Made by a program: the position numbers and the translations under genes. A stretch of 64,000 nucleotides of DNA from Nocardioides mangrovicus (GTDB lineage Bacteria; Actinomycetota; Actinomycetes; Propionibacteriales; Nocardioidaceae), in NCBI RefSeq assembly GCF_003674065.1, contig NZ_RDBE01000002.1, positions 31,829 to 95,828 on the forward strand, written 5' to 3'. How positions within the stretch are numbered: the stretch's first letter is position 1; each line of letters opens with the position of its first letter. The notes beneath the pieces were generated by a model. That model was not told where the DNA came from. It searched no databases and was given only the letters and a program-made list of their open reading frames with translations. This document shows positions 1 to 64,000 of the stretch, one piece after another.

Positions 1-587
1 TGTTCCTCACGCTGGTCACCGTCGTCCTCGCGGCACTGGTGGCCGGTGCCCTCGTCGTCACCGGTCCTGCCGCCCAGGCGATCGGGGACCAGTTGGGCAT
101 CGGCCGCACCGCCGTCGTCGCCTGGAACATCGCCAAGTGGCCGGTGATGCTCCTCGTCGTCGTGGTGATCGTGGCGCTCCTCTACTACGTGACGCCGAAC
201 GTGAAGCAACCCAGGTTCCGGTGGGTCTCGGCCGGAGCGCTGGTCGCGATCGTCGTCTGGATCGTCGTGTCGGCGGCCTTCGGGGTGTACGTCTCGCAGT
301 TCTCCAGCTACAACAAGACCTATGGCTCCCTGGCCGGTGTCATCGCGTTCCTGCTGTGGCTGTGGTTGACGAACCTCGCCCTGCTGTTCGGTGCCGAGCT
401 GGACTCCGAACTCGAACGCGGGCGCGAGCTGCAGGCCGGCATCGCGGCCGAGGAGACGGTCCAGCTACCCCCGCGCGACACCCGCAACACCGAGAAGGCG
501 GCGGCCCAGCACGAGGAGGACGTCGCCCGAGGGCGGCGGCTGCGCGTGAGTCGAGGTGCCGACGACGACCCCGAGGAGGATGATTGA
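1..587 (+). CDS. BrkB/YihY family inner-membrane protein, C-terminal part
   Basis: This is the 3' part of a gene that starts before the window; the frame is open from base 3. The visible ~194 residues hold four hydrophobic stretches. The last one runs into LFGAELDSELER, the family hallmark at the end of the YihY/BrkB fold. After it comes a charged cytoplasmic tail rich in Glu, Arg and Asp. The family consists of polytopic membrane proteins of uncertain role, once annotated as ribonuclease BN. The stop lies 1 base before the ATG of the next gene, so the two are probably co-transcribed. Confidence 0.85.
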   Translation, partial: FLTLVTVVLAALVAGALVVTGPAAQAIGDQLGIGRTAVVAWNIAKWPVMLLVVVVIVALLYYVTPNVKQPRFRWVSAGALVAIVVWIVVSAAFGVYVSQFSSYNKTYGSLAGVIAFLLWLWLTNLALLFGAELDSELERGRELQAGIAAEETVQLPPRDTRNTEKAAAQHEEDVARGRRLRVSRGADDDPEEDD

Positions 588-588
588 C

Positions 589-891
589 ATGCCTGGTCCA
601 GAACGATCGAACAGCTCGACGTCGGCCAAGGTGCTCTACCAGCCCGTGGGACTGGTCAGCAGCGTCGTGGCCGGTGTCGTGGCCGGTCAGGTGTTCAAGC
701 AGATCTGGAAGCACGCCGCTCCCGGCGACCAGGAGGACGCCCCGAAGGCGCTGGAGTCGGAGTACTCGCTGCGTGAGGTGGTCCTCGCCGCAGCCGTGCA
801 AGGAGCGATCTTCGCCGTGGTGAAGGCCCTGGTTAGCAGGGGCGGCGCGCGGGCGTTCGAGCGGTGGACCGGGGAGTGGCCCGGCGACTGA
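589..891 (+). CDS. DUF4235 family small membrane protein
   Basis: Encodes 100 residues. I chose the ATG at 589 because it follows the upstream stop by one base and lies after a GAGGAGG-like ribosome site at 573-580; an in-frame ATG 33 bases upstream would lie inside the previous gene. It has two hydrophobic helices, one near residues 16-35 (LVSSVVAGVVAGQVF) and one near 68-85, separated by a short acidic loop. This layout matches the DUF4235 family found widely in Actinobacteria. The function is unknown. It ends 12 bases before the convergent FAD gene. Confidence 0.75.
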   Translation: MPGPERSNSSTSAKVLYQPVGLVSSVVAGVVAGQVFKQIWKHAAPGDQEDAPKALESEYSLREVVLAAAVQGAIFAVVKALVSRGGARAFERWTGEWPGD

Positions 892-903
892 GCTGGGCTC
901 GTC

Positions 904-2253
904 CTAGCGTTCCAGCACCTCGGCGGCCAGGCGGCCGCCGATCAGGGCCTTGCCCAGCGCCGTCCCGGTGACGTAGGAGGTGCCGTGCAGACCGCCGCTC
1001 ACCTCGCCGACGGCGTGCAGGCCCGGGACGGGTACGCCGTCGAGGTCGAGCACGCGGGTGTGCTCATCGACCCGGACGCCGCCGAAGGTTGAGGTCATCA
1101 GCGTCCGCGCGGGGTAGGCGAAGAACGGCGGCCGGGTCAGCGGCACGAGGTCGCCGACGCCGTTGCACAGGTGCGTACGCCCGAGGGGGTCTGCGGCCTC
1201 ACCGACGGCGGCGCGGTTGTAGGAGGCCACCGTGTGCTCGAGGCGCTCCGCTGCGATGCCCATGCGCCCGGCCAGCTGCGGCAGCGAGTCGGCGACCAGC
1301 AGCCGACCCTTGTCCTCGAGGTGCCCGATGTCGGAGAGCGGCACGCCCGGCTCGGACCGGTCGCGCACCTGCTGGTCGAAGACCTCGAACGCCATCGCCC
1401 CCGGTTGGCGCAGCACCGCCTGGCCCAGCTCCTTGTAGGTGAGCGACTCGTCGACGAAGCGCTCCCCGGCGCGGTTGAGGATCACCGCGCCCAGGTAGAA
1501 GGCCGTCAGCAGCTCGTGCTCCTCCTCGCCAGTGTCGGGGTGCGACCCGAAGGTCCCCGAGACGTACCCGGTGTCGGCCAGGCCCGCACCCAGCCGCATC
1601 GCCATGCGCAACCCGTCGCCGGTGTTGCCGCGACCGCCGTAGGGCAGCGCGGCCAGCTGGGCCGGTGCGAAGAGCTCGATCAACTCCGGTGAGCGGGTGA
1701 AGCCGCCGCTGGCGAGTACCACGCCGAGGCCGGCCCGGATGCCGTCGACGCCGGTGACACCGGGCACGCCGGGCACCCCCGACTCGCCGACGTCGAGCCG
1801 GGCGGCCGGGCTCGCGGTCCGCAGCTCGGCGCCCGGGGCCTGCTCCAGTCGCCGGCGCAGCTCGCCGAGGAGGTCGAGGACGTCGGTGTGGTGGCTGCGT
1901 GGCACCGACTGGCCGGCGCTGAGCTTGACCACGTCGTAGTCGGCGCCGAGCTCGCGCGACCACGCGTACGCCGCGCCCTGGTGGGCGACGTAGGCCCGCA
2001 CCAGCTCCGGCCGCGGTCGTCCGCCGCCGGCCAGCACCATGTCGCGCACGAAGCGCTCGTCGTCGTCCTCGATGCCCAGCCGTTGCTGCTCCGGCGTGCC
2101 CGAGAAGGCGAACCAGCCACCGCTCATCGCGCTGCTGCCGCCGGGGCGGTCGGTCTTCTCCAGCACCAGCACCGAGAGGCCGAGCTCGGTGGCCCGGACG
2201 GCCGTGGCCAGCCCGGCGAGCCCCGCCCCCACGACGACGACGTCGCGCGTCAC
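904..2253 (-). CDS. FAD-dependent oxidoreductase, fumarate reductase flavoprotein/ketosteroid dehydrogenase type
   Basis: Encodes 449 residues from a GTG start that overlaps the upstream stop by 4 bases. The N-terminal dinucleotide fold has G9-x-G11-x-x-G14 with Glu32 at the end of the second strand, followed by the DRPGGSSAMSGG loop. The C-terminus has GLHAVGEVSGGLHG and GTALGKALIGG, the second FAD-contact region of soluble fumarate-reductase-like flavoproteins. Relatives oxidise or reduce C-C bonds next to carbonyls or carboxylates, for example tricarballylate dehydrogenase, urocanate reductase and 3-ketosteroid dehydrogenase. It is the last gene of a leftward operon with acyl-CoA enzymes, so it probably oxidises the imported acid. 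The substrate cannot be read from sequence. Confidence 0.8.
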   Translation of the reverse strand: MTRDVVVVGAGLAGLATAVRATELGLSVLVLEKTDRPGGSSAMSGGWFAFSGTPEQQRLGIEDDDERFVRDMVLAGGGRPRPELVRAYVAHQGAAYAWSRELGADYDVVKLSAGQSVPRSHHTDVLDLLGELRRRLEQAPGAELRTASPAARLDVGESGVPGVPGVTGVDGIRAGLGVVLASGGFTRSPELIELFAPAQLAALPYGGRGNTGDGLRMAMRLGAGLADTGYVSGTFGSHPDTGEEEHELLTAFYLGAVILNRAGERFVDESLTYKELGQAVLRQPGAMAFEVFDQQVRDRSEPGVPLSDIGHLEDKGRLLVADSLPQLAGRMGIAAERLEHTVASYNRAAVGEAADPLGRTHLCNGVGDLVPLTRPPFFAYPARTLMTSTFGGVRVDEHTRVLDLDGVPVPGLHAVGEVSGGLHGTSYVTGTALGKALIGGRLAAEVLER

Positions 2254-2687
2254 GGGGTCGGCTGTCGCAGCAGCAGCGCCTCGGCGGCCAGCCGGTAGCC
2301 GTGCGGGCCGGCGCCGGTGAGGTAGACCGTGGCGTAGGGCGCGAACACGTCGGTGCGCTCGCGGCCGTCGATGGCCGGGAAGGCCGAGATGTGGACGACC
2401 GCCAGCGGCAGGCCGGAGTCCTTGCAGGCGTCGAGCAGCGGGTAGCCGGTGGAGGTGAACCCGGCGGGGTTGAGCACCAGCGCGTCGAGGTCGTCGCCGT
2501 GCTCGTGAAGCCAGTCCACGAGCACCCCCTCGTGGTTGGACTGCACGTGACCGGCGACGAAGCCGAGCCGGCGCCCGGCGGCGTCGATGTCCTCGGTGAT
2601 CTGCGCCAGCGTCGTGGTGCCGTACTTCGCCGGGTCACGCCGGCCCAGCCGGTTCAGGTTCGAGCCCTGCAGGACGCCGAGCCGCAT
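2250..2687 (-). CDS. Type II 3-dehydroquinate dehydratase-like protein (diverged AroQ paralog)
   Basis: Encodes 145 residues, the normal length for type II dehydroquinases. The N-terminal signature is present (GSNLNRLGRRDPAKYG), with the Asn, Arg and lid Tyr of the family, as is SNHEGVLVDWLHE. The later substrate-binding loop is altered. Where AroQ has HISN followed by a REEFRHHS-like segment, this protein has HISA, a short insert and GRERTDVFAP. It sits inside a catabolic operon rather than with aro genes and starts 1 base inside the preceding stop. I infer a catabolic dehydratase or lyase on a dehydroquinate-like acid rather than the housekeeping shikimate enzyme. Confidence 0.75.
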   Translation of the reverse strand: MRLGVLQGSNLNRLGRRDPAKYGTTTLAQITEDIDAAGRRLGFVAGHVQSNHEGVLVDWLHEHGDDLDALVLNPAGFTSTGYPLLDACKDSGLPLAVVHISAFPAIDGRERTDVFAPYATVYLTGAGPHGYRLAAEALLLRQPTP

Positions 2688-3490
2688 CACGGCCGGTCGC
2701 CGTAGCTGGGCAGGATCGAGGGCGGCATCGGACCCTTGTTGCGTCGCCCGGAGCCACTCTCCTCCCAGGCGTGGGCCAAGATCCCGATGCTGCGGCTGAG
2801 CACGAAGAAGCCGCGGGCCAGCGGAGGCGGGAAGCCCAGCTCGGCGTAGATCACCGCGGTCGCACCGTCGATGTTCATCGGCACCGGGCGTGGGCGACCC
2901 TCGGCCAGCGCGTCCTCGACGGCCAGGGCGGCGGCCAGGTGCTCGCCGGCGACGTCCCCGGCGTCGCACGCCCGGGCCACCAGCGCGAGCAGCGGGTCGC
3001 GGCGGGGGTCGCGAGGGTGGAAGCGGTGGCCGAAGCCGGGCAGGTAGGGCGAGCGCTCGCGCCAGGCCGCCACCACCTCGCGGGCCGCCGGCGCCCCGCC
3101 GGCGGCGACCACCTCGGCGAGGAGCTCGACGCACTGCTCGCCGGCGCCGCCGTGGGAGTCGCCGAGGGTGTTGACCGCGCTGGCCATCGCGTTGTTGATC
3201 CCGATCCCGCAGGTGGCGGCCATCCGGGCCACCGCGATGGACGGCGCCTGCGGGCCGTGGTCCATCGAGCCCACCAGGGCGGCCTCCAGCAGCCGCGCCT
3301 GCCCGGGGGTCGGCCGGTCGCCACGCACCAGCAGCCACGCGGCGCTGACCAGGTCGGTGTGGCCGATGAGGTCTTGCACCGGCACACCTCGGTGCTCGAC
3401 GACGCCCGGCGCGATGCGGGTGACGCTGGTGCGCCACCAGTCGGCGACGTCGCCCACGCTCGGCTCGCCGTACCGCTCGGTCAGGCTCAC
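2687..3490 (-). CDS. Citryl-CoA lyase / short citrate-synthase-family enzyme
   Basis: Encodes 267 residues from a GTG that overlaps the CoA-transferase stop (GTGA). It is a citrate-synthase fold cut down to the region around the active site. GFGHRFHPRDPR carries the catalytic His155, and PMNIDGATAVIYAELGF aligns with the NVDFYSG motif of citrate synthase, giving Asp208 as the catalytic acid. True citrate synthases are about 400 residues or longer; short forms of this type are usually annotated as citryl-CoA lyases. Next to a class III CoA-transferase it would split an activated 3-hydroxy-carboxylate into acetyl-CoA and an oxo-acid. That order of events is inferred from the neighbours. Confidence 0.78.
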   Translation of the reverse strand: MSLTERYGEPSVGDVADWWRTSVTRIAPGVVEHRGVPVQDLIGHTDLVSAAWLLVRGDRPTPGQARLLEAALVGSMDHGPQAPSIAVARMAATCGIGINNAMASAVNTLGDSHGGAGEQCVELLAEVVAAGGAPAAREVVAAWRERSPYLPGFGHRFHPRDPRRDPLLALVARACDAGDVAGEHLAAALAVEDALAEGRPRPVPMNIDGATAVIYAELGFPPPLARGFFVLSRSIGILAHAWEESGSGRRNKGPMPPSILPSYGDRP

Positions 3491-4665
3491 GCCGCGCCGT
3501 CCTGCTGTCGGGTCAGGCCCGGGATCTGGTCGTTGTGCTCGCCCAGCGTCGGCGGCGGCCCCTGCGGGTGCAGCGGCCGGCCGTCGACCAGGACGCCGTT
3601 GCCGCTGGTGCGCACGACGCGGTCGGCGTCGCCGGGGAAGGGCACGTCGTGGAAGAAGCGCCGGTGGGCCAGCTGCTCCTGCTCGACGGCCTGGGCGACG
3701 GTGAGGATCCGTGCGGCCGGCACCCCGACCGCCGACAGCTCCTTCTCCCACACCGCCGCGTCGCGCGTCGACAGGGCGGCGTTGATCTCGACGTTGAGCT
3801 CGGCGCGGTGCCGCTTGCGGTCCTCACGCGTGGCGAACCGAGGGTCGTGCAGCAGGTCGGCCCGGTCGAGGAGCTCGCACAGGCTGACGAACTGGGCCTG
3901 GCGGTTGGCGGCGATGTTGAGCGGCCCGTCGGCGGCGTCGAAGGTGCCCGACGGTGCAGCCGTGGCGTTCTGGTCGCCCATCGGCAGCGTCTCGACCCCG
4001 CTGATGAGGTAGTTCGACACCGCCCAGCCCATCGCCGAGACCGACGCCTCCAGCATCGAGAGGTCCAGGTGCGCGCCGCGGCCCGACCGAGCGCGCCCGG
4101 CCAGGGCGCTGGCCACCGCGAAGGCGGCCATCAGCCCACCCACGCTGTCGCACACCGGGAAGCCGATGCGCAGCGGCGCGGTCTCGGCGGTACCGGTGAT
4201 GGCCATCATCCCCGAGAGCCCCTGGATCACCTGGTCGTAGGCCGGGGACTGACTGGCCGGCCCGTTCTGCCCGAAGCCGGAGATGGCGCAATAGACCAGC
4301 CGGGGGTTGAGCTGGCGCAGCGTCTCCCAGTCGTAGCCGAGCCGGTCCATGACCCCGGCCCGGAAGTTCTCCAGCAGCACGTCGCTGCTGCGCACCATCG
4401 CCTCGAAGCTGACCCGGTCGGCGGCGTCCTTGAGGTCCAGCTCGATGGACTTCTTGCCCGCGTTCTGGGCGAGGAAGGAGGCGCCCAGCCCGGCCTCGTT
4501 GAGCGCGGCGTCGGGACCGAGGTGCCGCGCCAGGTCGCCGGTGCCCGGCTTCTCGATCTTGACGACCTCGGCCCCCATCAGCGAGAGCTGATAGCTGCAG
4601 TAGGGGCCGGCGAGGACGTTGGTGAGGTCGAGCACCCTGACCCCGGCTAGCGGGCGCTGGTCCAC
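3487..4665 (-). CDS. CaiB/BaiF class III CoA-transferase
   Basis: Encodes 392 residues. I chose the GTG at 4665 because a good AAGGAG-like site lies about 10 bases upstream and the protein then begins VDQRPLAGVRVLDLTNVLAGP, the standard family start. Further markers are GAEVVKIEKPGTGD, VLLENFRAGVMDRLG, CAISGFGQNGP and Asp144 in SPAYDQVIQGLSG, which aligns with the aspartate that forms the acyl-anhydride in formyl-CoA transferase. It moves CoA between carboxylic acids. As the first enzyme gene after the IclR regulator in the leftward arm, it probably activates the substrate for the citryl-CoA-lyase-like enzyme. Confidence 0.9.
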   Translation of the reverse strand: MDQRPLAGVRVLDLTNVLAGPYCSYQLSLMGAEVVKIEKPGTGDLARHLGPDAALNEAGLGASFLAQNAGKKSIELDLKDAADRVSFEAMVRSSDVLLENFRAGVMDRLGYDWETLRQLNPRLVYCAISGFGQNGPASQSPAYDQVIQGLSGMMAITGTAETAPLRIGFPVCDSVGGLMAAFAVASALAGRARSGRGAHLDLSMLEASVSAMGWAVSNYLISGVETLPMGDQNATAAPSGTFDAADGPLNIAANRQAQFVSLCELLDRADLLHDPRFATREDRKRHRAELNVEINAALSTRDAAVWEKELSAVGVPAARILTVAQAVEQEQLAHRRFFHDVPFPGDADRVVRTSGNGVLVDGRPLHPQGPPPTLGEHNDQIPGLTRQQDGAA

Positions 4666-4697
4666 GGTGGTCGTGCTCCTTCGGTGGAGTGGATGGG

Positions 4698-5531
4698 TCA
4701 GTGAGCCAGGGGGTGGGCGAGCCCCCGCTCGGTCATGCGGGAGGAGACCGAGCGCAGGTCGGCCTCGAACTCCACGACTCGCTCCTCGGTGAAGCGCGCG
4801 GTGGGCCCCGAGATGGTCAGCGCGGCGAGCACCGTGCCGCGCCGGTCGCGCACCGGCACCGCGACGGCGGAGACACCGACCTCGCGCTCGCCGTGGCTCA
4901 CCGCGAAACCGTCCTCGCCGGCCCGCTGCACGTCCTCGCGCAGCGCCTCGAGCGCGACGCTGCCCTCGGGGGAGTCCGCTGCGACCCGCTCCAGGACGCT
5001 GCCCGTCGCGCCGTCGAGCAGAATCTTCGACGACGCACCCGACCACAGCGGCAGCTCGTCGCCCACCTGCACCACGTGACGCAGGGTCTGGGTGCCCTGG
5101 TGCTGGGCCACGCACACGCGGTGGATGTCGCGGCGCACGTAGAGGTTGACCGTCTCGCGGGTCTGCAGCGAGAGACCGCGCATCAGCTCGCGGGTCTCAG
5201 CCGGCAGCTCCCAGGCGCGGCGCGCCAGGTGCGCCCACCGCCACAATCCGGGACCGGCGGTGACGCCCTGCGGGGTGGTCCAGGTCAACCCGTTGCGCTC
5301 CAGGGTCTGCAGCAGCCGAACGACCGTGGTCTTGGCCAGACCGGTCTCGCGCACGATCTCGGGCACGGTGATCGTGGTGCGCTCCTCGTCGAGCAGCTGC
5401 AAGATCTCGATCGCGCGCTGGACGCTGCGCACGCCGCCGGACTCGCCGGCGTCCGCACCCGCCGTCGCGGGGAGAGCCGGCTCGGCGGGGTCCGATGCGG
5501 GGGTTGGGGTCGCGCTCGTCTCGACACTCAT
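4698..5531 (-). CDS. IclR family transcriptional regulator
   Basis: Encodes 277 residues. After a low-complexity Ala/Pro/Glu N-terminus of about 33 residues comes the winged helix (SVQRAIEILQLLDEE, ETGLAKTTVVRLLQTLERNG), then the IclR ligand domain from about residue 105 to the end, including WSGASSKILLD and GVSAVAVPVRD. It is the first gene of the leftward arm and diverges from the aldehyde dehydrogenase. It is therefore the likely local regulator of the whole island, with a small-molecule effector from the pathway. Its 5' intergenic region holds repeated GGTCC motifs. Confidence 0.92.
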   Translation of the reverse strand: MSVETSATPTPASDPAEPALPATAGADAGESGGVRSVQRAIEILQLLDEERTTITVPEIVRETGLAKTTVVRLLQTLERNGLTWTTPQGVTAGPGLWRWAHLARRAWELPAETRELMRGLSLQTRETVNLYVRRDIHRVCVAQHQGTQTLRHVVQVGDELPLWSGASSKILLDGATGSVLERVAADSPEGSVALEALREDVQRAGEDGFAVSHGEREVGVSAVAVPVRDRRGTVLAALTISGPTARFTEERVVEFEADLRSVSSRMTERGLAHPLAH

Positions 5532-5659
5532 GTCGTCTCGTCCTCCCTCGACGGTGCTGGTTCCCCATCATCGGCCCGACCGTGCCGCCGAGCGGGTTTT
5601 CCGCCTCGCCGACGCCCGACCCCTTGCACGTGACCGCTGTCACCCCCTACGTTACACAG

Positions 5660-5686
5660 GGTCCACACAACGGTCCAGATGGTCCG
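5660..5686. promoter_or_regulatory. Candidate IclR operator between divergent arms
   Basis: The 176-base gap between the IclR gene and the aldehyde dehydrogenase contains three GGTCC motifs at 5660-5664, 5672-5676 and 5681-5685 (two read GGTCCA, the last GGTCCG), just upstream of the rightward gene's GAGGAG ribosome site. Clustered half-sites in a divergent control region suit an IclR regulator. No footprint or family consensus was available, so the assignment is tentative. Confidence 0.3.
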
Positions 5687-5707
5687 ACTAGCGGTTCGAG
5701 GAGTGCG

Positions 5708-7252
5708 ATGAGCGACGACGGTCGAGGCTCGGAGCTGGCCGGCCTGCTCGAGCAGGCCGAGGCCGAGGAGGTAGTCGTCGCGAAGGCGTTCATCGCTGGT
5801 CGCTGGACGACCACGACCCAGCGCCACGACCGGGTGGGGCCGTGGCTGCGCCGGGTCGTCTCGACCGCCTGGCAGGCCGACGCCGACGTCGTCGAGGCCG
5901 CCCGTGAGGCGGCTCGCGACGGCGCCCGGGTAGTCGCCCGGCTCTCGCCCGCGTCACGGGCCGAGGTGCTCGCCCGCGCGGCCGACCTGGCCGTCGTGCA
6001 CCGCGACCGGCTGGCCCGCCTCATCGCCCTGGAGCTGGGCAAGCCGGTGCGCGATGGCGGCAAGGAGGTCGACCGGGTGGCCGACACCTTCACCGTCTGC
6101 GCCGATGAGACCCGGCGCATCGGGGGCGAGGTGCTGCCGGTGGCCGGCTACGCCAGCGGCGTCGGCAACACGGCCATGACGATGCGCGCGCCGCTCGGCG
6201 TCGCGCTCGCCATCACCCCGTTCAACGCCCCGGCCAACCTGCTGGCCCACAAGCTGGGCGCCTCCTTCGCCGCCGGCAACACCACCCTGGTCAAGTCGCC
6301 GCCCCAGGCGCCGGCGGTCACCGCCGCGGTGGTGGCCCTGCTGCTCGAGGCCGGGATGCCGCCGGCCGCGGTGCAGCTGATGCACGGCGGCGGAGAGCTG
6401 GGCGCACGGCTGTGCGGGCTGCCCGAAGTGGCCGTCATCAGCTTCACCGGCAGCGCCGAGACCGGGGCAGCGGTGGCCCGGGCCGCCGGCGCGAAGCGGC
6501 TGGTGCTCGAGCTGGGCGGCAACGCCGCCACCATCGTCTGCGACGACGCGGACCTCTCCCGCGCCGCGCGCATCTGCGCGGCGACCGGCTACTCCAACTC
6601 CGGGCAGAGCTGCATCTCGGTGCAGCGGGTGTACGCCCACGCCAGCGTCGCCGACGTGTTCGTCGCCCTGCTCACCAAGGAGGTCGAGGCGCTCGTCGTC
6701 GGCGACCCCCAGCAGCCGCAGACCGAGGTCGGGTCCATGGTCGACGAGGCCGCGGCCAGCCGCGTGGAGGGCTGGATCGCGGCGGCCGTCGCGCAGGGCG
6801 CGGTGCTGGCAACGGGTGGCGTCCGAGACGGCGCCACCCTCACGCCCGGTCTGGTCGTCGACCCGCCCGACGACGCCGACATCGTGCGCCACGAGGCCTT
6901 CGGCGCCGTGGTGGTGGTGATGCGCTTCGAGGACTTCGACGAGGTCGTCGAACGCTGCAACGCGAGCCGCTACGGCCTGCAGGCGGGTCTGTTCACCCAG
7001 CGGCTCGACACCGTGCTGCGCGCCTGGCGCGACCTGGAGGTCGGTGCGGTCGTGGTCAACGGCTCCTCGAACTTCCGCCTCGACCACGTGCCGTTCGGCG
7101 GGGTGAAGGACTCCGGCTTCGGCCGGGAGTCGCCGCGCCACATGATCGAGGACTACACGTCGGTCAAGACGCTCCTCGTCAAGGACCTGTCCGTCTGGGG
7201 CACCGAATCCGCCCCTCCCGCGCCCGCCCCCACGAAGGAGACCCGCGCATGA
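5708..7252 (+). CDS. NAD(P)-dependent aldehyde dehydrogenase
   Basis: Encodes 514 residues from ATG 5708, with GAGGAG 6-11 bases upstream. Catalytic residues fall at the textbook positions: Glu268 in LVLELGGNAA and Cys302 in GQSCISVQRVYAH. The cofactor site shows ITPFNAPANL, a lysine in VKSPPQAP and FTGSAETG. The GQSCISVQRVY form is shared with lactaldehyde, phosphonoacetaldehyde and sulfoacetaldehyde-type dehydrogenases, so the aldehyde may be small and polar. Its TGA overlaps the ATG of the TPP enzyme. I infer that it oxidises the aldehyde released by that enzyme. The last ~15 residues are a Pro/Ala tail. Confidence 0.9.
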   Translation: MSDDGRGSELAGLLEQAEAEEVVVAKAFIAGRWTTTTQRHDRVGPWLRRVVSTAWQADADVVEAAREAARDGARVVARLSPASRAEVLARAADLAVVHRDRLARLIALELGKPVRDGGKEVDRVADTFTVCADETRRIGGEVLPVAGYASGVGNTAMTMRAPLGVALAITPFNAPANLLAHKLGASFAAGNTTLVKSPPQAPAVTAAVVALLLEAGMPPAAVQLMHGGGELGARLCGLPEVAVISFTGSAETGAAVARAAGAKRLVLELGGNAATIVCDDADLSRAARICAATGYSNSGQSCISVQRVYAHASVADVFVALLTKEVEALVVGDPQQPQTEVGSMVDEAAASRVEGWIAAAVAQGAVLATGGVRDGATLTPGLVVDPPDDADIVRHEAFGAVVVVMRFEDFDEVVERCNASRYGLQAGLFTQRLDTVLRAWRDLEVGAVVVNGSSNFRLDHVPFGGVKDSGFGRESPRHMIEDYTSVKTLLVKDLSVWGTESAPPAPAPTKETRA

Positions 7253-9054
7253 CCGCCGTGCTGCCCACCCAGTCCGACCACGCCACTGCCGGCACCGCTC
7301 CCGGCGCCACCACCGGCACCACGGCCGCCGAGGTACTGGTGCGCCAGCTGGAGAGCTACGGCGTCGAGTACGTCTTCGGCACCTGCGGGCACACCAACAT
7401 CGCCCTGCTCGATGCCATCGGCCGCAGCTCCATCGAGTTCGTCATCGCCCGGCACGAGCAGGCCGCAGCCCACGCCGCCGACGGCTACGCCCGGATGACC
7501 GGCAAGCCCGGCGTGGTGCTGGTGCACGTCGGACCGGGCCTGATGAACGCCACCACCGGCGTGGCCACCGCCGCCTTCGACTCGGTGCCGCTGGTCTGCA
7601 TCGCCGGCGACATCCCCTCCTACTACTACGGCCGCCACCCCCACCAGGAGGTCAACCTGCACGGCGAGGCCGAGCAGGGGGCCATGTTCCGCCCGTTCTG
7701 CAAGCACGTGTGGAACGTGCACCGCGTGGCCGACCTGCCCCGCTTCGTCGAGCGGGCGTTCTGGACCGCCACCTCCGGGCGGCCCGGCGCGGTACTGGTC
7801 AACGTGCCGATGGACCACTTCTCCCGGCCGCTACCGGCCGAGGAGGCGACGCGCTACCCGCTCGTCGCCAGCACCACCACGCCCGACCTCGACCCCGCCG
7901 ACGCCGAGCGCATCGCCGAGCTGCTGATCGGGGCCGAGCGGCCGTTGCTCTACGTGGGCGGTGGGCTGCGCACGGCCGCCGGCCGCGCGGCGGTGATCGG
8001 GCTCGCCGAGCACCTCGACGTGCCGGTGGTGCACTCGCTGATGGCCAAGGGCACCCTGCCCGACCGGCACCCGCTGCTGATGGGCATGCCCGGCTTCTGG
8101 GGGCTGGAGCTGACCAACGACTACGCCCGCGAGGCCGACGTCGTGGTGGCCGTCGGCACCCGCTTCGCCGAGACCGACGCCAGCTCCTGGGACGAGCGCT
8201 ACACGTGGCGGATGCCGCCCACGCGGCTGGTGCAGATCGACCTCGACCCGGCCGAGATCGGGCGCAACTACCCCGTCGAGATCGGCGTGGTGGCCGATGC
8301 CACCAAGGCGATGACCGCCGTGCTCGCGGCCGTGCAGCGGGCCGAGCCGCAGGCGCGCACCGTGCCGGGGCGCCGCGAGCAGATCGTCGCTGCTCGCGAG
8401 GAGGTCTTCTCCGCCAGCGAGCAGCGCGGCGCCAGCGAGGACTTCCCGCTGCGTCCCGAGCGGATCCTGCGCGACCTGCGCGAGGCGCTGCCCGACGACG
8501 CGGTGCTGGTCACCGACGTCGGCTGGAACAAGAACGGCGTCGCCCAGTGCTACCCGCTGCCCGAGGAGGGCCGCTTCATCACCCCCGGTGGGCTCTCGAC
8601 CATGGGCTTCGGTCCCGCCGCGGCGCTCGGGGTGCAGCTGGCGCAGCCCGACCGGGTCGTGGTGGCGCTGGTCGGCGACGGCGGCATGAGCGCCCAGCTG
8701 CCGGCCGTGCCGATGGCGGTCGAGCGAGGGCTGCCCGTGGTGTTCGTCGTGATGAACAACCGGGCGCACGGCACCATCGCCGATCTGCAGGCCGGCAGCT
8801 TCGGACAGTCCTACGGCTGCGAGTTCGTCGGCCCCGACGGCCGGCCGTACTCGCCCGACTTCGCCGCGTACGCCCGTGCGTGCGGCGCCGACGGCTACCT
8901 GCCCACCAGCGCCGCCGAGTTCGCCGAGCAGCTGGGCCGAGCCGTCGCCGCCCGCCGGCCCGCGGTGGTCGATGTCGCGATGGTCAACGAGCCGGTGCCC
9001 ACGCCGGGCCACTGGAACATCAAGGACATCTACGCCGGCACGTTCTCGGACTGA
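7249..9054 (+). CDS. Thiamine-diphosphate-dependent enzyme, acetolactate synthase family
   Basis: Encodes 601 residues with the three domains of the family. The N-terminal PYR domain has the catalytic Glu70 in ARHEQAAAHAADGYARMTG. A central domain follows (about 200-330). The C-terminal PP domain has GDGGMSAQLPAV followed by VVMNNRAHGT, the GDG-x(n)-NN diphosphate/Mg site. It differs from biosynthetic acetolactate synthase by GTCGHTNIALLD at the start and a His/Tyr-rich segment (PSYYYGRHPHQEVN). It is coupled to an aldehyde dehydrogenase and far from ilv genes, so a catabolic 2-hydroxyacyl lyase or 2-oxoacid decarboxylase role is more likely. Confidence 0.85.
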   Translation: MTAVLPTQSDHATAGTAPGATTGTTAAEVLVRQLESYGVEYVFGTCGHTNIALLDAIGRSSIEFVIARHEQAAAHAADGYARMTGKPGVVLVHVGPGLMNATTGVATAAFDSVPLVCIAGDIPSYYYGRHPHQEVNLHGEAEQGAMFRPFCKHVWNVHRVADLPRFVERAFWTATSGRPGAVLVNVPMDHFSRPLPAEEATRYPLVASTTTPDLDPADAERIAELLIGAERPLLYVGGGLRTAAGRAAVIGLAEHLDVPVVHSLMAKGTLPDRHPLLMGMPGFWGLELTNDYAREADVVVAVGTRFAETDASSWDERYTWRMPPTRLVQIDLDPAEIGRNYPVEIGVVADATKAMTAVLAAVQRAEPQARTVPGRREQIVAAREEVFSASEQRGASEDFPLRPERILRDLREALPDDAVLVTDVGWNKNGVAQCYPLPEEGRFITPGGLSTMGFGPAAALGVQLAQPDRVVVALVGDGGMSAQLPAVPMAVERGLPVVFVVMNNRAHGTIADLQAGSFGQSYGCEFVGPDGRPYSPDFAAYARACGADGYLPTSAAEFAEQLGRAVAARRPAVVDVAMVNEPVPTPGHWNIKDIYAGTFSD

Positions 9055-9103
9055 GTCGCTCCCCACCCACCAGCAAGCCCACCCAGGAAGCAGCAGGTCA
9101 CTC

Positions 9104-10249
9104 ATGGTCACATCCCGTCACTGGTTCGTCGCCCTCGCGACCGGCTCGCTGCTCGCGGCCGCCACAGCCTGCGCGGCGCCCGGCTCCGACAGCGGCTCGT
9201 CCTCCTCCTCCGGCCCGATCAAGATCGCCGTGGTCGATGCCCAGAGCGGCCAGCTCAGCTCGCTGGGGGCGTGGGAGCTCAAGGGCGCCAAGCTCGCCGT
9301 GCAGCAGGTCAACGCGAAGGGAGGCATCGACGGCCGCAAGGTCAAGCTGTCGGTCTTCGACGACCAGGGCGACCCGACCACCGGCACCTCGATCGCCCGC
9401 AAGATCGTCAGCGGCGGCTACACCGCGATGATCGGCACCGCCGAGAGCGCGGTGACGCAAGCGATGAACCCGATTCTGAAGTCGGCCAAGATCCCCTCGA
9501 TCACCTCGGGCCAGGCCACCGCGATCACCGAGCTGGGCAGTCCGTACCAGTTCCTCAACGGGCCCACGAGCGCCACCTACGACAACACGCTCGAGGAGTA
9601 CCTGACCAAGACCAAGAGCTTCAAGACCTTCGCCATGATCACCAACAACGGCGGCTACGGGGTGGGCGAGCACGACGCGTTCACCGCGGCGCTGAAGGCC
9701 TCGGGCATCGAGCCCGTCGTCAACGACGTGGTGACGCCCGACCAGAAGGACTTCAGCGCGGTGCTGACCAAGATCCGCAGCAAGAAGCCCGATGTGCTGT
9801 TCATCGGCACCGAGGAGGTCGAGGCCGGCCTGATCGCCAAGCAGGCCCGTCAGCTCGGGCTCACCGCGGTGTTCGCCGGCTCGGCGCCGCTCTCGACGCC
9901 GGTGTACGTGCAGACCGCGGGAGCCGACGTCGCTGACGGCACGCTGGTGAGCACCCCCTATCTGAGCAACGACGCCACCGAGGCCTCGAAGGCCTTCGCC
10001 GCCGCCTATCAGAAGGCGTTCGGCGAGACCGCCGAGCTGCACGGGGCCAAGTCCTACGACGGCACCTCGATCTTCCTCGCGGCGCTGAAGCAGACGAAGG
10101 GCAAGGGCGGTCTGGCGATGGCCGACGCCGTGCGGGCGGAGAAGTACGACGGCCTGCTCGGCAGCTTCGACTTCGACGACAAGGGCGTCGGCATCCACCA
10201 GACCGTGATCGGCGTCATCTCGGGCGGCAAGCTCGGCCCGGCCAGCTGA
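9104..10249 (+). CDS. Branched-chain amino acid-type ABC transporter substrate-binding lipoprotein (LivK family)
   Basis: Encodes 381 residues. The N-terminus is a lipoprotein signal with ATAC and the lipidated Cys23, followed by a Ser-rich linker. The mature part begins IKIAVVDAQSGQLSSLGAWELKGAKLAVQQVNAKGG, the standard type I periplasmic-binding fold of the LivK family. It heads the importer genes of the island and would deliver the substrate to the two permease domains. LivK-type proteins also carry aromatic acids, urea and short carboxylates, so the family name does not fix the ligand. Confidence 0.9.
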   Translation: MVTSRHWFVALATGSLLAAATACAAPGSDSGSSSSSGPIKIAVVDAQSGQLSSLGAWELKGAKLAVQQVNAKGGIDGRKVKLSVFDDQGDPTTGTSIARKIVSGGYTAMIGTAESAVTQAMNPILKSAKIPSITSGQATAITELGSPYQFLNGPTSATYDNTLEEYLTKTKSFKTFAMITNNGGYGVGEHDAFTAALKASGIEPVVNDVVTPDQKDFSAVLTKIRSKKPDVLFIGTEEVEAGLIAKQARQLGLTAVFAGSAPLSTPVYVQTAGADVADGTLVSTPYLSNDATEASKAFAAAYQKAFGETAELHGAKSYDGTSIFLAALKQTKGKGGLAMADAVRAEKYDGLLGSFDFDDKGVGIHQTVIGVISGGKLGPAS

Positions 10250-10274
10250 CGACGCGACGAGGGAGGACCCTGGC

Positions 10275-11144
10275 ATGCAAGTCACGCTGCAGACGCTCGT
10301 CGGCGGACTGACCCTGGGCGCGATCTACGCCCTGGTCGCGCTGGGGTTCTCCCTGGTCTACCGCACGATGGGACTGGTCAACTTCGCGCACGGCCAGGTG
10401 GCGATGATCGGCGCCTTCACGATGTCGACCTTCTACATGACCGCGAAGCTGCCGTTCGTGCTGGCCATCGGCATCGCGGTGGTCGTGACCGCCGTGCTCG
10501 GCCTGGTGATCGAGCGGGTGCTGCGACCGCTGGAGGGCAAGGACTTCGACCTCATGCTCATCGGCACCATCGGCTTCGGGGTGATGCTCGAGGCGCTCGC
10601 GGTCGTCGTGTGGGGCGCCACCGGCCGGGCGGTGCCCTCGCCGCTGCACACCGCACCGCTGAGCGTGGCCGGGCTGAAGATCCAGACCTACAGCCTCCTG
10701 GTGCTCGTGGTGGCCCTGGTGACCACGGCGATGCTGGTCGGCTTCCTGCACAGGACTCGCGTCGGCGCGGCCATGCAGGCGGTGGCGATGGACCCCGAGG
10801 CGGCCACCTCGGTCGGCATCCACGTGGGCCGCAGCAACGCCATCGCCTTCGCGATCGGGGCCGGCCTGGCGGCCCTGGCCGGCGGGCTGGCCGGCCCGAT
10901 GCTCTACGTCAACGCCACGCTGGGCTCCACCATCGGCATCAAGGGCTTCGCCGCGGCGATCCTGGGCGGCTTCGGCAACATCACCGGCGCCATCGTCGGC
11001 GGGCTGGGGATCGGTGTGCTCGACGCCTTCGCCGCCGGTCGCTTCGGCGGCTACTCCGACCTGGTGGTGTTCCTGCTCTTCGCCGTGCTCATCATGGTCC
11101 GGCCCACGGGCATCTTCGGCGAGCGGACGGTGAACCGCGCATGA
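10275..11144 (+). CDS. ABC transporter permease, LivH family
   Basis: Encodes 289 residues and is nearly all membrane helices. It starts with TLVGGLTLGAIYALVALGFSLVYRTMGLVNFAHGQ, the LivH signature. The cytoplasmic EAA-like loop is AVAMDPEAATSVGIHVGRSN. A GGGAGG ribosome site lies just upstream of the ATG. Its stop overlaps the ATG of the fused LivM-LivG gene, so expression is coupled. It forms one half of the translocation channel. Confidence 0.92.
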   Translation: MQVTLQTLVGGLTLGAIYALVALGFSLVYRTMGLVNFAHGQVAMIGAFTMSTFYMTAKLPFVLAIGIAVVVTAVLGLVIERVLRPLEGKDFDLMLIGTIGFGVMLEALAVVVWGATGRAVPSPLHTAPLSVAGLKIQTYSLLVLVVALVTTAMLVGFLHRTRVGAAMQAVAMDPEAATSVGIHVGRSNAIAFAIGAGLAALAGGLAGPMLYVNATLGSTIGIKGFAAAILGGFGNITGAIVGGLGIGVLDAFAAGRFGGYSDLVVFLLFAVLIMVRPTGIFGERTVNRA

Positions 11145-13003
11145 GCCGTCGCCCGCTCACCCGCTCGATCGCCCGGCCGGCGCTGTGGGTCGTGGTCGGT
11201 GTCGTCCTGCTGGCGCTGCCCTACACCGTGGGCCCCTATCCCATCCACGTCGTCGACGTCACACTGGTCTTCGCCGTGCTGGCCATCGGGTTGGGCATGG
11301 CGCTCGGCCTGGCCGGTCAGATCAACCTGGCCCAGATCGCGTTCTTCGGCATCGGGGCCTACGTCCTGGCCATCGTCACCACCGACGCCGGCTGGGGCTT
11401 CTGGGCCGCCGCGGTCGTCTCGCTGCTGGCCAGCGTGGTGGCCGGGCTGGCGGTGGGGGTGCCGGCGCTGCGGGTGCAGTCGCACTACCTCGGCATCGTC
11501 ACGCTCGGGCTGGCGCTGGCCTTCACCAGCTGGGTGACCAACTCCTCGGTCACCCAAGGCGCCAACGGCATCTCCAACATCCCGGTGCCGCCGCTGCTCG
11601 GTGTCGACCTGTCATCGGAGTACCTCTACTACTACCTGGAGCTGGTGGTCTTCGTCGCCGGCCTGGCGTTCGCTCTCTTCGTGGTGCGCACCCGGCTGGG
11701 TCGCCGGATGCGTGCCATGCGCGACGACGCCATCGCGGCCGGCGCGCTCGGGGCCGACGTCCGCGTGCTGCGGCTGCTGGCCTTTACGGTCTCCAGCGTC
11801 TACGGCGGCGTAGCGGGCATCCTCTACGCCGGCTTGATCCGCTACGTCTCGCCGGACTCCTTCACCATCTCCACGATGTTCCTGCTGTTGGCCATGGTGG
11901 TCATCGGCGGCCGGCAGAGCATCGTCGGCTGCGTCCTGGGTGCGGTGGTGCTCTCCTTGGCCCGCGAGTGGCTCACCGACTTCGCCACCTACGCCCAGCT
12001 GGGCTACGGCCTGGTCGTGGTGCTGGCGGTGGTGTTCGCCCCCACCGGACTGGCCGGCCTGCCCGCCCGCCTCGGGCTGGGTCGTCGCCGCGACGGCGCG
12101 GAGCGGGGGGCGCTGCACGACTTCGTGCCCGGGCCCGCGACGGCGGCCGCGGTCTCCGACGCCGGTCCGGCCGACCTGCAGGTCGAGGGCATCGGCAAGA
12201 CCTTCCGCGGGCTGCGAGCACTGCACGAGGTGCGGCTGAGCGTGCCGGCCGGCGCCATCAAGGGCGTCGTCGGCCCCAACGGATCGGGCAAGACGACGCT
12301 GCTCAACGTGGTCAGCGGGCTCTACACGCCCTCCACGGGTGAGTACGCGGTGGGCGGCGTACGCGCCACGGCCCTGGGCCCCACCGCACTCTCCCGGCAC
12401 GGCGTGGCACGCACGTTCCAGAACCTGCGGCTCTTCGCCGACCTGACGGTGCGTGACAACGTGCTGTTCGCGCTCGACCGCAGCCGTAGCGCCGCGAGCG
12501 CGGAGTACCTGGTCTGGCCCGTGGGCGTCGTGCGCGACGAGCGGCGGCTGCGGGCCGAGGCCGAGGAGCTGCTCGCCGAGTTCGGCATCGCCGACTTCGC
12601 CGACCTCGCACCGCGCTCGCTGCCGTACGGCATCCAGCGGCGGGTCGAGCTTGCGCGGGCGGTGGCCACCGGACCGCGCATCCTGCTGCTCGATGAGCCC
12701 GCGGCCGGCCTCAACGGCCAGGAGGTGGCCCAATTGGCCCAGATCGTGCGCACCATCCGCGACCGCGGCGTCACCGTCGTGCTGGTCGAGCACAACATGG
12801 GCTTGGTGATGTCGCTGTGCGACGAGGTGGCCGTGCTGGCCAACGGGTCTGTGATCGCCGACGGCACGCCGGAGCAGGTGGTGGCCGACCCCGCCGTCGT
12901 CGAGGCCTACCTCGGCGACTCCTCCCAGCTGCGCGACCTGGTGCCCGACCAGCGGACCATCCGCGAGGCGGCGGGCGACGACGCCGAGGAGGTCAGGGCG
13001 TGA
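11141..13003 (+). CDS. Fused LivM-type permease and LivG-type ATPase
   Basis: Encodes 620 residues. Residues ~1-310 are a LivM permease (LAGQINLAQIAFFGIGAYVLAI and the RAMRDDAIAAGALGADV loop). Residues ~345-620 are an ABC ATPase with Walker A GPNGSGKTT near residue 378, the LivG-type stretch ARTFQNLRLFADLTV, and Walker B ILLLDEPAAGLNGQE. In most organisms these are separate proteins; a fused form exists in several actinobacteria. The usual LSGGQ signature is altered (SLPYGIQRRVELARA), as is common in LivG. Its stop overlaps the GTG of livF. Confidence 0.92.
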   Translation: MSRRPLTRSIARPALWVVVGVVLLALPYTVGPYPIHVVDVTLVFAVLAIGLGMALGLAGQINLAQIAFFGIGAYVLAIVTTDAGWGFWAAAVVSLLASVVAGLAVGVPALRVQSHYLGIVTLGLALAFTSWVTNSSVTQGANGISNIPVPPLLGVDLSSEYLYYYLELVVFVAGLAFALFVVRTRLGRRMRAMRDDAIAAGALGADVRVLRLLAFTVSSVYGGVAGILYAGLIRYVSPDSFTISTMFLLLAMVVIGGRQSIVGCVLGAVVLSLAREWLTDFATYAQLGYGLVVVLAVVFAPTGLAGLPARLGLGRRRDGAERGALHDFVPGPATAAAVSDAGPADLQVEGIGKTFRGLRALHEVRLSVPAGAIKGVVGPNGSGKTTLLNVVSGLYTPSTGEYAVGGVRATALGPTALSRHGVARTFQNLRLFADLTVRDNVLFALDRSRSAASAEYLVWPVGVVRDERRLRAEAEELLAEFGIADFADLAPRSLPYGIQRRVELARAVATGPRILLLDEPAAGLNGQEVAQLAQIVRTIRDRGVTVVLVEHNMGLVMSLCDEVAVLANGSVIADGTPEQVVADPAVVEAYLGDSSQLRDLVPDQRTIREAAGDDAEEVRA

Positions 13004-13740
13004 GCACCGACACCGATCGGGCGGTGGCCGCCGGCACGCTGCAGGTGCAGAACCTCGGCGTGCGCTACGGCGGTGTCACCGCCGTCGAGGGCTCCAGCTT
13101 CGAGGTGGCGCCGGGGGAGTGCGTGGGCATCATCGGCGCCAACGGCGCGGGCAAGACCTCCACGCTCAAGGCGCTGATGGGCCTGGCCCCCCGCACGGCC
13201 GACGCGCTGCGGCTCGGCGAGGTCGACCTCGCCCGGGTCAAGGCGCGGCACGTGGTACGCCACGGCATCGGCTACGTGCCCGAGGGGCGCCACGTCTTCG
13301 GCGGTCTCTCGGTGCGCACGAACCTCGAGCTGGGTGCCCACAGCCGTCGGTGGGACGACCAGGCCAAGGCCACGCTCGAGGAGGTCTACACGCTGTTCCC
13401 CGTGCTCCGCGACATGCGCGAGCGGCTGGCCGGGGCCCTCTCGGGCGGGCAGCAGCAGATGCTCGCCATCGGGCGCGCGCTCATGTCGCGACCACGGCTG
13501 CTGCTCCTCGACGAGCCCTCGATGGGGCTCTCCCCGAAGCTGGTGGGCGAGGTGCTCGACGTGCTGCAGGTGCTGCGCGGGCGTGGGCTGGCGATGCTGC
13601 TGGTGGAGCAGAACGCCTGGCTCACCTTCGAGGCCACCGAGCGCTGCCTGGTCATGCAGAACGGCGAGGTCGTGATGACCGGCCGGTCGGCCGACCTGCG
13701 TCACGACCCGGCCGTGCGGCGTCTCTACCTGGGGCTGTGA
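13000..13740 (+). CDS. ABC transporter ATPase, LivF family
   Basis: Encodes 246 residues from GTG 13000, overlapping the preceding stop (GTGA). It has Walker A GANGAGKTS, the LivF-type YVPEGRHVFGGLSVRTNLELGA segment, signature LSGGQQQMLAIGRALM and Walker B LLLLDEPSMGLSP. It pairs with the ATPase half of the fused protein to energise the importer. Its own stop overlaps the start of the DMT permease. Confidence 0.92.
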   Translation: MSTDTDRAVAAGTLQVQNLGVRYGGVTAVEGSSFEVAPGECVGIIGANGAGKTSTLKALMGLAPRTADALRLGEVDLARVKARHVVRHGIGYVPEGRHVFGGLSVRTNLELGAHSRRWDDQAKATLEEVYTLFPVLRDMRERLAGALSGGQQQMLAIGRALMSRPRLLLLDEPSMGLSPKLVGEVLDVLQVLRGRGLAMLLVEQNAWLTFEATERCLVMQNGEVVMTGRSADLRHDPAVRRLYLGL

Positions 13741-14621
13741 GGGCGCGGTCGCTGCTGGCCCTGCTCGGGTGCGGCGCCTTGTTCGGGCTGTCCTACGTCT
13801 TCGTGCGGGTGGCCGCGCCGTCGGTGGGACCGGTCGGCGTCACCGCCGTCCGCACCGTGGTCGGCGGCGGACTGCTGTGGGCGGTCGCCACCGCCCGGGG
13901 CCTGCACCTGCACCGGATCGGCTGGGCGTACGTCGGGCTGGGGGCGGTCTCGGCCGCGGTGCCGTGGTCGCTGATCGCGCTGGCCACAGCCCGCTTGGAC
14001 GCCGGCACGTCGGCGGTCGTCAACGCCTCCTCGCCGGTGTTCGCGCTGCTCGTGGGATCGGTGCTGGACCGGCGCCGTCCCACGGCCACGGGCCTGCTGG
14101 GCATGACGATGGCGCTGGGCGGCATCGCGGTGGTGATGTCCTCGCGCGGAGTCGGCCTGGGACCGGGCTGGCAGGTCGGACTGGTCGCCGGCGTGATCGG
14201 CGCGCTGGTCTTCGCCGTCGGCGGCTTCGTGGCCGCCTGCCGGTTCGCCGGGATGCCGGTGCTCGTCGTCGCCGCGGGCCAGCAGCTCGGTGCCGCTGCA
14301 CTGCTGGTGCCCGCGGCGCTGCTGCTCGTGGGATCCGGGCTGGCGCCTCGCCCGCACCCGACGGCCCACGCCGTGGTGGCCCTGCTGCTCCTCGGGGTGC
14401 TCGGCAGCGGCGTGGCCTACCTGCTGTTCTACTGGCTCATCGAGCACGAGGGGCCGGTGCGGACCGCCGTCGTCAACCTCGTGGTGCCGGTCTCCGGGGT
14501 GGTGTGGAGCGCGGTGCTGCTCGGCGAGCCCGTGGGGTGGTCCGACGCCGGCGGCGTGGTGCTCACCGCCGCCGGCGTCGCGCTGGTGCTGCGCCCAGCG
14601 CCGCTGCCCGAGGTGCCCTGA
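13737..14621 (+). CDS. EamA/DMT family permease
   Basis: Encodes 294 residues from GTG 13737, translationally coupled to livF. It has about ten hydrophobic segments in two EamA repeats. The first repeat includes CGALFGLSYVFVRVAAPSVGP; the second ends in VVNLVVPVSGVVWSAVLLGEP. DMT permeases export or import small metabolites. As the last gene of the importer operon it may release an intermediate or provide a second uptake route. It is convergent with the ThuA gene, only 6 bases away, with no clear terminator in between. Confidence 0.85.
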   Translation: MRARSLLALLGCGALFGLSYVFVRVAAPSVGPVGVTAVRTVVGGGLLWAVATARGLHLHRIGWAYVGLGAVSAAVPWSLIALATARLDAGTSAVVNASSPVFALLVGSVLDRRRPTATGLLGMTMALGGIAVVMSSRGVGLGPGWQVGLVAGVIGALVFAVGGFVAACRFAGMPVLVVAAGQQLGAAALLVPAALLLVGSGLAPRPHPTAHAVVALLLLGVLGSGVAYLLFYWLIEHEGPVRTAVVNLVVPVSGVVWSAVLLGEPVGWSDAGGVVLTAAGVALVLRPAPLPEVP

Positions 14622-14627
14622 TCGGCC

Positions 14628-15596
14628 TCAGCGGCAGAACGGCTCGACCCCGGAGACCTCCTTGATCCCGTTGACGACCAGCTGCTGGAAGTACTGCACG
14701 CCGGTGTCGGTGGAGGCGGGGTCGAAGTCGGTCTGGCCGTGACCCAGCGTCGTCATGAAGGCGCGGCCGCCGTCGTAGTACTGGCACCAGGCCACCGGGT
14801 GGTGGTCGCCGTGGCCGGGGTGGTGGTAGTTGCCCGTGACGCCTTGGGCCAGGGTCTTCTCGTCGACCTCGGCCAGCACGCGCACCTTGCTCGGGAACGG
14901 CACGAGGTTGTACCACTCGTCGGTGAAGTTCCAGCGCCGCGGGAGCGTGCCGGTGGCGGCGTCGCGGCGGTCGACGGTCTCGACCGTGCCCGCCTGGTAG
15001 GAGCCGTGGTCGTAGAAGTTGGCACCGCCCAGCAGACCCTCGTACCAGGGCCAGTTGTACTCGGTGCCGAAGGCGTTGTGGATGGCCACGAAGCCGCCGC
15101 CGCCGCGCATGTACTGGCGCAGCGAGGTCTGGGCGGCGTCGTCGAGGGCGTCGCGGCTGGTGGAGAGGAAGACCACGGCGTTGTACTTGAACAGCTGCGC
15201 AGGCGTGGCCAGCTGGGCCGGGTCCTCGGTCCAGTCGACGGTGAAGTCGTACTTCTTGCCCAGCGCGATCATGCCCTGCTGGGCGGCGTTGGCGTCGGTC
15301 AGCGGCGGGTCGAGACCCGGGCCGAGCGCGGACCCGAGGTTGGCGTGGCGCGGCCCGGCGGTGTGGGTGTAGACGAGCACCTTGATGCCGGCTGAGCTGT
15401 TGAAGTTCCCCCAGTCGTGGTAGCACGCCGGGTTGGTGCCCCGGCACACGCCGTAGTCGGGATCGCCGAGCTCGGTCGCGCCGCGCGCGGGTGGTCGGGG
15501 GTGGGCCGTGGCGGCGGTGGTTACCGCCACCGAGAGGGCGGCGGTGGCGACGAGCGATCCGGCGCCGAGCGCGATCTTGCGCAGTCTGGTGGGCAC
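14628..15596 (-). CDS. Secreted ThuA-domain protein
   Basis: Encodes 322 residues from GTG 15596, which has GGAG about 7 bases upstream; longer open frames upstream lack a signal peptide. The N-terminus is a Sec signal (RLRKIALGAGSLVATAALSV, then TAATAHP). The body is a ThuA-type glutamine-amidotransferase-like fold: VLVYTHTAGPRHAN, AVVFLSTSRDALDD, YMRGGGGFVAIHNAFGTEYNWPWYEGLLGG and RAFMTTLGHGQTDF. ThuA proteins are linked to sugar and polyol metabolism and occur in secreted multi-domain enzymes. It diverges from a PQQ-type dehydrogenase across 213 bases, so the two may act on the same extracellular carbohydrate or alcohol. Confidence 0.85.
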   Translation of the reverse strand: MPTRLRKIALGAGSLVATAALSVAVTTAATAHPRPPARGATELGDPDYGVCRGTNPACYHDWGNFNSSAGIKVLVYTHTAGPRHANLGSALGPGLDPPLTDANAAQQGMIALGKKYDFTVDWTEDPAQLATPAQLFKYNAVVFLSTSRDALDDAAQTSLRQYMRGGGGFVAIHNAFGTEYNWPWYEGLLGGANFYDHGSYQAGTVETVDRRDAATGTLPRRWNFTDEWYNLVPFPSKVRVLAEVDEKTLAQGVTGNYHHPGHGDHHPVAWCQYYDGGRAFMTTLGHGQTDFDPASTDTGVQYFQQLVVNGIKEVSGVEPFCR

Positions 15597-15809
15597 GAGC
15601 AGCTCCGTTTCCGAGCCGGTGCGAGGGGCGACGGACCGAGGCGACGCACCGTTCCGCCAGGCGGTCCGTTCGAGCCGAAACCCGAGGATTCGCCGGACCT
15701 TAGTCCCCGATCTTCGGCCGGCACAAGGGGTTGTGGTGAGCAGCGTCACAGGGCTAGCGTCCTGCTCAGCGGTTCATTCAGACCGCCTAGTGGTTTCTCG
15801 GAGGCTCTC

Positions 15810-17993
15810 ATGCACCGTCGTACGTTCCTGGCCGGCTCCACGGCCACCGGCGCCGCCCTGGTGGCGGGCGTCGTGACTCCCGACCCGGCGCTGGCCGCCG
15901 CGGCGCCCGAGGCGTTGACCGGGAAGCCCGCGCCGGCCCGGGCTCCTCGCCAGCCGCGCAGCTTCGGCCGGGTGGGTCGCGACTTCCCGAAGGTCGGCGG
16001 CGACTATGGCAACCAGAACCACACGCCACTGGCGCGGATCGACCGGCGCAACGTGCACCGGCTCGGCGGGGCCTGGCACGTCAACCTCGAGGGCGGCTCG
16101 ACCGCCTCGCCCCAGCAGAGCACGGTGGTGGCCGAGCACGGGGTGCTCTACGTGCAGACCACCCAGCAGCACGTCGTCGCCGTCGACGGCCGCACCGGCG
16201 AGGAGAAGTGGCGCGCCAGCGTCGGCACCGAGACCACCAACATGCGCGGCGTCGCGCTCGACGAGCACCACGTGTTCACCATCTCGGGGGAGAACAACGT
16301 CTACGCCCTGGACAAGCAGACCGGGGCGGTGGTGTGGAAGACGCTGCTGCTCACCGAGGACGCCGGCACCGGCGACACCGGCGGGTGCGACCCCACCAAC
16401 GGCCAGTGCGGCGGCTCGGTCGGCTCGCTGGCCGGCGCCGTCGTCTACTGGGACGGGCTGATCTACGTCGGCATGCAGGGCAGCACCGCGGGCGCGCGTG
16501 GTCGCGCGTACGCCCTGCACGCCGACACCGGCGAGCTCGCCTGGACGTTCTGGTCCGCGCCGGGACCCGGTGAGTACGGCCACGACACCTGGGAGGGCGA
16601 CAGCTGGAAGACCGGGGGAGCGGTGCCGTGGATTCACCCGGCCCTGGATCCCGACACCGGCACCGTGCTGTGGACCTTCGGCAACCCCTACCCGCGCACC
16701 AACGGCTCCACCCGTGGCGGCGACAACCTGTTCGCCAACTGCCTGGTGGCCCTGGACGCCAAGACCGGCCGGCGCAAGTGGCACTTCCAGTCGGTGCACC
16801 ACGACATCTGGGACTACGACAACGTCATGGCGCCGGTGCTGGCCGACGTGCGTGTGAAGGGCCGGCTGCGCAAGGTGGTCGTCTACGGCAGCAAGGTGGG
16901 CAAGTACTTCGTCCTCGACCGCACCAACGGCAAGCCCATCCAGGGCGTCACCGAGCGTGCCGTGCCGCAGGACCCGCGGCAGAAGACCGCCCCCACCCAG
17001 CCCGAGCCGGCCGGTGAGTCGTTCCTGCCGCAGAAGCCGCGCTTCGACAACGCCACCCGGCCGGTGCCGTTCTACCCGGTGGGCGGCGTCTTCGACACCT
17101 TCTGGGACCGCGCCACGATCATCTTCCCCGGTGCCGGCGGCGGCGCCGACTGGGGCCACGTGTCGTTCAACCCCGAGACCGGGTGGATCTACGTGGGCTA
17201 CGGCCTGATCAACTCCGCCTACTCCAACACCGTGGGCGGCCGGGTCAACACCGCGCGGCCGCTGGGCGAGTACTTCGGCGGCGGGATCGCCGCGGTCGAC
17301 CCGCGCGACAACACCGTGGTGTGGAGCATCGAGAAGGAGTGGTCGCTCGCGCACGGCAACGGCATCCTCACCACCGGCGGCGGTGTGATGTTCCAAGGCG
17401 GCCCCGACGGCCTCTTGCACGCCATGGACGACCGCACCGCCGACGTGCTGTGGAGCTTCCAGTGCGGTGCCGGCGTCCACACCAGCCCCATCGCCTACGA
17501 GGTCGACGGCGAGCAGTACCTGGCGGTCTTCGCCGGCGGCAACTCGCTGCCCTACCCCGACATTCCGCGCGGGGACCACCTGTGGGCCTTCAAGCTCGGC
17601 GGCCGGGTGAGCGAGGCCGCCACCCCGACGCCGCCCTCGAAGCGCAACCAGGTCCGCACCGCGCCGGTGACCGCGGCCGCGGCCGGCAACACCGTGACGC
17701 TGGGTCGGGTGTGGGACACCGCCACCGGCAAGCCGGGGACGACGGAGAACCTGGTGGCCCAGAACGCGATGTCGCCCCAGCACCTGACCGTGCCGAAGGG
17801 CACCACCATCACCTTCGTCAACCCGGCCGACAACGCCACGGCTCACGGCGCCGTCGCGTTCTTCGAGTACGAGTTCGACACCGGCACCCTGATGCCGGGG
17901 CAGAGCTTCCAGCACACCTTCGACCGCGCCGGGGAGTTCTTCTACAACGACCCGATCTACCCGCAGAGCACCGCCAAGATCATCGTCACCTAG
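15810..17993 (+). CDS. Tat-exported PQQ-dependent dehydrogenase-like beta-propeller with C-terminal cupredoxin-like domain
   Basis: Encodes 727 residues. It starts MHRRTFLAGS (Arg3-Arg4), a Tat signal, with a hydrophobic stretch and Ala-rich cleavage region. The propeller shows the quinoprotein signatures DTWEGDSWKTGGAVPW, VLWTFGNPYP and HHDIWDYD, typical of PQQ alcohol or glucose dehydrogenases. Residues ~640-727 form a plastocyanin-like domain that would act as an electron-transfer tail. However, the usual C-terminal Cys-His-Met copper loop is missing (FFYNDPIYPQSTAKIIV), and only one His (TAHGAVAF) is seen. A possible promoter is TTGTGG at 15731 with TAGCGT at 15755. No pqq genes are in the window. 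Confidence 0.82.
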   Translation: MHRRTFLAGSTATGAALVAGVVTPDPALAAAAPEALTGKPAPARAPRQPRSFGRVGRDFPKVGGDYGNQNHTPLARIDRRNVHRLGGAWHVNLEGGSTASPQQSTVVAEHGVLYVQTTQQHVVAVDGRTGEEKWRASVGTETTNMRGVALDEHHVFTISGENNVYALDKQTGAVVWKTLLLTEDAGTGDTGGCDPTNGQCGGSVGSLAGAVVYWDGLIYVGMQGSTAGARGRAYALHADTGELAWTFWSAPGPGEYGHDTWEGDSWKTGGAVPWIHPALDPDTGTVLWTFGNPYPRTNGSTRGGDNLFANCLVALDAKTGRRKWHFQSVHHDIWDYDNVMAPVLADVRVKGRLRKVVVYGSKVGKYFVLDRTNGKPIQGVTERAVPQDPRQKTAPTQPEPAGESFLPQKPRFDNATRPVPFYPVGGVFDTFWDRATIIFPGAGGGADWGHVSFNPETGWIYVGYGLINSAYSNTVGGRVNTARPLGEYFGGGIAAVDPRDNTVVWSIEKEWSLAHGNGILTTGGGVMFQGGPDGLLHAMDDRTADVLWSFQCGAGVHTSPIAYEVDGEQYLAVFAGGNSLPYPDIPRGDHLWAFKLGGRVSEAATPTPPSKRNQVRTAPVTAAAAGNTVTLGRVWDTATGKPGTTENLVAQNAMSPQHLTVPKGTTITFVNPADNATAHGAVAFFEYEFDTGTLMPGQSFQHTFDRAGEFFYNDPIYPQSTAKIIVT

Positions 17994-18002
17994 CCCCGCG
18001 GC

Positions 18003-18036
18003 GGCAGCGCTCGTCCGGTGCTCGGCCGGCGCTGCC
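18003..18036. terminator. Candidate bidirectional terminator
   Basis: An 8-bp perfect stem, GGCAGCGC at 18003-18010 pairing with GCGCTGCC at 18029-18036, sits in the 55-base gap between two convergent genes. It has no T-run, as is usual in GC-rich actinobacteria. The position between convergent genes is the main support. Confidence 0.45.
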
Positions 18037-18048
18037 ACCAGGTGAGCC

Positions 18049-18996
18049 TCATCCCTGCGGCGTCGGGACGACGACCACCTTGCCGTGCACGCCTCCGGCG
18101 GCGGCTCGGGTGTGGAGGTCGGCGAGCTCCTCGATGGACACGTAATCGGCGACGTCGACGCTGAGCTCGCCGCGGTCGACGAGCGCGACCAGGTCGCGCA
18201 GCTGGGCGGAGTCGCTGCGCACGAACAGGTCGATGCCGCGCACGCCCCGTGCCTCGTCGCCCGGAGCGGGCATCCAGACCGTGGTACTGACCACGACCCC
18301 GCCGTCGACGACGCGGGCGGCGAGGGCGGCGAACTCCTCCGGTGTGATGGGAGCCAGGTTGAGCAGCACGTCGACCGGCTCGCCGAGCTGGGCGGCGACG
18401 TCGCCCTCGGTGCGGTCGACGACTTCGTCGGCGCCGTGGGCCCCGACCTGTGCTCGCGTGCGCGGCGTGGCGGTGGCGACGACGCGGGCGCCGAGGTGCT
18501 TGGCCAGCTGCACGGCGTAGCCGCCGACCGCGCCGTCGGCGCCGTTGACCAGGATGCGTTGGCCCGCTCGCAGTCCGGCGTGCTCGTCGAGGGCCTGCCA
18601 GGCGGTGAGCCCGACCAGCGGGAGGGCGGCCGCCTCGGTCAGCGGGATGCTCGTCGGGGCCGCCACGAGGGTGTCGGCCGCCGCCAGCGTGTACTCGGCC
18701 GCGGCGCCGTCGGCACCGAACGGGAGGAAGCCGATCACCTCATCGCCGACGGCGAGCCCGCTCACGCCGGCGCCGACCTCGTCGACGGTGCCGGCCACGT
18801 CCAGACCGGGCACGTGGGGCAGGTCCATCGGCATCGGACCCTGCATCAGGCCGGCCCTGATGTTGGCGTCGACGCCGTTGAACGACGTGGCGGCGACCCG
18901 GACCCGCACCTGGCCCGCAGCGGGGACCGGCAGGTCCACCTCCTCCAGGCGCAGGACCTCCGGACCGCCGTACTCGTGGAATCGCACTGCTCGCAT
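18049..18996 (-). CDS. NADP-dependent quinone oxidoreductase (zinc-independent MDR family)
   Basis: Encodes 315 residues. It starts MRAVRFHEYGGPEVLRLEEVD, the typical quinone-oxidoreductase opening. There is a GroES-like N-terminal half and then a Rossmann domain with ILVNGADGAVGGYAVQLAKHLGARVVAT. The catalytic and structural zinc ligands of alcohol dehydrogenases are absent. It would reduce quinones or enals with NADPH. It diverges from a MarR regulator across an operator-rich 113-base gap, which suggests induction by an electrophile or oxidant. Confidence 0.9.
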   Translation of the reverse strand: MRAVRFHEYGGPEVLRLEEVDLPVPAAGQVRVRVAATSFNGVDANIRAGLMQGPMPMDLPHVPGLDVAGTVDEVGAGVSGLAVGDEVIGFLPFGADGAAAEYTLAAADTLVAAPTSIPLTEAAALPLVGLTAWQALDEHAGLRAGQRILVNGADGAVGGYAVQLAKHLGARVVATATPRTRAQVGAHGADEVVDRTEGDVAAQLGEPVDVLLNLAPITPEEFAALAARVVDGGVVVSTTVWMPAPGDEARGVRGIDLFVRSDSAQLRDLVALVDRGELSVDVADYVSIEELADLHTRAAAGGVHGKVVVVPTPQG

Positions 18997-19014
18997 GACC
19001 GTCTCCTCTAATGG

Positions 19015-19097
19015 ACAAGTGCTTCGGATTCGAAACGCGTGGCGACCGTAGCAATAGTTCGAACTCGAAGCAAGTGTTTCGACTACGAATCATTTGT
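19015..19097. promoter_or_regulatory. Clustered MarR operator sites in divergent promoter region
   Basis: Three related sites of the form T-T-C-G-(3-4 bases)-T-C-G-A-A fill most of the gap. Site 1 (19015-19038, + strand) begins ACAAGTGCTTCGG and continues ATTCGAAACGC. Site 3 (19074-19097, - strand) begins ACAAATGATTCGT and continues AGTCGAAACAC, so sites 1 and 3 are inverted copies agreeing at about 19 of 24 positions. Site 2 (19056-19076) has the core GTTCGAACTCGAAGC. The region has a lower GC content than its flanks, as expected for promoters. The adjacent MarR gene is the obvious binder. Confidence 0.65.
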
Positions 19098-19109
19098 TAG
19101 CATGCGGAG

Positions 19110-19652
19110 GTGACAGCGACCGAGCCGACCGGGCGCCCGCTCGACCGGACCCAGCTGCGGGCCTACTTCGCCCTGACCGACGTCGCCGCGCTGCTGCGGC
19201 ACGGCGTCGAGCACCAGCTGCGCGAGGCCGGTGACCTCACGTTCGTGCAGTTCCAGCTGCTGGCCATCCTGGGTCTGGACTCCCCGACCGGCAGCCTGCG
19301 GATGACCGAGCTCGCCGACCGGGTGGTCTTCAGCCGCAGCGGCCTGACCTACCAGGCCGGCCTGATGGAGAAGGCGGGGCTGCTCGAGCGCGGTCCCTCG
19401 CCGGACGACGACCGTGGCGTGCTGGTCACCATCACCGATGCCGGGCGGGAGCGGCTGGCGCGGGTGCTCCCCGGGCACGTCGACGTCCTGCGCGAGCTGC
19501 TCTTCGCCCAGCTCAACGGTGCCGACGTGGCCGCCCTGGCCACGTTGCTGGAGCCGGTGCTCCAGCACATGCGCGCCGGCCCGCCGCGCTCGGCCGCCAC
19601 CCGGCGTCGCCGCCGTGGCGGTGCGGACGAGGGCCCGGAGCGCGACGGCTAG
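19110..19652 (+). CDS. MarR family transcriptional regulator
   Basis: Encodes 180 residues from GTG 19110. GGAGG directly abuts this start, so the true start may lie slightly downstream or the message may be leaderless. The winged helix spans about residues 45-110: FVQFQLLAILG, MTELADRVVFSRSGLTYQAGLMEKAGLLERGPSPDD and the wing DDRGVLVTITDAGRERLARV. It has a basic C-terminal tail (RRRRRG). It probably represses the divergent oxidoreductase and itself through the clustered sites upstream. cobG begins 11 bases after it on the same strand, so read-through is possible. Confidence 0.9.
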   Translation: MTATEPTGRPLDRTQLRAYFALTDVAALLRHGVEHQLREAGDLTFVQFQLLAILGLDSPTGSLRMTELADRVVFSRSGLTYQAGLMEKAGLLERGPSPDDDRGVLVTITDAGRERLARVLPGHVDVLRELLFAQLNGADVAALATLLEPVLQHMRAGPPRSAATRRRRRGGADEGPERDG

Positions 19653-19662
19653 CCTTCCGTGC

Positions 19663-20499
19663 GTGTCGAGATCCACGGTCCGCGAACGCCGGGACCTGTG
19701 CCCGGGCGTGCTGCGACCCTGGCCCGCCGAGGACGGGGCGCTCGTGCGCGTCCGGCTGCTGGGCGGGCGGATCAGCGGCGCGCAGCTGCGAGGGCTCAGC
19801 GAGCTGGCCGGTGAGCACGGCGACGGCGACCTGCACCTGACCAGCCGCGCGAACCTGCAGGTCCGCGGGCTGCCGGCGTCCGGTGGTGCGCTCGACGCGC
19901 GCGTGGTGGACCGGATCGAGGAGCTGGGGCTGCTGCCCAGCCGCAGCCACGACCTGGTGCGCAACGTGATGGTCTCCCCGCTCACGGGTCTGGTCGCCGG
20001 TATGACGGCCGGCCGGGTCGACGCGTGGCCCGTCGCGGTGGAGCTGGAGCGGCTGCTGCTCGCCGACCCGCGACTGGCCGGGCTGCCGGGCAAGTTCCTC
20101 TTCGCCCTCGACGACGGGCGCGGCGACCTGCTCGACCAGCGTGCCGACCTCACGGCGGTGGCGCTCGACGACTCCTCGGTGCAGGTGCGCGTGGGCGGGG
20201 TGTGGGGCGAGTCGACGTCGCTGGCCAACGCCGCCCGGCTGCTGGTGGTGCTGGCCCAGGAGTTCCTGCGCGCCCGCGGCGACGGTGCCGACGCCGCGTG
20301 GCACGTGGCCGAGCTGGGTGCGCCGCTGATGCCGGCGTACGAGGCCGACCCGCGGGTGCCGGTGGCCACCGGTCCGCTGCCCTACGACGAACGCCACGTG
20401 GCCGTGCCGGACGGCGTCCTCACCCCCGAACAGGCGGCCGAGCTGGGCGCCCACGATCTGCTGGTGGTCACGCCTTGGCGCGGGGTGGTGATCCGGTGA
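19663..20499 (+). CDS. cobG: CobG-like precorrin-3B synthase, lacking Fe-S ligand cysteines
   Basis: Encodes 278 residues from GTG 19663. It has the ferredoxin-like half-domain of sulfite/nitrite reductases (VRVRLLGGRISGAQLRGLS) and the siroheme-fold segment DLHLTSRANLQVRGLP, followed by RNVMVSPLTGL and GKFLFALDDGRGDL. It overlaps cobH by 4 bases, which supports the assignment. It is unusual in having only one cysteine (residue 13). The C-x5-C and C-x3-C ligands of the [4Fe-4S]-siroheme site are absent, and the length is well below that of characterised CobG. It may be inactive, use a different cofactor, or act with another protein. Confidence 0.75.
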   Translation: MSRSTVRERRDLCPGVLRPWPAEDGALVRVRLLGGRISGAQLRGLSELAGEHGDGDLHLTSRANLQVRGLPASGGALDARVVDRIEELGLLPSRSHDLVRNVMVSPLTGLVAGMTAGRVDAWPVAVELERLLLADPRLAGLPGKFLFALDDGRGDLLDQRADLTAVALDDSSVQVRVGGVWGESTSLANAARLLVVLAQEFLRARGDGADAAWHVAELGAPLMPAYEADPRVPVATGPLPYDERHVAVPDGVLTPEQAAELGAHDLLVVTPWRGVVIR

Positions 20500-21152
20500 G
20501 ACCGCCGACGTCGCGGTACGCCTACGTCAAGGACGGACCGGCGATCTACCTGGACTCCTTCGCGACCATCCGGCGCGAGAGCGACCTGTCCCGGGTGCCG
20601 GCCGACGCCGAGAAGCTCGCCGTGCGGATGATCCACGGCACCGGTCAGACCGACCTGGTCGACGACCTGGTGGTGCACCCGGCGCTGGTGTCGTCGGCGC
20701 GCACGGCGCTCGCGGCCGGGGCACCGATCCTGTGCGACGCGCGCATGGTGGCCGTCGGGGTCACCGCGGGGCGGCTGCCGAGCGGCAACGAGGTGTGCTG
20801 CTTCCTCAACGAGGACAGGGTTCCCGGCCTCGCGCGTGAGTGGCGGACGACGCGCACCGCGGCCGCCGTCTCGCTGTGGGAGCCGCACCTGGACGGCGCC
20901 GTCGTCGCGATCGGCAACGCTCCGACCGCGCTGTTCCACCTGCTGGAGATGCTGGCCGACGGCGCCCCGCGACCGGCGGCGGTCATCGGCTGCCCGGTGG
21001 GCTTCATCGGGGCCGCGGAGTCGAAGCAGGCGCTGGTCGACTTCGCCGGCGAGACCGGGATCGACGTCCCCTACGTCACCGTGCGGGGGCGCCGCGGCGG
21101 TTCGGCGATGACCTCCTCGGCGGTCAACGCCCTGGCGCAGGAGGCGGAGTGA
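20496..21152 (+). CDS. cobH: Precorrin-8X methylmutase
   Basis: Encodes 218 residues from GTG 20496 (GTGA overlap with cobG). The catalytic His47 lies in LAVRMIHGTGQTDLVDDL. Other family segments are APILCDARMVAVGVT, NAPTALFHLLEML and GCPVGFIGAAESKQAL. CobH moves the methyl group from C-11 to C-12 to give hydrogenobyrinate, the last step before amidation. The protein is the usual length for the family. It overlaps the start of cobIJ. Confidence 0.95.
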   Translation: MRPPTSRYAYVKDGPAIYLDSFATIRRESDLSRVPADAEKLAVRMIHGTGQTDLVDDLVVHPALVSSARTALAAGAPILCDARMVAVGVTAGRLPSGNEVCCFLNEDRVPGLAREWRTTRTAAAVSLWEPHLDGAVVAIGNAPTALFHLLEMLADGAPRPAAVIGCPVGFIGAAESKQALVDFAGETGIDVPYVTVRGRRGGSAMTSSAVNALAQEAE

Positions 21153-22624
21153 GCGGCGGCCGCTTCACCGTCGTCGGGCTGGGCCCGGGAGACCCGGACC
21201 TGCTGACCCTGAAGGCGGTACGGGTGATCGGCGAGGCCGACGTCGTCGCCTACCACGCGGGCGTCAGCCGCAGCTCGCACGCGCGCCGCATCGCCGACGC
21301 CTACCTGCCGGAGGCGGTGGTGGAGGAGGAGCTGCGCTACCCGGTCACCACCGGCACCACCGACCACCCGGGCGGCTACGCCGGCGCGATGGCCGACTTC
21401 TACGACGAGACCGAGCAGCGGCTGCGCACGCACCTCGACGCCGGCCGGCACGTGGTGCTGGTCTCCGAGGGCGACCCGCTGTTCTACGGCTCCTCGATGT
21501 ACATGCACGACCGGCTGCGCGAGGCGTACCCGACCGACGTCGTGCCCGGCATCCCGGCGTTCGCGGCGGCCGAGGCCGCCTCCGGCGTGGCGATGGTGCG
21601 CCAGTCCGACGTCTTGACGGTGCTGCCCGGGACGCTGCCCGAGCCCGAGCTGGCGCGGCGGCTGGCCGACACCGACGGCGCGCTGATCATGAAGCTGGGC
21701 AGGACGTTCCCCGCCGTGGTGCGGGCGCTCGAGGCGGCCGGCCGGCTCGACGACGCGGTCTACGTCGAGCGCGCCTCGCAGGACGAGGAGCGGGTGCTAC
21801 CGGTGCGCGACGTGGACCCGGCGTCGGTGCCCTACTTCTCGTTGGTGCTGGTCCGCTCGCGGCACGAGGCCGCCGCGGCGACGCCGGTGCCCGACCGGGC
21901 GCCGGCCGAGCTGCTCGTGGTGGGGCTCGGACCGGGGCCGAACCGCTGGCTGACCGGCGAGGTGGCCGAGGCGCTGGCGGGTGTCGATCACGTGGTGGGC
22001 TACGGCCCCTACGTGGAGCGCGTGCCGCAGCGACCGGGGCTGCAGCGTCACGCCAGCGGCAACACCGTCGAGGTCGACCGAGCGCGGTTCGCGCTCGACC
22101 TGGCCCGTCGCGGCGAGCGCGTGGCCGTGGTCTCGGGTGGCGACGCGGGTGTCTTCGGCATGGCGGCGGCGGTCTTCGAGGTGGCCGATGAGTTCCCCGA
22201 GGTGGAGGTGCGGGTGCTGCCCGGCGTCTCCGCGGTGCAGGCGGTGGCGGCGCGCGCAGGGGCGCCCGTCGGCGCCGATTTCGCGGTGCTCTCGCTCTCG
22301 GACCGGCTCAAGCCGTGGTCGGTGGTCGAGCGGCGGCTGCGCGCGGTGGCCGAGGCCGACCTCGTGCTCGCGATCTACAACCCGGCCTCGCGATCGCGCA
22401 CCGAGCAGGTCGGTGAGGCGCAGAAGATCCTGCTCGAGCACCGCTCGGCCGACACCGTGGTGGTGGTGGGCCGCGACGTCGGCCGCGCCGAGGAGTCGCT
22501 GCACGTGACGACGCTGGCCGAGCTGGACCCGGCGAGCGTCGACATGAAGTGCCTGCTGATCGTGGGGGCCTCGGCCACGCGCGTGACCGGCGGCCGGGTC
22601 TGGACGCCGCGGTCGGTCACGTGA
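21149..22624 (+). CDS. cobIJ: Fused precorrin-2 C20-methyltransferase / precorrin-3B C17-methyltransferase
   Basis: Encodes 491 residues made of two tetrapyrrole methylases. CobI is residues ~1-245 (VVGLGPGDPDLLTLKA, VSEGDPLFYGSSMYMHDRL and VVPGIPAFAAAEAASG). CobJ is residues ~250-491 (LLVVGLGPGPNRWLTGE, VSGGDAGVFGMAAAVFE and IYNPASRSRTEQVGEA). Both use SAM. The fused form is known from actinobacteria including mycobacteria. Its two steps flank the CobG reaction, so the fusion plus cobG would cover precorrin-2 to precorrin-4. Confidence 0.95.
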   Translation: MSGGRFTVVGLGPGDPDLLTLKAVRVIGEADVVAYHAGVSRSSHARRIADAYLPEAVVEEELRYPVTTGTTDHPGGYAGAMADFYDETEQRLRTHLDAGRHVVLVSEGDPLFYGSSMYMHDRLREAYPTDVVPGIPAFAAAEAASGVAMVRQSDVLTVLPGTLPEPELARRLADTDGALIMKLGRTFPAVVRALEAAGRLDDAVYVERASQDEERVLPVRDVDPASVPYFSLVLVRSRHEAAAATPVPDRAPAELLVVGLGPGPNRWLTGEVAEALAGVDHVVGYGPYVERVPQRPGLQRHASGNTVEVDRARFALDLARRGERVAVVSGGDAGVFGMAAAVFEVADEFPEVEVRVLPGVSAVQAVAARAGAPVGADFAVLSLSDRLKPWSVVERRLRAVAEADLVLAIYNPASRSRTEQVGEAQKILLEHRSADTVVVVGRDVGRAEESLHVTTLAELDPASVDMKCLLIVGASATRVTGGRVWTPRSVT

Positions 22625-23448
22625 GCAAGGTGCCCGAGGAGTTCTGGCGGGCGGTGGAGGCGATCCACTCGGTCGTCTACTTCGCGCCCGACGACTCCTA
22701 CGCCGGGCTCGGGCTGCGCGGGTTCTGGCGCGGCTACTTCGCCAGCCGTGCGGCGGCGCTGGGTACGCCCGGTCCGGAGCTGGTGACGGCGACGTTCTAC
22801 GGCTTCGCGCCCGGCATGGTGGCGCGCGCCGTGCCCGACGTGTGGGCCCTGGCCGACCGCGAGGCGGTGCTCGCCGCGCGCAGCCGGCTGGCCGCGTCGA
22901 CGCTGGCGACGGCCTGGCCGCAGGAGCCGACGATCGCCGACGAGGTCGTCGCACTGCTCGACGGGCTCGACCTGGGCGGCAAGCCGCTTGCGGCCGCGCA
23001 CCTGGCGTTGCCGGCGCCGACCTCGCAGACGGAGCGGCTCTGGCACGCCGTCACGGTGCTGCGCGAGCTACATGGCGACGCCCACATCGCTGTGCTGCTT
23101 GGCGATCGCGTCGACGGGTGTGCCGCGAACGCCTGGGCCGTGGCCGCCGGGCTGGCGCCCGCCAGGCTGCGCGAGGTGCGCGGCTGGAGCGAGGCGGAGT
23201 GGGAGCAGGGTCTCGAGCGGCTGCGCGGCCGCGGCTGGGTCGACCGGGACGACACGCTGACCGAGTCGGGGCGCGTCGCTCGCGCCGACGTCGAGGCGCG
23301 AACGCACGCCGTTGCCGAGGCGGCGCTCAGCGAAGAAGCCCGGCAGCAAGCCGTTGCCGTCACCGAGCCGCTGGTCGCGCTGGCGCGAGCCGTCGGGGAC
23401 GCCGGGCTGGTCCCCTACCCCAACCCGACGGCGGTCGAGCGGCCCTGA
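22621..23448 (+). CDS. SCO6045/SalK-like protein with winged-helix features
   Basis: Encodes 275 residues from GTG 22621, overlapping the cobIJ stop. It opens with VPEEFWRAVEAIHSVVYFAPD and GFWRGYFASRAAALG, features of the SCO6045/SalK-like family found in actinobacteria. The C-terminal half resembles a winged helix (ERLRGRGWVDRDDTLTESGRVARADVEARTHAVAE). The function is unknown. Its position as the fourth gene of the cobG operon may be coincidental, or it may be a regulator or B12-linked factor. Its last 34 bases overlap the convergent DUF1905 gene. Confidence 0.65.
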   Translation: MSKVPEEFWRAVEAIHSVVYFAPDDSYAGLGLRGFWRGYFASRAAALGTPGPELVTATFYGFAPGMVARAVPDVWALADREAVLAARSRLAASTLATAWPQEPTIADEVVALLDGLDLGGKPLAAAHLALPAPTSQTERLWHAVTVLRELHGDAHIAVLLGDRVDGCAANAWAVAAGLAPARLREVRGWSEAEWEQGLERLRGRGWVDRDDTLTESGRVARADVEARTHAVAEAALSEEARQQAVAVTEPLVALARAVGDAGLVPYPNPTAVERP

Positions 23449-23711
23449 GCCTTTCCCTCACGACGGTCGAGCCGCACCGCGACCTGCTCGCCGGCCGCGC
23501 TCTTGCCGATGGCGTCGCAGATCGACTTGCGCAGCGGCAGCCAGTGGGGCCCCTCGCCGGACGGCATCGACGTCGCCTCCAAGGCGTGGCCGTCGACGGT
23601 GCCGGCGACCTTGACCGGTCGACTCGTGCCCAGCACCTCGTGCGAGTCGGGCAGCGTCACGCACGTCGCGTAGGCGCCGTCGTTCTCGATGGGTGCGGTC
23701 AGCTCGATCAT
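23415..23711 (-). CDS. DUF1905-like small protein
   Basis: Encodes 98 residues. The fold-defining stretch is TLPDSHEVLGTSRPVKVAGTVDGHALEATSMPSGEG, then HWLPLRKSICDAIGKSAAGEQVAVRLDRRE, which matches the short beta-barrel DUF1905 family. The function is unknown. The ATG overlaps the cobM stop by 4 bases, so it is the distal gene of the cobL-cobM operon. Its 3' end overlaps the convergent SCO6045-like gene by 34 bases. Confidence 0.7.
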   Translation of the reverse strand: MIELTAPIENDGAYATCVTLPDSHEVLGTSRPVKVAGTVDGHALEATSMPSGEGPHWLPLRKSICDAIGKSAAGEQVAVRLDRREGKAQGRSTAVGLG

Positions 23712-24490
23712 CTCGTCTCCTCGGGGGGCCTGCGCTTGGCGCCGCGGTCGCGACGAGCGTCGTAGAGGTAGGACTCCCCGGCACCCGCGGACTCGTCGCC
23801 GCTCGCCAGGGCGCGGCCGACCAGGATCACCGCGGCCTGGCGCAGGCCGGCCGCCTCGACGGCGTCGGCGATGTCGGCCAGCGTGCCGGTGATCACGAGC
23901 TCGCCGGGCTGGGAGGCGCGGAAGACGACCATCGCCGGGCAGTCGGCGCCGTAGTGGGGGGCGAGCTCCTCGGCCAGAGCACGCGTACGCGTGACGGCCA
24001 GGTGCAGCACCAGGGTGGCCCGCGTGGCGGCGAACGCGGCCAGCGACTCGGTCTCGGGCATCTTGGTCGAGCGGGCCTGCACCCGGGTGAGCACCACCGA
24101 CTGCGCCACCAGCGGCACGGTCAGCTCGCGGCCGACCAGCGCGGCCGCGGCGGCGTACGCGGGGACGCCGGGGGTGACGTCCCAGTCGATGCCGAGGGCG
24201 TCGAGGCGCGCGGTCTGCTCGTGGAGCGCCGAGTAGACCGACGGGTCGCCGCTGGTGAGCCGCACGACGTCGTGGGCCGCGGCGTGCGCCTCGGCGATGG
24301 TGGCGACGATCTGGTCGAGGTCGAGGCCCTGGGTGTCGACCAGCCGGGCCTGCGGGCAGTGGCCGAGGACGGCGTCGTCGAGATAGGTGCCGGGGTAGAG
24401 CACGGTGCCGGCAGCGCCCAGCAGCGCGGCCGCGCGCAACGTGAGTAGGTCGGCCGCGCCGGGGCCGGCACCGACGAAGTGGACGGTCAT
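23708..24490 (-). CDS. cobM: Precorrin-4 C11-methyltransferase
   Basis: Encodes 260 residues. It is a tetrapyrrole methylase with VHFVGAGPGAADLLTLRAA at the N-terminus, TSGDPSVYSALHEQ, TPGVPAYAAAAALVGRELTVPLVAQSVVLTR and LVLHLAVTR. CobM methylates C-11 of precorrin-4 with SAM to give precorrin-5. Its ATG overlaps the cobL stop, so translation is coupled. A ~15-residue Arg/Lys-rich tail follows the domain. Confidence 0.95.
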   Translation of the reverse strand: MTVHFVGAGPGAADLLTLRAAALLGAAGTVLYPGTYLDDAVLGHCPQARLVDTQGLDLDQIVATIAEAHAAAHDVVRLTSGDPSVYSALHEQTARLDALGIDWDVTPGVPAYAAAAALVGRELTVPLVAQSVVLTRVQARSTKMPETESLAAFAATRATLVLHLAVTRTRALAEELAPHYGADCPAMVVFRASQPGELVITGTLADIADAVEAAGLRQAAVILVGRALASGDESAGAGESYLYDARRDRGAKRRPPEETR

Positions 24491-25683
24491 CGCTCCCAGC
24501 TCCGCTCCAGGCTCCACTGCGTCACCGTGCGCGCCGGCGTCCACCCGGTGTAGGACCCGAGCGGCGCCGCGTGCTCCACCGAGAGCCGGGTGAGCTCGCC
24601 GCCGTGCTCGGCGTGGAGCTCGGCGAGCAGCCGCTCGGTCTCCAGCGTCACGCCGTGAACCACGATCCGCCGCGCGCCCAGGCACGCGTCCACCACCTCA
24701 CGGGTCGCGCCACCGCCGACGAAGACCGCGTCGGGGGTGGGTAGTCCATCGAGGGCCTCCGGCGCGGTGCCGGTGACCACGCGCAGCACCGGGACGCCGA
24801 GGCGTGCGGCGTTGCGGCCGATGCGATCGGCTCGCTCGGGGTCGGCCTCCACCGCGACCGCGCGGCAGCTCGGGTGCGCGCGCAGCCACTCGATGCCCAC
24901 GGACCCCGCCCCCGCGCCGACGTCCCACAACAGCTGTCCGGGCATCGGCGCGAGCCGGGCCAGGGCGCTGGCCCGCACGTCGCGCTTGGTCAGCTGGCCG
25001 TCGTGCTCGTAGGCGGCGTCGGGGAGGCCTGCGGCGCCGAAACTCCACACTTGCGCAGTTGTGCCAACCTCAACCGCCACAACGTTCAATCTCGGCACCT
25101 CTGGCCACTCTGAGAACCGCAAGTGTGGAGTTTTGGCGATCCGGGACTCGCCGGCCGACCCGAGGTCGGCGAGCACCGTGACGACGCTGTCGCCGGCGCT
25201 CGCGTCCTGCAGGATCCGGGCCACCTCGGCCGGGGTGGTCTCGTCGGCCGAGAGCACGAGGATCCGGCGGCCGGGGGCGAGCTCGCGGGGCAGGGTGCGG
25301 TGGTCGCGCAGCACCACCGTCGAGTCGGTCGACCACCCCAGCCGCGCGCAGGCCAGCGCCACCGACGAGACCGCCGGGTGCACCGTCACCCGGTCGGCGC
25401 CGAGCAGCTCGACCAGCGTCGTGCCGACGCCGTGCAGCATCGGGTCGCCGCTGGCCAGGGCCACCACGCGGCGGCCGGCGTGCTCGGCCAGCAGCGCCGG
25501 CAGTCCCTCGCGCAGCGGGGAGGGCCACGGCACCCGGACCTGCCCGCCCTCCTGCAGCAGACCGAGCTGCCGGCTGCTGCCGATCAGCACGTCCGCGCGG
25601 ACGATCGCCTCGCGCGCCACCTCCGGCACGCTCGACCAGCCTTCGGCGCCGATGCCGACGACGGTCACGAGGGGCTCGGGCAC
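24487..25683 (-). CDS. cobL: Precorrin-6Y C5,15-methyltransferase (decarboxylating)
   Basis: Encodes 398 residues with two domains: CbiE-like methylase (VTVVGIGAEGWSSV, ALASGDPMLHGVGTTL) and CbiT-like methylase from about residue 225 (HDGQLTKRDVRASALARLAP, LLWDVGAGAGSVGIEWLRAHP). It methylates C-5 and C-15 and removes the C-12 acetate carboxylate. I use GTG 25683; a second GTG six codons later is possible. The segment coded by 25036-25137, between the domains, has unusually low GC, rare codons and inverted-repeat edges, yet keeps the family strand LNVVAVEV. See the separate repeat entry. Confidence 0.93.
   Translation of the reverse strand: MPEPLVTVVGIGAEGWSSVPEVAREAIVRADVLIGSSRQLGLLQEGGQVRVPWPSPLREGLPALLAEHAGRRVVALASGDPMLHGVGTTLVELLGADRVTVHPAVSSVALACARLGWSTDSTVVLRDHRTLPRELAPGRRILVLSADETTPAEVARILQDASAGDSVVTVLADLGSAGESRIAKTPHLRFSEWPEVPRLNVVAVEVGTTAQVWSFGAAGLPDAAYEHDGQLTKRDVRASALARLAPMPGQLLWDVGAGAGSVGIEWLRAHPSCRAVAVEADPERADRIGRNAARLGVPVLRVVTGTAPEALDGLPTPDAVFVGGGATREVVDACLGARRIVVHGVTLETERLLAELHAEHGGELTRLSVEHAAPLGSYTGWTPARTVTQWSLERSWER
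25036..25137. repeat. Palindrome-bounded low-GC segment inside cobL (element 1)
   Basis: Left arm 25036-25055 and right arm 25118-25137 are inverted copies matching at 19 of 20 bases (right arm reads CGCAAGTGTGGAGTTTTGGC). The 62 bases between are clearly lower in GC than the gene, with codons such as AGA, TCA, GTT, ACA and ACT. The segment is 102 bases, a multiple of three, and stays open. Bases 25036-25064 match 33899-33927 of the cobD element (opposite strand) at 26 of 29 positions. Confidence 0.7.
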
Positions 25684-25707
25684 GCGGCGAACAGTAGCCT
25701 CGGGCGG

Positions 25708-26256
25708 GTGCTCGGAGCCGGCGACCCGTTGCCGGCGCGGCCCTCGCGCGTGGTGGTCGCGGGGGTGAGCGGCGCCGGGAAGACGACGTACGCACAGGCG
25801 ATCGCGGCACGGCTCGCGATCCCGCACGTGGAGATCGACGCGCTCTACCACGGCGAGAACTGGGTGCCGCGCCCGTCGTTCGACCGCGATGTCGACGCAC
25901 TCGTGGCGCGGCCGGCGTGGGTGACGGAGTGGCACTACGCCTCCGCCCGGCCGAAGGTCGCCGCCCGGGCGGAGGTGATGGTCTGGCTCGACCTGCCCTT
26001 TCGGATCACGTTGTTCCGTGTCGTCCGTCGAACCCTGCGTCGCCGGTTGCGGCGGGAGGTGTTGTGGAACGGCAACCGCGAGGGGCCGCTGTGGCGGTTC
26101 CTGGTCGACCCCGAGCACGTGGTGCGGTGGTCGGTGTCGACGCGGCACAGGTACGACGACCTCGTGCCGGCGGTGGCAGCGACGGCGCCGGAGCTGGTCG
26201 TCGTCCGGTTGCGCAGCAGGGCCGACGCGGCGCGCTGGCTCGATGCCTTAGCCTGA
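25708..26256 (+). CDS. P-loop ATPase/kinase, FlaR (topology-modulation)-like
   Basis: Encodes 182 residues from GTG 25708. Walker A is GVSGAGKTT near residue 20. IPHVEIDALYHGENWVPRP is the segment shared with adenylate-kinase-like 'topology modulation' proteins, and EVMVWLDLPFRITLFRVVRRTLRRRL is a basic lid-like region. The substrate is unknown. It diverges from cobL with a 24-base gap, and its stop lies immediately 5' of the cobalamin aptamer, so it probably shares no B12 control. Confidence 0.75.
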   Translation: MLGAGDPLPARPSRVVVAGVSGAGKTTYAQAIAARLAIPHVEIDALYHGENWVPRPSFDRDVDALVARPAWVTEWHYASARPKVAARAEVMVWLDLPFRITLFRVVRRTLRRRLRREVLWNGNREGPLWRFLVDPEHVVRWSVSTRHRYDDLVPAVAATAPELVVVRLRSRADAARWLDALA

Positions 26257-26257
26257 G

Positions 26258-26365
26258 CGCGGCACGAGAGCCCGGGGAAGCCGGTGGAAGTCCGGCACAG
26301 GCCCGCTGCGGTGACACGCGGAACGCGTGAAGTCCGAAGACCGGCCTCGTCGCCAGCTGTCCACT
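26258..26365 (+). promoter_or_regulatory. Cobalamin riboswitch upstream of the chlID-cobO-cobB operon
   Basis: The conserved aptamer core is visible: GGGGAAGCCGGTGGAAGTCC at 26274-26293, then GGCACAGGCCCGC, the GGTGACACGC region and GAAGTCCGAAGACCGGCCT. These correspond to the AdoCbl aptamer core GCCGGTG-A-TCCGG-C-GGYCCCGC and the 3' GAAG-CAGGAGACC strand. A hairpin GCCAG/CTGGC at 26352-26368 lies just before the GGGAG ribosome site of chlID and could sequester it or form the loop contact. Cobalamin binding would reduce expression of the seven-gene operon downstream. Confidence 0.93.
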
Positions 26366-26387
26366 GGCACACGAGCGGGAGCCTCAC

Positions 26388-28445
26388 ATGCCGAAGCAGT
26401 ACCCCTTCAGCGCCGTCGTCGGCTCCGACGACATGGCGCTGGCCCTTGTGCTCACCACGATCTCGCCCGAGGTCGGCGGCGTGCTGGTGCGCGGCGAGAA
26501 GGGCACGGCCAAGTCGACGATCGTGCGCGCGCTCGCGGCCGTGCTGCCGCCGATCACGGTCGTCGCCGGCGACCGGTTCTCCAGCGCTCCGGGCGAGACC
26601 TCGCCCGACGGCCTGCGCGCCGACGCCCCGACCGAGGTCCGTCCGGTGCGGCTGGTCGAGCTGCCGGTGGGCGCCACCGAGGACCGGGTGCTCGGCTCGC
26701 TGCACCTCGAGCGCGCGCTGTCGGAGGGCAAGGCCGAGTACGAGCCCGGACTGCTGGCCCGCGCGCACCGCGGGATCCTCTACGTCGACGAGGTCAACCT
26801 GCTCCACGACCACCTCGTCGACCTGCTGCTCGACGCCGCCGCGATGGGCCGCTCGACCGTGGAGCGCGACGGCGTCTCCGTGGAGCACGCGGCCCGGTTC
26901 GTGCTGGTGGGCACCATGAACCCCGAGGAGGGCGAGCTGCGCCCGCAGCTGCTCGACCGGTTCGGCCTCACCGTCGAGGTGGCCGCACCGCGCGACCCCG
27001 ACGCCCGCGTGGAGGTGGTCCGCCGCCGGCTGGCCTTCGACGCCGACCCCGAGGCGTTCACCGCCCGCTTCGCCGACGCCGAGCAGGCGCTGACCGACCG
27101 GATCCAGGCGGCCCAGAAGCGCGTCGCCGAGGTCGAGCTGGGCGAAGCCGCGCTGCGCCAGATCGCCGAGGTCTGCGCGGCGTTCGACGTCGACGGCATG
27201 CGCGCCGACATCGTCACCGCCCGTGCCGCCGTCGCCCACGCTGCGTGGCAGGAGCGCACCGCCGTCACCACCGACGACGTCCGCGTGGCCGCCCGGCTCG
27301 CCCTCCCGCACCGCCGCCGCCGCAACCCCTTCGACGCCCCCGGTCTCGACGAGGACCTGCTCGACGACGTCCTCGGCAATGACCCCGAGCCGGACCCCGA
27401 CCCGGACCCCGACCCGGATCCCGACCCCCAGCCGCCGTCGCCCGGGTCCGGCGAGGGCAGTGACTCTGGGGACTCTGGGGACTCTGGGGACTCTGGGGAC
27501 TCTGGTGACTCCGGGGATGCGCCAACTGCGCACGTGCGCACCGGGCACGAGGAAACGGCCGGAAACGACGCGCCACCTTCGCACGTGCGCGATGGGCGCA
27601 CCCCCGACGACGCCACCACCGACACCAACGTCGCCACGATGGACACCCCCTACCGCCCCAAGCTCTTCACCGTCCGCGGCACCGGGGCCGGGGAGGCCGG
27701 TCGCCGCTCGCGTGCGGTGACCGAGACCGGGCGTCGGGTCGGCTCGTCGGCCGGCGCGCACGGCAGCATCGACCTGACCGAGACGATCCGGGCGGCCGCC
27801 GCCTTCCAGCAGACGCGCGGCCGCACGACCGGGCCGCTGCGGTTCCGTCCCAGCGACCTACGGCTCGCCGAGCGCGAGGGCCAGGAGTCGAACCTGGTGC
27901 TGTTCTGCGTCGACGCCTCGGGGTCGATGGCGGCGAGGCGGCGGATGGAGGCGGTGAAGACCGCGATCCTCAGCCTGCTGCTCGACGCCTACCAGCGGCG
28001 CGACAAGGTCGGCCTGGTCACCTTCCGTGGCCAGCAGGCCGACCTCGCGCTGCCACCGACGCACTCCGTCGACGTCGCCGCCCGGCGGCTGGCCGAGCTG
28101 CCCGCGGGCGGGAGGACGCCGCTGGCCGAGGGGCTGCTCGAGGCGCACCGCGTGCTGGGTCTGGAGCGGGTGCGCGACCCGCGGCGGCGGCCGCTGCTGG
28201 TGGTGGTCACCGACGGCCGCGCCACGCACGGCCGCGACGCCGTGCCGCGCTCCCTGCGCGCCGCCGGACTGCTGCGGGAGGCCGGCGTCGCCTCGCTCGT
28301 CGTGGACTGCGAGGCCGGCGCGATGCGACTCGGTCTGGCCCGCGGGCTGGCCGAGCAGCTGCTGGCCGAGCACGTGCCCGTCGGCGAGATCAGCGCCACC
28401 GCCCTCACCCGGGCGGTACAGGAGAGGGGTCAAGGTGCCGCCTGA
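26388..28445 (+). CDS. Fused ChlI/ChlD-type cobaltochelatase subunit (AAA+ and VWA domains)
   Basis: Encodes 685 residues. The N-terminal AAA+ domain (~1-330) has VRGEKGTAKSTIVRALAAVLP, a Walker B at GILYVDEVNLLHDHL and LVGTMNPEEGELRPQLLDRFGL. A flexible linker (~330-450) contains Asp-Pro and Asp-Ser-Gly repeats. The C-terminal VWA domain has a MIDAS motif, VDASGSMAARR. In actinobacteria such proteins replace CobS and CobT as the ATPase partner of CobN for cobalt insertion into hydrogenobyrinate diamide. It is the first gene after a cobalamin riboswitch. The linker DNA holds repeats listed separately. Confidence 0.92.
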   Translation: MPKQYPFSAVVGSDDMALALVLTTISPEVGGVLVRGEKGTAKSTIVRALAAVLPPITVVAGDRFSSAPGETSPDGLRADAPTEVRPVRLVELPVGATEDRVLGSLHLERALSEGKAEYEPGLLARAHRGILYVDEVNLLHDHLVDLLLDAAAMGRSTVERDGVSVEHAARFVLVGTMNPEEGELRPQLLDRFGLTVEVAAPRDPDARVEVVRRRLAFDADPEAFTARFADAEQALTDRIQAAQKRVAEVELGEAALRQIAEVCAAFDVDGMRADIVTARAAVAHAAWQERTAVTTDDVRVAARLALPHRRRRNPFDAPGLDEDLLDDVLGNDPEPDPDPDPDPDPDPQPPSPGSGEGSDSGDSGDSGDSGDSGDSGDAPTAHVRTGHEETAGNDAPPSHVRDGRTPDDATTDTNVATMDTPYRPKLFTVRGTGAGEAGRRSRAVTETGRRVGSSAGAHGSIDLTETIRAAAAFQQTRGRTTGPLRFRPSDLRLAEREGQESNLVLFCVDASGSMAARRRMEAVKTAILSLLLDAYQRRDKVGLVTFRGQQADLALPPTHSVDVAARRLAELPAGGRTPLAEGLLEAHRVLGLERVRDPRRRPLLVVVTDGRATHGRDAVPRSLRAAGLLREAGVASLVVDCEAGAMRLGLARGLAEQLLAEHVPVGEISATALTRAVQERGQGAA
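27462..27515 (+). repeat. 9-bp tandem repeat coding Asp-Ser-Gly
   Basis: Four perfect copies of GACTCTGGG at 27462-27497 and two degenerate copies to 27515, in frame inside the chlID linker. They give six Asp-Ser-Gly units and follow a Asp-Pro repeat coded by 27387-27427. The TCT codon is rare in this gene. Copy number is likely to vary between strains by slippage, changing the linker length only. Confidence 0.9.
27519..27590. repeat. Direct repeat with palindromic core in chlID linker (possible element 2)
   Basis: Two copies at 27519-27539 and 27570-27590, 51 bases apart, agree at 19 of 21 positions. Each has the core CGCACGTGCG; the first contains the perfect 14-bp palindrome TGCGCACGTGCGCA. 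They code the repeated peptides DAPTAHVRTG and DAPPSHVRDG. The reverse complement of copy 1 (GCACGTGCGCAGTTGGCG) resembles the GCACTTGCGCAGTT core of the cobL and cobD elements, so this could be a degenerate relative. Confidence 0.5.
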
Positions 28446-29052
28446 GGGGCGTCCGAGCGTCGTCCCCGACGACGGACTCACCACCAACCAGCGCCGCCAC
28501 CAGCCGCTGCTGATGGTTCACACCGGCGACGGCAAGGGGAAGTCGACCGCCGCGTTCGGGCTGGCGTTGCGGGCCTGGAATCAGGGTTGGAACGTCGGGG
28601 TCTTCCAGTTCGTGAAGTCGGCCAAGTGGCGCATCGGCGAGCAGACCGTGCTCGAGCGGCTGGGCGAGCTGCACCTGCAGACCGGCGAGGGCGGACCCGT
28701 GGAGTGGCACAAGATGGGCGCCGGCTGGTCGTGGTCGCGCAAGGAGGGCAGCGCCGAGGACCACGCGGCCGAGGCCGCCGAGGGGTGGGCGGAGGTCAAG
28801 CGCCGCATCGCCGATGAGACCCACGACCTGCTGGTGCTCGACGAGTTCACCTACCCGATGGAGTGGGGCTGGGTCGACGTCGACGACGTCGTCTCGACGC
28901 TCGCCCACCGCCCCGGACGCCAGTACGTCGTCGTCACCGGCCGCCGCGCCCACCCGGCGCTGGTCGAGGCCGCCGACCTGGTGACCGAGATGACGAAGGT
29001 CAAGCACCAGATGGACCGGGGGCAGAAGGGCCAGAAGGGGATCGAGTGGTAG
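28435..29052 (+). CDS. cobO: Cob(I)yrinic acid a,c-diamide adenosyltransferase
   Basis: Encodes 205 residues from GTG 28435, which overlaps the end of chlID by 11 bases and follows GGAGAGGGG. The P-loop is HTGDGKGKS (residues 29-37), then FGLALRAWNQGWNVGVFQFVK, and LLVLDEFTYPMEWGWVD gives the second nucleotide motif. It adds the 5'-deoxyadenosyl group from ATP to Co(I) corrinoid. The C-terminal TKVKHQMDRGQKGQKGIEW is typical of CobO/BtuR. Confidence 0.95.
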   Translation: MPPEGRPSVVPDDGLTTNQRRHQPLLMVHTGDGKGKSTAAFGLALRAWNQGWNVGVFQFVKSAKWRIGEQTVLERLGELHLQTGEGGPVEWHKMGAGWSWSRKEGSAEDHAAEAAEGWAEVKRRIADETHDLLVLDEFTYPMEWGWVDVDDVVSTLAHRPGRQYVVVTGRRAHPALVEAADLVTEMTKVKHQMDRGQKGQKGIEW

Positions 29053-30368
29053 CGCGGCTGGTCGTCGCGGCACCGGCCACCGGCCAGGGCAAGACGACCG
29101 TCGCCACCGGGCTGATGGCCGCGCTCACGCGCGCCGGCCACGTGGTCAGCGGCCACAAGGTCGGTCCCGACTACATCGACCCCGGCTACCACGCGCTGGC
29201 CTGCGGGCGGCCCGGCCGCAACCTCGACCCGCACCTGGTCGGCGAGGAGCGCGTGGTGCCGCTGCTGCGCCATGGTGCCGCGGGCGCCGACGTCGCGATC
29301 GTCGAGGGCGTGATGGGTCTCTACGACGGCCGTGTGGGCGACGACGGGTTCGCCTCCACCGCCCACGTCGCCGCGCTGACGCGGAGCCCGGTGGTGCTGG
29401 TGGTCGACATCTCGCGCGCCTCGCGCAGCATCGGCGCGGTGGTGCACGGCATGGCGAGTTTCCGCGGCGGCGCCGACATCCGGGGCGTGATCCTCAACCA
29501 GGCGGGCTCGCCGCGTCACGTGGCCGAGGTGCGCTCGGTGATCGACCTGCCGGTGCTCGGCGTGCTGCCGCGCGACGAGGACGTCGCCGTCCCCAGCCGC
29601 CACCTCGGGCTGGTGCCCGCCGCCGAGCGGGGCGAGGCCGCGCACGCGCTGGACCGGCTGGCCGAGATCGTCGCCGAGCACGTCGACCTCGACGCCGTGC
29701 TCGACGTCGCCCGCCAGGCGCCGCCGCTGACCGACGACCCGTGGGACCCGACGCACGAGGTGACCGTGCCCGGCCCGCGCCGGCCGGTGGTGGCGATGGC
29801 CGGGGGCCGGGCGTTCACGTTCCGCTACGCCGAGACCGAGGAGCTCCTGCGCGCCGCCGGATGCGAGGTGGTCACCTTCGACCCGGTCACCGACCCGCTG
29901 CCCACCGGCACCGCCGGCGTCTACCTCGGCGGCGGCTTCCCCGAGGTGCACGCCGCCGACCTGGCCGGCAACGACCGCCTGCTCAAGGAGCTGCGCGACG
30001 CCGTCGCCGACGGGGTGCCCACCGTCGCGGAGTGCGCCGGGCTGCTCTACCTCGCGCGCAGCCTCGACGGCGTGCCGATGGTGGGTGCCGTCGACGCCGA
30101 GGCGGCGATGGCCCCGCGCCTGACCCTGCGCTACCCGGCGGCCACCGCGGCCGCCGACTCGCTGCTGGGCCGCCGCGGCGAGATGGTCACCGGCCACGAG
30201 TTCCACCGCACCGTCACCACCCCGCCCGCCGGCCCGACGCCCGCCTGGCTGGTCGACGGCGAGCCCAGTGGCTACGCCGGGCCCACCCTGCACGCCTCGT
30301 ACCTCCACACCCACTGGGCTGGGCACCCCCAGCTCGCCCAGCGGTTCGCCGAGGCGGTGCACGGGTGA
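29046..30368 (+). CDS. cobB: Cobyrinate/hydrogenobyrinate a,c-diamide synthase
   Basis: Encodes 440 residues from GTG 29046, overlapping the cobO stop. The N-terminal dethiobiotin-synthetase-like ATPase has VVAAPATGQGKTTVATG and HKVGPDYIDPGYH. The C-terminal class I glutamine amidotransferase has GVYLGGGFPEVHA and the nucleophile Cys330 in VAECAGLLYLA, with the histidine near SYLHTHWA. It amidates the a and c side chains with glutamine and ATP, before cobalt insertion in the aerobic route. Confidence 0.95.
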   Translation: MVARLVVAAPATGQGKTTVATGLMAALTRAGHVVSGHKVGPDYIDPGYHALACGRPGRNLDPHLVGEERVVPLLRHGAAGADVAIVEGVMGLYDGRVGDDGFASTAHVAALTRSPVVLVVDISRASRSIGAVVHGMASFRGGADIRGVILNQAGSPRHVAEVRSVIDLPVLGVLPRDEDVAVPSRHLGLVPAAERGEAAHALDRLAEIVAEHVDLDAVLDVARQAPPLTDDPWDPTHEVTVPGPRRPVVAMAGGRAFTFRYAETEELLRAAGCEVVTFDPVTDPLPTGTAGVYLGGGFPEVHAADLAGNDRLLKELRDAVADGVPTVAECAGLLYLARSLDGVPMVGAVDAEAAMAPRLTLRYPAATAAADSLLGRRGEMVTGHEFHRTVTTPPAGPTPAWLVDGEPSGYAGPTLHASYLHTHWAGHPQLAQRFAEAVHG

Positions 30369-31348
30369 GGCCGGGACCGGCCGACCCGCTGGCCCACCAC
30401 GGCGACGTCGAGGCACGCGGCCTGCTCGACCTAGCGGTCAACGTGTTCCCCGGTCCGCCGCCGGGGTGGCTGAGCGAGGCGATGCACGCCGCGCTCGACG
30501 CGAGCGGCAGCTATCCCGACCCGACCGCCGCCGAGCGGGCGCTCGCGGTCCGGCACGGTCGCGCACCGGGCGAGGTGCTCGCCACGGCCGGGGCGGCGGA
30601 GGCGTTCACGCTGCTGGCCCGGCGGCCGTGGCGGCGGCCGGTGGTGGTGCACCCGCAGTTCACCGAGCCGCACGCCGCCCTGCGAGAGGCCGGCCACGAC
30701 GTCACCACCGTGCTCTGCGGCGACGGGTTCGGACTGCCCGCGGTGCCCGACGACGCCGACCTGGTCGTCGTCGGCAACCCCACCAACCCGACCGGCGTGC
30801 TCCATCCTCGCGCTGAGATCACTGCTCTCGCGCGGCCGGGGCGCACGGTGGTGGTCGACGAGGCGTTCATGGACGCCGTCCCCCACGAGCCTGAGACCCT
30901 GACCGGCGAGCCCGGCGTGGTCGTGACGCGCAGCCTCACCAAGATCTGGGGGATCCCGGGTGTGCGCGCCGGCTATCTGGTCGGGCCCGACGACCTCGTC
31001 GCCGAGCTGCGTCGCACGCAGCCGCTGTGGTCGGTCTCCGGCGTCGCCGCGGCCGCGCTGCTCGCGTGCGCGAGCGCCGATCCGACCGAGCGGGCGATCG
31101 AGCAGCGGGCCTGGCGCGAGGCGCTGGAGAAGGGGCTGGCGGACCTCGGCGTCGAGGTCGTGTCGTCGTCGGCCCCCTTCGTGCTCGCCCGCGTGGGCGA
31201 CGGCGTCCACGCGAGCCTGCGTCGCGCCGGGATCGCCGTGCGCCGCTGCGACACGTTCCCGGGCCTCGGCCCCGACTGGGTGCGCATCGCCGCCCGCCCG
31301 CCCGACGTCACCCACCGCCTGCTCACCGCCCTGAAGGAGATCCGATGA
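30365..31348 (+). CDS. cobC: PLP-dependent CobC-type aminotransferase/decarboxylase
   Basis: Encodes 327 residues from GTG 30365 (GTGA overlap). It is an aspartate-aminotransferase fold with SYPDPTAAERALAVRHG, NPTNPTGVLHPRAEI, VVVDEAFMDAVP and the PLP lysine K193 in RSLTKIWGIPGVRAGYLVG. It resembles histidinol-phosphate aminotransferase, as CobC and CobD(Salmonella) proteins do, and probably supplies the aminopropanol linker for the lower ligand. It is slightly shorter than HisC. The operon context decides for the cobalamin role. Confidence 0.88.
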   Translation: MRPGPADPLAHHGDVEARGLLDLAVNVFPGPPPGWLSEAMHAALDASGSYPDPTAAERALAVRHGRAPGEVLATAGAAEAFTLLARRPWRRPVVVHPQFTEPHAALREAGHDVTTVLCGDGFGLPAVPDDADLVVVGNPTNPTGVLHPRAEITALARPGRTVVVDEAFMDAVPHEPETLTGEPGVVVTRSLTKIWGIPGVRAGYLVGPDDLVAELRRTQPLWSVSGVAAAALLACASADPTERAIEQRAWREALEKGLADLGVEVVSSSAPFVLARVGDGVHASLRRAGIAVRRCDTFPGLGPDWVRIAARPPDVTHRLLTALKEIR

Positions 31349-32370
31349 CCATCGCCCTGCCCTCGCAGCAGATCCAGACCGAGGCCCGCGAGCGACTCGC
31401 CGCGCTGGCCACGCCGGCCGGTGCGCTCGGTCGCCTCGGCGACCTCGGCGTATGGCTGTGTGCCGTGCAGGGACAGGTGCCGCCCGCGCCGCTCACCGAC
31501 GTGCGGCTGGTGATCTTCGCCGGCGACCACGGCGTCGCCGCGCACGGCGTCTCGGCCTACCCGGCCGAGATCACGCCCGCCATGGTCCGCACCTTCCTCA
31601 CCGGTCGCGCCGGTGTCAGCGCGCTCGCCGCGGCGAACGGCGTCGACGTCCGCGTGCTCGACCTCGGCGTCGACGACGACCTGGCCGGCGTCCCCGCCGA
31701 GGTCACCGCCCACAAGGTGCGGCGCGGGTCGGGGGCCATCCACCTCGAGGACGCTCTCACCGGCGAGGAGACCGCCCGCGCGCTGGAGGTCGGTGCCGCC
31801 GTCGCGGGCCAGGCGATCGCCGACGGCGCCCAGCTGCTGCTCTCCGGCGACATGGGCATCGGCAACACCACGCCCAGTGCGGCGCTGGTCGCGGCCGCCC
31901 TGGGGCTGCCCGCCTCCGAGGTGGTCGGTCGCGGCACCGGGGTGGACGACGAGGGCCTGCGCCGCAAGGAGAGCGTCATCGACTCCGCCCTGGCGCGGGC
32001 CGGGGCCCGCACCGACGACCCGGTCGACACCCTGACCGCGCTCGGCAGCGCCGACCTCGCCGCCACCGTCGGCTACCTGCTCGAGGCCGCGCGCTCCGGC
32101 GTGCCCGTGCTGCTCGACGGACTGATCTCGGTCGCCTGCGCGGTCACCGCCGACCGGATCGAGCCGGGCTGTGCGGCCTGGTTCGCCGCCGGCCACCGCT
32201 CCACCGAGCCGGCCCAGACCCTGGCGCTGGCCAAGCTCGGCCTGGAGCCCGTGCTCGACCTCGGCCTGCGGCTGGGCGAGGGCAGCGGCGCCGTGGCCGC
32301 CGTGCCGGTGCTGCGCGAGGCCATCGCCGTGATGAGCGACGTCGCGCTGCTCAGCGAGCTGATGCCGTGA
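31345..32370 (+). CDS. cobT: Nicotinate-nucleotide-dimethylbenzimidazole phosphoribosyltransferase
   Basis: Encodes 341 residues. It shows LTDVRLVIFAGDHGVAAHGVSAYP, LSGDMGIGNTTPSAALVAAALG, GRGTGVDDEGLRRKESVI, AAGHRSTEPAQ, and RLGEGSGAVAAVPVLREA with the catalytic glutamate. It makes alpha-ribazole phosphate from the base (usually dimethylbenzimidazole) and nicotinate mononucleotide. The ATG overlaps the cobC stop, and the gene overlaps cobS. Confidence 0.96.
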   Translation: MTIALPSQQIQTEARERLAALATPAGALGRLGDLGVWLCAVQGQVPPAPLTDVRLVIFAGDHGVAAHGVSAYPAEITPAMVRTFLTGRAGVSALAAANGVDVRVLDLGVDDDLAGVPAEVTAHKVRRGSGAIHLEDALTGEETARALEVGAAVAGQAIADGAQLLLSGDMGIGNTTPSAALVAAALGLPASEVVGRGTGVDDEGLRRKESVIDSALARAGARTDDPVDTLTALGSADLAATVGYLLEAARSGVPVLLDGLISVACAVTADRIEPGCAAWFAAGHRSTEPAQTLALAKLGLEPVLDLGLRLGEGSGAVAAVPVLREAIAVMSDVALLSELMP

Positions 32371-33170
32371 TCCTCGACGCCTGGCGGCTCGCCGTCGGCA
32401 CGCTGACGGCGCTGCCGGTCCGGCCGCCGGCGAGCGTCGACCGGCGTACGGCGCGCGGGGCGATGCTGCTCGCGCCGGTCGCGGTGCTGCCGCTGGGTGT
32501 CGCGGTGTGGCTGGTGGGCTGGCTGTTCCAGCGCTTCGACGCCGGCTCACCGGCCACGGGGGTGGCGGCCATCGCGGTGGTGGTGCTCGGGACCCGGGCC
32601 TTCCACCTCGACGGTCTGGCCGACACCGCCGACGGCCTCGCCTCCTCCTACGACCGCGAGCGTTCGCTCGCGGTGATGAAGTCGGGTACGTCGGGCCCGG
32701 CCGGCGTGGCCGCCGTCGTGCTGGTGCTGCTGCTGCAGGTGCTCGCGGCGGGCCAGCTGCTCGAGCTGCCGCACGGACCGGTCGTGGCCGGCGCGGCGGT
32801 GTGCCTCTCGCGCACGGCGCTCTGGTTGACCTGCGCCGCCGGCGTGCCGGGTGCGCGGGCCGACGGTCTGGGGACGCCTTTCGTGGGCTCGGTGCCTCGA
32901 CCGGTCGCCGTCGCGATGCCCGTCGTGGTGGTCGTGGTGGTCGTGGTGCTCGCGCGGTGGCTCGGCGGCTCGGTCGGACGTGGTGCCCTGACGGCCGTGC
33001 TGGCGGTGATCGCGGTGGGGCTGCTGGTCCTGCGCGCGCGCCGGAGGTTCGGCGGAGTCACCGGCGACGTCTACGGCGCCGCGATCGAGGTCTGCCTCGC
33101 GATCGTCCTGGCCGGTCTGGCCGGTGGTCTGAACACGGTCTACGTCGGCAGCTATGTACGGCTCGGTTAG
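32367..33170 (+). CDS. cobS: Adenosylcobinamide-GDP ribazoletransferase (cobalamin synthase)
   Basis: Encodes 267 residues from GTG 32367. It is an integral membrane protein with about six to seven helices. The active-site segment is GTRAFHLDGLADTADGLASSYDRER, whose Asp residues bind metal, and LAVMKSGTSGPAGVAAVVL follows. It joins GDP-activated cobinamide to alpha-ribazole at the membrane. It ends the chlID operon, overlapping the convergent cobU by 4 bases. A Val-rich run near residue 190 is coded by repeated GTG/GTC. Confidence 0.93.
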   Translation: MILDAWRLAVGTLTALPVRPPASVDRRTARGAMLLAPVAVLPLGVAVWLVGWLFQRFDAGSPATGVAAIAVVVLGTRAFHLDGLADTADGLASSYDRERSLAVMKSGTSGPAGVAAVVLVLLLQVLAAGQLLELPHGPVVAGAAVCLSRTALWLTCAAGVPGARADGLGTPFVGSVPRPVAVAMPVVVVVVVVVLARWLGGSVGRGALTAVLAVIAVGLLVLRARRRFGGVTGDVYGAAIEVCLAIVLAGLAGGLNTVYVGSYVRLG

Positions 33171-33688
33171 AGATGCAGCACCCGACCGACGACCACCAGG
33201 TGCACCTCCTGGCACACCGCCGCCACCCGCTGGTTGACCACGCCGACCAGGTCGCGGAACAGCCGCCCCGACGCGTGCTCGGGCACGATGCCCAGCCCGA
33301 CCTCGTTGGTGACCAGCACGAACTCGCCGTCGGTGGTCTCCAGGGCGTCGACGAGGGAGTCGGTGCGCTCCTCGACGATCGCGGTGGCCTGCTCCCGGTC
33401 GGGCCAGGCGCCGGCGTCGTCGAGCAGCCGGGTGACCCAGGTGCCCAAGCAGTCGACCAGCACTGCGCCGGGCGCCTCGATGACCGCCATCGCCAGGTCG
33501 GGGGTCTCCAGCGTCGTCCAGTGCTGCGGGCGCCGGGCCTGGTGCGCGGCCACGCGCGCGGCCCACTCGGCGTCGTCGTGCGGGGCCAGGCCGGGCACGA
33601 CGTAGGTGACCTGCGGGTGCTGGTCGAGCAGCTGCTCGGCGTGCTGGGACTTGCCGGACCGGACACCGCCGGTGACGAGGGTCTTCAT
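33167..33688 (-). CDS. cobU: Adenosylcobinamide kinase / guanylyltransferase
   Basis: Encodes 173 residues. The P-loop is VTGGVRSGKSQHAEQLL (residues ~6-21). The segment HDDAEWAARVAAHQARRP carries the histidine that is guanylylated in this family. VLVDCLGTWVTRLL and FVLVTNEVGLGIVPEHASGRLFRDLVG complete the signature. It phosphorylates adenosylcobinamide and then transfers GMP. It is a single leftward gene that diverges from cobD with only 11 bases between the start codons. Confidence 0.95.
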   Translation of the reverse strand: MKTLVTGGVRSGKSQHAEQLLDQHPQVTYVVPGLAPHDDAEWAARVAAHQARRPQHWTTLETPDLAMAVIEAPGAVLVDCLGTWVTRLLDDAGAWPDREQATAIVEERTDSLVDALETTDGEFVLVTNEVGLGIVPEHASGRLFRDLVGVVNQRVAAVCQEVHLVVVGRVLHL

Positions 33689-33699
33689 CGGGACCTCCC

Positions 33700-34617
33700 A
33701 TGAGATGGCTGGGACTGCTGCTCGGCTTCCTCGCCGACCGGGTGTGCGGCGATCCTGCCCGATGGCACCCGGTGGCCGGTTTCGGGTGGCTGGCCGGGCG
33801 GCTGGAGCGGGTGCTGTACGCCGACTCCCGACGCGCCGGCTGCACACTTGCGTGCACTCTCGTCACGCTATGTGCCCTCGTGGGGCGTTCGTTCGAGCGC
33901 AGAACTGCGCAAGTGCGGGGTTTCGGCGCCGTCGGCACCGCAGCCGCCACCTGGGTGGTGCTCGGGGGCCGGTCGCTGGAGCGCGAGGCGCTGGCGGTGG
34001 CCGAGCTGCTCGAGGCAGACGACCTGCCGGCCGCCCGGCAGCGGCTCACCCACCTGGTCGGGCGCGACACCAGTCGGCTCGACGAGGCCGAGGTCGCCCG
34101 CGCCGTGGTGGAGTCGGTGGCCGAGAACACCTCCGACGCCGTGGTGGCGCCGCTGGTGTGGGGCGCGCTGCTCGGCGTGCCCGGGCTGCTGGCCTACCGC
34201 GCCGCGAACACCCTCGACGCGATGGTGGGTCACCGTACCGAGCGCTACCGCGAGTTCGGCTGGGCCTCGGCGCGGCTCGACGACGTGCTCAACCTGCCGG
34301 GCTCCCGCCTCACGGCGACCCTCGTGGTGCTGCTCGGCGACGACCCCCGGGGAGCGTGGCGGGCGTGGCGTCGCGACGCCCGCCTCCACCCGAGCCCGAA
34401 CGCCGGGCCGGTCGAGGCCGCCTTCGCCGGGGCGCTCGGCGTGCGGCTGGGCGGCCGCAACGTCTACGCCAGCGGCGTGGAGGACCGCGCCGTGCTCGGC
34501 GACGGCCGCGCGCCCGCGCGCGAGGACGTCCGGCGGGCGACGGCCCTGGCGTGGCGGGTGGACGTCGCCGCGGTGCTCACGTGCGCAGCCATCGCAGCAC
34601 GGCGTCGACGTCGCTGA
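33700..34617 (+). CDS. cobD: Cobalamin biosynthesis protein CobD (adenosylcobinamide-phosphate synthase)
   Basis: Encodes 305 residues, a membrane protein. It opens [36 protein letters not shown] and continues [38 protein letters not shown] and [28 protein letters not shown], the strongest family motifs. It attaches the aminopropanol(-phosphate) linker to adenosylcobyric acid. Bases 33835-33927 form an unusual low-GC palindrome-bounded stretch coding [18 protein letters not shown] and neighbours. The last 41 bases overlap the convergent cobK. Confidence 0.94.
33835..33927. repeat. Palindrome-bounded low-GC segment inside cobD (element 3)
   Basis: The segment is 93 bases, a multiple of three. 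The left side carries GCACACTTGCG (33842-33852) and the right side GCGCAAGTGCGGGGTTTCGG (33907-33926), inverted relative to each other. The interior uses codons rare in the flanks (CTT, ACT, CTA, TGT, CGT, AGA, CAA). Bases 33899-33927 match element 1 in cobL on the other strand at 26 of 29 positions, which shows common origin or a shared DNA-level constraint. Confidence 0.7.
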
Positions 34618-35296
34618 CGCAGGCGACCCCGGCCGGCGGGGCCGGTCGTCGCACCACCACGACGGGCACGCCCAGGGCCTCGGCGGCGTCGAGCTTGGCC
34701 ACGGTGTGCCCGCCGCCGGAGTCCTTGGTGACCAGCACGTCGGCCCCGCGCATCGTCGCGGTCTCGCCGGCCAGGTCGTAGGGGCCGCGGCTGGTGAGCA
34801 GCGTCCAGGTCGCCGGCAGGTCCAGGTCGGGCGGGTCGACGACTCGCACCAGGGCGGCCGCCTCGGCCAGCGGTCCGACGAAGGCCGCCAGCGGTTGCCG
34901 GCCCACCGTCAGGAAGGGCCGCGTGCCGACCGAGGCCGCCAGCCGCGCCGCCTCGTGGTGGTCCTCGGCCCAGCGCCAGCCCGTCCGTGGCGTCCAACCG
35001 GGGCGTTGCAGCCGCAGCGACCGCACGCCCACCTCGGCGCACGCGGCGGCGGCGTGGGCCGAGATCGTCGGCGAGAACGGGTGGGTCGCGTCCACCACCG
35101 CGTCGGGCCGCTCCTTGCGCAGGTACGCCGCCAGCCCGGCCGGCCCGCCGAAGCCGCCGATGCGCACGCGCCCCTCGGGCAGCCGGGGCCGGGCGACCCG
35201 CCCGGCCAGCGAGGAGACCGGGTCGAGCCCGGCGGCCACCAGTCGCGTGGCCAGCTGCCGCGCCTCCCCGGTGCCGCCCAGCACCAGTACGCTCAC
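34577..35296 (-). CDS. cobK: Precorrin-6A reductase
   Basis: Encodes 239 residues. The N-terminal Rossmann motif is [37 protein letters not shown] and [10 protein letters not shown] follow, and the second nucleotide-contact region is [31 protein letters not shown]. It reduces precorrin-6A to dihydro-precorrin-6 with NADPH. Its ATG lies 4 bases inside the cobQ end. The C-terminus overlaps cobD by 41 bases on the opposite strand. Confidence 0.94.
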
Positions 35297-36708
35297 GGTC
35301 CGACCGCCAGCACCGGCAGGTCGGGCACGCCCCGTTCGGCGAGGCCGAGCAGCGCGTCGACGTCGAGGTGCTGCTCCACCAGGTCGGCCAGGAGATCGAG
35401 CCGCCGCTCGCGCGCCGCCGGGAACGACGCCTGAGCGCCGACCCCCAGGGCCGAGCGCAGGAAGGCGTCGCGGGCCGCGTCGTCCTCGAGCGAACCGTGC
35501 ACCATCGTGCCGGTCACCGCGCCCGACACCCGCGTGCCGCTCACCCGGCCGTGGTGGATCTCGTAGCCGGCCGGCTCGTGGGTGCGCAGCACCTTCTCGG
35601 CGGTGAACTCGGTGACCAGATCGAGCAGCCCCAGCCCCTCGATCTGCGCCGGTGCGCCCTCGACGCCCGCGGGGTCGGCGATGGTGCGACCCAGCATCTG
35701 ACAGCCGCCGCAGATGCCGAGCACCGGACGTCCCGCCTCGGCGTGGGCGAGGATCGCCCGGTCGAGCCCGCGCGAGCGCAGCCAGGCCAGGTCGGCGATC
35801 GTGGCGCGGGTGCCCGGCAGCACCACGAGGTCGGCGTCGGAGATGCCGCGCGGGTTGGTGGCGAAGACGACGTCGAGCGAGGGCTCCAGCCCCAGCGCGT
35901 CGACGTCGGTGAAGTTGGAGATCCGCGGCAGCCGGACCACCGCCACCCGCAGCGTGCCGTCGCCGGAGCGGCGCGACTCCAGGTCAAGCGCGTCCTCGGA
36001 GTCCAGCCAGACGTCGGGGTGCCAGGGCAGCACGCCGTAGACCGGGCGTCCGGTCAGCTCGCCCAGCCGGTCGAGCCCGGGCTTCAGCAGCGACTCCTCG
36101 CCCCGGAACTTGTTGACCACGAACCCCGCCACCAGCCGCTGGTCCTCGGGCTCCAGCAGCGCGACCGTGCCGAAGAACGCCGCGAACACCCCGCCGCGGT
36201 CGATGTCGCCGACCACGACGGTGGGCACGTCGCCGTGCCGGGCGAGCCCCAGGTTCACGTAGTCGGAAGCCCGCAGGTTGATCTCGGCCGGGCTGCCGGC
36301 GCCCTCGGCGACCACCAGCTCGAAGCGGCTGCGCAGATCGTCGAAGGCCGCGTACGCCGCCTCGGCCAGGTGGCGCCGACCGGTCACGAAGTCGGTGGCC
36401 GAGACCGATCCGGCGGGCTGCCCCATCAGCACCACGTGGCTGCGCCGGTCGCTGCCGGGCTTGAGCAGCACCGGGTTCATCGCGACCTCGGGCTCGGCCC
36501 TCGCCGCCCGGGCCTGGATCCACTGCGCGCGGCCGATCTCGGCCCCACCAGCCCAGCCGGACGGCACCACCATCGAGTTGTTCGACATGTTCTGCGCCTT
36601 GAACGGCGCCACCGCGATGCCGCGGCGCGACGCCGCCCGGCACAGCCCGGTGGTCACGACCGACTTGCCGGCGTCGGAGGTGGTCCCGGCCACCAGGAGC
36701 GCGCTCAC
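35293..36708 (-). CDS. cobQ: Cobyric acid synthase
   Basis: Encodes 471 residues. The N-terminal ATPase domain has [33 protein letters not shown] and [20 protein letters not shown]. The C-terminal amidotransferase has [12 protein letters not shown] and the nucleophile Cys336 in [12 protein letters not shown], with a His near [11 protein letters not shown]. It amidates the b, d, e and g side chains of adenosylcobyrinate diamide. It is coupled to cobF upstream and cobK downstream by short overlaps. Confidence 0.96.
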
Positions 36709-37553
36709 CTGCGCACCAGGAACACGTCCATCACCCAGCCCGCACGCTCCTTGGCGCGCACGCGGGCCGACTCGATCTGCGCCAGCACGTCACCCACTCG
36801 TCCGGCCACGAGCTCCTCGGAGGCCGTGCCCAGGTTGGCCCCCCACCAGATCGACCAGTCCGCCATCTCGGCCAGGTCGAGGGTGCGGTTGAGCATGACC
36901 ACGATGTTGTCCTGGCCGGCCTCGACCGCCTCGCGCAGCCGGCGGCCGGTGGTCACGTGCAGCGCCTGGCCGACCTCGTGGAGCACCACACCGTGCCGAG
37001 CGGCCAGCAGCTGGAGGCTGGAGATGCCGGGCACGACGCGCACCTCGAACGCGACGTTCCCGCGCTCGCACACCTGCTCCACCACGCGGATCGTGGAGTC
37101 GTAGAAGGCGGGATCGCCCCACACCAGGAACCCGGCGTCGCCCTCGTGGGTCAGCAGTGCCTGCTCGAACGCCACCGCCCGGGCCTCGTGCCAGGACGCC
37201 ACCACCGCCTCGTACTCGGCCTGCGACGCCGTGCGGTCCGGACGCCGCTCGCGCTCGGGGTCCTCGACCCGCACCACGACCGGCTCGCGGTCGAGGTGGC
37301 GCTCCAGCAGTCGTTCGCGAGCGTTGACCAGCGGGTCAGGCATGCCACCTCGCGGCGACTTGTCGCTGACCACGAAGAAGGCCACCGCCCGCATCGCGGC
37401 CACCGCCTCGAGCGTCACCTGCTCGGGATCGCCGGGGCCGACTCCGATGAGCCAGACGCGGCGAGGGGGTTCCGGGGTGGCCGGGGGGTTTCGAGACGGT
37501 TGCTGCGCAACCTCCTCAACCTCAGGGGTGGGCGGGGCGCCCTCCTCAACCAC
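36705..37553 (-). CDS. cobF: Precorrin-6A synthase (deacetylating) with repeat-derived N-terminal tail
   Basis: Encodes 282 residues from GTG 37553, which overlaps the cobN end by 8 bases. The methylase proper starts near residue 33 (VWLIGVGPGDPEQVTLEA), then GDAGFLVWGDPAFYDSTIRVVEQV, VVPGISSLQLLAARHGVVLHE and NIVVMLNRTLD. It methylates C-1 and removes the C-20 acetyl group. The first ~32 residues (Pro/Glu-rich) are coded by DNA carrying a GGTTTCGAGACGG-type interspersed repeat. No start codon exists closer to the domain in frame, so the tail is probably translated. Confidence 0.92.
   Translation of the reverse strand: MVEEGAPPTPEVEEVAQQPSRNPPATPEPPRRVWLIGVGPGDPEQVTLEAVAAMRAVAFFVVSDKSPRGGMPDPLVNARERLLERHLDREPVVVRVEDPERERRPDRTASQAEYEAVVASWHEARAVAFEQALLTHEGDAGFLVWGDPAFYDSTIRVVEQVCERGNVAFEVRVVPGISSLQLLAARHGVVLHEVGQALHVTTGRRLREAVEAGQDNIVVMLNRTLDLAEMADWSIWWGANLGTASEELVAGRVGDVLAQIESARVRAKERAGWVMDVFLVRR
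37487..37512. repeat. Interspersed repeat copy 1 (GGTTTCGAGACGG family), in cobF 5' end
   Basis: Begins GGTTTCGAGACGGTTGCTGC and ends GCAACC. It matches the reverse strand of 61127-61152 at 23 of 26 positions and shares its first half with 58915-58939. Here it lies within the translated N-terminus of cobF. The neighbouring stretch to 37553 also has CCTCCTCAACC twice (37511-37521 and 37541-37551). Confidence 0.75.
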
Positions 37554-40500
37554 CGTTGCGGTCCTCGAGGTCGCCCTCGGTGTCGAGGTAGACCTGCTGC
37601 ATGGCGGCGAGCGTGTCGGCGTCGGGCTCGGCCCACAAGCCGCGGTCGACGGCCTCGTGGAGCTTCTCGACGATGCCGCGCAGCGCCCAGGGGTTCGACT
37701 TCTTCATGAACTCCTGGTTGGTCTCGTCGAGCACGTACTCCTGCGCGAGCTTCTCGTACATCCAGTCGTGCACCACGCCGGTCGTGGCGTCGAAGCCGAA
37801 CAGGTAGTCCACCGTGGCGGCGAGCTCGAAGGCGCCCTTGTAGCCGTGCCGCTGCATCGCGCCGATCCACCGCGGGTTGACCACGCGGGCGCGGAAGACG
37901 CGGTTGGTCTCCTCCTGCAGCGTCCGGGTGCGCACGGCGTCGGGCGTGGTGGAGTCGCCGACGTAGGCCTGCGGGTCGGCGCCGGTCAGCGCGCGCACGG
38001 TGGCGACCATGCCGCCGTGGTACTGGTAGTAGTCGTCGGAGTCGGCGATGTCGTGCTCGCGGGTGTCGATGTTCTTGGCCGCCACCTTGATGCGCCGGTA
38101 GTTCGAGCGCATGTCGTCGGCCGCGGCGACGCCGTCGAGGTCGCGGCCGTAGGCGAAGCCGCCCCAGGCGGTGTAGACCTCGGCCAGGTCCTGGTCGTCG
38201 CGCCAGCTGCCCGACTCGACCGCCTGCAGGATCCCCGCACCGTACGAGCCCGGCTTGGAGCCGAAGATCCGCGTGGTGGCGCGACGCTGGTCGCCGTGCG
38301 CGGCCAGCTCGGCGCGGGTGTGGGCGCGCACGAAGTTCTGCTCGTCGGGCTCCTCGAGGTCGGCCACCAGCCGCACCGCGTCGTCGAGCATGGCGACCAC
38401 GTGCGGGAAGGCGTCGCGGAAGAACCCCGAGATCCGCACCGTCACGTCGATCCGCGGGCGCCCGAGCTCCTCGAGCGGCACCACGTGCAGCTGCTGCACG
38501 CGGCGCGAGGCCTCGTCCCACTCGGGCCGGACGCCGAGCAGGGCCAGCACCTCGGCGACGTCGTCGCCCGAGGTGCGCATCGCGCTGGTGCCCCACACGC
38601 TCAGCCCCACCGACGCCGGGTAGTCGCCGGTGTCGTCGAGGTAGCGCTGCACCAGCGAGTCGGCCATCGCCTGGCCGGTCTCCCAGGCCAGCCGCGACGG
38701 CACCGCCCGCGGGTCGACGGTGTAGAAGTTGCGGCCGGTGGGCAGCACGTTGACCAGACCGCGCAGCGGCGAGCCCGACGGCCCGGCCGGTACGAAGCCG
38801 CCGTCGAGCGCGTGGAGCACGGCGTCGAGCTCGTCGGTGGTGCGGCCCAGCCGCGGCACCACCTGCTCGGCGGCGAAGGCCAGCACGCGCTGCACCTGCG
38901 GGTCGTCGTGCAGCGTGGTCGCCGCCGCGGGCGACCAGCCGGCCGCCTCCATGCCCTCCACCAGCGCCCGCGCCTGGCGCTCGGCGTCGTCGACGGCCGT
39001 GGCGGCCTCGGCGCCCTCCTTGAGGCCCAGCGCCGCACGCAGCCCCGGCACCGCCGCCTGCTGGCCGCCCCACACCTGGGCCGCGCGCAGGATCGCCAGC
39101 ACCAGGTTGACGCGGGCCTCGCCGTCGGGTGCCTGACCCAGCACGTGCAGCCCGTCGCGGATCTGGGCGTCCTTGATCTCGCACAGCCAGCCGTCGACGT
39201 GGAGGATGAAGTCGTCGAACTCCTCGTCGTCCGGCCGTTCCTCGAGCCCGAGGTCGCGGTGCATCTCCGCGGCGTGCATGAGGGTCCAGATCTCCGCGCG
39301 GACGGCCGGCAGCTTGGCGGGGTCCATGGCCGCGATGTTGGCGTGCTCGTCGAGCAGCTGCTCCAGGCGCGCGATGTCGCCGTAGGTCTCGGCCCGCGCC
39401 ATCGGCGGGATGAGGTGGTCGACGATCGTCGCGTGCGCCCGACGCTTGGCCTGCGCACCCTCGCCGGGGTCGTTGACCAGGAACGGGTAGACCAGCGGCA
39501 GGTTGCCGATGGCCGCATCGGCGCCGCAGGAGGCCGAGAGCGCCGCGTTCTTGCCCGGCAGCCACTCCATCGAGCCGTGCTTGCCCAGGTGCACCACCGC
39601 GTGCGCGCCGAAGCCGCCGGAGTCGGTCGAGCCCTCGATCCAGCGGTAGGCCCCCAGGTAGTGGTGCGACGGCGCCAGGTCGGGGTCGTGGTAGATCGCC
39701 ACCGGGTTCTCGCCGAACCCGCGCGGCGGCTGGATCAGCAGCACCACGTTGCCGGCGCGGATCGTGGCCAGCACCAGCTCCTGGGCCTCGTTGACGAAGA
39801 GCGACCCCGGCGCCTCGCCCCACGCCTCGCGGACGGCGTCGGTCAGCTCGGCGGGCAGCCCCGCGGTCCAGTCGAGGTACTGCTCCCGGGTGATGCGCAC
39901 GTGCGCGTCGGTGAGCTGCGCCTGGGTGAGCCACTCCTCGTCCTGGCCGCCGGCGTCGATGAGGGCGTGGATGAGCGCGTCGCCGGCCTCGGTGTCGTCC
40001 GCAAGGTCCAGGCCCGGGATCTCACCCGGTGCGCCGAGGTCGTAGCCCGCCTCGCGCATCCGGCGCAGCAGTCGGACCGTGGAGACGGGGGTGTCGAGAC
40101 CGACCGCGTTGCCCACGCGGGAGTGCTTGGTGGGGTAGGCGCTGAGCATCAGGGCCACGCGCCGCTCGGCGGGCTGCGTACGCCGCAACCGGGCGTGGGC
40201 CACCGCGATGCCGGCCACGCGTGCGCAGCGCTCGGGGTCGGCCACGTAGCGGGGCAGACCGTCGGCGTCGACCTCCTTGAACGAGAACGGCGCGGTGATG
40301 ATCCGGCCGTCGAACTCGGGGATGGCGATCTGGGTGGCCGAGTCGAGCGGGGTGACTCCGTCGTCGGAGGCCTCCCACTCGGCGCGGCTGCTGGTGAGGC
40401 AGAGCCCTTGCAGCACAGGGATGTCGAGGGCGGCCATGCGCTCGACGTCCCACGCCTCGTCGTCGCCGCCGGCGCTCGCGCCGGCCGGTGTGCTGCCTCC

Positions 40501-41151
40501 CGCGGCGAGCACGGTGACCACCAGCGCGTCGAGGGTGCCGAGCGCGTCGTAGAGGTCGTCGGGGGCCGAGCGCAGCGAGGAGCTGAAGATCGGCCGGCCG
40601 ACCGCCTGGCCGGTGGCGTCGATGGCGTCGGCCAGGGCATGGGCGAAGGCGTCGTTGCCGCTCATCTGGTGCGCCCGGTAGAACAGCACGCCCACGCGAG
40701 GGAGGTCGCCCTCCACCGCGTCACGCTCCGCCCAACCCCAGGCCGGCACCTGGGCCGGCGGCTCGAAGCCCTCGCCGGTGAGCAGGACGGTGTCGGAGAG
40801 GAACGCGTGCAGCTGGGCGAGGTTGCCCGGGCCGCCCTCGGCCAGGTAGCGGTGGGCCTCGGCCGCGATGCCGATGGGCACGCTGGAGAGCTCCATCAGC
40901 TCGGCGCTGGGCTGCTGCTCGCCGCCCAGCACCACCATCGGCTTGCCGGTGGCGCGGATCCGCCGGAAGCCCTCGCACAGGTCCTGCGGCGAGCCGAGGA
41001 TACGACCGACCACGAGGTCGGCGGCCTCGATCGCCTCGGCCATCGACTGGTGCCCGGGGCGGGCGGGGTTGGCGAACAGGTAGTCCGCGCCGCAGGCGCG
41101 GGCGGAGAGCAGGTCGGTGTCGGACGTCGACAACAGCGCGATGCGGGTCAT
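37546..41151 (-). CDS. cobN: Cobaltochelatase large subunit CobN
   Basis: Encodes 1201 residues, within the normal range for CobN/ChlH. The ATG at 41151 has AGGAGG about 8 bases upstream. Family segments include YRAHQMSGNDAFAHAL, VAIYHDPDLAPSHHYLGAYRW, HLGKHGSMEWLPGKNAALS, GLVNVLPTGRNFYTVDPRAVPS and GNAVGLDTPVS. It binds hydrogenobyrinate diamide and cobalt; ATP hydrolysis comes from the ChlI/ChlD-type partner coded at 26388. A cobalamin riboswitch precedes it. cobF, cobQ and cobK follow by overlaps. Confidence 0.97.
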   Translation of the reverse strand: MTRIALLSTSDTDLLSARACGADYLFANPARPGHQSMAEAIEAADLVVGRILGSPQDLCEGFRRIRATGKPMVVLGGEQQPSAELMELSSVPIGIAAEAHRYLAEGGPGNLAQLHAFLSDTVLLTGEGFEPPAQVPAWGWAERDAVEGDLPRVGVLFYRAHQMSGNDAFAHALADAIDATGQAVGRPIFSSSLRSAPDDLYDALGTLDALVVTVLAAGGSTPAGASAGGDDEAWDVERMAALDIPVLQGLCLTSSRAEWEASDDGVTPLDSATQIAIPEFDGRIITAPFSFKEVDADGLPRYVADPERCARVAGIAVAHARLRRTQPAERRVALMLSAYPTKHSRVGNAVGLDTPVSTVRLLRRMREAGYDLGAPGEIPGLDLADDTEAGDALIHALIDAGGQDEEWLTQAQLTDAHVRITREQYLDWTAGLPAELTDAVREAWGEAPGSLFVNEAQELVLATIRAGNVVLLIQPPRGFGENPVAIYHDPDLAPSHHYLGAYRWIEGSTDSGGFGAHAVVHLGKHGSMEWLPGKNAALSASCGADAAIGNLPLVYPFLVNDPGEGAQAKRRAHATIVDHLIPPMARAETYGDIARLEQLLDEHANIAAMDPAKLPAVRAEIWTLMHAAEMHRDLGLEERPDDEEFDDFILHVDGWLCEIKDAQIRDGLHVLGQAPDGEARVNLVLAILRAAQVWGGQQAAVPGLRAALGLKEGAEAATAVDDAERQARALVEGMEAAGWSPAAATTLHDDPQVQRVLAFAAEQVVPRLGRTTDELDAVLHALDGGFVPAGPSGSPLRGLVNVLPTGRNFYTVDPRAVPSRLAWETGQAMADSLVQRYLDDTGDYPASVGLSVWGTSAMRTSGDDVAEVLALLGVRPEWDEASRRVQQLHVVPLEELGRPRIDVTVRISGFFRDAFPHVVAMLDDAVRLVADLEEPDEQNFVRAHTRAELAAHGDQRRATTRIFGSKPGSYGAGILQAVESGSWRDDQDLAEVYTAWGGFAYGRDLDGVAAADDMRSNYRRIKVAAKNIDTREHDIADSDDYYQYHGGMVATVRALTGADPQAYVGDSTTPDAVRTRTLQEETNRVFRARVVNPRWIGAMQRHGYKGAFELAATVDYLFGFDATTGVVHDWMYEKLAQEYVLDETNQEFMKKSNPWALRGIVEKLHEAVDRGLWAEPDADTLAAMQQVYLDTEGDLEDRNGG

Positions 41152-41189
41152 GGGGGTCCTCCTCGGGGTTCGCGCCCCTCGTCGGTGGG

Positions 41190-41312
41190 TGTCGCACGGC
41201 CAGTGTCTGGCTGGGCGCCGACAGTTCCTCGTCGACGCCTCACAGTGGCGGAACCGCCCCGGACTTCAGCGGGTGTGCTGGCACCGGGTTCCTGCACCGT
41301 GCGACCTGTGGC
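41190..41312 (-). promoter_or_regulatory. Cobalamin riboswitch upstream of cobN
   Basis: Read on the minus strand, the aptamer shows GGAACCCGGTGCCAGCAC, then AAGTCCGGGGCGGTTCCGCC, the invariant CCACTGTGA (CACAGTGG on plus at 41241-41248) and CAGCCAGACACTGG (plus 41200-41211 complement). A likely -10, TAGGCT, lies at 41322-41317. It controls cobN-cobF-cobQ-cobK. Its 5' end lies only about 50 bases from that of the divergent cbtB riboswitch. Confidence 0.9.
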
Positions 41313-41359
41313 GATCAGCCTACGGCCGAGGGGCTGCGCCGGTGCGCGGCACGTACTAG

Positions 41360-41465
41360 AGTCCGACCCGACGTCGGAGCGAGGAAGCTGGTGCAACTCC
41401 AGCACGGTCCCGCCACTGTGAGCAGCGCGAGCTGCGAGTCAGGTCATCGGCCGGCGTCGTCCATC
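41360..41465 (+). promoter_or_regulatory. Cobalamin riboswitch upstream of cbtBA
   Basis: The plus-strand core is nearly consensus: GAGGAAGCTGGTGCAACTCC at 41381-41400, AGCACGGTCCCGCCACTGTG at 41401-41420, and GCTGCGAGTCAGGTCAT at 41431-41447. A possible -10, TACTAG, is at 41354-41359. A later inverted repeat, GGGAACGCGAGATTCCC at 41474-41490, lies directly before the GGAGGAG ribosome site of cbtB and looks like the expression-platform stem. It should lower cobalt import when cobalamin is plentiful. Confidence 0.95.
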
Positions 41466-41502
41466 CGCACACAGGGAACGCGAGATTCCCGGAGGAGTTC
41501 AC

Positions 41503-41727
41503 ATGAGCAACGCCGCCGCCCAGACCCACCCCCAGGCCGTCACGGTCCCGGTCGTCACGGCCCAGACCAAGTCGATCGCCATCCTGCTCGCCACCGCGCT
41601 GATCGCCTTCGGCGTCTACTACTTCATCGGCATCGACCAGGGCGCCTGGTCGGTGTTCGGCAAGAGCATGGTCATCCACGAGTTCTTCCACGACGGCCGC
41701 CACTTCCTCGGCTTCCCCTGCCACTGA
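41503..41727 (+). CDS. cbtB: Cobalt transporter subunit CbtB
   Basis: Encodes 74 residues with one membrane helix (SIAILLATALIAFGVYYFIG). The His-rich C-terminus has HEFFHDGRHFLGFPCH, the metal-binding signature of CbtB. It follows a riboswitch and a GGAGGAG ribosome site. It acts with CbtA in cobalt uptake predicted by B12-regulon context. The short length is normal for the family. Confidence 0.95.
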   Translation: MSNAAAQTHPQAVTVPVVTAQTKSIAILLATALIAFGVYYFIGIDQGAWSVFGKSMVIHEFFHDGRHFLGFPCH

Positions 41728-41748
41728 TCACCTGCTGACCTGCAGCTG

Positions 41749-42618
41749 ATGGAGCTCAAGCTCATCGGCCGAGGTGTGCTCGCAGGAGCCCTCGGCGGAC
41801 TACTGGCCTACGTCTTCGCCCGCATCTTCGCCGAACCGGTGATCGGCCAGGCGATCGACTACGAGAGCGGCCGCGACGCCGCTCAGCACAAGCTCGACCT
41901 CGCCCAAGGCCTCCCGGTGGCCCACGAGGGCCACGAGATCTTCACGCGCACGATCCAGGGCTGGGTCGGCATCGGCGCCGGCCTGGTGCTCTTCGGCGCG
42001 GCCATGGGGGCGCTCTTCGCGGTCGCTTATGCCGTGTGCCTGGGCCGCACCGGCCGGGTGCGGCCGCGTCAGCTGGCGCTGCTGGTGGCCGCCGCCGGGT
42101 TCGTGCTGCTCTACCTCGTGCCGTTCGTGAAGTACCCGGCCAACCCGCCGGCCATCGGGCACGAAGAGACCATCCGGGCGCGCAGCGAGCTCTACATCGT
42201 CACCGTGTTCTGCTCGGTGCTCTTCGGCTTCCTGGCCGTCTACGTCGGCCAGAAGCTGGCCGCGAGGTGGGGCAGCTGGCGGGCCACCCTGCTCGCCGGC
42301 GCAGGGTTCGTCGTGCTGATGGCGGTGGTGATGCTCGTGCTGCCCCCGCTGGGTCACCTGCACGACAACGTGGTCGAGTACGGCCGCCACCGCACCGAGA
42401 CGCCGCTGCCACTGCGCGACGGCACCGGCCGGATCGTGTTCCCCGGCTTCAACGCGGACCTGCTCTACCGGTTCCGGCTCTACTCGGTCGGCGCGCAGCT
42501 GATCTTGTGGACCACCATCGGACTGGTGTTCGCGCCCCTGGCCGAGCGGCTGCTTCAGCCCCCGGGCACCGCGTCGAAGACGCAGTCGCCGCAGAGCCCC
42601 GCGCCGGTCACCTCGTAG
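41749..42618 (+). CDS. cbtA: Cobalt transporter subunit CbtA
   Basis: Encodes 289 residues with about six membrane helices. The first segment, RGVLAGALGGLLAYVFARIF, is followed by EPVIGQAIDYESGRDAAQ, a CbtA hallmark. A periplasmic loop carries HEGHEIFTRTIQ, and a later loop LPPLGHLHDNVVEYGRHRT has likely metal-binding histidines. It lies 21 bases after cbtB. Its last 64 bases overlap the convergent FhuF-like gene. Confidence 0.94.
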   Translation: MELKLIGRGVLAGALGGLLAYVFARIFAEPVIGQAIDYESGRDAAQHKLDLAQGLPVAHEGHEIFTRTIQGWVGIGAGLVLFGAAMGALFAVAYAVCLGRTGRVRPRQLALLVAAAGFVLLYLVPFVKYPANPPAIGHEETIRARSELYIVTVFCSVLFGFLAVYVGQKLAARWGSWRATLLAGAGFVVLMAVVMLVLPPLGHLHDNVVEYGRHRTETPLPLRDGTGRIVFPGFNADLLYRFRLYSVGAQLILWTTIGLVFAPLAERLLQPPGTASKTQSPQSPAPVTS

Positions 42619-43139
42619 AACAGGCAGCAGGTCCGGCGTCGGCCGTCGGGGTCGAGCTCGCCCGCATACGGGGGCCGCGCGAGCAGCGCGGCCACCAGCG
42701 GCTCGGCCTCGGGGAGCTCGTGCACTCGAGGCACCGCCCGCAGGCTGGCCGCGGCGTTGGCCCACAGCAGCCGTGGTGCGAGCGGCAGCAGGTCCACTAC
42801 CGGTGCCAGCACCGAGCGCGCGGCGGCGTCGACGTCGTCGACGCTCGGGGCCGCCCGGGTGCGCCACCGACTCATCCCCAGCACCAGCGCGCCGTCGTCG
42901 TCGCGGGCCACCAGGTCCGCGACGTCGACGAGCACGCCGTCGCGGGCGGCCGGCACCAGCAGCACCGACCACAGCCGCGAGGCCACGCCCATCACCACCG
43001 CCGACTGCCCCACCCGCAGCGGCGCGCCGCCGAGCCGCCCGCAGATCCGCTCGGCCAGCCCGCCCGCCACCAGCTCGGGCAGCGGCCGGTAGCGCTCGTC
43101 GGGCTCGCGGTCGAGCGGCCACACCTCCACGGGCGCCAC
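42555..43139 (-). CDS. FhuF-like (2Fe-2S)-binding protein
   Basis: Encodes 194 residues from GTG 43139; another GTG three codons later is possible. The C-terminus has RRTCCLFYEVTGAGLCGDCVF, a CC-x10-C-x2-C ligand set characteristic of ferric-siderophore reductases of the FhuF family. It probably reduces a bound metal complex in the cytosol. No siderophore genes are near. Its position opposite cbtA raises the possibility of a corrinoid or cobalt reductase role, but that is inference. The convergent overlap is 64 bases. Confidence 0.78.
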   Translation of the reverse strand: MAPVEVWPLDREPDERYRPLPELVAGGLAERICGRLGGAPLRVGQSAVVMGVASRLWSVLLVPAARDGVLVDVADLVARDDDGALVLGMSRWRTRAAPSVDDVDAAARSVLAPVVDLLPLAPRLLWANAAASLRAVPRVHELPEAEPLVAALLARPPYAGELDPDGRRRTCCLFYEVTGAGLCGDCVFDAVPGG

Positions 43140-43165
43140 TCTCTCAGGGCGCCGGTGACCTCCGA

Positions 43166-43705
43166 TCAGCGACGCGTGCGCTCGACCTCGCGCCAGTCCA
43201 GGCCGGCCAGGTTGACCACGATCGCCTCCTGGGTGGTGCGGGCGATCACCACCACCGCCTCGTCGGCGGGGTCGGGGTTCTCCTCGCGGTGCGGGACCCA
43301 CGGCGGTACGAAGACGTAGTCGCCCGGGGAGGTCTCGACGTGGGTCTCGACGGGCTGGTCGCCGTCGACCTCGAGGAAGACGAACACCGGGTGGCCCGAG
43401 ACGACGTAGATGGCGGTCTCCGACGCACCGTGGTGGTGGTTGGCCGAGGCCGTCTCCGCGGGCACGTGGGTCTGACCCATCCACAGCGACGAGGAGCCGA
43501 CGGTCTTGCCGCTGATGGCCTCCAGCCGCCGCATGCCGCTGGTCTGGGTGGTGTCGCCGACCAGCCCGGCCGGGGCCACGTGGTGCAGCACCCGGTGGAA
43601 GGGGTCGATGTCGGCCGGCACGAGCACTCCGCTCGCGGTGCGCACCATGCCATCCGGTGTGCCGTCCGGTGTGCCGTCGGTGCCGGCTGGTTGCTCCTGG
43701 TTCAC
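43166..43705 (-). CDS. Cupin domain protein
   Basis: Encodes 179 residues from GTG 43705, coupled to the LysR gene (GTGA). A small DGTPDGTPDG repeat lies at the N-terminus. The cupin motif 1 is ASANHHHGASETAIYVVSG, and motif 2 is SPGDYVFVPPWVPHREENP, giving a plausible metal site of three to four His and one Glu. Cupins of this kind include isomerases and dioxygenases as well as ligand sensors. Co-transcription with the regulator of the organosulfur-type cluster suggests a role there. Confidence 0.8.
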   Translation of the reverse strand: MNQEQPAGTDGTPDGTPDGMVRTASGVLVPADIDPFHRVLHHVAPAGLVGDTTQTSGMRRLEAISGKTVGSSSLWMGQTHVPAETASANHHHGASETAIYVVSGHPVFVFLEVDGDQPVETHVETSPGDYVFVPPWVPHREENPDPADEAVVVIARTTQEAIVVNLAGLDWREVERTRR

Positions 43706-44574
43706 GACGCCGCCTCCATCGTGGCCAGCCGGCGGGGCAGCAGTGGGGCCACGGTCTTTGCGGTGAGCCGGCGCACGCGCTCGTCGAACCCCGGCCGGGC
43801 GCAGACGTAGAGCGGCAGCGGCGCGGCCTCGGGCAGGTCGGTGCGGGGCACGAGTCCCTGCGGGGTCTGGCCCATCGTGGCCATCAGTGCCACGCCGAGT
43901 CCGGCGCCGACGCCGGCCTGGACGCCGGCCAGCTGGGTGGCCTCGGCTCCCACGACGGCCGCGATCGCGTGGTCCGACAGCGTCTCCAGGGCGCGGCTGC
44001 GCAGCGCGCACGGCTCGTCGAAGGCGACCACCGGCACCGGCGCCGGGCCGGTCGGAGGGCTCCAGGTGGGGGAGGAGAACCAGGTCAGCGCCAGCTCGCC
44101 CACGGGCGCGGCGGCGGGATCGCCGGGGTGCAGCAGCAGGGCGAGGTCGAGAGTGCCGGCGGCCAGTGCCTCGCGCAGCCGGGTGCCGCGGTCGATGCGG
44201 AACCGGAAGCGGTGGCCGGGGGCGCTGACCTCGAGCGCGGCGGCCAGGGCGGGCAGCAGCTGCGAGGCGGCGTGCTCGGTGGACCCGATGGTCACCGTCG
44301 GCTCGGCCGGGGCGGCGAAGCTGCGCAGGGTGTCGTCGTGCAGGTCCAGGATCCGGCGCGCCTGCACCAGGAGCCGGTCGCCGTCGGCGGTGAACCGTGA
44401 GCCGCGGCCGTGGCGCTCGACCAGCGCCCGGCCGGTGGCGGCCTCGAGGCGCCGGATGTGCTGGCTGACGCCGGCCTGGCTCAGGTGCAGCGAGGTGGCC
44501 GCCCGCTGGAACCCACCGCAGTCGGCCACGGCCACCAGGCTGCGCAGCGGCGCGATGTCCAACACCTTGCTCAT
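43702..44574 (-). CDS. LysR family transcriptional regulator
   Basis: Encodes 290 residues from ATG 44574; an earlier ATG would add 13 residues of non-family sequence. The N-terminal HTH is LRSLVAVADCGGFQRAATSLHLSQAGVSQHIRRLEAATG. A periplasmic-binding-like effector domain follows from about residue 88. It diverges from the monooxygenase operon and is followed by the cupin gene. A 15-bp palindrome lies 10 bases upstream of its start. It probably activates the divergent operon in response to the substrate or to sulfur status. Confidence 0.9.
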   Translation of the reverse strand: MSKVLDIAPLRSLVAVADCGGFQRAATSLHLSQAGVSQHIRRLEAATGRALVERHGRGSRFTADGDRLLVQARRILDLHDDTLRSFAAPAEPTVTIGSTEHAASQLLPALAAALEVSAPGHRFRFRIDRGTRLREALAAGTLDLALLLHPGDPAAAPVGELALTWFSSPTWSPPTGPAPVPVVAFDEPCALRSRALETLSDHAIAAVVGAEATQLAGVQAGVGAGLGVALMATMGQTPQGLVPRTDLPEAAPLPLYVCARPGFDERVRRLTAKTVAPLLPRRLATMEAAS

Positions 44575-44583
44575 GTCGATCAG

Positions 44584-44598
44584 GTTAGTGCACTTAAC
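44584..44598. promoter_or_regulatory. Candidate LysR operator (LTTR box)
   Basis: GTTAGTGCACTTAAC is a near-perfect 15-bp palindrome, lower in GC than its surroundings, in the 141-base divergent control region. It is very close to the LysR start, as expected for an autoregulatory site. The part of the gap nearer the monooxygenase (44660-44690) is also AT-richer and probably holds its promoter. Confidence 0.5.
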
Positions 44599-44715
44599 CC
44601 GACGAGCGATCACGCGGCGCGATGGGTCTCATCAGAAAGCGGCGTTGGAGTCTGGACGGCTAAGTCTTGTAAGTTGCTGGACATAGGCAAGCACGGCAAC
44701 CGGGAAGAGGGATCG

Positions 44716-46095
44716 ATGGGCTCGCCGCGCCAGACCCACCAGCGCCAGACCCAGCAGCGCCAGATGCACTTGGGCGCGGTGCCCTACGGCACCGGCGGCC
44801 CGGGCAGCCACACCCTGTGGTTGGACCCGGAGATCCCCGGTGACGCCAGCGTGGACGTCGACTGGTTCGTCGAGATGGCCCAGCTGGCCGAGCGCGGGCT
44901 GTTCGACCTGGTCTTCATCGTCGACAGCCAGTTCATCACTCCCTACTCCCCGCCCCATTACCTCAACCGCCTCGAGCCGCTGACCCTGCTCAGCGCGCTG
45001 GCCACCCAGACCAGCCGCATCGGCCTGGTGGGCACGGCCACGACCTCCTTCAACAGCCCGTTCAACCTGGTGCGGCGGCTGGGCAGCCTGGACCTGATCA
45101 GCCACGGCCGCGCCGGGTGGAACGTCGTCACCACCGGCGACGCCGGCACGGCCGGCAACTACGGGCTCGACGAGCACTTCGACTACGACACCCGCTACGG
45201 GCGCGCGCAGGAGTACGTCGAGCTGGCCCGGGCGCTGTGGGACTCCTACGAGGACGACGCGTTCGTGCGCGACCGTGAGAGCGGGGTCTTCTTCGACCGC
45301 AGCAAGCAGCACGTGCTCGACCACGAGGGCACCTACTTCAAGGTGCGCGGCCCGCTCAACCTGCAGCGCTCGCCGCAGGGGCACCCGGTGGTCTTCCAGG
45401 CCGGCGACTCCGACCAGGGCCGCGACCTGGGCGCCAGCGTCGGCGAGGGGATCTTCACCCATGCCCCCGACATCCCCAGCGGCCAGGCCTTCTACGACGA
45501 CATCAAGACCCGCGCGCAGCGCAGGTTCGGCCGCAACCCCGACCACCTGGTGATCATGCCGGGCATCAAGGTCGTGCTCGGCGACACCGACGAGGAGGCC
45601 CGCGAGATCGAGGCCACCGACAACGAGCGCGACCACACCTTCACCGCCGCGCTGGAGGAGTTCGGCCGTCCGTTCGGCTGGCACGACTTCACCCGCTACG
45701 ACCTCGACGCGCCGTTCCCGGCCGAGGCGCTGCGCTACGGCGAGCGCTCGTTCTACACCCGCGCCAAGGAGATCACCGAGCGGGCGCAGGCCAGCGGCTG
45801 GACGCTGCGCCAGGCCGTCGAGGCCACCCGGCAGTTCCGCAAGAGCCCGTTCGTGGGCACCGCGAGCACGGTGGCCGACGCCCTGGTCGAGTGGTGGCAG
45901 GCGCGCGCCTGCGACGGCTTCAACATCGGCATCGACCACCCGGCCAACTTCCGCCGCGTCGTCGACGAGCTCGTGCCTGCGCTGCAGGAGCGCGGCGCGT
46001 TCCGCACCGACTACGACTCCACCACCCTGCGTGGCCATCTCGGGCTGCCCGTCCCCGCCAACCGGTACGCCGCCGCTGCGGCCACCGCCGGCTGA
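44716..46095 (+). CDS. LLM-class flavin-dependent monooxygenase, NtaA/SnaA/DszA family
   Basis: Encodes 459 residues. A Gln/Arg-rich N-terminus precedes the TIM-barrel (HLGAVPYGTGGPGSHTLW, YSPPHYLNRLEPLTLLSALA, TSRIGLVGTATTSFNSPFNLVRR, GRAGWNVVTT). HPVVFQAGDSDQGRDLGAS and ERDHTFTAALEEFGRPFG follow. These enzymes use reduced FMN from a separate reductase to oxidise C-S or C-N bonds, as in dibenzothiophene sulfone or nitrilotriacetate. A flavin reductase gene ends the same operon. A GGAAGAGG site precedes the ATG. Confidence 0.92.
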   Translation: MGSPRQTHQRQTQQRQMHLGAVPYGTGGPGSHTLWLDPEIPGDASVDVDWFVEMAQLAERGLFDLVFIVDSQFITPYSPPHYLNRLEPLTLLSALATQTSRIGLVGTATTSFNSPFNLVRRLGSLDLISHGRAGWNVVTTGDAGTAGNYGLDEHFDYDTRYGRAQEYVELARALWDSYEDDAFVRDRESGVFFDRSKQHVLDHEGTYFKVRGPLNLQRSPQGHPVVFQAGDSDQGRDLGASVGEGIFTHAPDIPSGQAFYDDIKTRAQRRFGRNPDHLVIMPGIKVVLGDTDEEAREIEATDNERDHTFTAALEEFGRPFGWHDFTRYDLDAPFPAEALRYGERSFYTRAKEITERAQASGWTLRQAVEATRQFRKSPFVGTASTVADALVEWWQARACDGFNIGIDHPANFRRVVDELVPALQERGAFRTDYDSTTLRGHLGLPVPANRYAAAAATAG

Positions 46096-46134
46096 CCCAT
46101 CCGCCCACCCGCTCGAGAAGACCGAGGCCCCACC

Positions 46135-47712
46135 ATGCCCAGCGCGCCCATCTGGACCCAGCGTTCGGACTCCGCCCGTCCCGTCGCCCTCTCCCGCCGC
46201 CACCTGCTCGGGATCGGGCTCGGGGCCGGCGCCCTCTTCGTGCTGGAGGCCTGCGGCACCGGCGGTGCCGACCCCAGCTTCGGCGGCGGAGGCGGCGCCG
46301 GCACCATCACCTGGGCCTGGCAGCTGCCCACCACCTGGGACCCGGTGACCTCCTCGGCCGGCTCCGACGTGCAGATGCTGGCGCTGACCTACGACGCGCT
46401 CACCGCCCTCGACGACTCCGGCAACGCCGTCGGCTGGCTGGCCGAGAAGTGGGCCTACAACGACAAGGGCGACCAGGTCACTTTCACGCTGCGCAAGGGG
46501 CTGACCTTCTCCGACGGCTCGGCGCTGGACGCCGCCGCCGTGGCGAAGTCCATCGACCGCGGCCGCACACAGACCGGCTCGCTCATCGCACCCCAGATGA
46601 CCGACATCACCAAGGTCACCGCCGACGGGGACCTCGACGTCGTCGTGCAGCTCAGCGGCACCAACTACCAGTACCCGCTGCTCTTCGCCGGCAAGACCGG
46701 CATGGTGGTCAACCCGAAGGCGTTCGAGAAGGACGCCGACGCGCTGGCCACCAAGCCCGCCGGCTCCGGGCCGTTCTCGCTCACCTCGTACGTGCAGAAC
46801 GACCACGCCGAGCTGAAGAAGAACCCGCACTTCCACCTCGCCGACCAGATCGAGGTGGGCAGCTTCAAGCTCTACCCGCAGCCCGACCCGACCACGGCGG
46901 TCGCCTCGGCCACGTCGGGGCAGTACAACATCGTGCGGATCCCGGCCTCGGACATCAAGGCGGCCAAGGCGGCCGGCCTCGAGGTGCAGGTGCTCGACTC
47001 CACCTTCGTCAGCGTGCTCGACGTGAACGCCTCGATGGCGCCCTTCGACAAGCCGGCCGTGGTGGAGGCCATGAAGTACGGCATCGACCGCGAGACGATC
47101 AAGAAGGTCTCCAACTTCGGCGTCGGCGACGTCTGCTACCAGCCGTTCCCGAAGGGCTACGTCGGCTACAACGAGGAGCTGGAGAACCTCTACTCCTACG
47201 ACCCCGCCAAGGCGAAGAAGATCCTCGCCGACGCCGGCCTCTCGGGCGGCGTCAAGGGCACCTTCACCGTGCCGGCGCCGGCCGCGCCGGCGGTGGAGCA
47301 GATCCAGGCCCAGCTCAAGGCCATCGGCATCGACCTGACGATCGAGACCATCCCGGCCAGCACCTGGACCCAGGTCGTGTACCTCAACCACTCCAAGGCG
47401 CTGGGCTACGACGGGTTCGCCGGCCGCGAGTCGCCGGTGCAGGCCTTCCAGGTGCTCTTCAGCAGCACCGGCCTGATGAACCCGGCCCGCCAGGACGACG
47501 AGAGCCTGCAGGCCCAGATCGCCAAGGTGAAGGCGACGCCCACCGACGACCCGTCCTACCCGGCGCTGCTGCAGGCCGCGACGAAGACCGCGGTCACGAC
47601 CTACCCGAACACCTTCCTCTACGAGGCGCCGTTCGTGATCGCCCGCCGGAAGAGGGTCACGGCCCTCAAGCAGCACCCGAGCCTGCGACGCTTCGAGGGG
47701 ATCTCCGCTTGA
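46135..47712 (+). CDS. ABC transporter substrate-binding lipoprotein, peptide/nickel (SBP family 5) type
   Basis: Encodes 525 residues. The N-terminus has [13 protein letters not shown] and a lipobox LEAC with Cys40, so it looks like a Tat-type lipoprotein. The family fold is shown by [49 protein letters not shown] and [17 protein letters not shown]5 proteins bind peptides, opines and other bulky ligands. The next four genes code the matching permeases and ATPases. Confidence 0.92.
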
Positions 47713-48749
47713 TGGCGACCGCCACCACCTCACCCGCGCTCACGCGGTCGCCGGCGCGGCCCGCGTCGGGTCGGCTGCTCGCAGCGGCCGCCCCGCTGGG
47801 CCGGCTGGTGCTCACCACCGGGGTGGTGCTGTTCCTGGCCTCGGTCATCACCTTCGGTCTCGGCGCGCTGAGCAAGAGCAACCCGGCCGCGGCGGTGCTG
47901 GGGGAGACCGCCACCGCGAAGGACATCGCCACGCTGAACCACCAGTTCGGTCTCGACCGGCCGCTGGTGCCGCGCTACCTGGCCTGGCTGGGCGACGCGC
48001 TGCACGGCGACCTCGGTCGCTCCTGGTTCACCACGGTGCCGGTCTCGAGCTCGGTGCGGCAGGCGCTGCCGGTGGACCTGTCGATCGCGGCGCTGGCGCT
48101 GGTGCTGGCCGTCGGCATCGGCACGGCGGCCGGCATCGGGGCGGCGGTGCGCGCCGGCGGGCTCTTCGACCGCGCGGTCACCGTCGTCTGCTCGGTGCTG
48201 GCCACGCTGCCCCCCTTCGTCATCGGCATCGGCCTGATCGTGCTGCTCTCGGTGAAGGCCCGGCTGCTGCCGGCCGGCGGCTACGTGTCGTTCGGCAGCG
48301 ACCCGGTGCAGTGGCTGCGGTTCTCGATCCTGCCCGCCCTGGCGCTGAGCCTGGAGGTGGCGGCCAACATCGCCCGTCAGCTGCGCACGACGCTGGTCGC
48401 CGCGTTGGAGGAGAACTACGCGGTGGGCGCCCAGATGCGCGGCTACTCGCGCCGACGCGTGCTGTTCGGCCACGTGCTGCGCAACGCCGTGGCCCCCACC
48501 CTTGCGGTCATCGGCATGGCGCTGCCCCTCATCGTCGGCGGCGCGGTGATGACCGAGAAGCTGTTCAACCTGCCCGGCATCGCCCAGCTGGCGCTGCAGT
48601 CCGCCCAGCGCGGCGACGTGCCGGTGGTGCTCGGGACGCTGCTGATCACCGCCGTGCTGGTGCTGGCCGGCAGCCTGGTGATCAACGCGGCGCAGGTGCT
48701 GCTCGACCCCGCCGCCCGGCGCGGCGCCGCCTCGGGGAGCCGAGCATGA
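47712..48749 (+). CDS. ABC transporter permease, DppB type
   Basis: Encodes 345 residues. ATG 47712 overlaps the last base of the preceding stop. A Thr/Ala-rich leader of ~30 residues comes before the first helix. It has the DppB features: IATLNHQFGLDRPLVPRYLAWLGDALHGDLGRSW and the EAA-like loop RTTLVAALEENYAVGAQMRGYSRRRVLFGHVLRNA. It forms half the channel of the importer. Confidence 0.92.
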   Translation: MATATTSPALTRSPARPASGRLLAAAAPLGRLVLTTGVVLFLASVITFGLGALSKSNPAAAVLGETATAKDIATLNHQFGLDRPLVPRYLAWLGDALHGDLGRSWFTTVPVSSSVRQALPVDLSIAALALVLAVGIGTAAGIGAAVRAGGLFDRAVTVVCSVLATLPPFVIGIGLIVLLSVKARLLPAGGYVSFGSDPVQWLRFSILPALALSLEVAANIARQLRTTLVAALEENYAVGAQMRGYSRRRVLFGHVLRNAVAPTLAVIGMALPLIVGGAVMTEKLFNLPGIAQLALQSAQRGDVPVVLGTLLITAVLVLAGSLVINAAQVLLDPAARRGAASGSRA

Positions 48750-49684
48750 GACTGCTGCGCAACCTCGTCCGCATCCCCGCCGCCCGGGTGGCCCTGGGCA
48801 TCCTCGCGGTGGTCGCGCTGCTCGCCGTGCTGGGCGGCCAGCTGGCCCCCTACGACCCGCTGCACCAGTTCGGCGACGTGCTCGCCGGCCCCAGCGGCCA
48901 CCACCTGCTCGGCACCGACTACGTGGGCCGCGACGTGCTCAGCCGGCTGCTGGCCGGCACCCGGCTCTCGGTGGTGGGCGCGCTCGAGGCGGTGCTCATC
49001 GGGCTCGTGCTCGGCGTGCCCACGGGCCTGGCCTCGGTATGGGCCGGCCGGCTGGGCGAGTGGCTCGCGCTGCGGGCCTCCGAGACGCTGATGATCCTGC
49101 CCTTCACGGTCTTCGCGATCGCGGTGGCGGGCACCCTGGGCAACGGCCTGCACCAGGCCATGGGCGCCGTCGGCGTGCTCACCAGCCCGGTGTTCTTCCG
49201 CATCACCCGCGCCGTTGCGCTGGGCCTGCGGCGCACCCAGTACGTCGAGTCCGCCGAGCTGATGGGCGCCTCGCGGCTGTGGGTGCTGCGGACCCACGTC
49301 TGGTCGAAGGTGGTGCCCAACATCGCGGTCGCCTCGGCGCAGGCGATGGGCTCGGCGCTGCTGGTGGTGGCCGCGCTCGCCTTCCTCGGGCTGGGCATCA
49401 TCCCGCCCACGCCCACGTGGGGCGGCATGTTGTCGGCCGACCTCGGCTTCTTGCAGCAGCAGGCCTGGGCGCCGCTCTTCCCGGGCGTGCTGATGATGCT
49501 CACCGTCGGCTCCCTCAACATCCTGGCCGACTGCATCCGCGAGGCGAGCACCGGCGAGGTCCGGCGTCGCCGCGGCCTCGCGGCGCGAGCCCTGCCGGGC
49601 CGCCCCCGAGCGCCCTTCGGCCTGCTCGGCGGCGCCGACCCGGCCCCCGATCGCGACGAGGAGGCCGGCCGTGCCGCAGCCTGA
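48746..49684 (+). CDS. ABC transporter permease, DppC type
   Basis: Encodes 312 residues, with the start overlapping the DppB-type stop. DppC features are GGQLAPYDPLHQF, GHHLLGTDYVGRDVLSRLLAGTRLS and the loop TQYVESAELMGASRLWVLRTHVW, then PPTPTWGGMLSADLGFL. A Pro/Arg/Ala-rich cytoplasmic tail of ~45 residues follows. Its end overlaps the first ATPase gene by 14 bases in another frame. Confidence 0.92.
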   Translation: MRLLRNLVRIPAARVALGILAVVALLAVLGGQLAPYDPLHQFGDVLAGPSGHHLLGTDYVGRDVLSRLLAGTRLSVVGALEAVLIGLVLGVPTGLASVWAGRLGEWLALRASETLMILPFTVFAIAVAGTLGNGLHQAMGAVGVLTSPVFFRITRAVALGLRRTQYVESAELMGASRLWVLRTHVWSKVVPNIAVASAQAMGSALLVVAALAFLGLGIIPPTPTWGGMLSADLGFLQQQAWAPLFPGVLMMLTVGSLNILADCIREASTGEVRRRRGLAARALPGRPRAPFGLLGGADPAPDRDEEAGRAAA

Positions 49685-50663
49685 GACCACCGGGTCGACC
49701 CTGGGCGTCACCGACCTGCGCGTGAGCGTCGCCCACGGGCAGACCGCCGTGCGCGACGTCTCCTTCGACATCGCCCCCGGCGAGTCGGTCGGCCTGGTCG
49801 GGGAGTCCGGCTCGGGCAAGACGCTGACCTGCCGCGCCGTGCTCGGGCTGCTGCCCGGCGGGGTGCGGGTCGAGGCCGGGCGAGTAGAGCTCGGCGAGGG
49901 CCCGACCGCGGTCGAGCTCACCGGTGCCGGGCGGCGTACCTGGAACCAGGTGCGGGGCACGCGGCTGGCGGCGGTGTTCCAGGACCCCGCCTCCTACCTC
50001 AACCCCTCGCTGACCATCGGCCACCAGGTCGACGAGCAGCTGCGCGTGCGCGGCGGCCTGGCCCGCGCCGAGGCCCGCACCCGCACCCTCGAGCTGCTGC
50101 TCGAGGTGGGCATCCACGACGCCGCCACCGTCTACCACCAGTACCCCTTCCAGCTCTCCGGCGGCATGTTGCAGCGCGTCCTCATCGCCATCGCCGTCTC
50201 GCTGAACCCCGACCTCCTCATCGCCGACGAGGCCACCACCGCGCTCGACACCGTGGTGCAGGCCGAGATCCTCGACCTGGTCGGCCGGTTGCGCCGCAGC
50301 CACCGGCTGAGCCTGCTGCTGGTGACCCACGACCTGGCCGTGGTGGCCGAGAGCTGCGACCGGGTGCTGGTGATGTACGGCGGTGAGATCGTCGAGAGCG
50401 GCCCCACCGAGCAGGTGCTCAACGACCCGCAGCACCCCTACACGCAGGCGTTGATGCGGGTGGCCTCGATCGGCGACTGGTCGCGCCGCACGCTGGAGAC
50501 CATCGCGGGCCAGCCGCCGGCGCCCGGCGAGGAGCTGCCCGGGTGCCGCTTCGCGCCGCGCTGCCCGCTGGCCGCCGCGGAGTGCACGGCCGCGCCGGTG
50601 CCCGTGGTCGAGCTGGGGGACCAGCGTGCCGCCCGGTGCGTGAAGGTGGCGGTGCCGGCATGA
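49671..50663 (+). CDS. ABC transporter ATPase, DppD type
   Basis: Encodes 330 residues from GTG 49671. Walker A is GLVGESGSGKTLTCRAVLG. VFQDPASYLNPSLTIGHQVDEQLR, signature LSGGMLQRVLIAIAVSLNPDLLIADEATTALD and the C-terminal oligopeptide-transporter extension (GCRFAPRCPLAAAEC) are present. It energises the importer with the next gene product. Confidence 0.93.
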   Translation: MPQPETTGSTLGVTDLRVSVAHGQTAVRDVSFDIAPGESVGLVGESGSGKTLTCRAVLGLLPGGVRVEAGRVELGEGPTAVELTGAGRRTWNQVRGTRLAAVFQDPASYLNPSLTIGHQVDEQLRVRGGLARAEARTRTLELLLEVGIHDAATVYHQYPFQLSGGMLQRVLIAIAVSLNPDLLIADEATTALDTVVQAEILDLVGRLRRSHRLSLLLVTHDLAVVAESCDRVLVMYGGEIVESGPTEQVLNDPQHPYTQALMRVASIGDWSRRTLETIAGQPPAPGEELPGCRFAPRCPLAAAECTAAPVPVVELGDQRAARCVKVAVPA

Positions 50664-51745
50664 GCGTTACGACGAGCCCCGCTACCACCGACACCGCGCC
50701 GCTGCTGCGCATCACCGATCTCGCCGTCAGCTACGCCGCGCCCCGCCGGGGTACGCACCTGGGCACCGGAGCCGCGCTCGACGGCGCGGAGCTCGAGGTG
50801 CGCCGCGGCGAGATCGTCGGCATCGTCGGCGAGACCGGCTCGGGCAAGACCACGCTGGCTCGCGCCACCGTCGGCCTGGTGAGCCCCGCGCGCGGCACCA
50901 TCGAGTTCGACGGCACCGACCTGGGCTCGCTGCGAGGTCGCGCCCTGCGCGACTTCCGGCGTCGCGGCCGGGTGCAGCTGGTCTTCCAGGACTCGCTGCG
51001 CTCGCTCGACCCCGACCTCGACGTGGCCGCCCTGGTGGCCGAGCCGCTCGACATCGCCGGCGGGCTGTCGGCGGCCGATCGCTCGCAGCGCGTCGACGAG
51101 GCGCTGCAGGAGGTGGGCCTGGAGCCCGGCGCCGTCCTACGGCGCCGGCCGGGGCAGCTCTCCGGCGGCCAGCGACAGCGCGTGGCGCTGGCCCGCGCGA
51201 TCGTGACCCGCCCCGACCTGCTGCTGTGCGACGAGCCGGTCAGCGCCCTGGACGTCTCCAACCGCAACCTGGTGCTCAACCTGCTCGACCGGCTGCGCCG
51301 CGACCTCGACCTCGCGGTGGTGATCATCGCCCACGACCTGTCCTCGCTGGCCGGCATCGCCGACCGGGTGGCGGTCTTCTACCGCAGCCGGCTGGTGGAG
51401 CAGGGCCCGATCCGCGAGGTGCTCGAGAGTCCGGCCCACCCCTACACCGCGCTGCTGACCGCCTCGGCCCCCAGCGTCACGCGGCACCACCGGCTGCGGC
51501 CCGACGACGTATGCGTGCCGGTGGACGACGAGCGCGCGGCCTGGACCGCCGACGGCGGCTGCGTCTTCGCCGCGCGGTGCCGCTTCGCCCACGACGCCTG
51601 CCGCGTGCAGCCGGACGTCCTGCCGCTCGGACCCACCCGTACCGCCGCCTGCTACGTCGCCGGCCGCTGGGACCAGCCGGCCCAGCCGACCCAGCCGACC
51701 CAGCCGACCCAGCCCCAGTCGACCCAGTCGACCCAGCCGGCCTGA
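50660..51745 (+). CDS. ABC transporter ATPase, DppF type
   Basis: Encodes 361 residues, ATG overlapping the preceding stop. Walker A is GIVGETGSGKTTLARATVGL, the signature is LSGGQRQRVALARAI, and Walker B LLLCDEPVSALD. The C-terminal Cys-containing extension is GGCVFAARCRFAHDACRV. After residue ~338 the protein ends in a Gln-Pro-Thr repeat coded by tandem 9-mers, probably disordered and dispensable. Confidence 0.93.
   Translation: MSVTTSPATTDTAPLLRITDLAVSYAAPRRGTHLGTGAALDGAELEVRRGEIVGIVGETGSGKTTLARATVGLVSPARGTIEFDGTDLGSLRGRALRDFRRRGRVQLVFQDSLRSLDPDLDVAALVAEPLDIAGGLSAADRSQRVDEALQEVGLEPGAVLRRRPGQLSGGQRQRVALARAIVTRPDLLLCDEPVSALDVSNRNLVLNLLDRLRRDLDLAVVIIAHDLSSLAGIADRVAVFYRSRLVEQGPIREVLESPAHPYTALLTASAPSVTRHHRLRPDDVCVPVDDERAAWTADGGCVFAARCRFAHDACRVQPDVLPLGPTRTAACYVAGRWDQPAQPTQPTQPTQPQSTQSTQPA
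51683..51709 (+). repeat. 9-bp tandem repeat coding Gln-Pro-Thr
   Basis: Three perfect copies of CAGCCGACC at 51683-51709, flanked by degenerate copies (CAGCCGGCC before; CAGTCGACC twice after). They lie in frame at the 3' end of the DppF-type gene and lengthen its tail. The pattern suits slippage and may vary between strains. Confidence 0.9.
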
Positions 51746-51773
51746 CCCGACCACCTACGAAGGAGAGCCACCC

Positions 51774-52913
51774 ATGAGCTACGACGACGTCGAGATCCTC
51801 GGCATGATCGGCACCGCCGATGCCTCGGAGATCCGCCCCGCCAGCGGACCCGTGATCGACCCCGAGTACACCGCCCGCTTCGCCCGCGCCCACGAGGAGG
51901 GCGGCTTCGACCGCGTGCTCATCGGCTACGGCTCCGGCTGGGCCGAGGGCACCCAGGTGGCGGCCTTCGCGGCGGCGCACACCGAGCGCCTCGGGCTGTT
52001 GGTGGCGCACCGTCCCGGCGTCGTGCACCCGACGCTGGCCGCGCGCACCTTCACCACCCTCGACCAGTTCAGCCACGGCCGCGTGGCGCTCAACATCGTC
52101 ACCGGCAGCACGAACGCCGAGCAGCGCCGCGAGGGCGACTACGTGCCCCACGACGAGCGCTACGCCCGCACCGACGAGTACCTGCAGATCCTCCGCTCGG
52201 CCTGGGACACCACGGGGCCGCGTGACTTCGAGGGCTCCTACTACCGCTTCGAGGGCGCGACCCCGCAGGTGTTCCCCTACCAGGACCGGCACCTCGAGCT
52301 GTTCTTCGGCGGCAGCTCGCCGGCGGCGTACGTCGTGGGCGCCAAGCACGCCGACACCTACATGCTCTGGGGCGAGCCGCTGGCCGAGACCAGCGGCCAG
52401 ATCGACACCATCGCCGAGCAGGCCGGTGCTGCCGGCCGTGCGCAGCGGCCGCGGGTCTCGGTCTCGTTCCGCCCCGTGCTGGGCCGCACCGACGCCGAGG
52501 CCTGGGAGCGCGCCCACGGCATCCTCGACACGATCAACGGCGCCGTGGGCCAGCAGTTCAAGGACCGGCACAGCCGGCTGCACCCCGAGGGCAAGGCCCC
52601 CGAGAACGCCGGCTCGCAGCGGCTGCTCGCCGTGGCCGACAAGGGCGAGCTGCACGACCGCTGCCTGTGGACCCCCACCACGAAGGCGGTGGGCGGCGGC
52701 GGCAACTCCACCGCACTGGTCGGCTCGCCCGAGACGGTGGCCGCGGCGATCCTGGACTACGTCGAGATCGGCGTCGACACGGTGCTGATCCGCGGCTACG
52801 ACCCGCTGCAGGACGCCATCGACTACGGCCGCGACCTGCTGCCGCTGGTGCGCCAGGAGCTGGCCCACCGCGCCGCGACCCGGCGCACCCCGGCCGCGAG
52901 CGTGGCCGGCTGA
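51774..52913 (+). CDS. LLM-class flavin-dependent monooxygenase, alkanesulfonate monooxygenase (SsuD)-like
   Basis: Encodes 379 residues, near the SsuD length. AAGGAG lies 9 bases before the ATG. Segments are EGGFDRVLIGYGSGWAEGTQ, LLVAHRPGVVHPTLAARTFTTLDQFSHGR, NIVTGSTNAEQRREGDYVPHDERYART and LELFFGGSSPAAYVVGAKHAD. SsuD-type enzymes cleave alkanesulfonates with FMNH2 and O2 to give sulfite and an aldehyde. A second LLM enzyme in the same operon suggests sequential oxidations of a sulfur compound. Confidence 0.92.
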   Translation: MSYDDVEILGMIGTADASEIRPASGPVIDPEYTARFARAHEEGGFDRVLIGYGSGWAEGTQVAAFAAAHTERLGLLVAHRPGVVHPTLAARTFTTLDQFSHGRVALNIVTGSTNAEQRREGDYVPHDERYARTDEYLQILRSAWDTTGPRDFEGSYYRFEGATPQVFPYQDRHLELFFGGSSPAAYVVGAKHADTYMLWGEPLAETSGQIDTIAEQAGAAGRAQRPRVSVSFRPVLGRTDAEAWERAHGILDTINGAVGQQFKDRHSRLHPEGKAPENAGSQRLLAVADKGELHDRCLWTPTTKAVGGGGNSTALVGSPETVAAAILDYVEIGVDTVLIRGYDPLQDAIDYGRDLLPLVRQELAHRAATRRTPAASVAG

Positions 52914-52915
52914 GG

Positions 52916-54064
52916 ATGCGACCTCTCCACGGGGTCCGCGTCGTCGAGCTCGCCCACGTCGCCGCCGGCCCGTTCGCCGGCATGCTGCTCGCCGACCTCG
53001 GCGCCGACGTCGTCAAGGTCGAGCCGCCGGCCGGCGACCAGATGCGAGCCTGGCCACCCTTCGCCGACGACGGCGAGGAGCGGTTCAGCCACAACTTCGC
53101 CTCGGTGAACCGCAACAAGCGCTCGGTGGTGGCCGACCTCAAGGACGCCGACGACCTGGCGCGGGTGCATGGGCTCGTGGCCGCGGCCGACATCGTCGTG
53201 GAGAACTACCGACCGGGCGTGCTCGACCGGCTGGGCCTGGGTTATGAGTCGGTGCGCGAGGGCCACCGCGGGCTGGTCTACTGCTCGATCTCGGGCTACG
53301 GGCTGACCAGCCCCTACGCCGACCACGGCGCCTACGACGTGGTCATCCAGGCCATGTCGGGGCTGATGAGCGTCACCGGCGAACCCGACGGCGGACCGGT
53401 GAAGGCCGGGGTGCCGGTCGGTGACTTCGCCGCCGGCCTCTACGCCGCGTACACCGTGGCGGCGCTGCTGCCGCAGGTGCGCGGGAGCGGCACGTCGGTG
53501 CGCGTGGACTGCCCGATGCTCGACTGCCTGCTCGGCATCTCGGCCCTGCAGACCAGCGAGTACTGGGGATCTGGGTGCGAGCCGCAGCGGCTGGGCACCG
53601 CCCACCCGCGCAACGCCCCGTACCAGGGGTTCTCGGCCGCCGACGCCGACTTCACCGTGGCCGCCGGCAACGACCGGCTCTGGGCGGCGGTGGCCGAGGT
53701 GGTCGGCCGACCCGAGCTGGTCGCCGACCCGCGCTTCGTCGCCCAGCTCGACCGCGTGGCCCACCAGCACGAGCTGCAGGCGCTGCTGCAGGAGCGGTTC
53801 GGCCGGGAGAAGCGCGACCACTGGCTCACCGAGCTGCGCGCCCGCGGAGTGCCCTGCGGGCCGGTCAACACCTTCGGCGAGATCCTCGACGACGCCCACG
53901 TCGAGGCCACCGGACTGGTCGGCACCGTGGACGTACCGGTCGCCGGGCCCACCCCCACCGTCGTCTTCCCGGCCCGCATCGAGGGCCAGGACGCCCGCCT
54001 GGACCGCGGTGCCCCACGCCTGGGCGCCGACGCCGACGTCTACGCCGAGTGGGGTGTCGCGTGA
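52916..54064 (+). CDS. CaiB/BaiF class III CoA-transferase (second copy)
   Basis: Encodes 382 residues. It begins MRPLHGVRVVELAHVAAGPFAG, then DLGADVVKVEPPAGDQMR, NRNKRSVVADLKD, IVVENYRPGVLDRLGLGYE and HGAYDVVIQAMSGLM with the likely acyl-accepting aspartate. It would activate a carboxylic acid formed after desulfurisation. It is only moderately similar to the copy at 3487, so a recent duplication is unlikely. Its end overlaps the hydratase start. Confidence 0.93.
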   Translation: MRPLHGVRVVELAHVAAGPFAGMLLADLGADVVKVEPPAGDQMRAWPPFADDGEERFSHNFASVNRNKRSVVADLKDADDLARVHGLVAAADIVVENYRPGVLDRLGLGYESVREGHRGLVYCSISGYGLTSPYADHGAYDVVIQAMSGLMSVTGEPDGGPVKAGVPVGDFAAGLYAAYTVAALLPQVRGSGTSVRVDCPMLDCLLGISALQTSEYWGSGCEPQRLGTAHPRNAPYQGFSAADADFTVAAGNDRLWAAVAEVVGRPELVADPRFVAQLDRVAHQHELQALLQERFGREKRDHWLTELRARGVPCGPVNTFGEILDDAHVEATGLVGTVDVPVAGPTPTVVFPARIEGQDARLDRGAPRLGADADVYAEWGVA

Positions 54065-54759
54065 GCCTGCGCGTCGAGCGGGGCGAGGTCTGGACGCTCA
54101 CCCTCGACCGCCCCGAGCGGGCCAACGCGTTGTCCGCCGGGCTGGTCGAGGCGCTGCGCGACGCCCTGGCCGAGGCCGAGTCGGTCCGGCCCGTCGCGGT
54201 GGTGCTGCGCGGCAACGAGCGCCACTTCGCCGCCGGGTTCGACCTCTCCGAGCTCGCTACCGAGTCCGACGCCTCGCTGGCGCTGCGGTTCCTGCGGCTG
54301 GGTCTGCTGCTCGAGCGGGTGGCCGCCGCCCCCTTCCTCACCGTCGCCGTCGTCGAGGGGGTCGCGGTGGGCGCCGGCGCCGACCTGGTGGCCGCCTGCG
54401 ACCACCGCCTCGCCGCGCCGGGTGCCACGTTCGCCTTCCCGGGCTCGCGGTTCGGCGTGGTGCTGGGCACCGCACGACTGGCCGCTCTGACCGGCGGACC
54501 CGCGCTCTGCGGCGGGCGCCGCGTGCCGGCCACCGAGGCCGGCGGCCTGGTCACCGGCACGCCCGACCGGCTCGAGCGGGTGCTGCGCGACTGGGCTCGC
54601 ACCGACCCCGCCGCCCGTCCTGCCCTGCTCGGTGCCGCCCGCTCGGCCCGCGCCGTCGACCCCGACGCCGCCCTGGCCGCCCTGGCCCGCTCGTTGGCCG
54701 TTCCCGGCCTGCGCGACCGCGTCGCCGCCCACGCCGCCTCGTTGAAGGAGACCGCATGA
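54061..54759 (+). CDS. Enoyl-CoA hydratase/isomerase family protein
   Basis: Encodes 232 residues from GTG 54061 (GTGA overlap), shorter than the usual ~260. The crotonase fold has LTLDRPERANALSAGLVEALRDAL, the oxyanion-hole segment NERHFAAGFDLSELA, and VEGVAVGAGADLVAACDHRLAAPGA. The usual second catalytic glutamate region is not obvious, so isomerase, hydrolase or lyase chemistry is also possible. It acts on the CoA ester made by the preceding enzyme, by inference. Confidence 0.85.
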   Translation: MSLRVERGEVWTLTLDRPERANALSAGLVEALRDALAEAESVRPVAVVLRGNERHFAAGFDLSELATESDASLALRFLRLGLLLERVAAAPFLTVAVVEGVAVGAGADLVAACDHRLAAPGATFAFPGSRFGVVLGTARLAALTGGPALCGGRRVPATEAGGLVTGTPDRLERVLRDWARTDPAARPALLGAARSARAVDPDAALAALARSLAVPGLRDRVAAHAASLKETA

Positions 54760-55331
54760 CCCAGCTCGCCCGCCTCACCGACAGCCTCGAGGCCATCGTG
54801 CGCGAGAGCGCCGACGAGGTCGCCGTCACCACAGCCGTACGCGACGCGCTCAGCGCCGCCCTGGCCGAGGGGATCGACCTGCCCGCGTGGGCCACCCGGC
54901 CCGACCCGGAGCGCTACGTGATGTATCCGCTGCACGTGGCCGAGGACGGCTCGTTCTCGATCGCCAGCGCCGTGTGGGACGTCGGTCAGGGCACCCCGGT
55001 GCACGGGCACGAGACCTGGGGCGTGGTGGGCATCCACTCCGGCGTCGAGGTGGAGACCCGCTTCGCCAAGCCCGCCGAGCCCGACGTACCCCTGCTGGCG
55101 CTGGGCACCGAGGAGTGGTCGGCCGGGCAGGTGACCATCTGCTGCACCACCGACGACGACGTGCACCAGGTCCGCTGCGGCGGCGACCACCCGGTCGTCG
55201 GCCTCCACGTCTACGGCGCCGACATCGGCACGCTGCCGCGCCGCTCCTACGACCCGAGCACCGGCGCCGTCCACTGGTGCACCTCCAGCTGGGCGCCCGC
55301 TCCCACCACCGTCGAAGGAGCAACCCGATGA
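54756..55331 (+). CDS. Cysteine-dioxygenase-like thiol dioxygenase (cupin)
   Basis: Encodes 191 residues. The cupin metal site fits the three-His pattern of thiol dioxygenases: His-x-His in GTPVHGHETWGVVGIHSG (near residues 81-87) and a third His in HPVVGLHVYGADIG. The Fe(II) enzymes oxidise free thiols such as cysteine or 3-mercaptopropionate to sulfinates. Position between a hydratase and a hydrolase in a monooxygenase/CoA operon suggests oxidation of a thiol released from the imported compound. Substrate is not determined. Confidence 0.82.
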   Translation: MTQLARLTDSLEAIVRESADEVAVTTAVRDALSAALAEGIDLPAWATRPDPERYVMYPLHVAEDGSFSIASAVWDVGQGTPVHGHETWGVVGIHSGVEVETRFAKPAEPDVPLLALGTEEWSAGQVTICCTTDDDVHQVRCGGDHPVVGLHVYGADIGTLPRRSYDPSTGAVHWCTSSWAPAPTTVEGATR

Positions 55332-56065
55332 CGACCTCCATCGCCACCTGGGACGAGCCCGCCGGCGCCACCGCCCGCGGCACGCTCATCGTGCTGCCGG
55401 GCCGCGGCGAGACGGTCGTCGCCTACGAGCGCTTCGGCCGCCGGCTCTCCGGCGACGCCTACAAGGTGCGCCTGGTCCCCGTCGACCTGGCCGACCTCGA
55501 CGCCACCCGCGCGCAGATCGAGGCGGTGCTGGCCGACGAGTCGCTGCCCTCGCCGAAGGTGCTGGTGGGCGCCGACAGCGGCGCCACCCTGGCCGCGCTG
55601 CTCTCGGGTGTCGCGGGCGTGGACGCCGTGGTGCTCGCCGGCCTGGCCCTGCCTGGACTGGTGCCGGACTCGGACGCGCCGCAGTCCTGGGAGGCCGAGA
55701 TCGAGGCGCGCTCGGCCTGTCCGGTGCACCGTTCGGTCATCGGCGCCGACGCCGGCTTCGAGCGCGGCCGGCTCGCCGACGCGCTGCCCTGGGCCGAGGT
55801 CGACCTCGCCGTCGCGGTGCCCGCGCTGGTGCTGCACGGCACCGCCGACCCGGTCACGCCGGTCGCCGCCGCCCTGACGCCCTTCCTCGACGCCGACCAC
55901 GTACGGGTGCGGGCCGTCGAGGGCGGTCGTCACGACGTGCTCAACGACGTCTCGCACCGATCGGTAGCCGCCAGCGTCGTGCTCTTCTTGGAGTCGTTGC
56001 GCCTCGGCGCCGACCTGCCTGCGGTGGTCCGCCCCCCGGCCGAGCTCGCGGTGGGTGTCGGATGA
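55328..56065 (+). CDS. Alpha/beta hydrolase
   Basis: Encodes 245 residues, ATG overlapping the preceding stop. The fold elements are GTLIVLPGRGETVVAYERFGRRL, the nucleophile elbow GADSGAT (Ser), the acid in LVLHGTADPVTPV and the histidine in EGGRHDVLNDVSH. It may hydrolyse an ester, thioester or lactone intermediate. It overlaps the flavin reductase gene. Confidence 0.85.
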   Translation: MTTSIATWDEPAGATARGTLIVLPGRGETVVAYERFGRRLSGDAYKVRLVPVDLADLDATRAQIEAVLADESLPSPKVLVGADSGATLAALLSGVAGVDAVVLAGLALPGLVPDSDAPQSWEAEIEARSACPVHRSVIGADAGFERGRLADALPWAEVDLAVAVPALVLHGTADPVTPVAAALTPFLDADHVRVRAVEGGRHDVLNDVSHRSVAASVVLFLESLRLGADLPAVVRPPAELAVGVG

Positions 56066-56571
56066 GCGTGCTGCCCACCAACCAGGACCTCGACGCCAGC
56101 CTGCTGCGCAAGGCGTTCGGGGTGTTCCCCAGCGGCGTCGTCGCGGTGGCCGCGGAGGTCGACGGCCGCCCGATCGGGCTCGCCGCGAGCTCGTTCACCT
56201 CGGTCAGCCTCGACCCGCCGCTGGTCGCGGTCAACCTGGCGGTGACCTCCAAGACCTGGCCCGACCTGCGTCGCTCGGAGCACCTGGGCATCACCGTGCT
56301 GGCCGCCCGCCACGACGTCGTGTGCCGGCAGCTGGCCGGTCCGGTCGCGGACCGGTTCGCCGGCGTGGACTACACGGTGGGTCCCGAGGGAGGCATCACC
56401 CTCGACGACGGCCTGGCCCGGTTCGACTGCACGATCTACCGCGAGGTCGAGGCCGGCGACCACGTGCTGGTGCTGCTGCGGCTCCACACGGTCACCCACG
56501 CCGAGGACGACGCGTCCGGCTCCCCGCTGGTCTTCCACCGCAGCGGCTTCGGGACCGTGCTGCCGGCATAG
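56062..56571 (+). CDS. Flavin reductase (FMN reductase of two-component monooxygenases)
   Basis: Encodes 169 residues. It shows LRKAFGVFPSGVVAVAAEVDGRPIGLAASSFTSVSLDPPLVAVNLA, the standard motif of the HpaC/flavin-reductase-like family, then KTWPDLRRSEHLGITVLA and GDHVLVLLRLHTV. It supplies reduced FMN to the two LLM monooxygenases of the operon. It is the last gene of the operon. Confidence 0.93.
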   Translation: MSVLPTNQDLDASLLRKAFGVFPSGVVAVAAEVDGRPIGLAASSFTSVSLDPPLVAVNLAVTSKTWPDLRRSEHLGITVLAARHDVVCRQLAGPVADRFAGVDYTVGPEGGITLDDGLARFDCTIYREVEAGDHVLVLLRLHTVTHAEDDASGSPLVFHRSGFGTVLPA

Positions 56572-56603
56572 CCGCCGGGAGGCGCGCTGGTCAACGAGGT
56601 GCG

Positions 56604-56622
56604 CCACCACCGTCTCGAGACC
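56604..56622. repeat. Interspersed repeat copy, degenerate (GGTTTCGAGACGG family)
   Basis: CCACCACCGTCTCGAGACC is the reverse complement of GGTCTCGAGACGGTGGTGG, one base different from GGTTTCGAGACGG in its first half. It fills the 69-base gap between the convergent flavin reductase and TetR genes. No other terminator-like structure was seen there. Confidence 0.5.
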
Positions 56623-56640
56623 GAGGCTGGTCGCCGCTCG

Positions 56641-57315
56641 CTAGCGATCCGCCTGCAGGCGCAGGCCCGCCAGCACCAGGTCGAGGCCGGCGCTGAACTG
56701 GTCGGCGTCCTGGTGGCCGTCGAACTCCTCGACGACGTAGTGCAGGAAGGGGTAGTCCTGCGGGTCGGACTCCCGCCAGCGCTCGGCGTAGCGGCCCAGG
56801 TACTCCTCGCGGGTGGTCTGCCCCTCGAGCACCTCGGCCGGTGGCTGCTGGCCGAGGTCGGCGGCGGTGCCGATGACGTAGCCGATGACCGCCGACAGGG
56901 CGTGGAAGGTCTCCCGAGGTGGCAGGTCGAGCCGCATCACCTGCTGGCCCAGGTGCTCGTAGAGCCTGAGGGCGTTGGGCTGCAGGTCGGTGTTGCGCAG
57001 CAGGTAGGAGGCCAGCCACGGCCGGGCGGTGACGGCGTCGAAGAGCATGACGGCGCTGGTGCGCAGGTCCTCGATCGGGTCCTCTGTGGCCTCGCGTCGG
57101 GCGATATCGCCGAGCACGTCGCCGATCACGTGGTCGGTCGCGCGGTCGAGCAGCTCCTCCTTGTTGTCGACGTACCAGTAGATGCTGGCCACGCCGCCGC
57201 CGAGCCGGCCGGCCAGGGCGCGGAAGGTGAGCGCGGCGCTGCCGGCCTCGTCGAGGATCGCGACCGCCTCGGTGATCACCGACTCCATCGAGTGCGAGGC
57301 GCGGCGGCGTGGCAT
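56641..57315 (-). CDS. TetR family transcriptional regulator
   Basis: Encodes 224 residues. The N-terminal HTH is VITEAVAILDEAGSAALTFRALAGRLGGGVASIYWYVDNKEELLDRATDHV, typical of TetR proteins that control efflux pumps. The ligand domain covers about 65-224. It diverges from an MFS exporter across 104 bases containing three copies of its likely operator, so it is expected to repress both. Confidence 0.92.
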   Translation of the reverse strand: MPRRRASHSMESVITEAVAILDEAGSAALTFRALAGRLGGGVASIYWYVDNKEELLDRATDHVIGDVLGDIARREATEDPIEDLRTSAVMLFDAVTARPWLASYLLRNTDLQPNALRLYEHLGQQVMRLDLPPRETFHALSAVIGYVIGTAADLGQQPPAEVLEGQTTREEYLGRYAERWRESDPQDYPFLHYVVEEFDGHQDADQFSAGLDLVLAGLRLQADR

Positions 57316-57350
57316 GGATCTCCTCCTGGGCAGAACGGCTTGCGCGGTAT

Positions 57351-57402
57351 CGAACGTTGTTCTATCGTATCGAACGTCGTTCGGTAGTCGAACGTCGTTC
57401 GA
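57351..57402. promoter_or_regulatory. Triple TetR operator
   Basis: Three copies of a near-palindrome lie in the divergent region: CGAACGTTGTTCT at 57351, CGAACGTCGTTCG at 57371 and CGAACGTCGTTCGA at 57389, spaced 20 and 18 bases apart. Each has the form CGAACG-T-CGTTCG. The last ends just before the GGAGG ribosome site of the exporter, so repressor binding should block transcription. Confidence 0.8.
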
Positions 57403-57419
57403 TCTCTGGAGGTGTCACC

Positions 57420-58871
57420 ATGACCACGACCACCGACGTCCCCGTTTCTCGCACGTACGCCTCCTTGTCGGCGGCGTGGATCCCGTTGGCCGCCATGTGC
57501 CTGGCCTTCTTCGTCGAGATGGTCGACAACACGCTGCTGATGATCGCGCTGCCCACCATCGGCCGCGACCTGGGCAGCGGCACCACCGCCCTGCAGTGGG
57601 TCACCGGCGCCTACTCGCTCACCTTCGGCGGCCTGCTGCTGACGGCCGGCTCGGCCGCCGACCGGATCGGGCGTCGGCGCGTCCTGCAGTGGGGGCTGGC
57701 GGCGTTCGGCCTGATCAGCCTGTGCGTGGTGGTCGTCGACAGCGCCGGCGAGCTGATCACGCTGCGCGCTGCGCTCGGCGTCTGCGCCGCCGCGATGGCG
57801 CCCATCACCAACTCCCTGGTCTTCCGGCTCTTCGACTCCCAGGCGCTGCGGATGCGGGCGATGACCGTGATGATCGTCGTCGGCATGAGCGGCTTCATCC
57901 TCGGCCCGCTGCTCGGCGGCACCGCCCTGGCCCACGTGCGCTGGGAGTGGCTGCTGGTGGTCAACGCCCCGATCGCGCTCATCGCCTGGGTGGGCGTCCG
58001 GCTGGGCGTCCCGGCCGACCACGCCGAGGACCTCACCTCCGACCGGCTCGACCTCCCCGGCGCCGTCCTCAGCATCACCACCATCGGTCTGGCCTGCTAC
58101 ACGCTGACCAGCGGCGTCGAGCACGGCTGGGACTCCGCGGTGACGATCGCCTGCGCGGTCGGTGCCGTGCTCGCGCTGATCGCGTTCGTGCGCCACGAGC
58201 AGCTGACCCCCGAGCCGATGCTCGACCTGGGCCTGTTCTCCAGCGGCACCGTCCGCGGCGCCGCCGTGGCCCAGATCGGCACCTCGATCGCGCTGGCCGG
58301 CATCATGTTCAGCCTGATCCTGCACTTCCAGTACGCCTACGGCTGGAGCCCGGTGCGTGCGGGTCTGGCCAACCTGCCGATGATCGTCACGATGATCATG
58401 GCCACGCCGATCTCCGAGCAGCTCGGTCAGCGCCTCGGCCACCGCGTGGCCTGCCTGGTGGGCGCGGTGCTCCTGGCCGGGTCGTTGGCCGGCATGTCCT
58501 GGGGCGTCAGCCACGGCTACCTGGCCATCGCCGTCGCCATGGTCGTCATGACCATCGGGCTGCGCACCGTCATGACCATCTGCGCGGTGGCGCTGGTCGA
58601 TGCGATGCCGGCCAACCGGACCTCGATCGGCGCCGCGCTGAACGACACCGCACAGGAGGTCGGCACCAGCGTCGGCACCGCCGTGGTGGGCACGCTCATC
58701 GCCGCGCTGGTGACCGCCACCCTGCCGGTCGGCCGGTGGAGCGACGACCTGGTCGCCTCGTTCTTCCACGGCGAGCGGGTGACGTTCGCGGTGCTCGCCG
58801 TCGTGGTCGCACTGGTCGCCGGCATCGGCGCGCTGACCCTCACCGACTCCCACTCGGTCGAGGAGCACTGA
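57420..58871 (+). CDS. MFS drug transporter, DHA2 (14-helix) family
   Basis: Encodes 483 residues. The first helix region AAMCLAFFVEMVDNTLLMIALPTIGRDLGSGTTALQWVTGAYSL contains the DNTLLMIALPTI form of DHA2 motif D1, and SAADRIGRRRVLQWG is motif A. GFILGPLLGG matches motif C. It probably exports a toxic hydrophobic compound by proton antiport, de-repressed by the neighbouring TetR protein. A hairpin terminator follows. Confidence 0.92.
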   Translation: MTTTTDVPVSRTYASLSAAWIPLAAMCLAFFVEMVDNTLLMIALPTIGRDLGSGTTALQWVTGAYSLTFGGLLLTAGSAADRIGRRRVLQWGLAAFGLISLCVVVVDSAGELITLRAALGVCAAAMAPITNSLVFRLFDSQALRMRAMTVMIVVGMSGFILGPLLGGTALAHVRWEWLLVVNAPIALIAWVGVRLGVPADHAEDLTSDRLDLPGAVLSITTIGLACYTLTSGVEHGWDSAVTIACAVGAVLALIAFVRHEQLTPEPMLDLGLFSSGTVRGAAVAQIGTSIALAGIMFSLILHFQYAYGWSPVRAGLANLPMIVTMIMATPISEQLGQRLGHRVACLVGAVLLAGSLAGMSWGVSHGYLAIAVAMVVMTIGLRTVMTICAVALVDAMPANRTSIGAALNDTAQEVGTSVGTAVVGTLIAALVTATLPVGRWSDDLVASFFHGERVTFAVLAVVVALVAGIGALTLTDSHSVEEH

Positions 58872-58877
58872 GGCGCC

Positions 58878-58924
58878 TCTCGAGACCCGCCCGCCGCCTG
58901 TGGGGCCGTGGGCGGGTTTCGAGA
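58878..58924 (+). terminator. Hairpin terminator after the MFS gene
   Basis: A 15-bp stem with one mismatch: TCTCGAGACCCGCCC at 58878-58892 and GGGCGGGTTTCGAGA at 58910-58924, with a 17-base loop, starting 7 bases after the stop. There is no T-run. The right arm is also the start of an interspersed repeat copy (58915-58939), so the repeat may have been recruited as a terminator. Confidence 0.65.
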
Positions 58925-59207
58925 CGGTCGTGGGCGACCTCCCCAACCGCGCGGCTGGGTAGGGGTCGTTTCTCAGACGTCAACGGGTGTTGACGTTCGT
59001 CCGTGGTTGCGGTGGTCGAGGCTGAGGTGGACAGTGGCGATCTCCTTCCGGGGCGCTCCTGTCGGGTGGTCTCGATGCGCGTGCACGCCAGGGCTCGCAG
59101 AGCTGCTCGACCATCGCGACGACGTGCTCGACGAGGAGTGGGCCCGACGGCCGGACCTGACGGCTGGGCCCGCTCGAGGACCACGGACCCGTACGACCTC
59201 CGGTGGC
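58925..59207. other. Gene-poor gap between MFS and pabBA, possible gene remnant
   Basis: This stretch has no convincing gene. It starts with the rest of the repeat copy 58915-58939. An 8-bp perfect inverted repeat (ACGTCAAC at 58977-58984, GTTGACGT at 58989-58996) follows. Beyond it, both strands have short open frames that read like protein fragments, for example LAELLDHRDDVLDEEWARRP on plus, but without start sites or family matches that I can name. It could be a decayed gene or mobile-element remnant. Confidence 0.35.
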
Positions 59208-61061
59208 TCAGAGCGCCAGGACGTTGCGGAGCATCGTCGGGCCGTGCTCGGTGAGCACCGACTCCGGATGGCCCTGCACGCCCCAGACCCGGTGGCGACG
59301 GTGCTGCACACCCATCACCACACCGTCGTCGGTGGTGGCGGTGACCTGCAGGTCGGCGGGCAGGTCGTGGGCCGCCAGCGAGTGGTAGCGGCCCATCAGC
59401 AGTGGATCGGGCAGACCGGCCCACGGACCCGTGCCGTCGTGGTGCACCCAGGAGGCCTGGCCGTGCACGACCCGCGGTGCCGGGCCGACGGTGCCGCCGT
59501 ACGCCTCGACGATGGCCTGGTGTCCCAGGCACACCCCCAGGACGCTGGTGAGCCCGCCGAGCCGGCGGACCAGCTCGACGCAGGCGCCGGCGTCGGCCGG
59601 GGCGCCGGGGCCGGGGGAGAGCACGAGGTGGGTGAAGCCGCCGGCGAGGTAGGCCTCGGCAAGATCGGGCTCGTCGTTGCGCACGACGACGCACTCGGCG
59701 CCGAGCCGACGGGCGTCGTCGACGAGGTTGTGCACGAAGGAGTCGTAGTTGTCGACGAACAGCACCCGCGCAGGGGCGGTGAGCGGGCGCGCCGGCCGCC
59801 GCGGCGCGAGCGGTTCGGCCCGCGACGTCGTCCGGTGCATCGGTGCGGGTGGCGTCGGCACCGCGAGCTCGCCGCCCACCGCGTCGACCAGCGGCCGCGC
59901 CTTGACCAGGCACTCGGCCCACTCGGCGGCCGGGTCGGAGTCGGCGACGATGCCGCCGCCCACCCCCAGCGTCACGGCGCCGGCGCTGACCTCGAAGGTG
60001 CGGATCGCGACGTTCAGCTCCAGCCGGTCGGGTCCGACCACCCCGACGGCGCCCGTGTAGACCTGCCGCTCGCACGGCTCCAGCTCGGCGATCAGCTCCG
60101 TGGCGCGGACCTTCGGCGCCCCGGTCACCGAGCCGGGCGGGAAGGTGGCTCGCAGCAGGTCGGCGTCGGTGCGGCCGGTGTCGAGGGTGCCGTGGACGTC
60201 GGCCACCAGGTGCCAGACCGCGTGCGGCTCGGCTCGAAGGTCACCGGCGCGGACCGTGCCCGGCCGGCAGACCCGGGCCAGGTCGTTGCGCATCAGGTCG
60301 ACGATCATCACGTTCTCGGCGCGGTCCTTGGCCGAGGCGGTGAGATCGGCGGCCAACCGGGCGTCCTCCTCGTCGGTCGCGCCGCGGGGCGCCGTGCCCT
60401 TGATCGGGGAGGTGACGACCTCGTCCCCGGTCCGACGCAGGAACAGCTCCGGCGACAGGCTCGCCACGGCGCCGCCGGGCCACGAGACGTACGCCGCGTG
60501 CGCCGGCGCGAGCCGGTCGACGCCGGTGCAGAACAGGTCGAGCGGGTCTCCGGTGAGCTCCGCGCGCAGGGCGGTGGTGAGGTTCACCTGGAAGACGTCG
60601 CCATCGTGGATGTGGCCGAGCGTGCGGCGGACGGCGTCCTGGTGCTCGGCCGCCGACCGGTCGGGCCGGAACGGAGTGAGGTCGTAGGGCTGGTCGTGCG
60701 TCGGCGCGGGGTCGGGCAGCTCGCCGACGTCGCCCTCGGCGTACCAGGTGCCGTGCTCGCGACGCAGCACCCAGGGGTAGCGGGCGATGGCCGCGGCCGG
60801 CATCGGCTGCGGGTTCGGCGCGCCGGCCGGCACCTGTTCGAGGAGGTGGCGCAGCGGGTAGCCCCAGGAGCCGATCCACCAGCCTGGCCCGTCGAGGTCG
60901 AAGGGGTCCTCGTCGGGCCCGAGCACCCGGTCGGGCGCGTAGGCCACCAGCGCCTCGTCGGCCCACCCGCCCCCGACCAGGCCCACCAGCCGCTCACGAC
61001 CCCGCAGCCCGCGCAGCACCTCGGTCGGCGTCGCCCGCCACGGCAACCGGACGCGAGGCAT
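59208..61061 (-). CDS. pabB: Aminodeoxychorismate synthase, fused component I (PabB) and glutaminase (PabA)
   Basis: Encodes 617 residues. Residues ~1-410 are the chorismate-binding component I with GDVFQVNLTTALRAEL, TSPIKGTAPRG and FPPGSVTGAPKVRA. The PIKGT lysine marks PabB rather than TrpE (PIAGT). After a Pro/Arg/Ala linker, residues ~430-617 are the class I amidotransferase: VLFVDNYDSFVHNLV, nucleophile in LGVCLGHQAIVEAYGG and VQGHPESVLTEHGP. It makes 4-amino-4-deoxychorismate for folate. The order B then A is the reverse of the common PabA-PabB fusion. No purine-rich ribosome site precedes ATG 61061. Confidence 0.93.
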   Translation of the reverse strand: MPRVRLPWRATPTEVLRGLRGRERLVGLVGGGWADEALVAYAPDRVLGPDEDPFDLDGPGWWIGSWGYPLRHLLEQVPAGAPNPQPMPAAAIARYPWVLRREHGTWYAEGDVGELPDPAPTHDQPYDLTPFRPDRSAAEHQDAVRRTLGHIHDGDVFQVNLTTALRAELTGDPLDLFCTGVDRLAPAHAAYVSWPGGAVASLSPELFLRRTGDEVVTSPIKGTAPRGATDEEDARLAADLTASAKDRAENVMIVDLMRNDLARVCRPGTVRAGDLRAEPHAVWHLVADVHGTLDTGRTDADLLRATFPPGSVTGAPKVRATELIAELEPCERQVYTGAVGVVGPDRLELNVAIRTFEVSAGAVTLGVGGGIVADSDPAAEWAECLVKARPLVDAVGGELAVPTPPAPMHRTTSRAEPLAPRRPARPLTAPARVLFVDNYDSFVHNLVDDARRLGAECVVVRNDEPDLAEAYLAGGFTHLVLSPGPGAPADAGACVELVRRLGGLTSVLGVCLGHQAIVEAYGGTVGPAPRVVHGQASWVHHDGTGPWAGLPDPLLMGRYHSLAAHDLPADLQVTATTDDGVVMGVQHRRHRVWGVQGHPESVLTEHGPTMLRNVLAL

Positions 61062-61126
61062 GAGGGGAGGGTAGGGCGTCGGCACACCGACGGCGGTTGA
61101 GTGGTCGCCCAGCGACGTCGGCCGGT

Positions 61127-61152
61127 GGTCGAGCAGCGACCGTCTCGAAACC
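61127..61152. repeat. Interspersed repeat copy (GGTTTCGAGACGG family)
   Basis: On the minus strand it begins GGTTTCGAGACGGTCGCTGC and ends TCGACC, matching 37487-37512 at 23 of 26 positions. It lies in the 222-base gap upstream of pabBA, where it may carry no function for that gene. Confidence 0.75.
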
Positions 61153-61161
61153 CCGTCGTGT

Positions 61162-61209
61162 GGTGGTCGAGCAGCGACGCGAGGAACGAGCGAGCGCGTC
61201 GAGGCCACC
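61162..61209. repeat. Second repeat type with internal hairpin
   Basis: The unit starts GGTGGTCGAGCAGCGACGCG and ends GCGCGTCGAGGCCACC. CGACGCG and CGCGTCG can pair over a short loop, and the outer GGTGG/CCACC ends pair too. It shares GGTGGTCGAGCAGCGAC with the copy at 61124, so the two units are related. Confidence 0.6.
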
Positions 61210-61210
61210 C

Positions 61211-61246
61211 GACCGACCACCCGACCGATCACCCGACCGACCACCC
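61211..61246. repeat. 12-bp tandem repeat
   Basis: Three copies of GACCGACCACCC (middle copy GACCGATCACCC), followed by a partial variant to 61260. It lies 38 bases before the GTG of the zinc-finger protein. No gene covers it. It may be a slippage product. Confidence 0.85.
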
Positions 61247-61283
61247 GTCCCGACCACCCACCCCGCCCTCGTACGCTGGCCCC

Positions 61284-61715
61284 GTGAGCGAGGAGTGGTG
61301 CGATCACTGCGACCTGCCCCTGGCCACCTGCGTCCACGGCCGCCCGCCCGCGCCGCCCGCGGCCGCCGCGCCGAAGCCGGCCCGGCAGCCGCGCGCACGG
61401 CGAGAGCCCGCCGCGCCGCGCAAGAAGGCGACCGCGGGGGTCGTGGTGCGACGCTCGGCGCGGACGATGACGCCGGCTGCTTCGTTCCGCCCGCACATCC
61501 TGGCCGTGCTCGACGAGCACGACGGCGAGTGCGAGGCCGAGGCGCTGCTGGCTGCGCTGCACGAGCGGATGGAGCCGGAGCTGCTCGAGCAGGACCTCGC
61601 GATCGTCAACGGCGAGGTGCGTTGGCGCCAGACCGCTCGCCGTGAGCGTGCCGCGATGACCACCGACGGTCTGCTCGCCCCGCCCCGGACGCCGGGGGTC
61701 TGGGAGCTCAGCTGA
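61284..61715 (+). CDS. Small protein with N-terminal zinc knuckle and Mrr-N-like winged helix
   Basis: Encodes 143 residues from GTG 61284. The N-terminus has CDHCDLPLATCVHG, a C-x2-C-x7-C-x-H possible zinc site. A basic Pro/Ala-rich linker follows. From about residue 62 a winged-helix-like part (FRPHILAVLDEHDGECEAEALLAALHERM, VRWRQTARRERAAMTTDGLLA, GVWELS) resembles the N-terminal domain of Mrr-type restriction proteins. A DNA-binding role is inferred. Its last 8 bases overlap the convergent SGNH gene. Confidence 0.65.
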   Translation: MSEEWCDHCDLPLATCVHGRPPAPPAAAAPKPARQPRARREPAAPRKKATAGVVVRRSARTMTPAASFRPHILAVLDEHDGECEAEALLAALHERMEPELLEQDLAIVNGEVRWRQTARRERAAMTTDGLLAPPRTPGVWELS

Positions 61716-62526
61716 GCGCGCGCACCCGGTGCAGCGTGTCGCCCAGCAGCACTCGGGCGATCAGCCGGTGCCCCTTTGCGCTGGGGTGGTTGCCGTCGGC
61801 GGCGAGCAGCGAGGTCAGGTAGACGTGACCGTGGTGGCGAAACGGCGCGACCAGGTCGACGTAGGCGGCCGCCGACGCGTGCGCCTGGGTCCAGATGACG
61901 CCGTTGACGCGCCGGGTCAGCCGGCGCGAGGCGGCCAGGCCCTGCGCGGAGTAGGCCTGGTAGGCGACGTCGCCGTCCTCGAAGACGTTCCAGTAGCCGA
62001 CGTAGGCGACGACGGTGGGCTGGCCGGCCCGCAGCACCGCGATCTGCCGGTCGATGGCGGCCAGGTGCCGCTTCAGCGCGGCCAGCTCGTCGGCCACGCA
62101 GTCGCCGGCGCCGGGGTGGGCGTCGCACTGCCCGCTGGTGACGGCGTCGTGCTGGTCGGAGGTGTCGTTGGCGCCGATCTCGACGACGACGACGTCGGCC
62201 GCGGCGACGTCGCGGGCCCGCGTGGAGCCGGTGTCGCGCAGGGCCGCGAGCACGTCGGCCGAGGTCCAGCCGCCCTTGGCGTCATCGGCGACGTGGACGC
62301 CGCGGTGCAGCCGCGAGGCCAGCGCGCGGCCGTAGAGCGTGGGGAACGGGGTGCAGCCGCAGTGGCTGCCCGCCGGCACCGAGTCGCCCAGCGCGACGAC
62401 GTGCAGCCTCGCCCCGCCCGCGGCCGCCGCGGTGCGCGCGTGGCCGTCGCCCGTGGCGGCGCTCAGCAGCACCGCCGCCAGTGCGGTGACGAGCACCACC
62501 GCAACGGGTCGCAGCCGACGGAGCAC
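61708..62526 (-). CDS. Secreted SGNH/GDSL hydrolase
   Basis: Encodes 272 residues from GTG 62526. A Sec signal (VAVVLVTALAAVLLSAA) is followed by the mature enzyme: block I VVALGDSVPAG with the nucleophile Ser, block III VVVEIGANDTSDQ and block V DGNHPSAKGH with the catalytic Asp and His. It may be a lipase, esterase or acyl-polysaccharide esterase outside the cell. Six cysteine-like positions are limited to GSHCGC and two others near QCDAHPGAGDC, which may form disulfides. Confidence 0.9.
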   Translation of the reverse strand: MLRRLRPVAVVLVTALAAVLLSAATGDGHARTAAAAGGARLHVVALGDSVPAGSHCGCTPFPTLYGRALASRLHRGVHVADDAKGGWTSADVLAALRDTGSTRARDVAAADVVVVEIGANDTSDQHDAVTSGQCDAHPGAGDCVADELAALKRHLAAIDRQIAVLRAGQPTVVAYVGYWNVFEDGDVAYQAYSAQGLAASRRLTRRVNGVIWTQAHASAAAYVDLVAPFRHHGHVYLTSLLAADGNHPSAKGHRLIARVLLGDTLHRVRALS

Positions 62527-62596
62527 GTCGCCGAGTCTGCTCCTCGAACCTGAGAGACCGGGGGACCGCGCACCGGCGGACGTGGGCGATCCGGCC

Positions 62597-63034
62597 TCAG
62601 TGGTTCGCGCAGCAGGGCGTCGGGTTCGGCTGTTCGAAGGGGACGTGCGCGGCGCGGTCGGGACTGTCGGTGCCGTCGTCGTAGGGCCGGAGCACCAGCA
62701 CCGTCCGGCCGGCCTCGACCAACGGGCGCACGAAGCGCTGGGTCTCCACGCGCTCCTGGGCTCCGGGCACCGTGCCGTCGAAGCTGCGGACCTCGTCGAG
62801 GAGCTCCAGGAGGGCCGCGACCTCGAGTGTGCCGCTCAGCTGCTCGTGGCCGGGGAAGACGAACAGCCGGGCGCGGTCGGGCAGCTGCTGGGCGTTCTCG
62901 GCGCTGACGATGACCACCTGGTCCACCGGGTCGAACACGGTGGCCACGAAGGCGCCGCCGCTGCCGTCGTAGGCGTGCTCCGCCTCGCGGGTGGTGGCGA
63001 ACCCACCCGCGAGGCGCAGCAGCCCGGAGCTCAC
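62597..63034 (-). CDS. Protein of unknown function with C-terminal Cys-Cys-x-x-His
   Basis: Encodes 145 residues from GTG 63034, which overlaps the end of the next upstream gene (GTGA). I do not recognise the family. Predicted alternating strands and helices include GAFVATVFDPVDQVVIVSAE, ARLFVFPGHEQLSG and VLVLRPYDD. The last residues are PNPTPCCANH. It has no signal peptide or membrane helix. It is probably co-transcribed with the PHP-like gene upstream. Confidence 0.6.
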   Translation of the reverse strand: MSSGLLRLAGGFATTREAEHAYDGSGGAFVATVFDPVDQVVIVSAENAQQLPDRARLFVFPGHEQLSGTLEVAALLELLDEVRSFDGTVPGAQERVETQRFVRPLVEAGRTVLVLRPYDDGTDSPDRAAHVPFEQPNPTPCCANH

Positions 63035-64000
63035 GACGTGAGCACCCAGATCGGGTTCGTGTAGAACCACAGGTCGTTCCACGGGTCGGCGTTGCCCAGC
63101 GCGTCGGCCTGCGGGCCGGCGGCGTCCACCCCGGCGCCGTTGATGCCGGCGGCGGTGCGCTTGCCGTCGCTGCCGCGCACCCGCAGGTAGAACGGCTGGT
63201 CGGCCCGGCCCAGCGGGTAGGTCAGCGTGATCTGGCCGCGGCGGCCGGTGACGTCGAAGGTCTTCACCACCTTCGTGGTCGGCGTGGTGAAGGTGTCCTT
63301 GTCCGACACGGCGCCGGTGACGGTGCCGCGGATGACGTCGACCTTGGCGAGCGCGGGCACGAACTCCGCCCAGTTCGGCTGGTCCTGGGTCACGATCGAG
63401 ACGACCAGCTCGAGCTGCTGGCCGCGGCGGCACCGCACGGCGCTGCCCAGCGGGTAGCCCGGGTCGCGGGAGCCGGCGGGCCGCACCCGGACGTCGAGCG
63501 AGCCCAGCAGCGACCCGTGGTCGACCCACACCCGGCCGGCGCGCAGCCCCTGCATCACCGCGGCGTAGCCGAACTGTTCGGCGCCGACGTGGGTGCGGCT
63601 GTAGTAGCCGGGCCAGAAGTCACCCTGGGTGAGGTTCGGACCGGTGCTTCCGTGCACCGGGTCGCCGTAGCGGCCGTTGGCGTCGAAGTAGGCCTGCGTG
63701 TCCTGGCCGACCGGGCGCGCCGAGTCGTCGGCGTAGACCTGGTGGGAGTCGGAGTTGGCGGTGATCCACCAGGGCTTGCCCTCCGCCAGCAGGCTGTCCC
63801 ACAGCCCGCCGACCGTGGCGGTCATCCAGTCGAAGCCGCCGTAGGTGACGTAGCTGGCCAGCGGGTAGCCGGCGAAGCTGTTCGCACTGGGCGAGTTGTC
63901 GTAGTAGCCGCGCCCGGAGCCCGGACCGTACGGCGCGGGGATGCCGGCGGCCTGGTGGCCGGGCGCACCCTCCATGCCCAGTGCGATCCTCGGCTGCTGG
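63031..64000 (-). CDS. PHP-domain-like metal-dependent hydrolase, C-terminal part
   Basis: The gene starts beyond the window; the frame is open through base 64000, giving about 322 residues (an internal ATG at 63975 is not the real start). WWITANSDSHQVYADD carries a His in the place of a PHP-domain metal ligand, and GLRAGRVWVDHGSLLGSLDV is the usual C-terminal element. The rest, with many short strands, may be a beta-domain (QLELVVSIVTQDQPNWAEF, ITLTYPLGRADQPFYLRVRG). It is likely secreted or cell-envelope associated, but the N-terminus cannot be seen. Confidence 0.65.
   Translation of the reverse strand, partial: QQPRIALGMEGAPGHQAAGIPAPYGPGSGRGYYDNSPSANSFAGYPLASYVTYGGFDWMTATVGGLWDSLLAEGKPWWITANSDSHQVYADDSARPVGQDTQAYFDANGRYGDPVHGSTGPNLTQGDFWPGYYSRTHVGAEQFGYAAVMQGLRAGRVWVDHGSLLGSLDVRVRPAGSRDPGYPLGSAVRCRRGQQLELVVSIVTQDQPNWAEFVPALAKVDVIRGTVTGAVSDKDTFTTPTTKVVKTFDVTGRRGQITLTYPLGRADQPFYLRVRGSDGKRTAAGINGAGVDAAGPQADALGNADPWNDLWFYTNPIWVLTS

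Follow-up and report, generated by a model that had tools for sequence, protein, structure and literature searches.

Three repeat copies in a cobalamin region

The window analysed here, a stretch of 64 kb, contains a cobalamin region in which three copies of a short palindromic repeat lie within 9 kb, each of them inside a gene. One sits in a reverse-strand gene that we take, following an earlier note on this DNA, to be cobL, another in cobD, and a third in a chelatase-like gene, within its linker. The features are as follows.

24487 to 25683, reverse strand: cobL (CbiE-CbiT fusion), the GTG start at 25683 being an assumption
25036 to 25055, forward strand: cobL repeat, left arm GCCGAAACTCCACACTTGCG
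25056 to 25063, forward strand: additional left-side repeat DNA of the cobL copy, CAGTTGTG, type B-like as judged by eye
25064 to 25117, reverse strand: resident cobL code between the arms, encoding peptide FSEWPEVPRLNVVAVEV and including the predicted strand 200-205, with low GC3
25118 to 25137, reverse strand: cobL repeat, right arm (reverse complement GCCAAAACTCCACACTTGCG)
27519 to 27598, forward strand: third repeat copy, of type C, within the linker region of the chelatase-like gene at 26388-28445 (E 0.024)
33833 to 33852, forward strand: cobD repeat, left arm, C-type, GCGCCGGCTGCACACTTGCG
33853 to 33906, forward strand: cobD middle, mostly resident code, its final bases resembling repeat DNA
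33907 to 33928, reverse strand: cobD repeat, right arm, A/B-type

The two cobL arms at 25036-25055 and 25118-25137 match as an inverted repeat at 19 of 20 positions, which confirms what the earlier note had claimed, and they are the only such pair in the 64-kb window (at least 19/20, with a spacer below 120 nt). The element measures 102 nt and starts in codon phase 0. The low-GC interior and unusual codons described in that note were likewise found: GC is 0.56 in the 62-nt interior and 0.75 in the measured part of the gene (about 300 surrounding codons), and 11 of the 17 codons lying wholly inside the interior end in G or C, whereas elsewhere in the gene 347 of 361 codons do so (Fisher P 9e-5). 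The lowest-GC3 21-codon windows of cobL fall in codons 183-217, and GC3 over a 37-codon region is 0.62, compared with 0.73-1.00 in 26 measurable relatives (33 were tried and seven had no anchor match; two of the 26, L041 and L122, come from one genome, leaving 25 distinct). It had been suggested that relatives might show the same codons and GC without any arms; those measured do not have the low GC3.

The peptide FSEWPEVPRLNVVAVEV encoded between the arms scores 24.9 against the profile of its relatives, with shuffled versions at -21.6 +/- 6.0 and none of 20,000 scoring as well, in agreement with the earlier proposal that the interior is native CobL. In this test, for cobL and cobD alike, the query is part of the alignment and the shuffles are scored without realignment, so the result leans towards the query. 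The arm-encoded peptides are random-like against the same profile (AKTPHLR, with four of its seven columns scorable, P 0.51; GTTAQVWSFGA, P 0.55). Loop lengths vary naturally among CobL proteins, and no unit-sized length difference was seen among 51 aligned rows, made up of 22 (L038-L059) of 80 loci and 29 of a second set of 30 whose thirtieth member is the gene itself, with L041 and L122 again from one genome; 25 of the 80 loci had entered alignment A3. With a native strand between the arms and no such difference in length, the claim that this is not a simple insertion holds. Even the nearest CobL relatives share about 67% identity, too little for the ancestral DNA to be read. In a predicted model of CobL (mean pLDDT 85, pTM 0.56) the arm-encoded segments AKTPHLR (183-189) and GTTAQVWSFG (207-216) flank the strand at 200-205; residues 183-184 end a predicted strand, the other arm-encoded residues are loop, and 212-216 is the sole segment with a pLDDT below 50. 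This modelled loop placement would fit, rather than prove, a tolerance of new sequence.

The cobD copy shows a similar layout. Its 16-residue interior peptide scores 1.6, with shuffled versions at -12.4 +/- 4.1 (P 0.001), while the arm peptides are random-like (P 0.41 and 0.71) and the flanks, taken as controls, score 26.0 and 20.5, far above the interior. As judged from these profile scores the cobD interior is native-like, yet clearly more altered than its surroundings. Across the copy (33833-33928) the protein aligns ungapped with 13 of 17 relatives by manual count from the alignment, and no unit-sized length difference was found against the 17 CobD relatives. Codons ending in G or C number 11 of 15 in the interior and 251 of 271 in the rest of the gene (P 0.03). 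Since the arms are of two types, C on the left and A/B on the right, neither is a simple copy of the other, which makes an origin by simple fold-back less likely. The type C copy in the chelatase-like gene lies in a low-complexity linker of 121 residues, the equivalent linker spanning 90-143 residues in 10 relatives. Tandem repeats resembling GACTCTGGG (GDSGDSGDSGD, 27464-27517) directly precede this copy, and a cobalamin riboswitch (RF00174, 43 bits, 26275-26342) lies upstream of the gene, which starts at 26388.

A dispersed palindromic repeat family

The repeat phenomenon extends beyond cobL. We found a dispersed palindromic family of about 50 copies of near fixed length in this genome, comprising type A units of 83-84 nt, type B units of 92-96 nt and type C units of about 81 nt, which bears out the earlier suggestion that the arms are element-like; the possibility that no genomic copy exists beyond cobD falls with the many further copies. 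The arm 14-mer AAACTCCACACTTG has 31 matches in the genome at one mismatch or fewer and its reversed control has none, and 30 of these 31 matches lie inside paired short units, the exception at C2:572871 being chance-like. Type A is represented by 26 model loci (22 of 84 nt and four of 83 nt) plus one more 83-nt copy at C1:737075, type B by six copies besides those in cobL and cobD, and type C by 15 places (manual count). The models R1 and R2, built without the cobL and cobD copies, both recover the cobL copy (E 2.9e-7 and 1.6e-8, respectively); that in cobD is recovered by R1 (E 7.5e-4) and weakly by R2 (E 1.3). Two further model matches, C1:405225 and C1:227894, are ordinary coding sequence and were rejected as family copies.

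The cobL arms differ from the common arm form by zero and one mismatch. Repeat homology extends 8 nt inward on the left (CAGTTGTG), so that the native cobL interior covers approximately 25064-25117. The distance between cores is 62 nt in cobL, 55 nt in cobD and 42-55 nt in 32 other copies, the cobL spacing thus exceeding every other measured copy by 7 nt. Interiors were family-like in nine other copies tested (three of the 26 type A and all six type B), where none or one of 100 shuffles scored equally. Those of the cobL and cobD cores are not family-like (38 and 290 of 300 shuffles, respectively), and adding the eight extra left bases makes the cobL interior mildly so (14 of 300). Pairwise comparison of the 22 type A copies that measure 84 nt gives mean identities of 0.83-0.84 for the arms, 0.81 for the centre box and 0.38-0.52 for the spacers. 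Because a recent neutral family would be expected to diverge evenly, we infer that the copies are constrained, or that only copies with intact arms multiply. Similar to MITEs, the units (80-102 nt) have terminal inverted repeats and no space for a protein of their own; target-site duplications were not seen by eye in the flanks of the copies. Type A and type C units also adjoin as a mosaic (C19:165138-165337, C19:973189-973371 and C3:592015-592199), and by manual count seven of the 15 type C places have a type A unit no more than about 110 nt away, for example C19:165138-165221 and 165257-165337. This arrangement resembles that of BIMEs.

Most copies sit behind genes. Of 33 A/B copies (26 type A, six type B and cobL, a set that excludes the C1:737075 copy, cobD and type C, the last checked for open frames only), convergent genes flank 18, tandem genes 12 and divergent genes one, and two are inside genes (the cobL copy and one in an MFS permease); genes were called here by a simple home-made GC-frame rule. 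Of the 31 intergenic copies, 25 are no more than 35 nt from a stop codon (manual count from tables). The permease copy (C23:1711-1805, locus L196) is type B, in frame, and has a family-like interior, and it sits in a variable loop that by manual count is shorter in 16 of 18 relatives, all of which is compatible with plain insertion there. The same loop in relatives L248 and L263 carries other repeat-like stretches (GSSTGSEG..., VEPVETP, EPVEIKP), which suggests that it may tolerate several element families.

Outside this genome the family is next to absent from what was searched. This genome has 34 occurrences of the exact core palindrome CACTTGCG-N38..64-CGCAAGTG; none of 340 further genomes from the taxonomic family contains it, and in a class-wide sample three of another 392 genomes have one occurrence each. 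Model R1 at E <= 1e-4 found no match in 23 further genomes from the genus. A plasmid source was not supported, with two short plasmid matches at E 8, nor was a viral one, where at least 120 viral stretches matched and three among the matches listed had a weak partial arm.

Origin of the cobL and cobD copies

Family-like arms, native interiors unlike those of the family and the absence of any unit-sized length change are best read together as family arms placed around resident code, in both cobL and cobD. The arms keep the inverted order of the family and roughly its spacing, which suggests that they arrived as a pair. Insertion of a whole unit would leave no native strand between the arms and independent arrival of each arm is unlikely, which leaves paired overwriting; we therefore infer that a pair of arms took the place of loop code on both sides of a coding segment that was already resident. 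On balance we think it probable that the cobL copy belongs to a palindromic family confined, among the genomes searched, to this one, that its arms flank resident cobL, and that they arrived paired, probably through a template switch. The most ordinary mechanism that we can name for such overwriting would be a stalled replication fork at which the growing strand moves onto a hairpin copy. The fork would switch template to the hairpin copy and then back, and in doing so would overwrite about equal lengths of loop code with arms. The change might be tolerated because the arm-encoded segments are mostly loop-like and of low confidence in the protein model. The low GC3 of the interiors is unaccounted for by arm overwriting alone; AT-rich codons could have been produced either by error-prone synthesis during the overwriting or by selection on the DNA. 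A more general version, which we consider less likely than not, is that a miniature palindromic element can spread by writing its arms alone around resident DNA, and in this way can colonise genes whose proteins are neither lengthened nor broken.

Selection on the arms themselves, as binding sites or hairpins in the B12 cluster serving mRNA control, silencing or chromosome organisation, is an unlikely competitor. It would account for three copies in 9 kb that are all inside genes of the cobalamin region, for AT-enriched interior codons in both cobL and cobD, and for the conservation of type A arms and centre box (0.81-0.84) over spacers (0.38-0.52), as constraint predicts. The mRNA hairpin of cobL is also strong (z -5.3); however, that of cobD is ordinary (z -1.5, with 14 of 200 shuffles folding equally well), so a shared RNA role in both genes is unsupported. 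The hairpin selection raised in the earlier note thus keeps the cobL fold on its side and stays unproven. An Rfam scan of four loci at the gathering threshold gave no match in the element, the cobalamin riboswitch outside it being the only match, and the core is absent from other family genomes, which means that such a site is not conserved in the B12 genes of relatives. Moreover, 31 of the 33 A/B copies are intergenic, most of them at 3' ends. Judging from this position, the gene-end copies may act as terminators or 3'-end stabilisers, and we take those in cobL and cobD to be passengers, not regulators.

Rickettsia palindromic elements are in-frame palindromic elements inserted as a unit, and insertion of this kind, with native loops trimmed later to normal length, is slightly less plausible again than selected arms. 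The MFS permease copy in the same genome is compatible with plain insertion, and CobL loop lengths do differ among relatives. However, an inserted unit would not straddle a native strand with its arms, let alone in two genes; 13 of 17 relatives align with cobD free of gaps; and the cobL arms, with zero and one mismatches, leave little time for any trimming if they are not themselves under selection. The earlier note had also considered an element inserted twice around the conserved strand. Two independent single-arm insertions would produce the correct final layout, but we consider them improbable: a single arm match of 31 is unpaired, and that one chance-like, and the inverted order with near-family spacing would be needed twice, in cobL and in cobD. 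By our reading, clean insertion also implies ancestral loops shorter than those of the aligned relatives. Local gene conversion with a divergent cobL of lower GC as donor would explain interior codons that depart from the usage of the gene, but the low-GC3 stretch coincides with the arms (codons 183-217) and the core palindrome is missing from other family genomes, making this very improbable. Least credible of all is a recombinase-driven invertible switch, which would take a coding segment flanked by inverted arms just as observed here, but flipping gives a stop in cobL and an unrelated peptide in cobD, and most copies are intergenic with nothing evident to switch.

Known palindromic repeats and what the copies may mean

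Paired overwriting by family arms, our preferred reading, can be set beside several described systems. In Pseudomonas fluorescens SBW25, REPINs (REP doublets) have a fixed distance between arms, 71 bp for GI (PMC3116915). Similar to these, the units here consist of an inverted pair of conserved arms and a spacer, are hairpin-forming, lie in extragenic DNA and keep their arms at a fixed distance, with a core gap of 42-55 nt (PMC3116915). Inverted pairs at fixed spacing and a dispersed, mostly extragenic distribution (31 of 33 A/B copies intergenic) are thus shared. The differences are that only one of the 31 arm matches is unpaired, that some middles are native code, and that no Y1/RAYT match was found: a search with the RAYT model (Y1_Tnp, PF01797) gave no match at E <= 0.001 in this genome, the control search being positive in five of 14 known genomes. 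A RAYT-driven REPIN was rejected on this result.

REPs of the GTAG and CGTC types are described just behind the 3' ends of convergent or tandem genes, with some intragenic ones described as inserts, and the CGTC type is said there to have no dedicated transposase (PMC3733652). The placement behind stop codons here follows that published pattern (PMC3733652), but by eye the ends of the A, B and C copies have neither tag. The family therefore looks like REPINs in being paired, near fixed in length and placed behind stop codons, and departs from published types in the RAYT and in the GTAG/CGTC tag. The same source describes the Rickettsia elements as palindromic and in frame in genes that likely encode working proteins (PMC3733652); unlike these, the cobL and cobD interiors are resident and the proteins are not lengthened, whereas the MFS copy is compatible with insertion of that type.

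Coding palindromes in Nematomorpha mitochondria are inverted repeats in genes that still encode conserved protein (PMC6649704). There both arms encode conserved residues (PMC6649704), whereas here the arms encode unconserved residues, the middle is conserved and the arms come from a dispersed family. Multi-base rewriting of coding DNA by template switching between the arms of an inverted repeat has been described (PMC8604942); in that account the template is the neighbouring arm, whereas in the present case a dispersed repeat would be needed as template. Among open-licence papers, covered mostly by titles and the openings of abstracts, we recognised no description of the family or of arm-only overwriting, and these searches gave no example of a dispersed palindrome with arms substituted for code on either side of a native core.

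For small palindromic repeats that multiply without an evident transposase, arms that replace loop code around native segments in two B12 genes, from a family found in a single genome, offer a testable footprint of the process, a near length-neutral replacement by paired arms, and they show a route by which repeat DNA can supply segments of protein.
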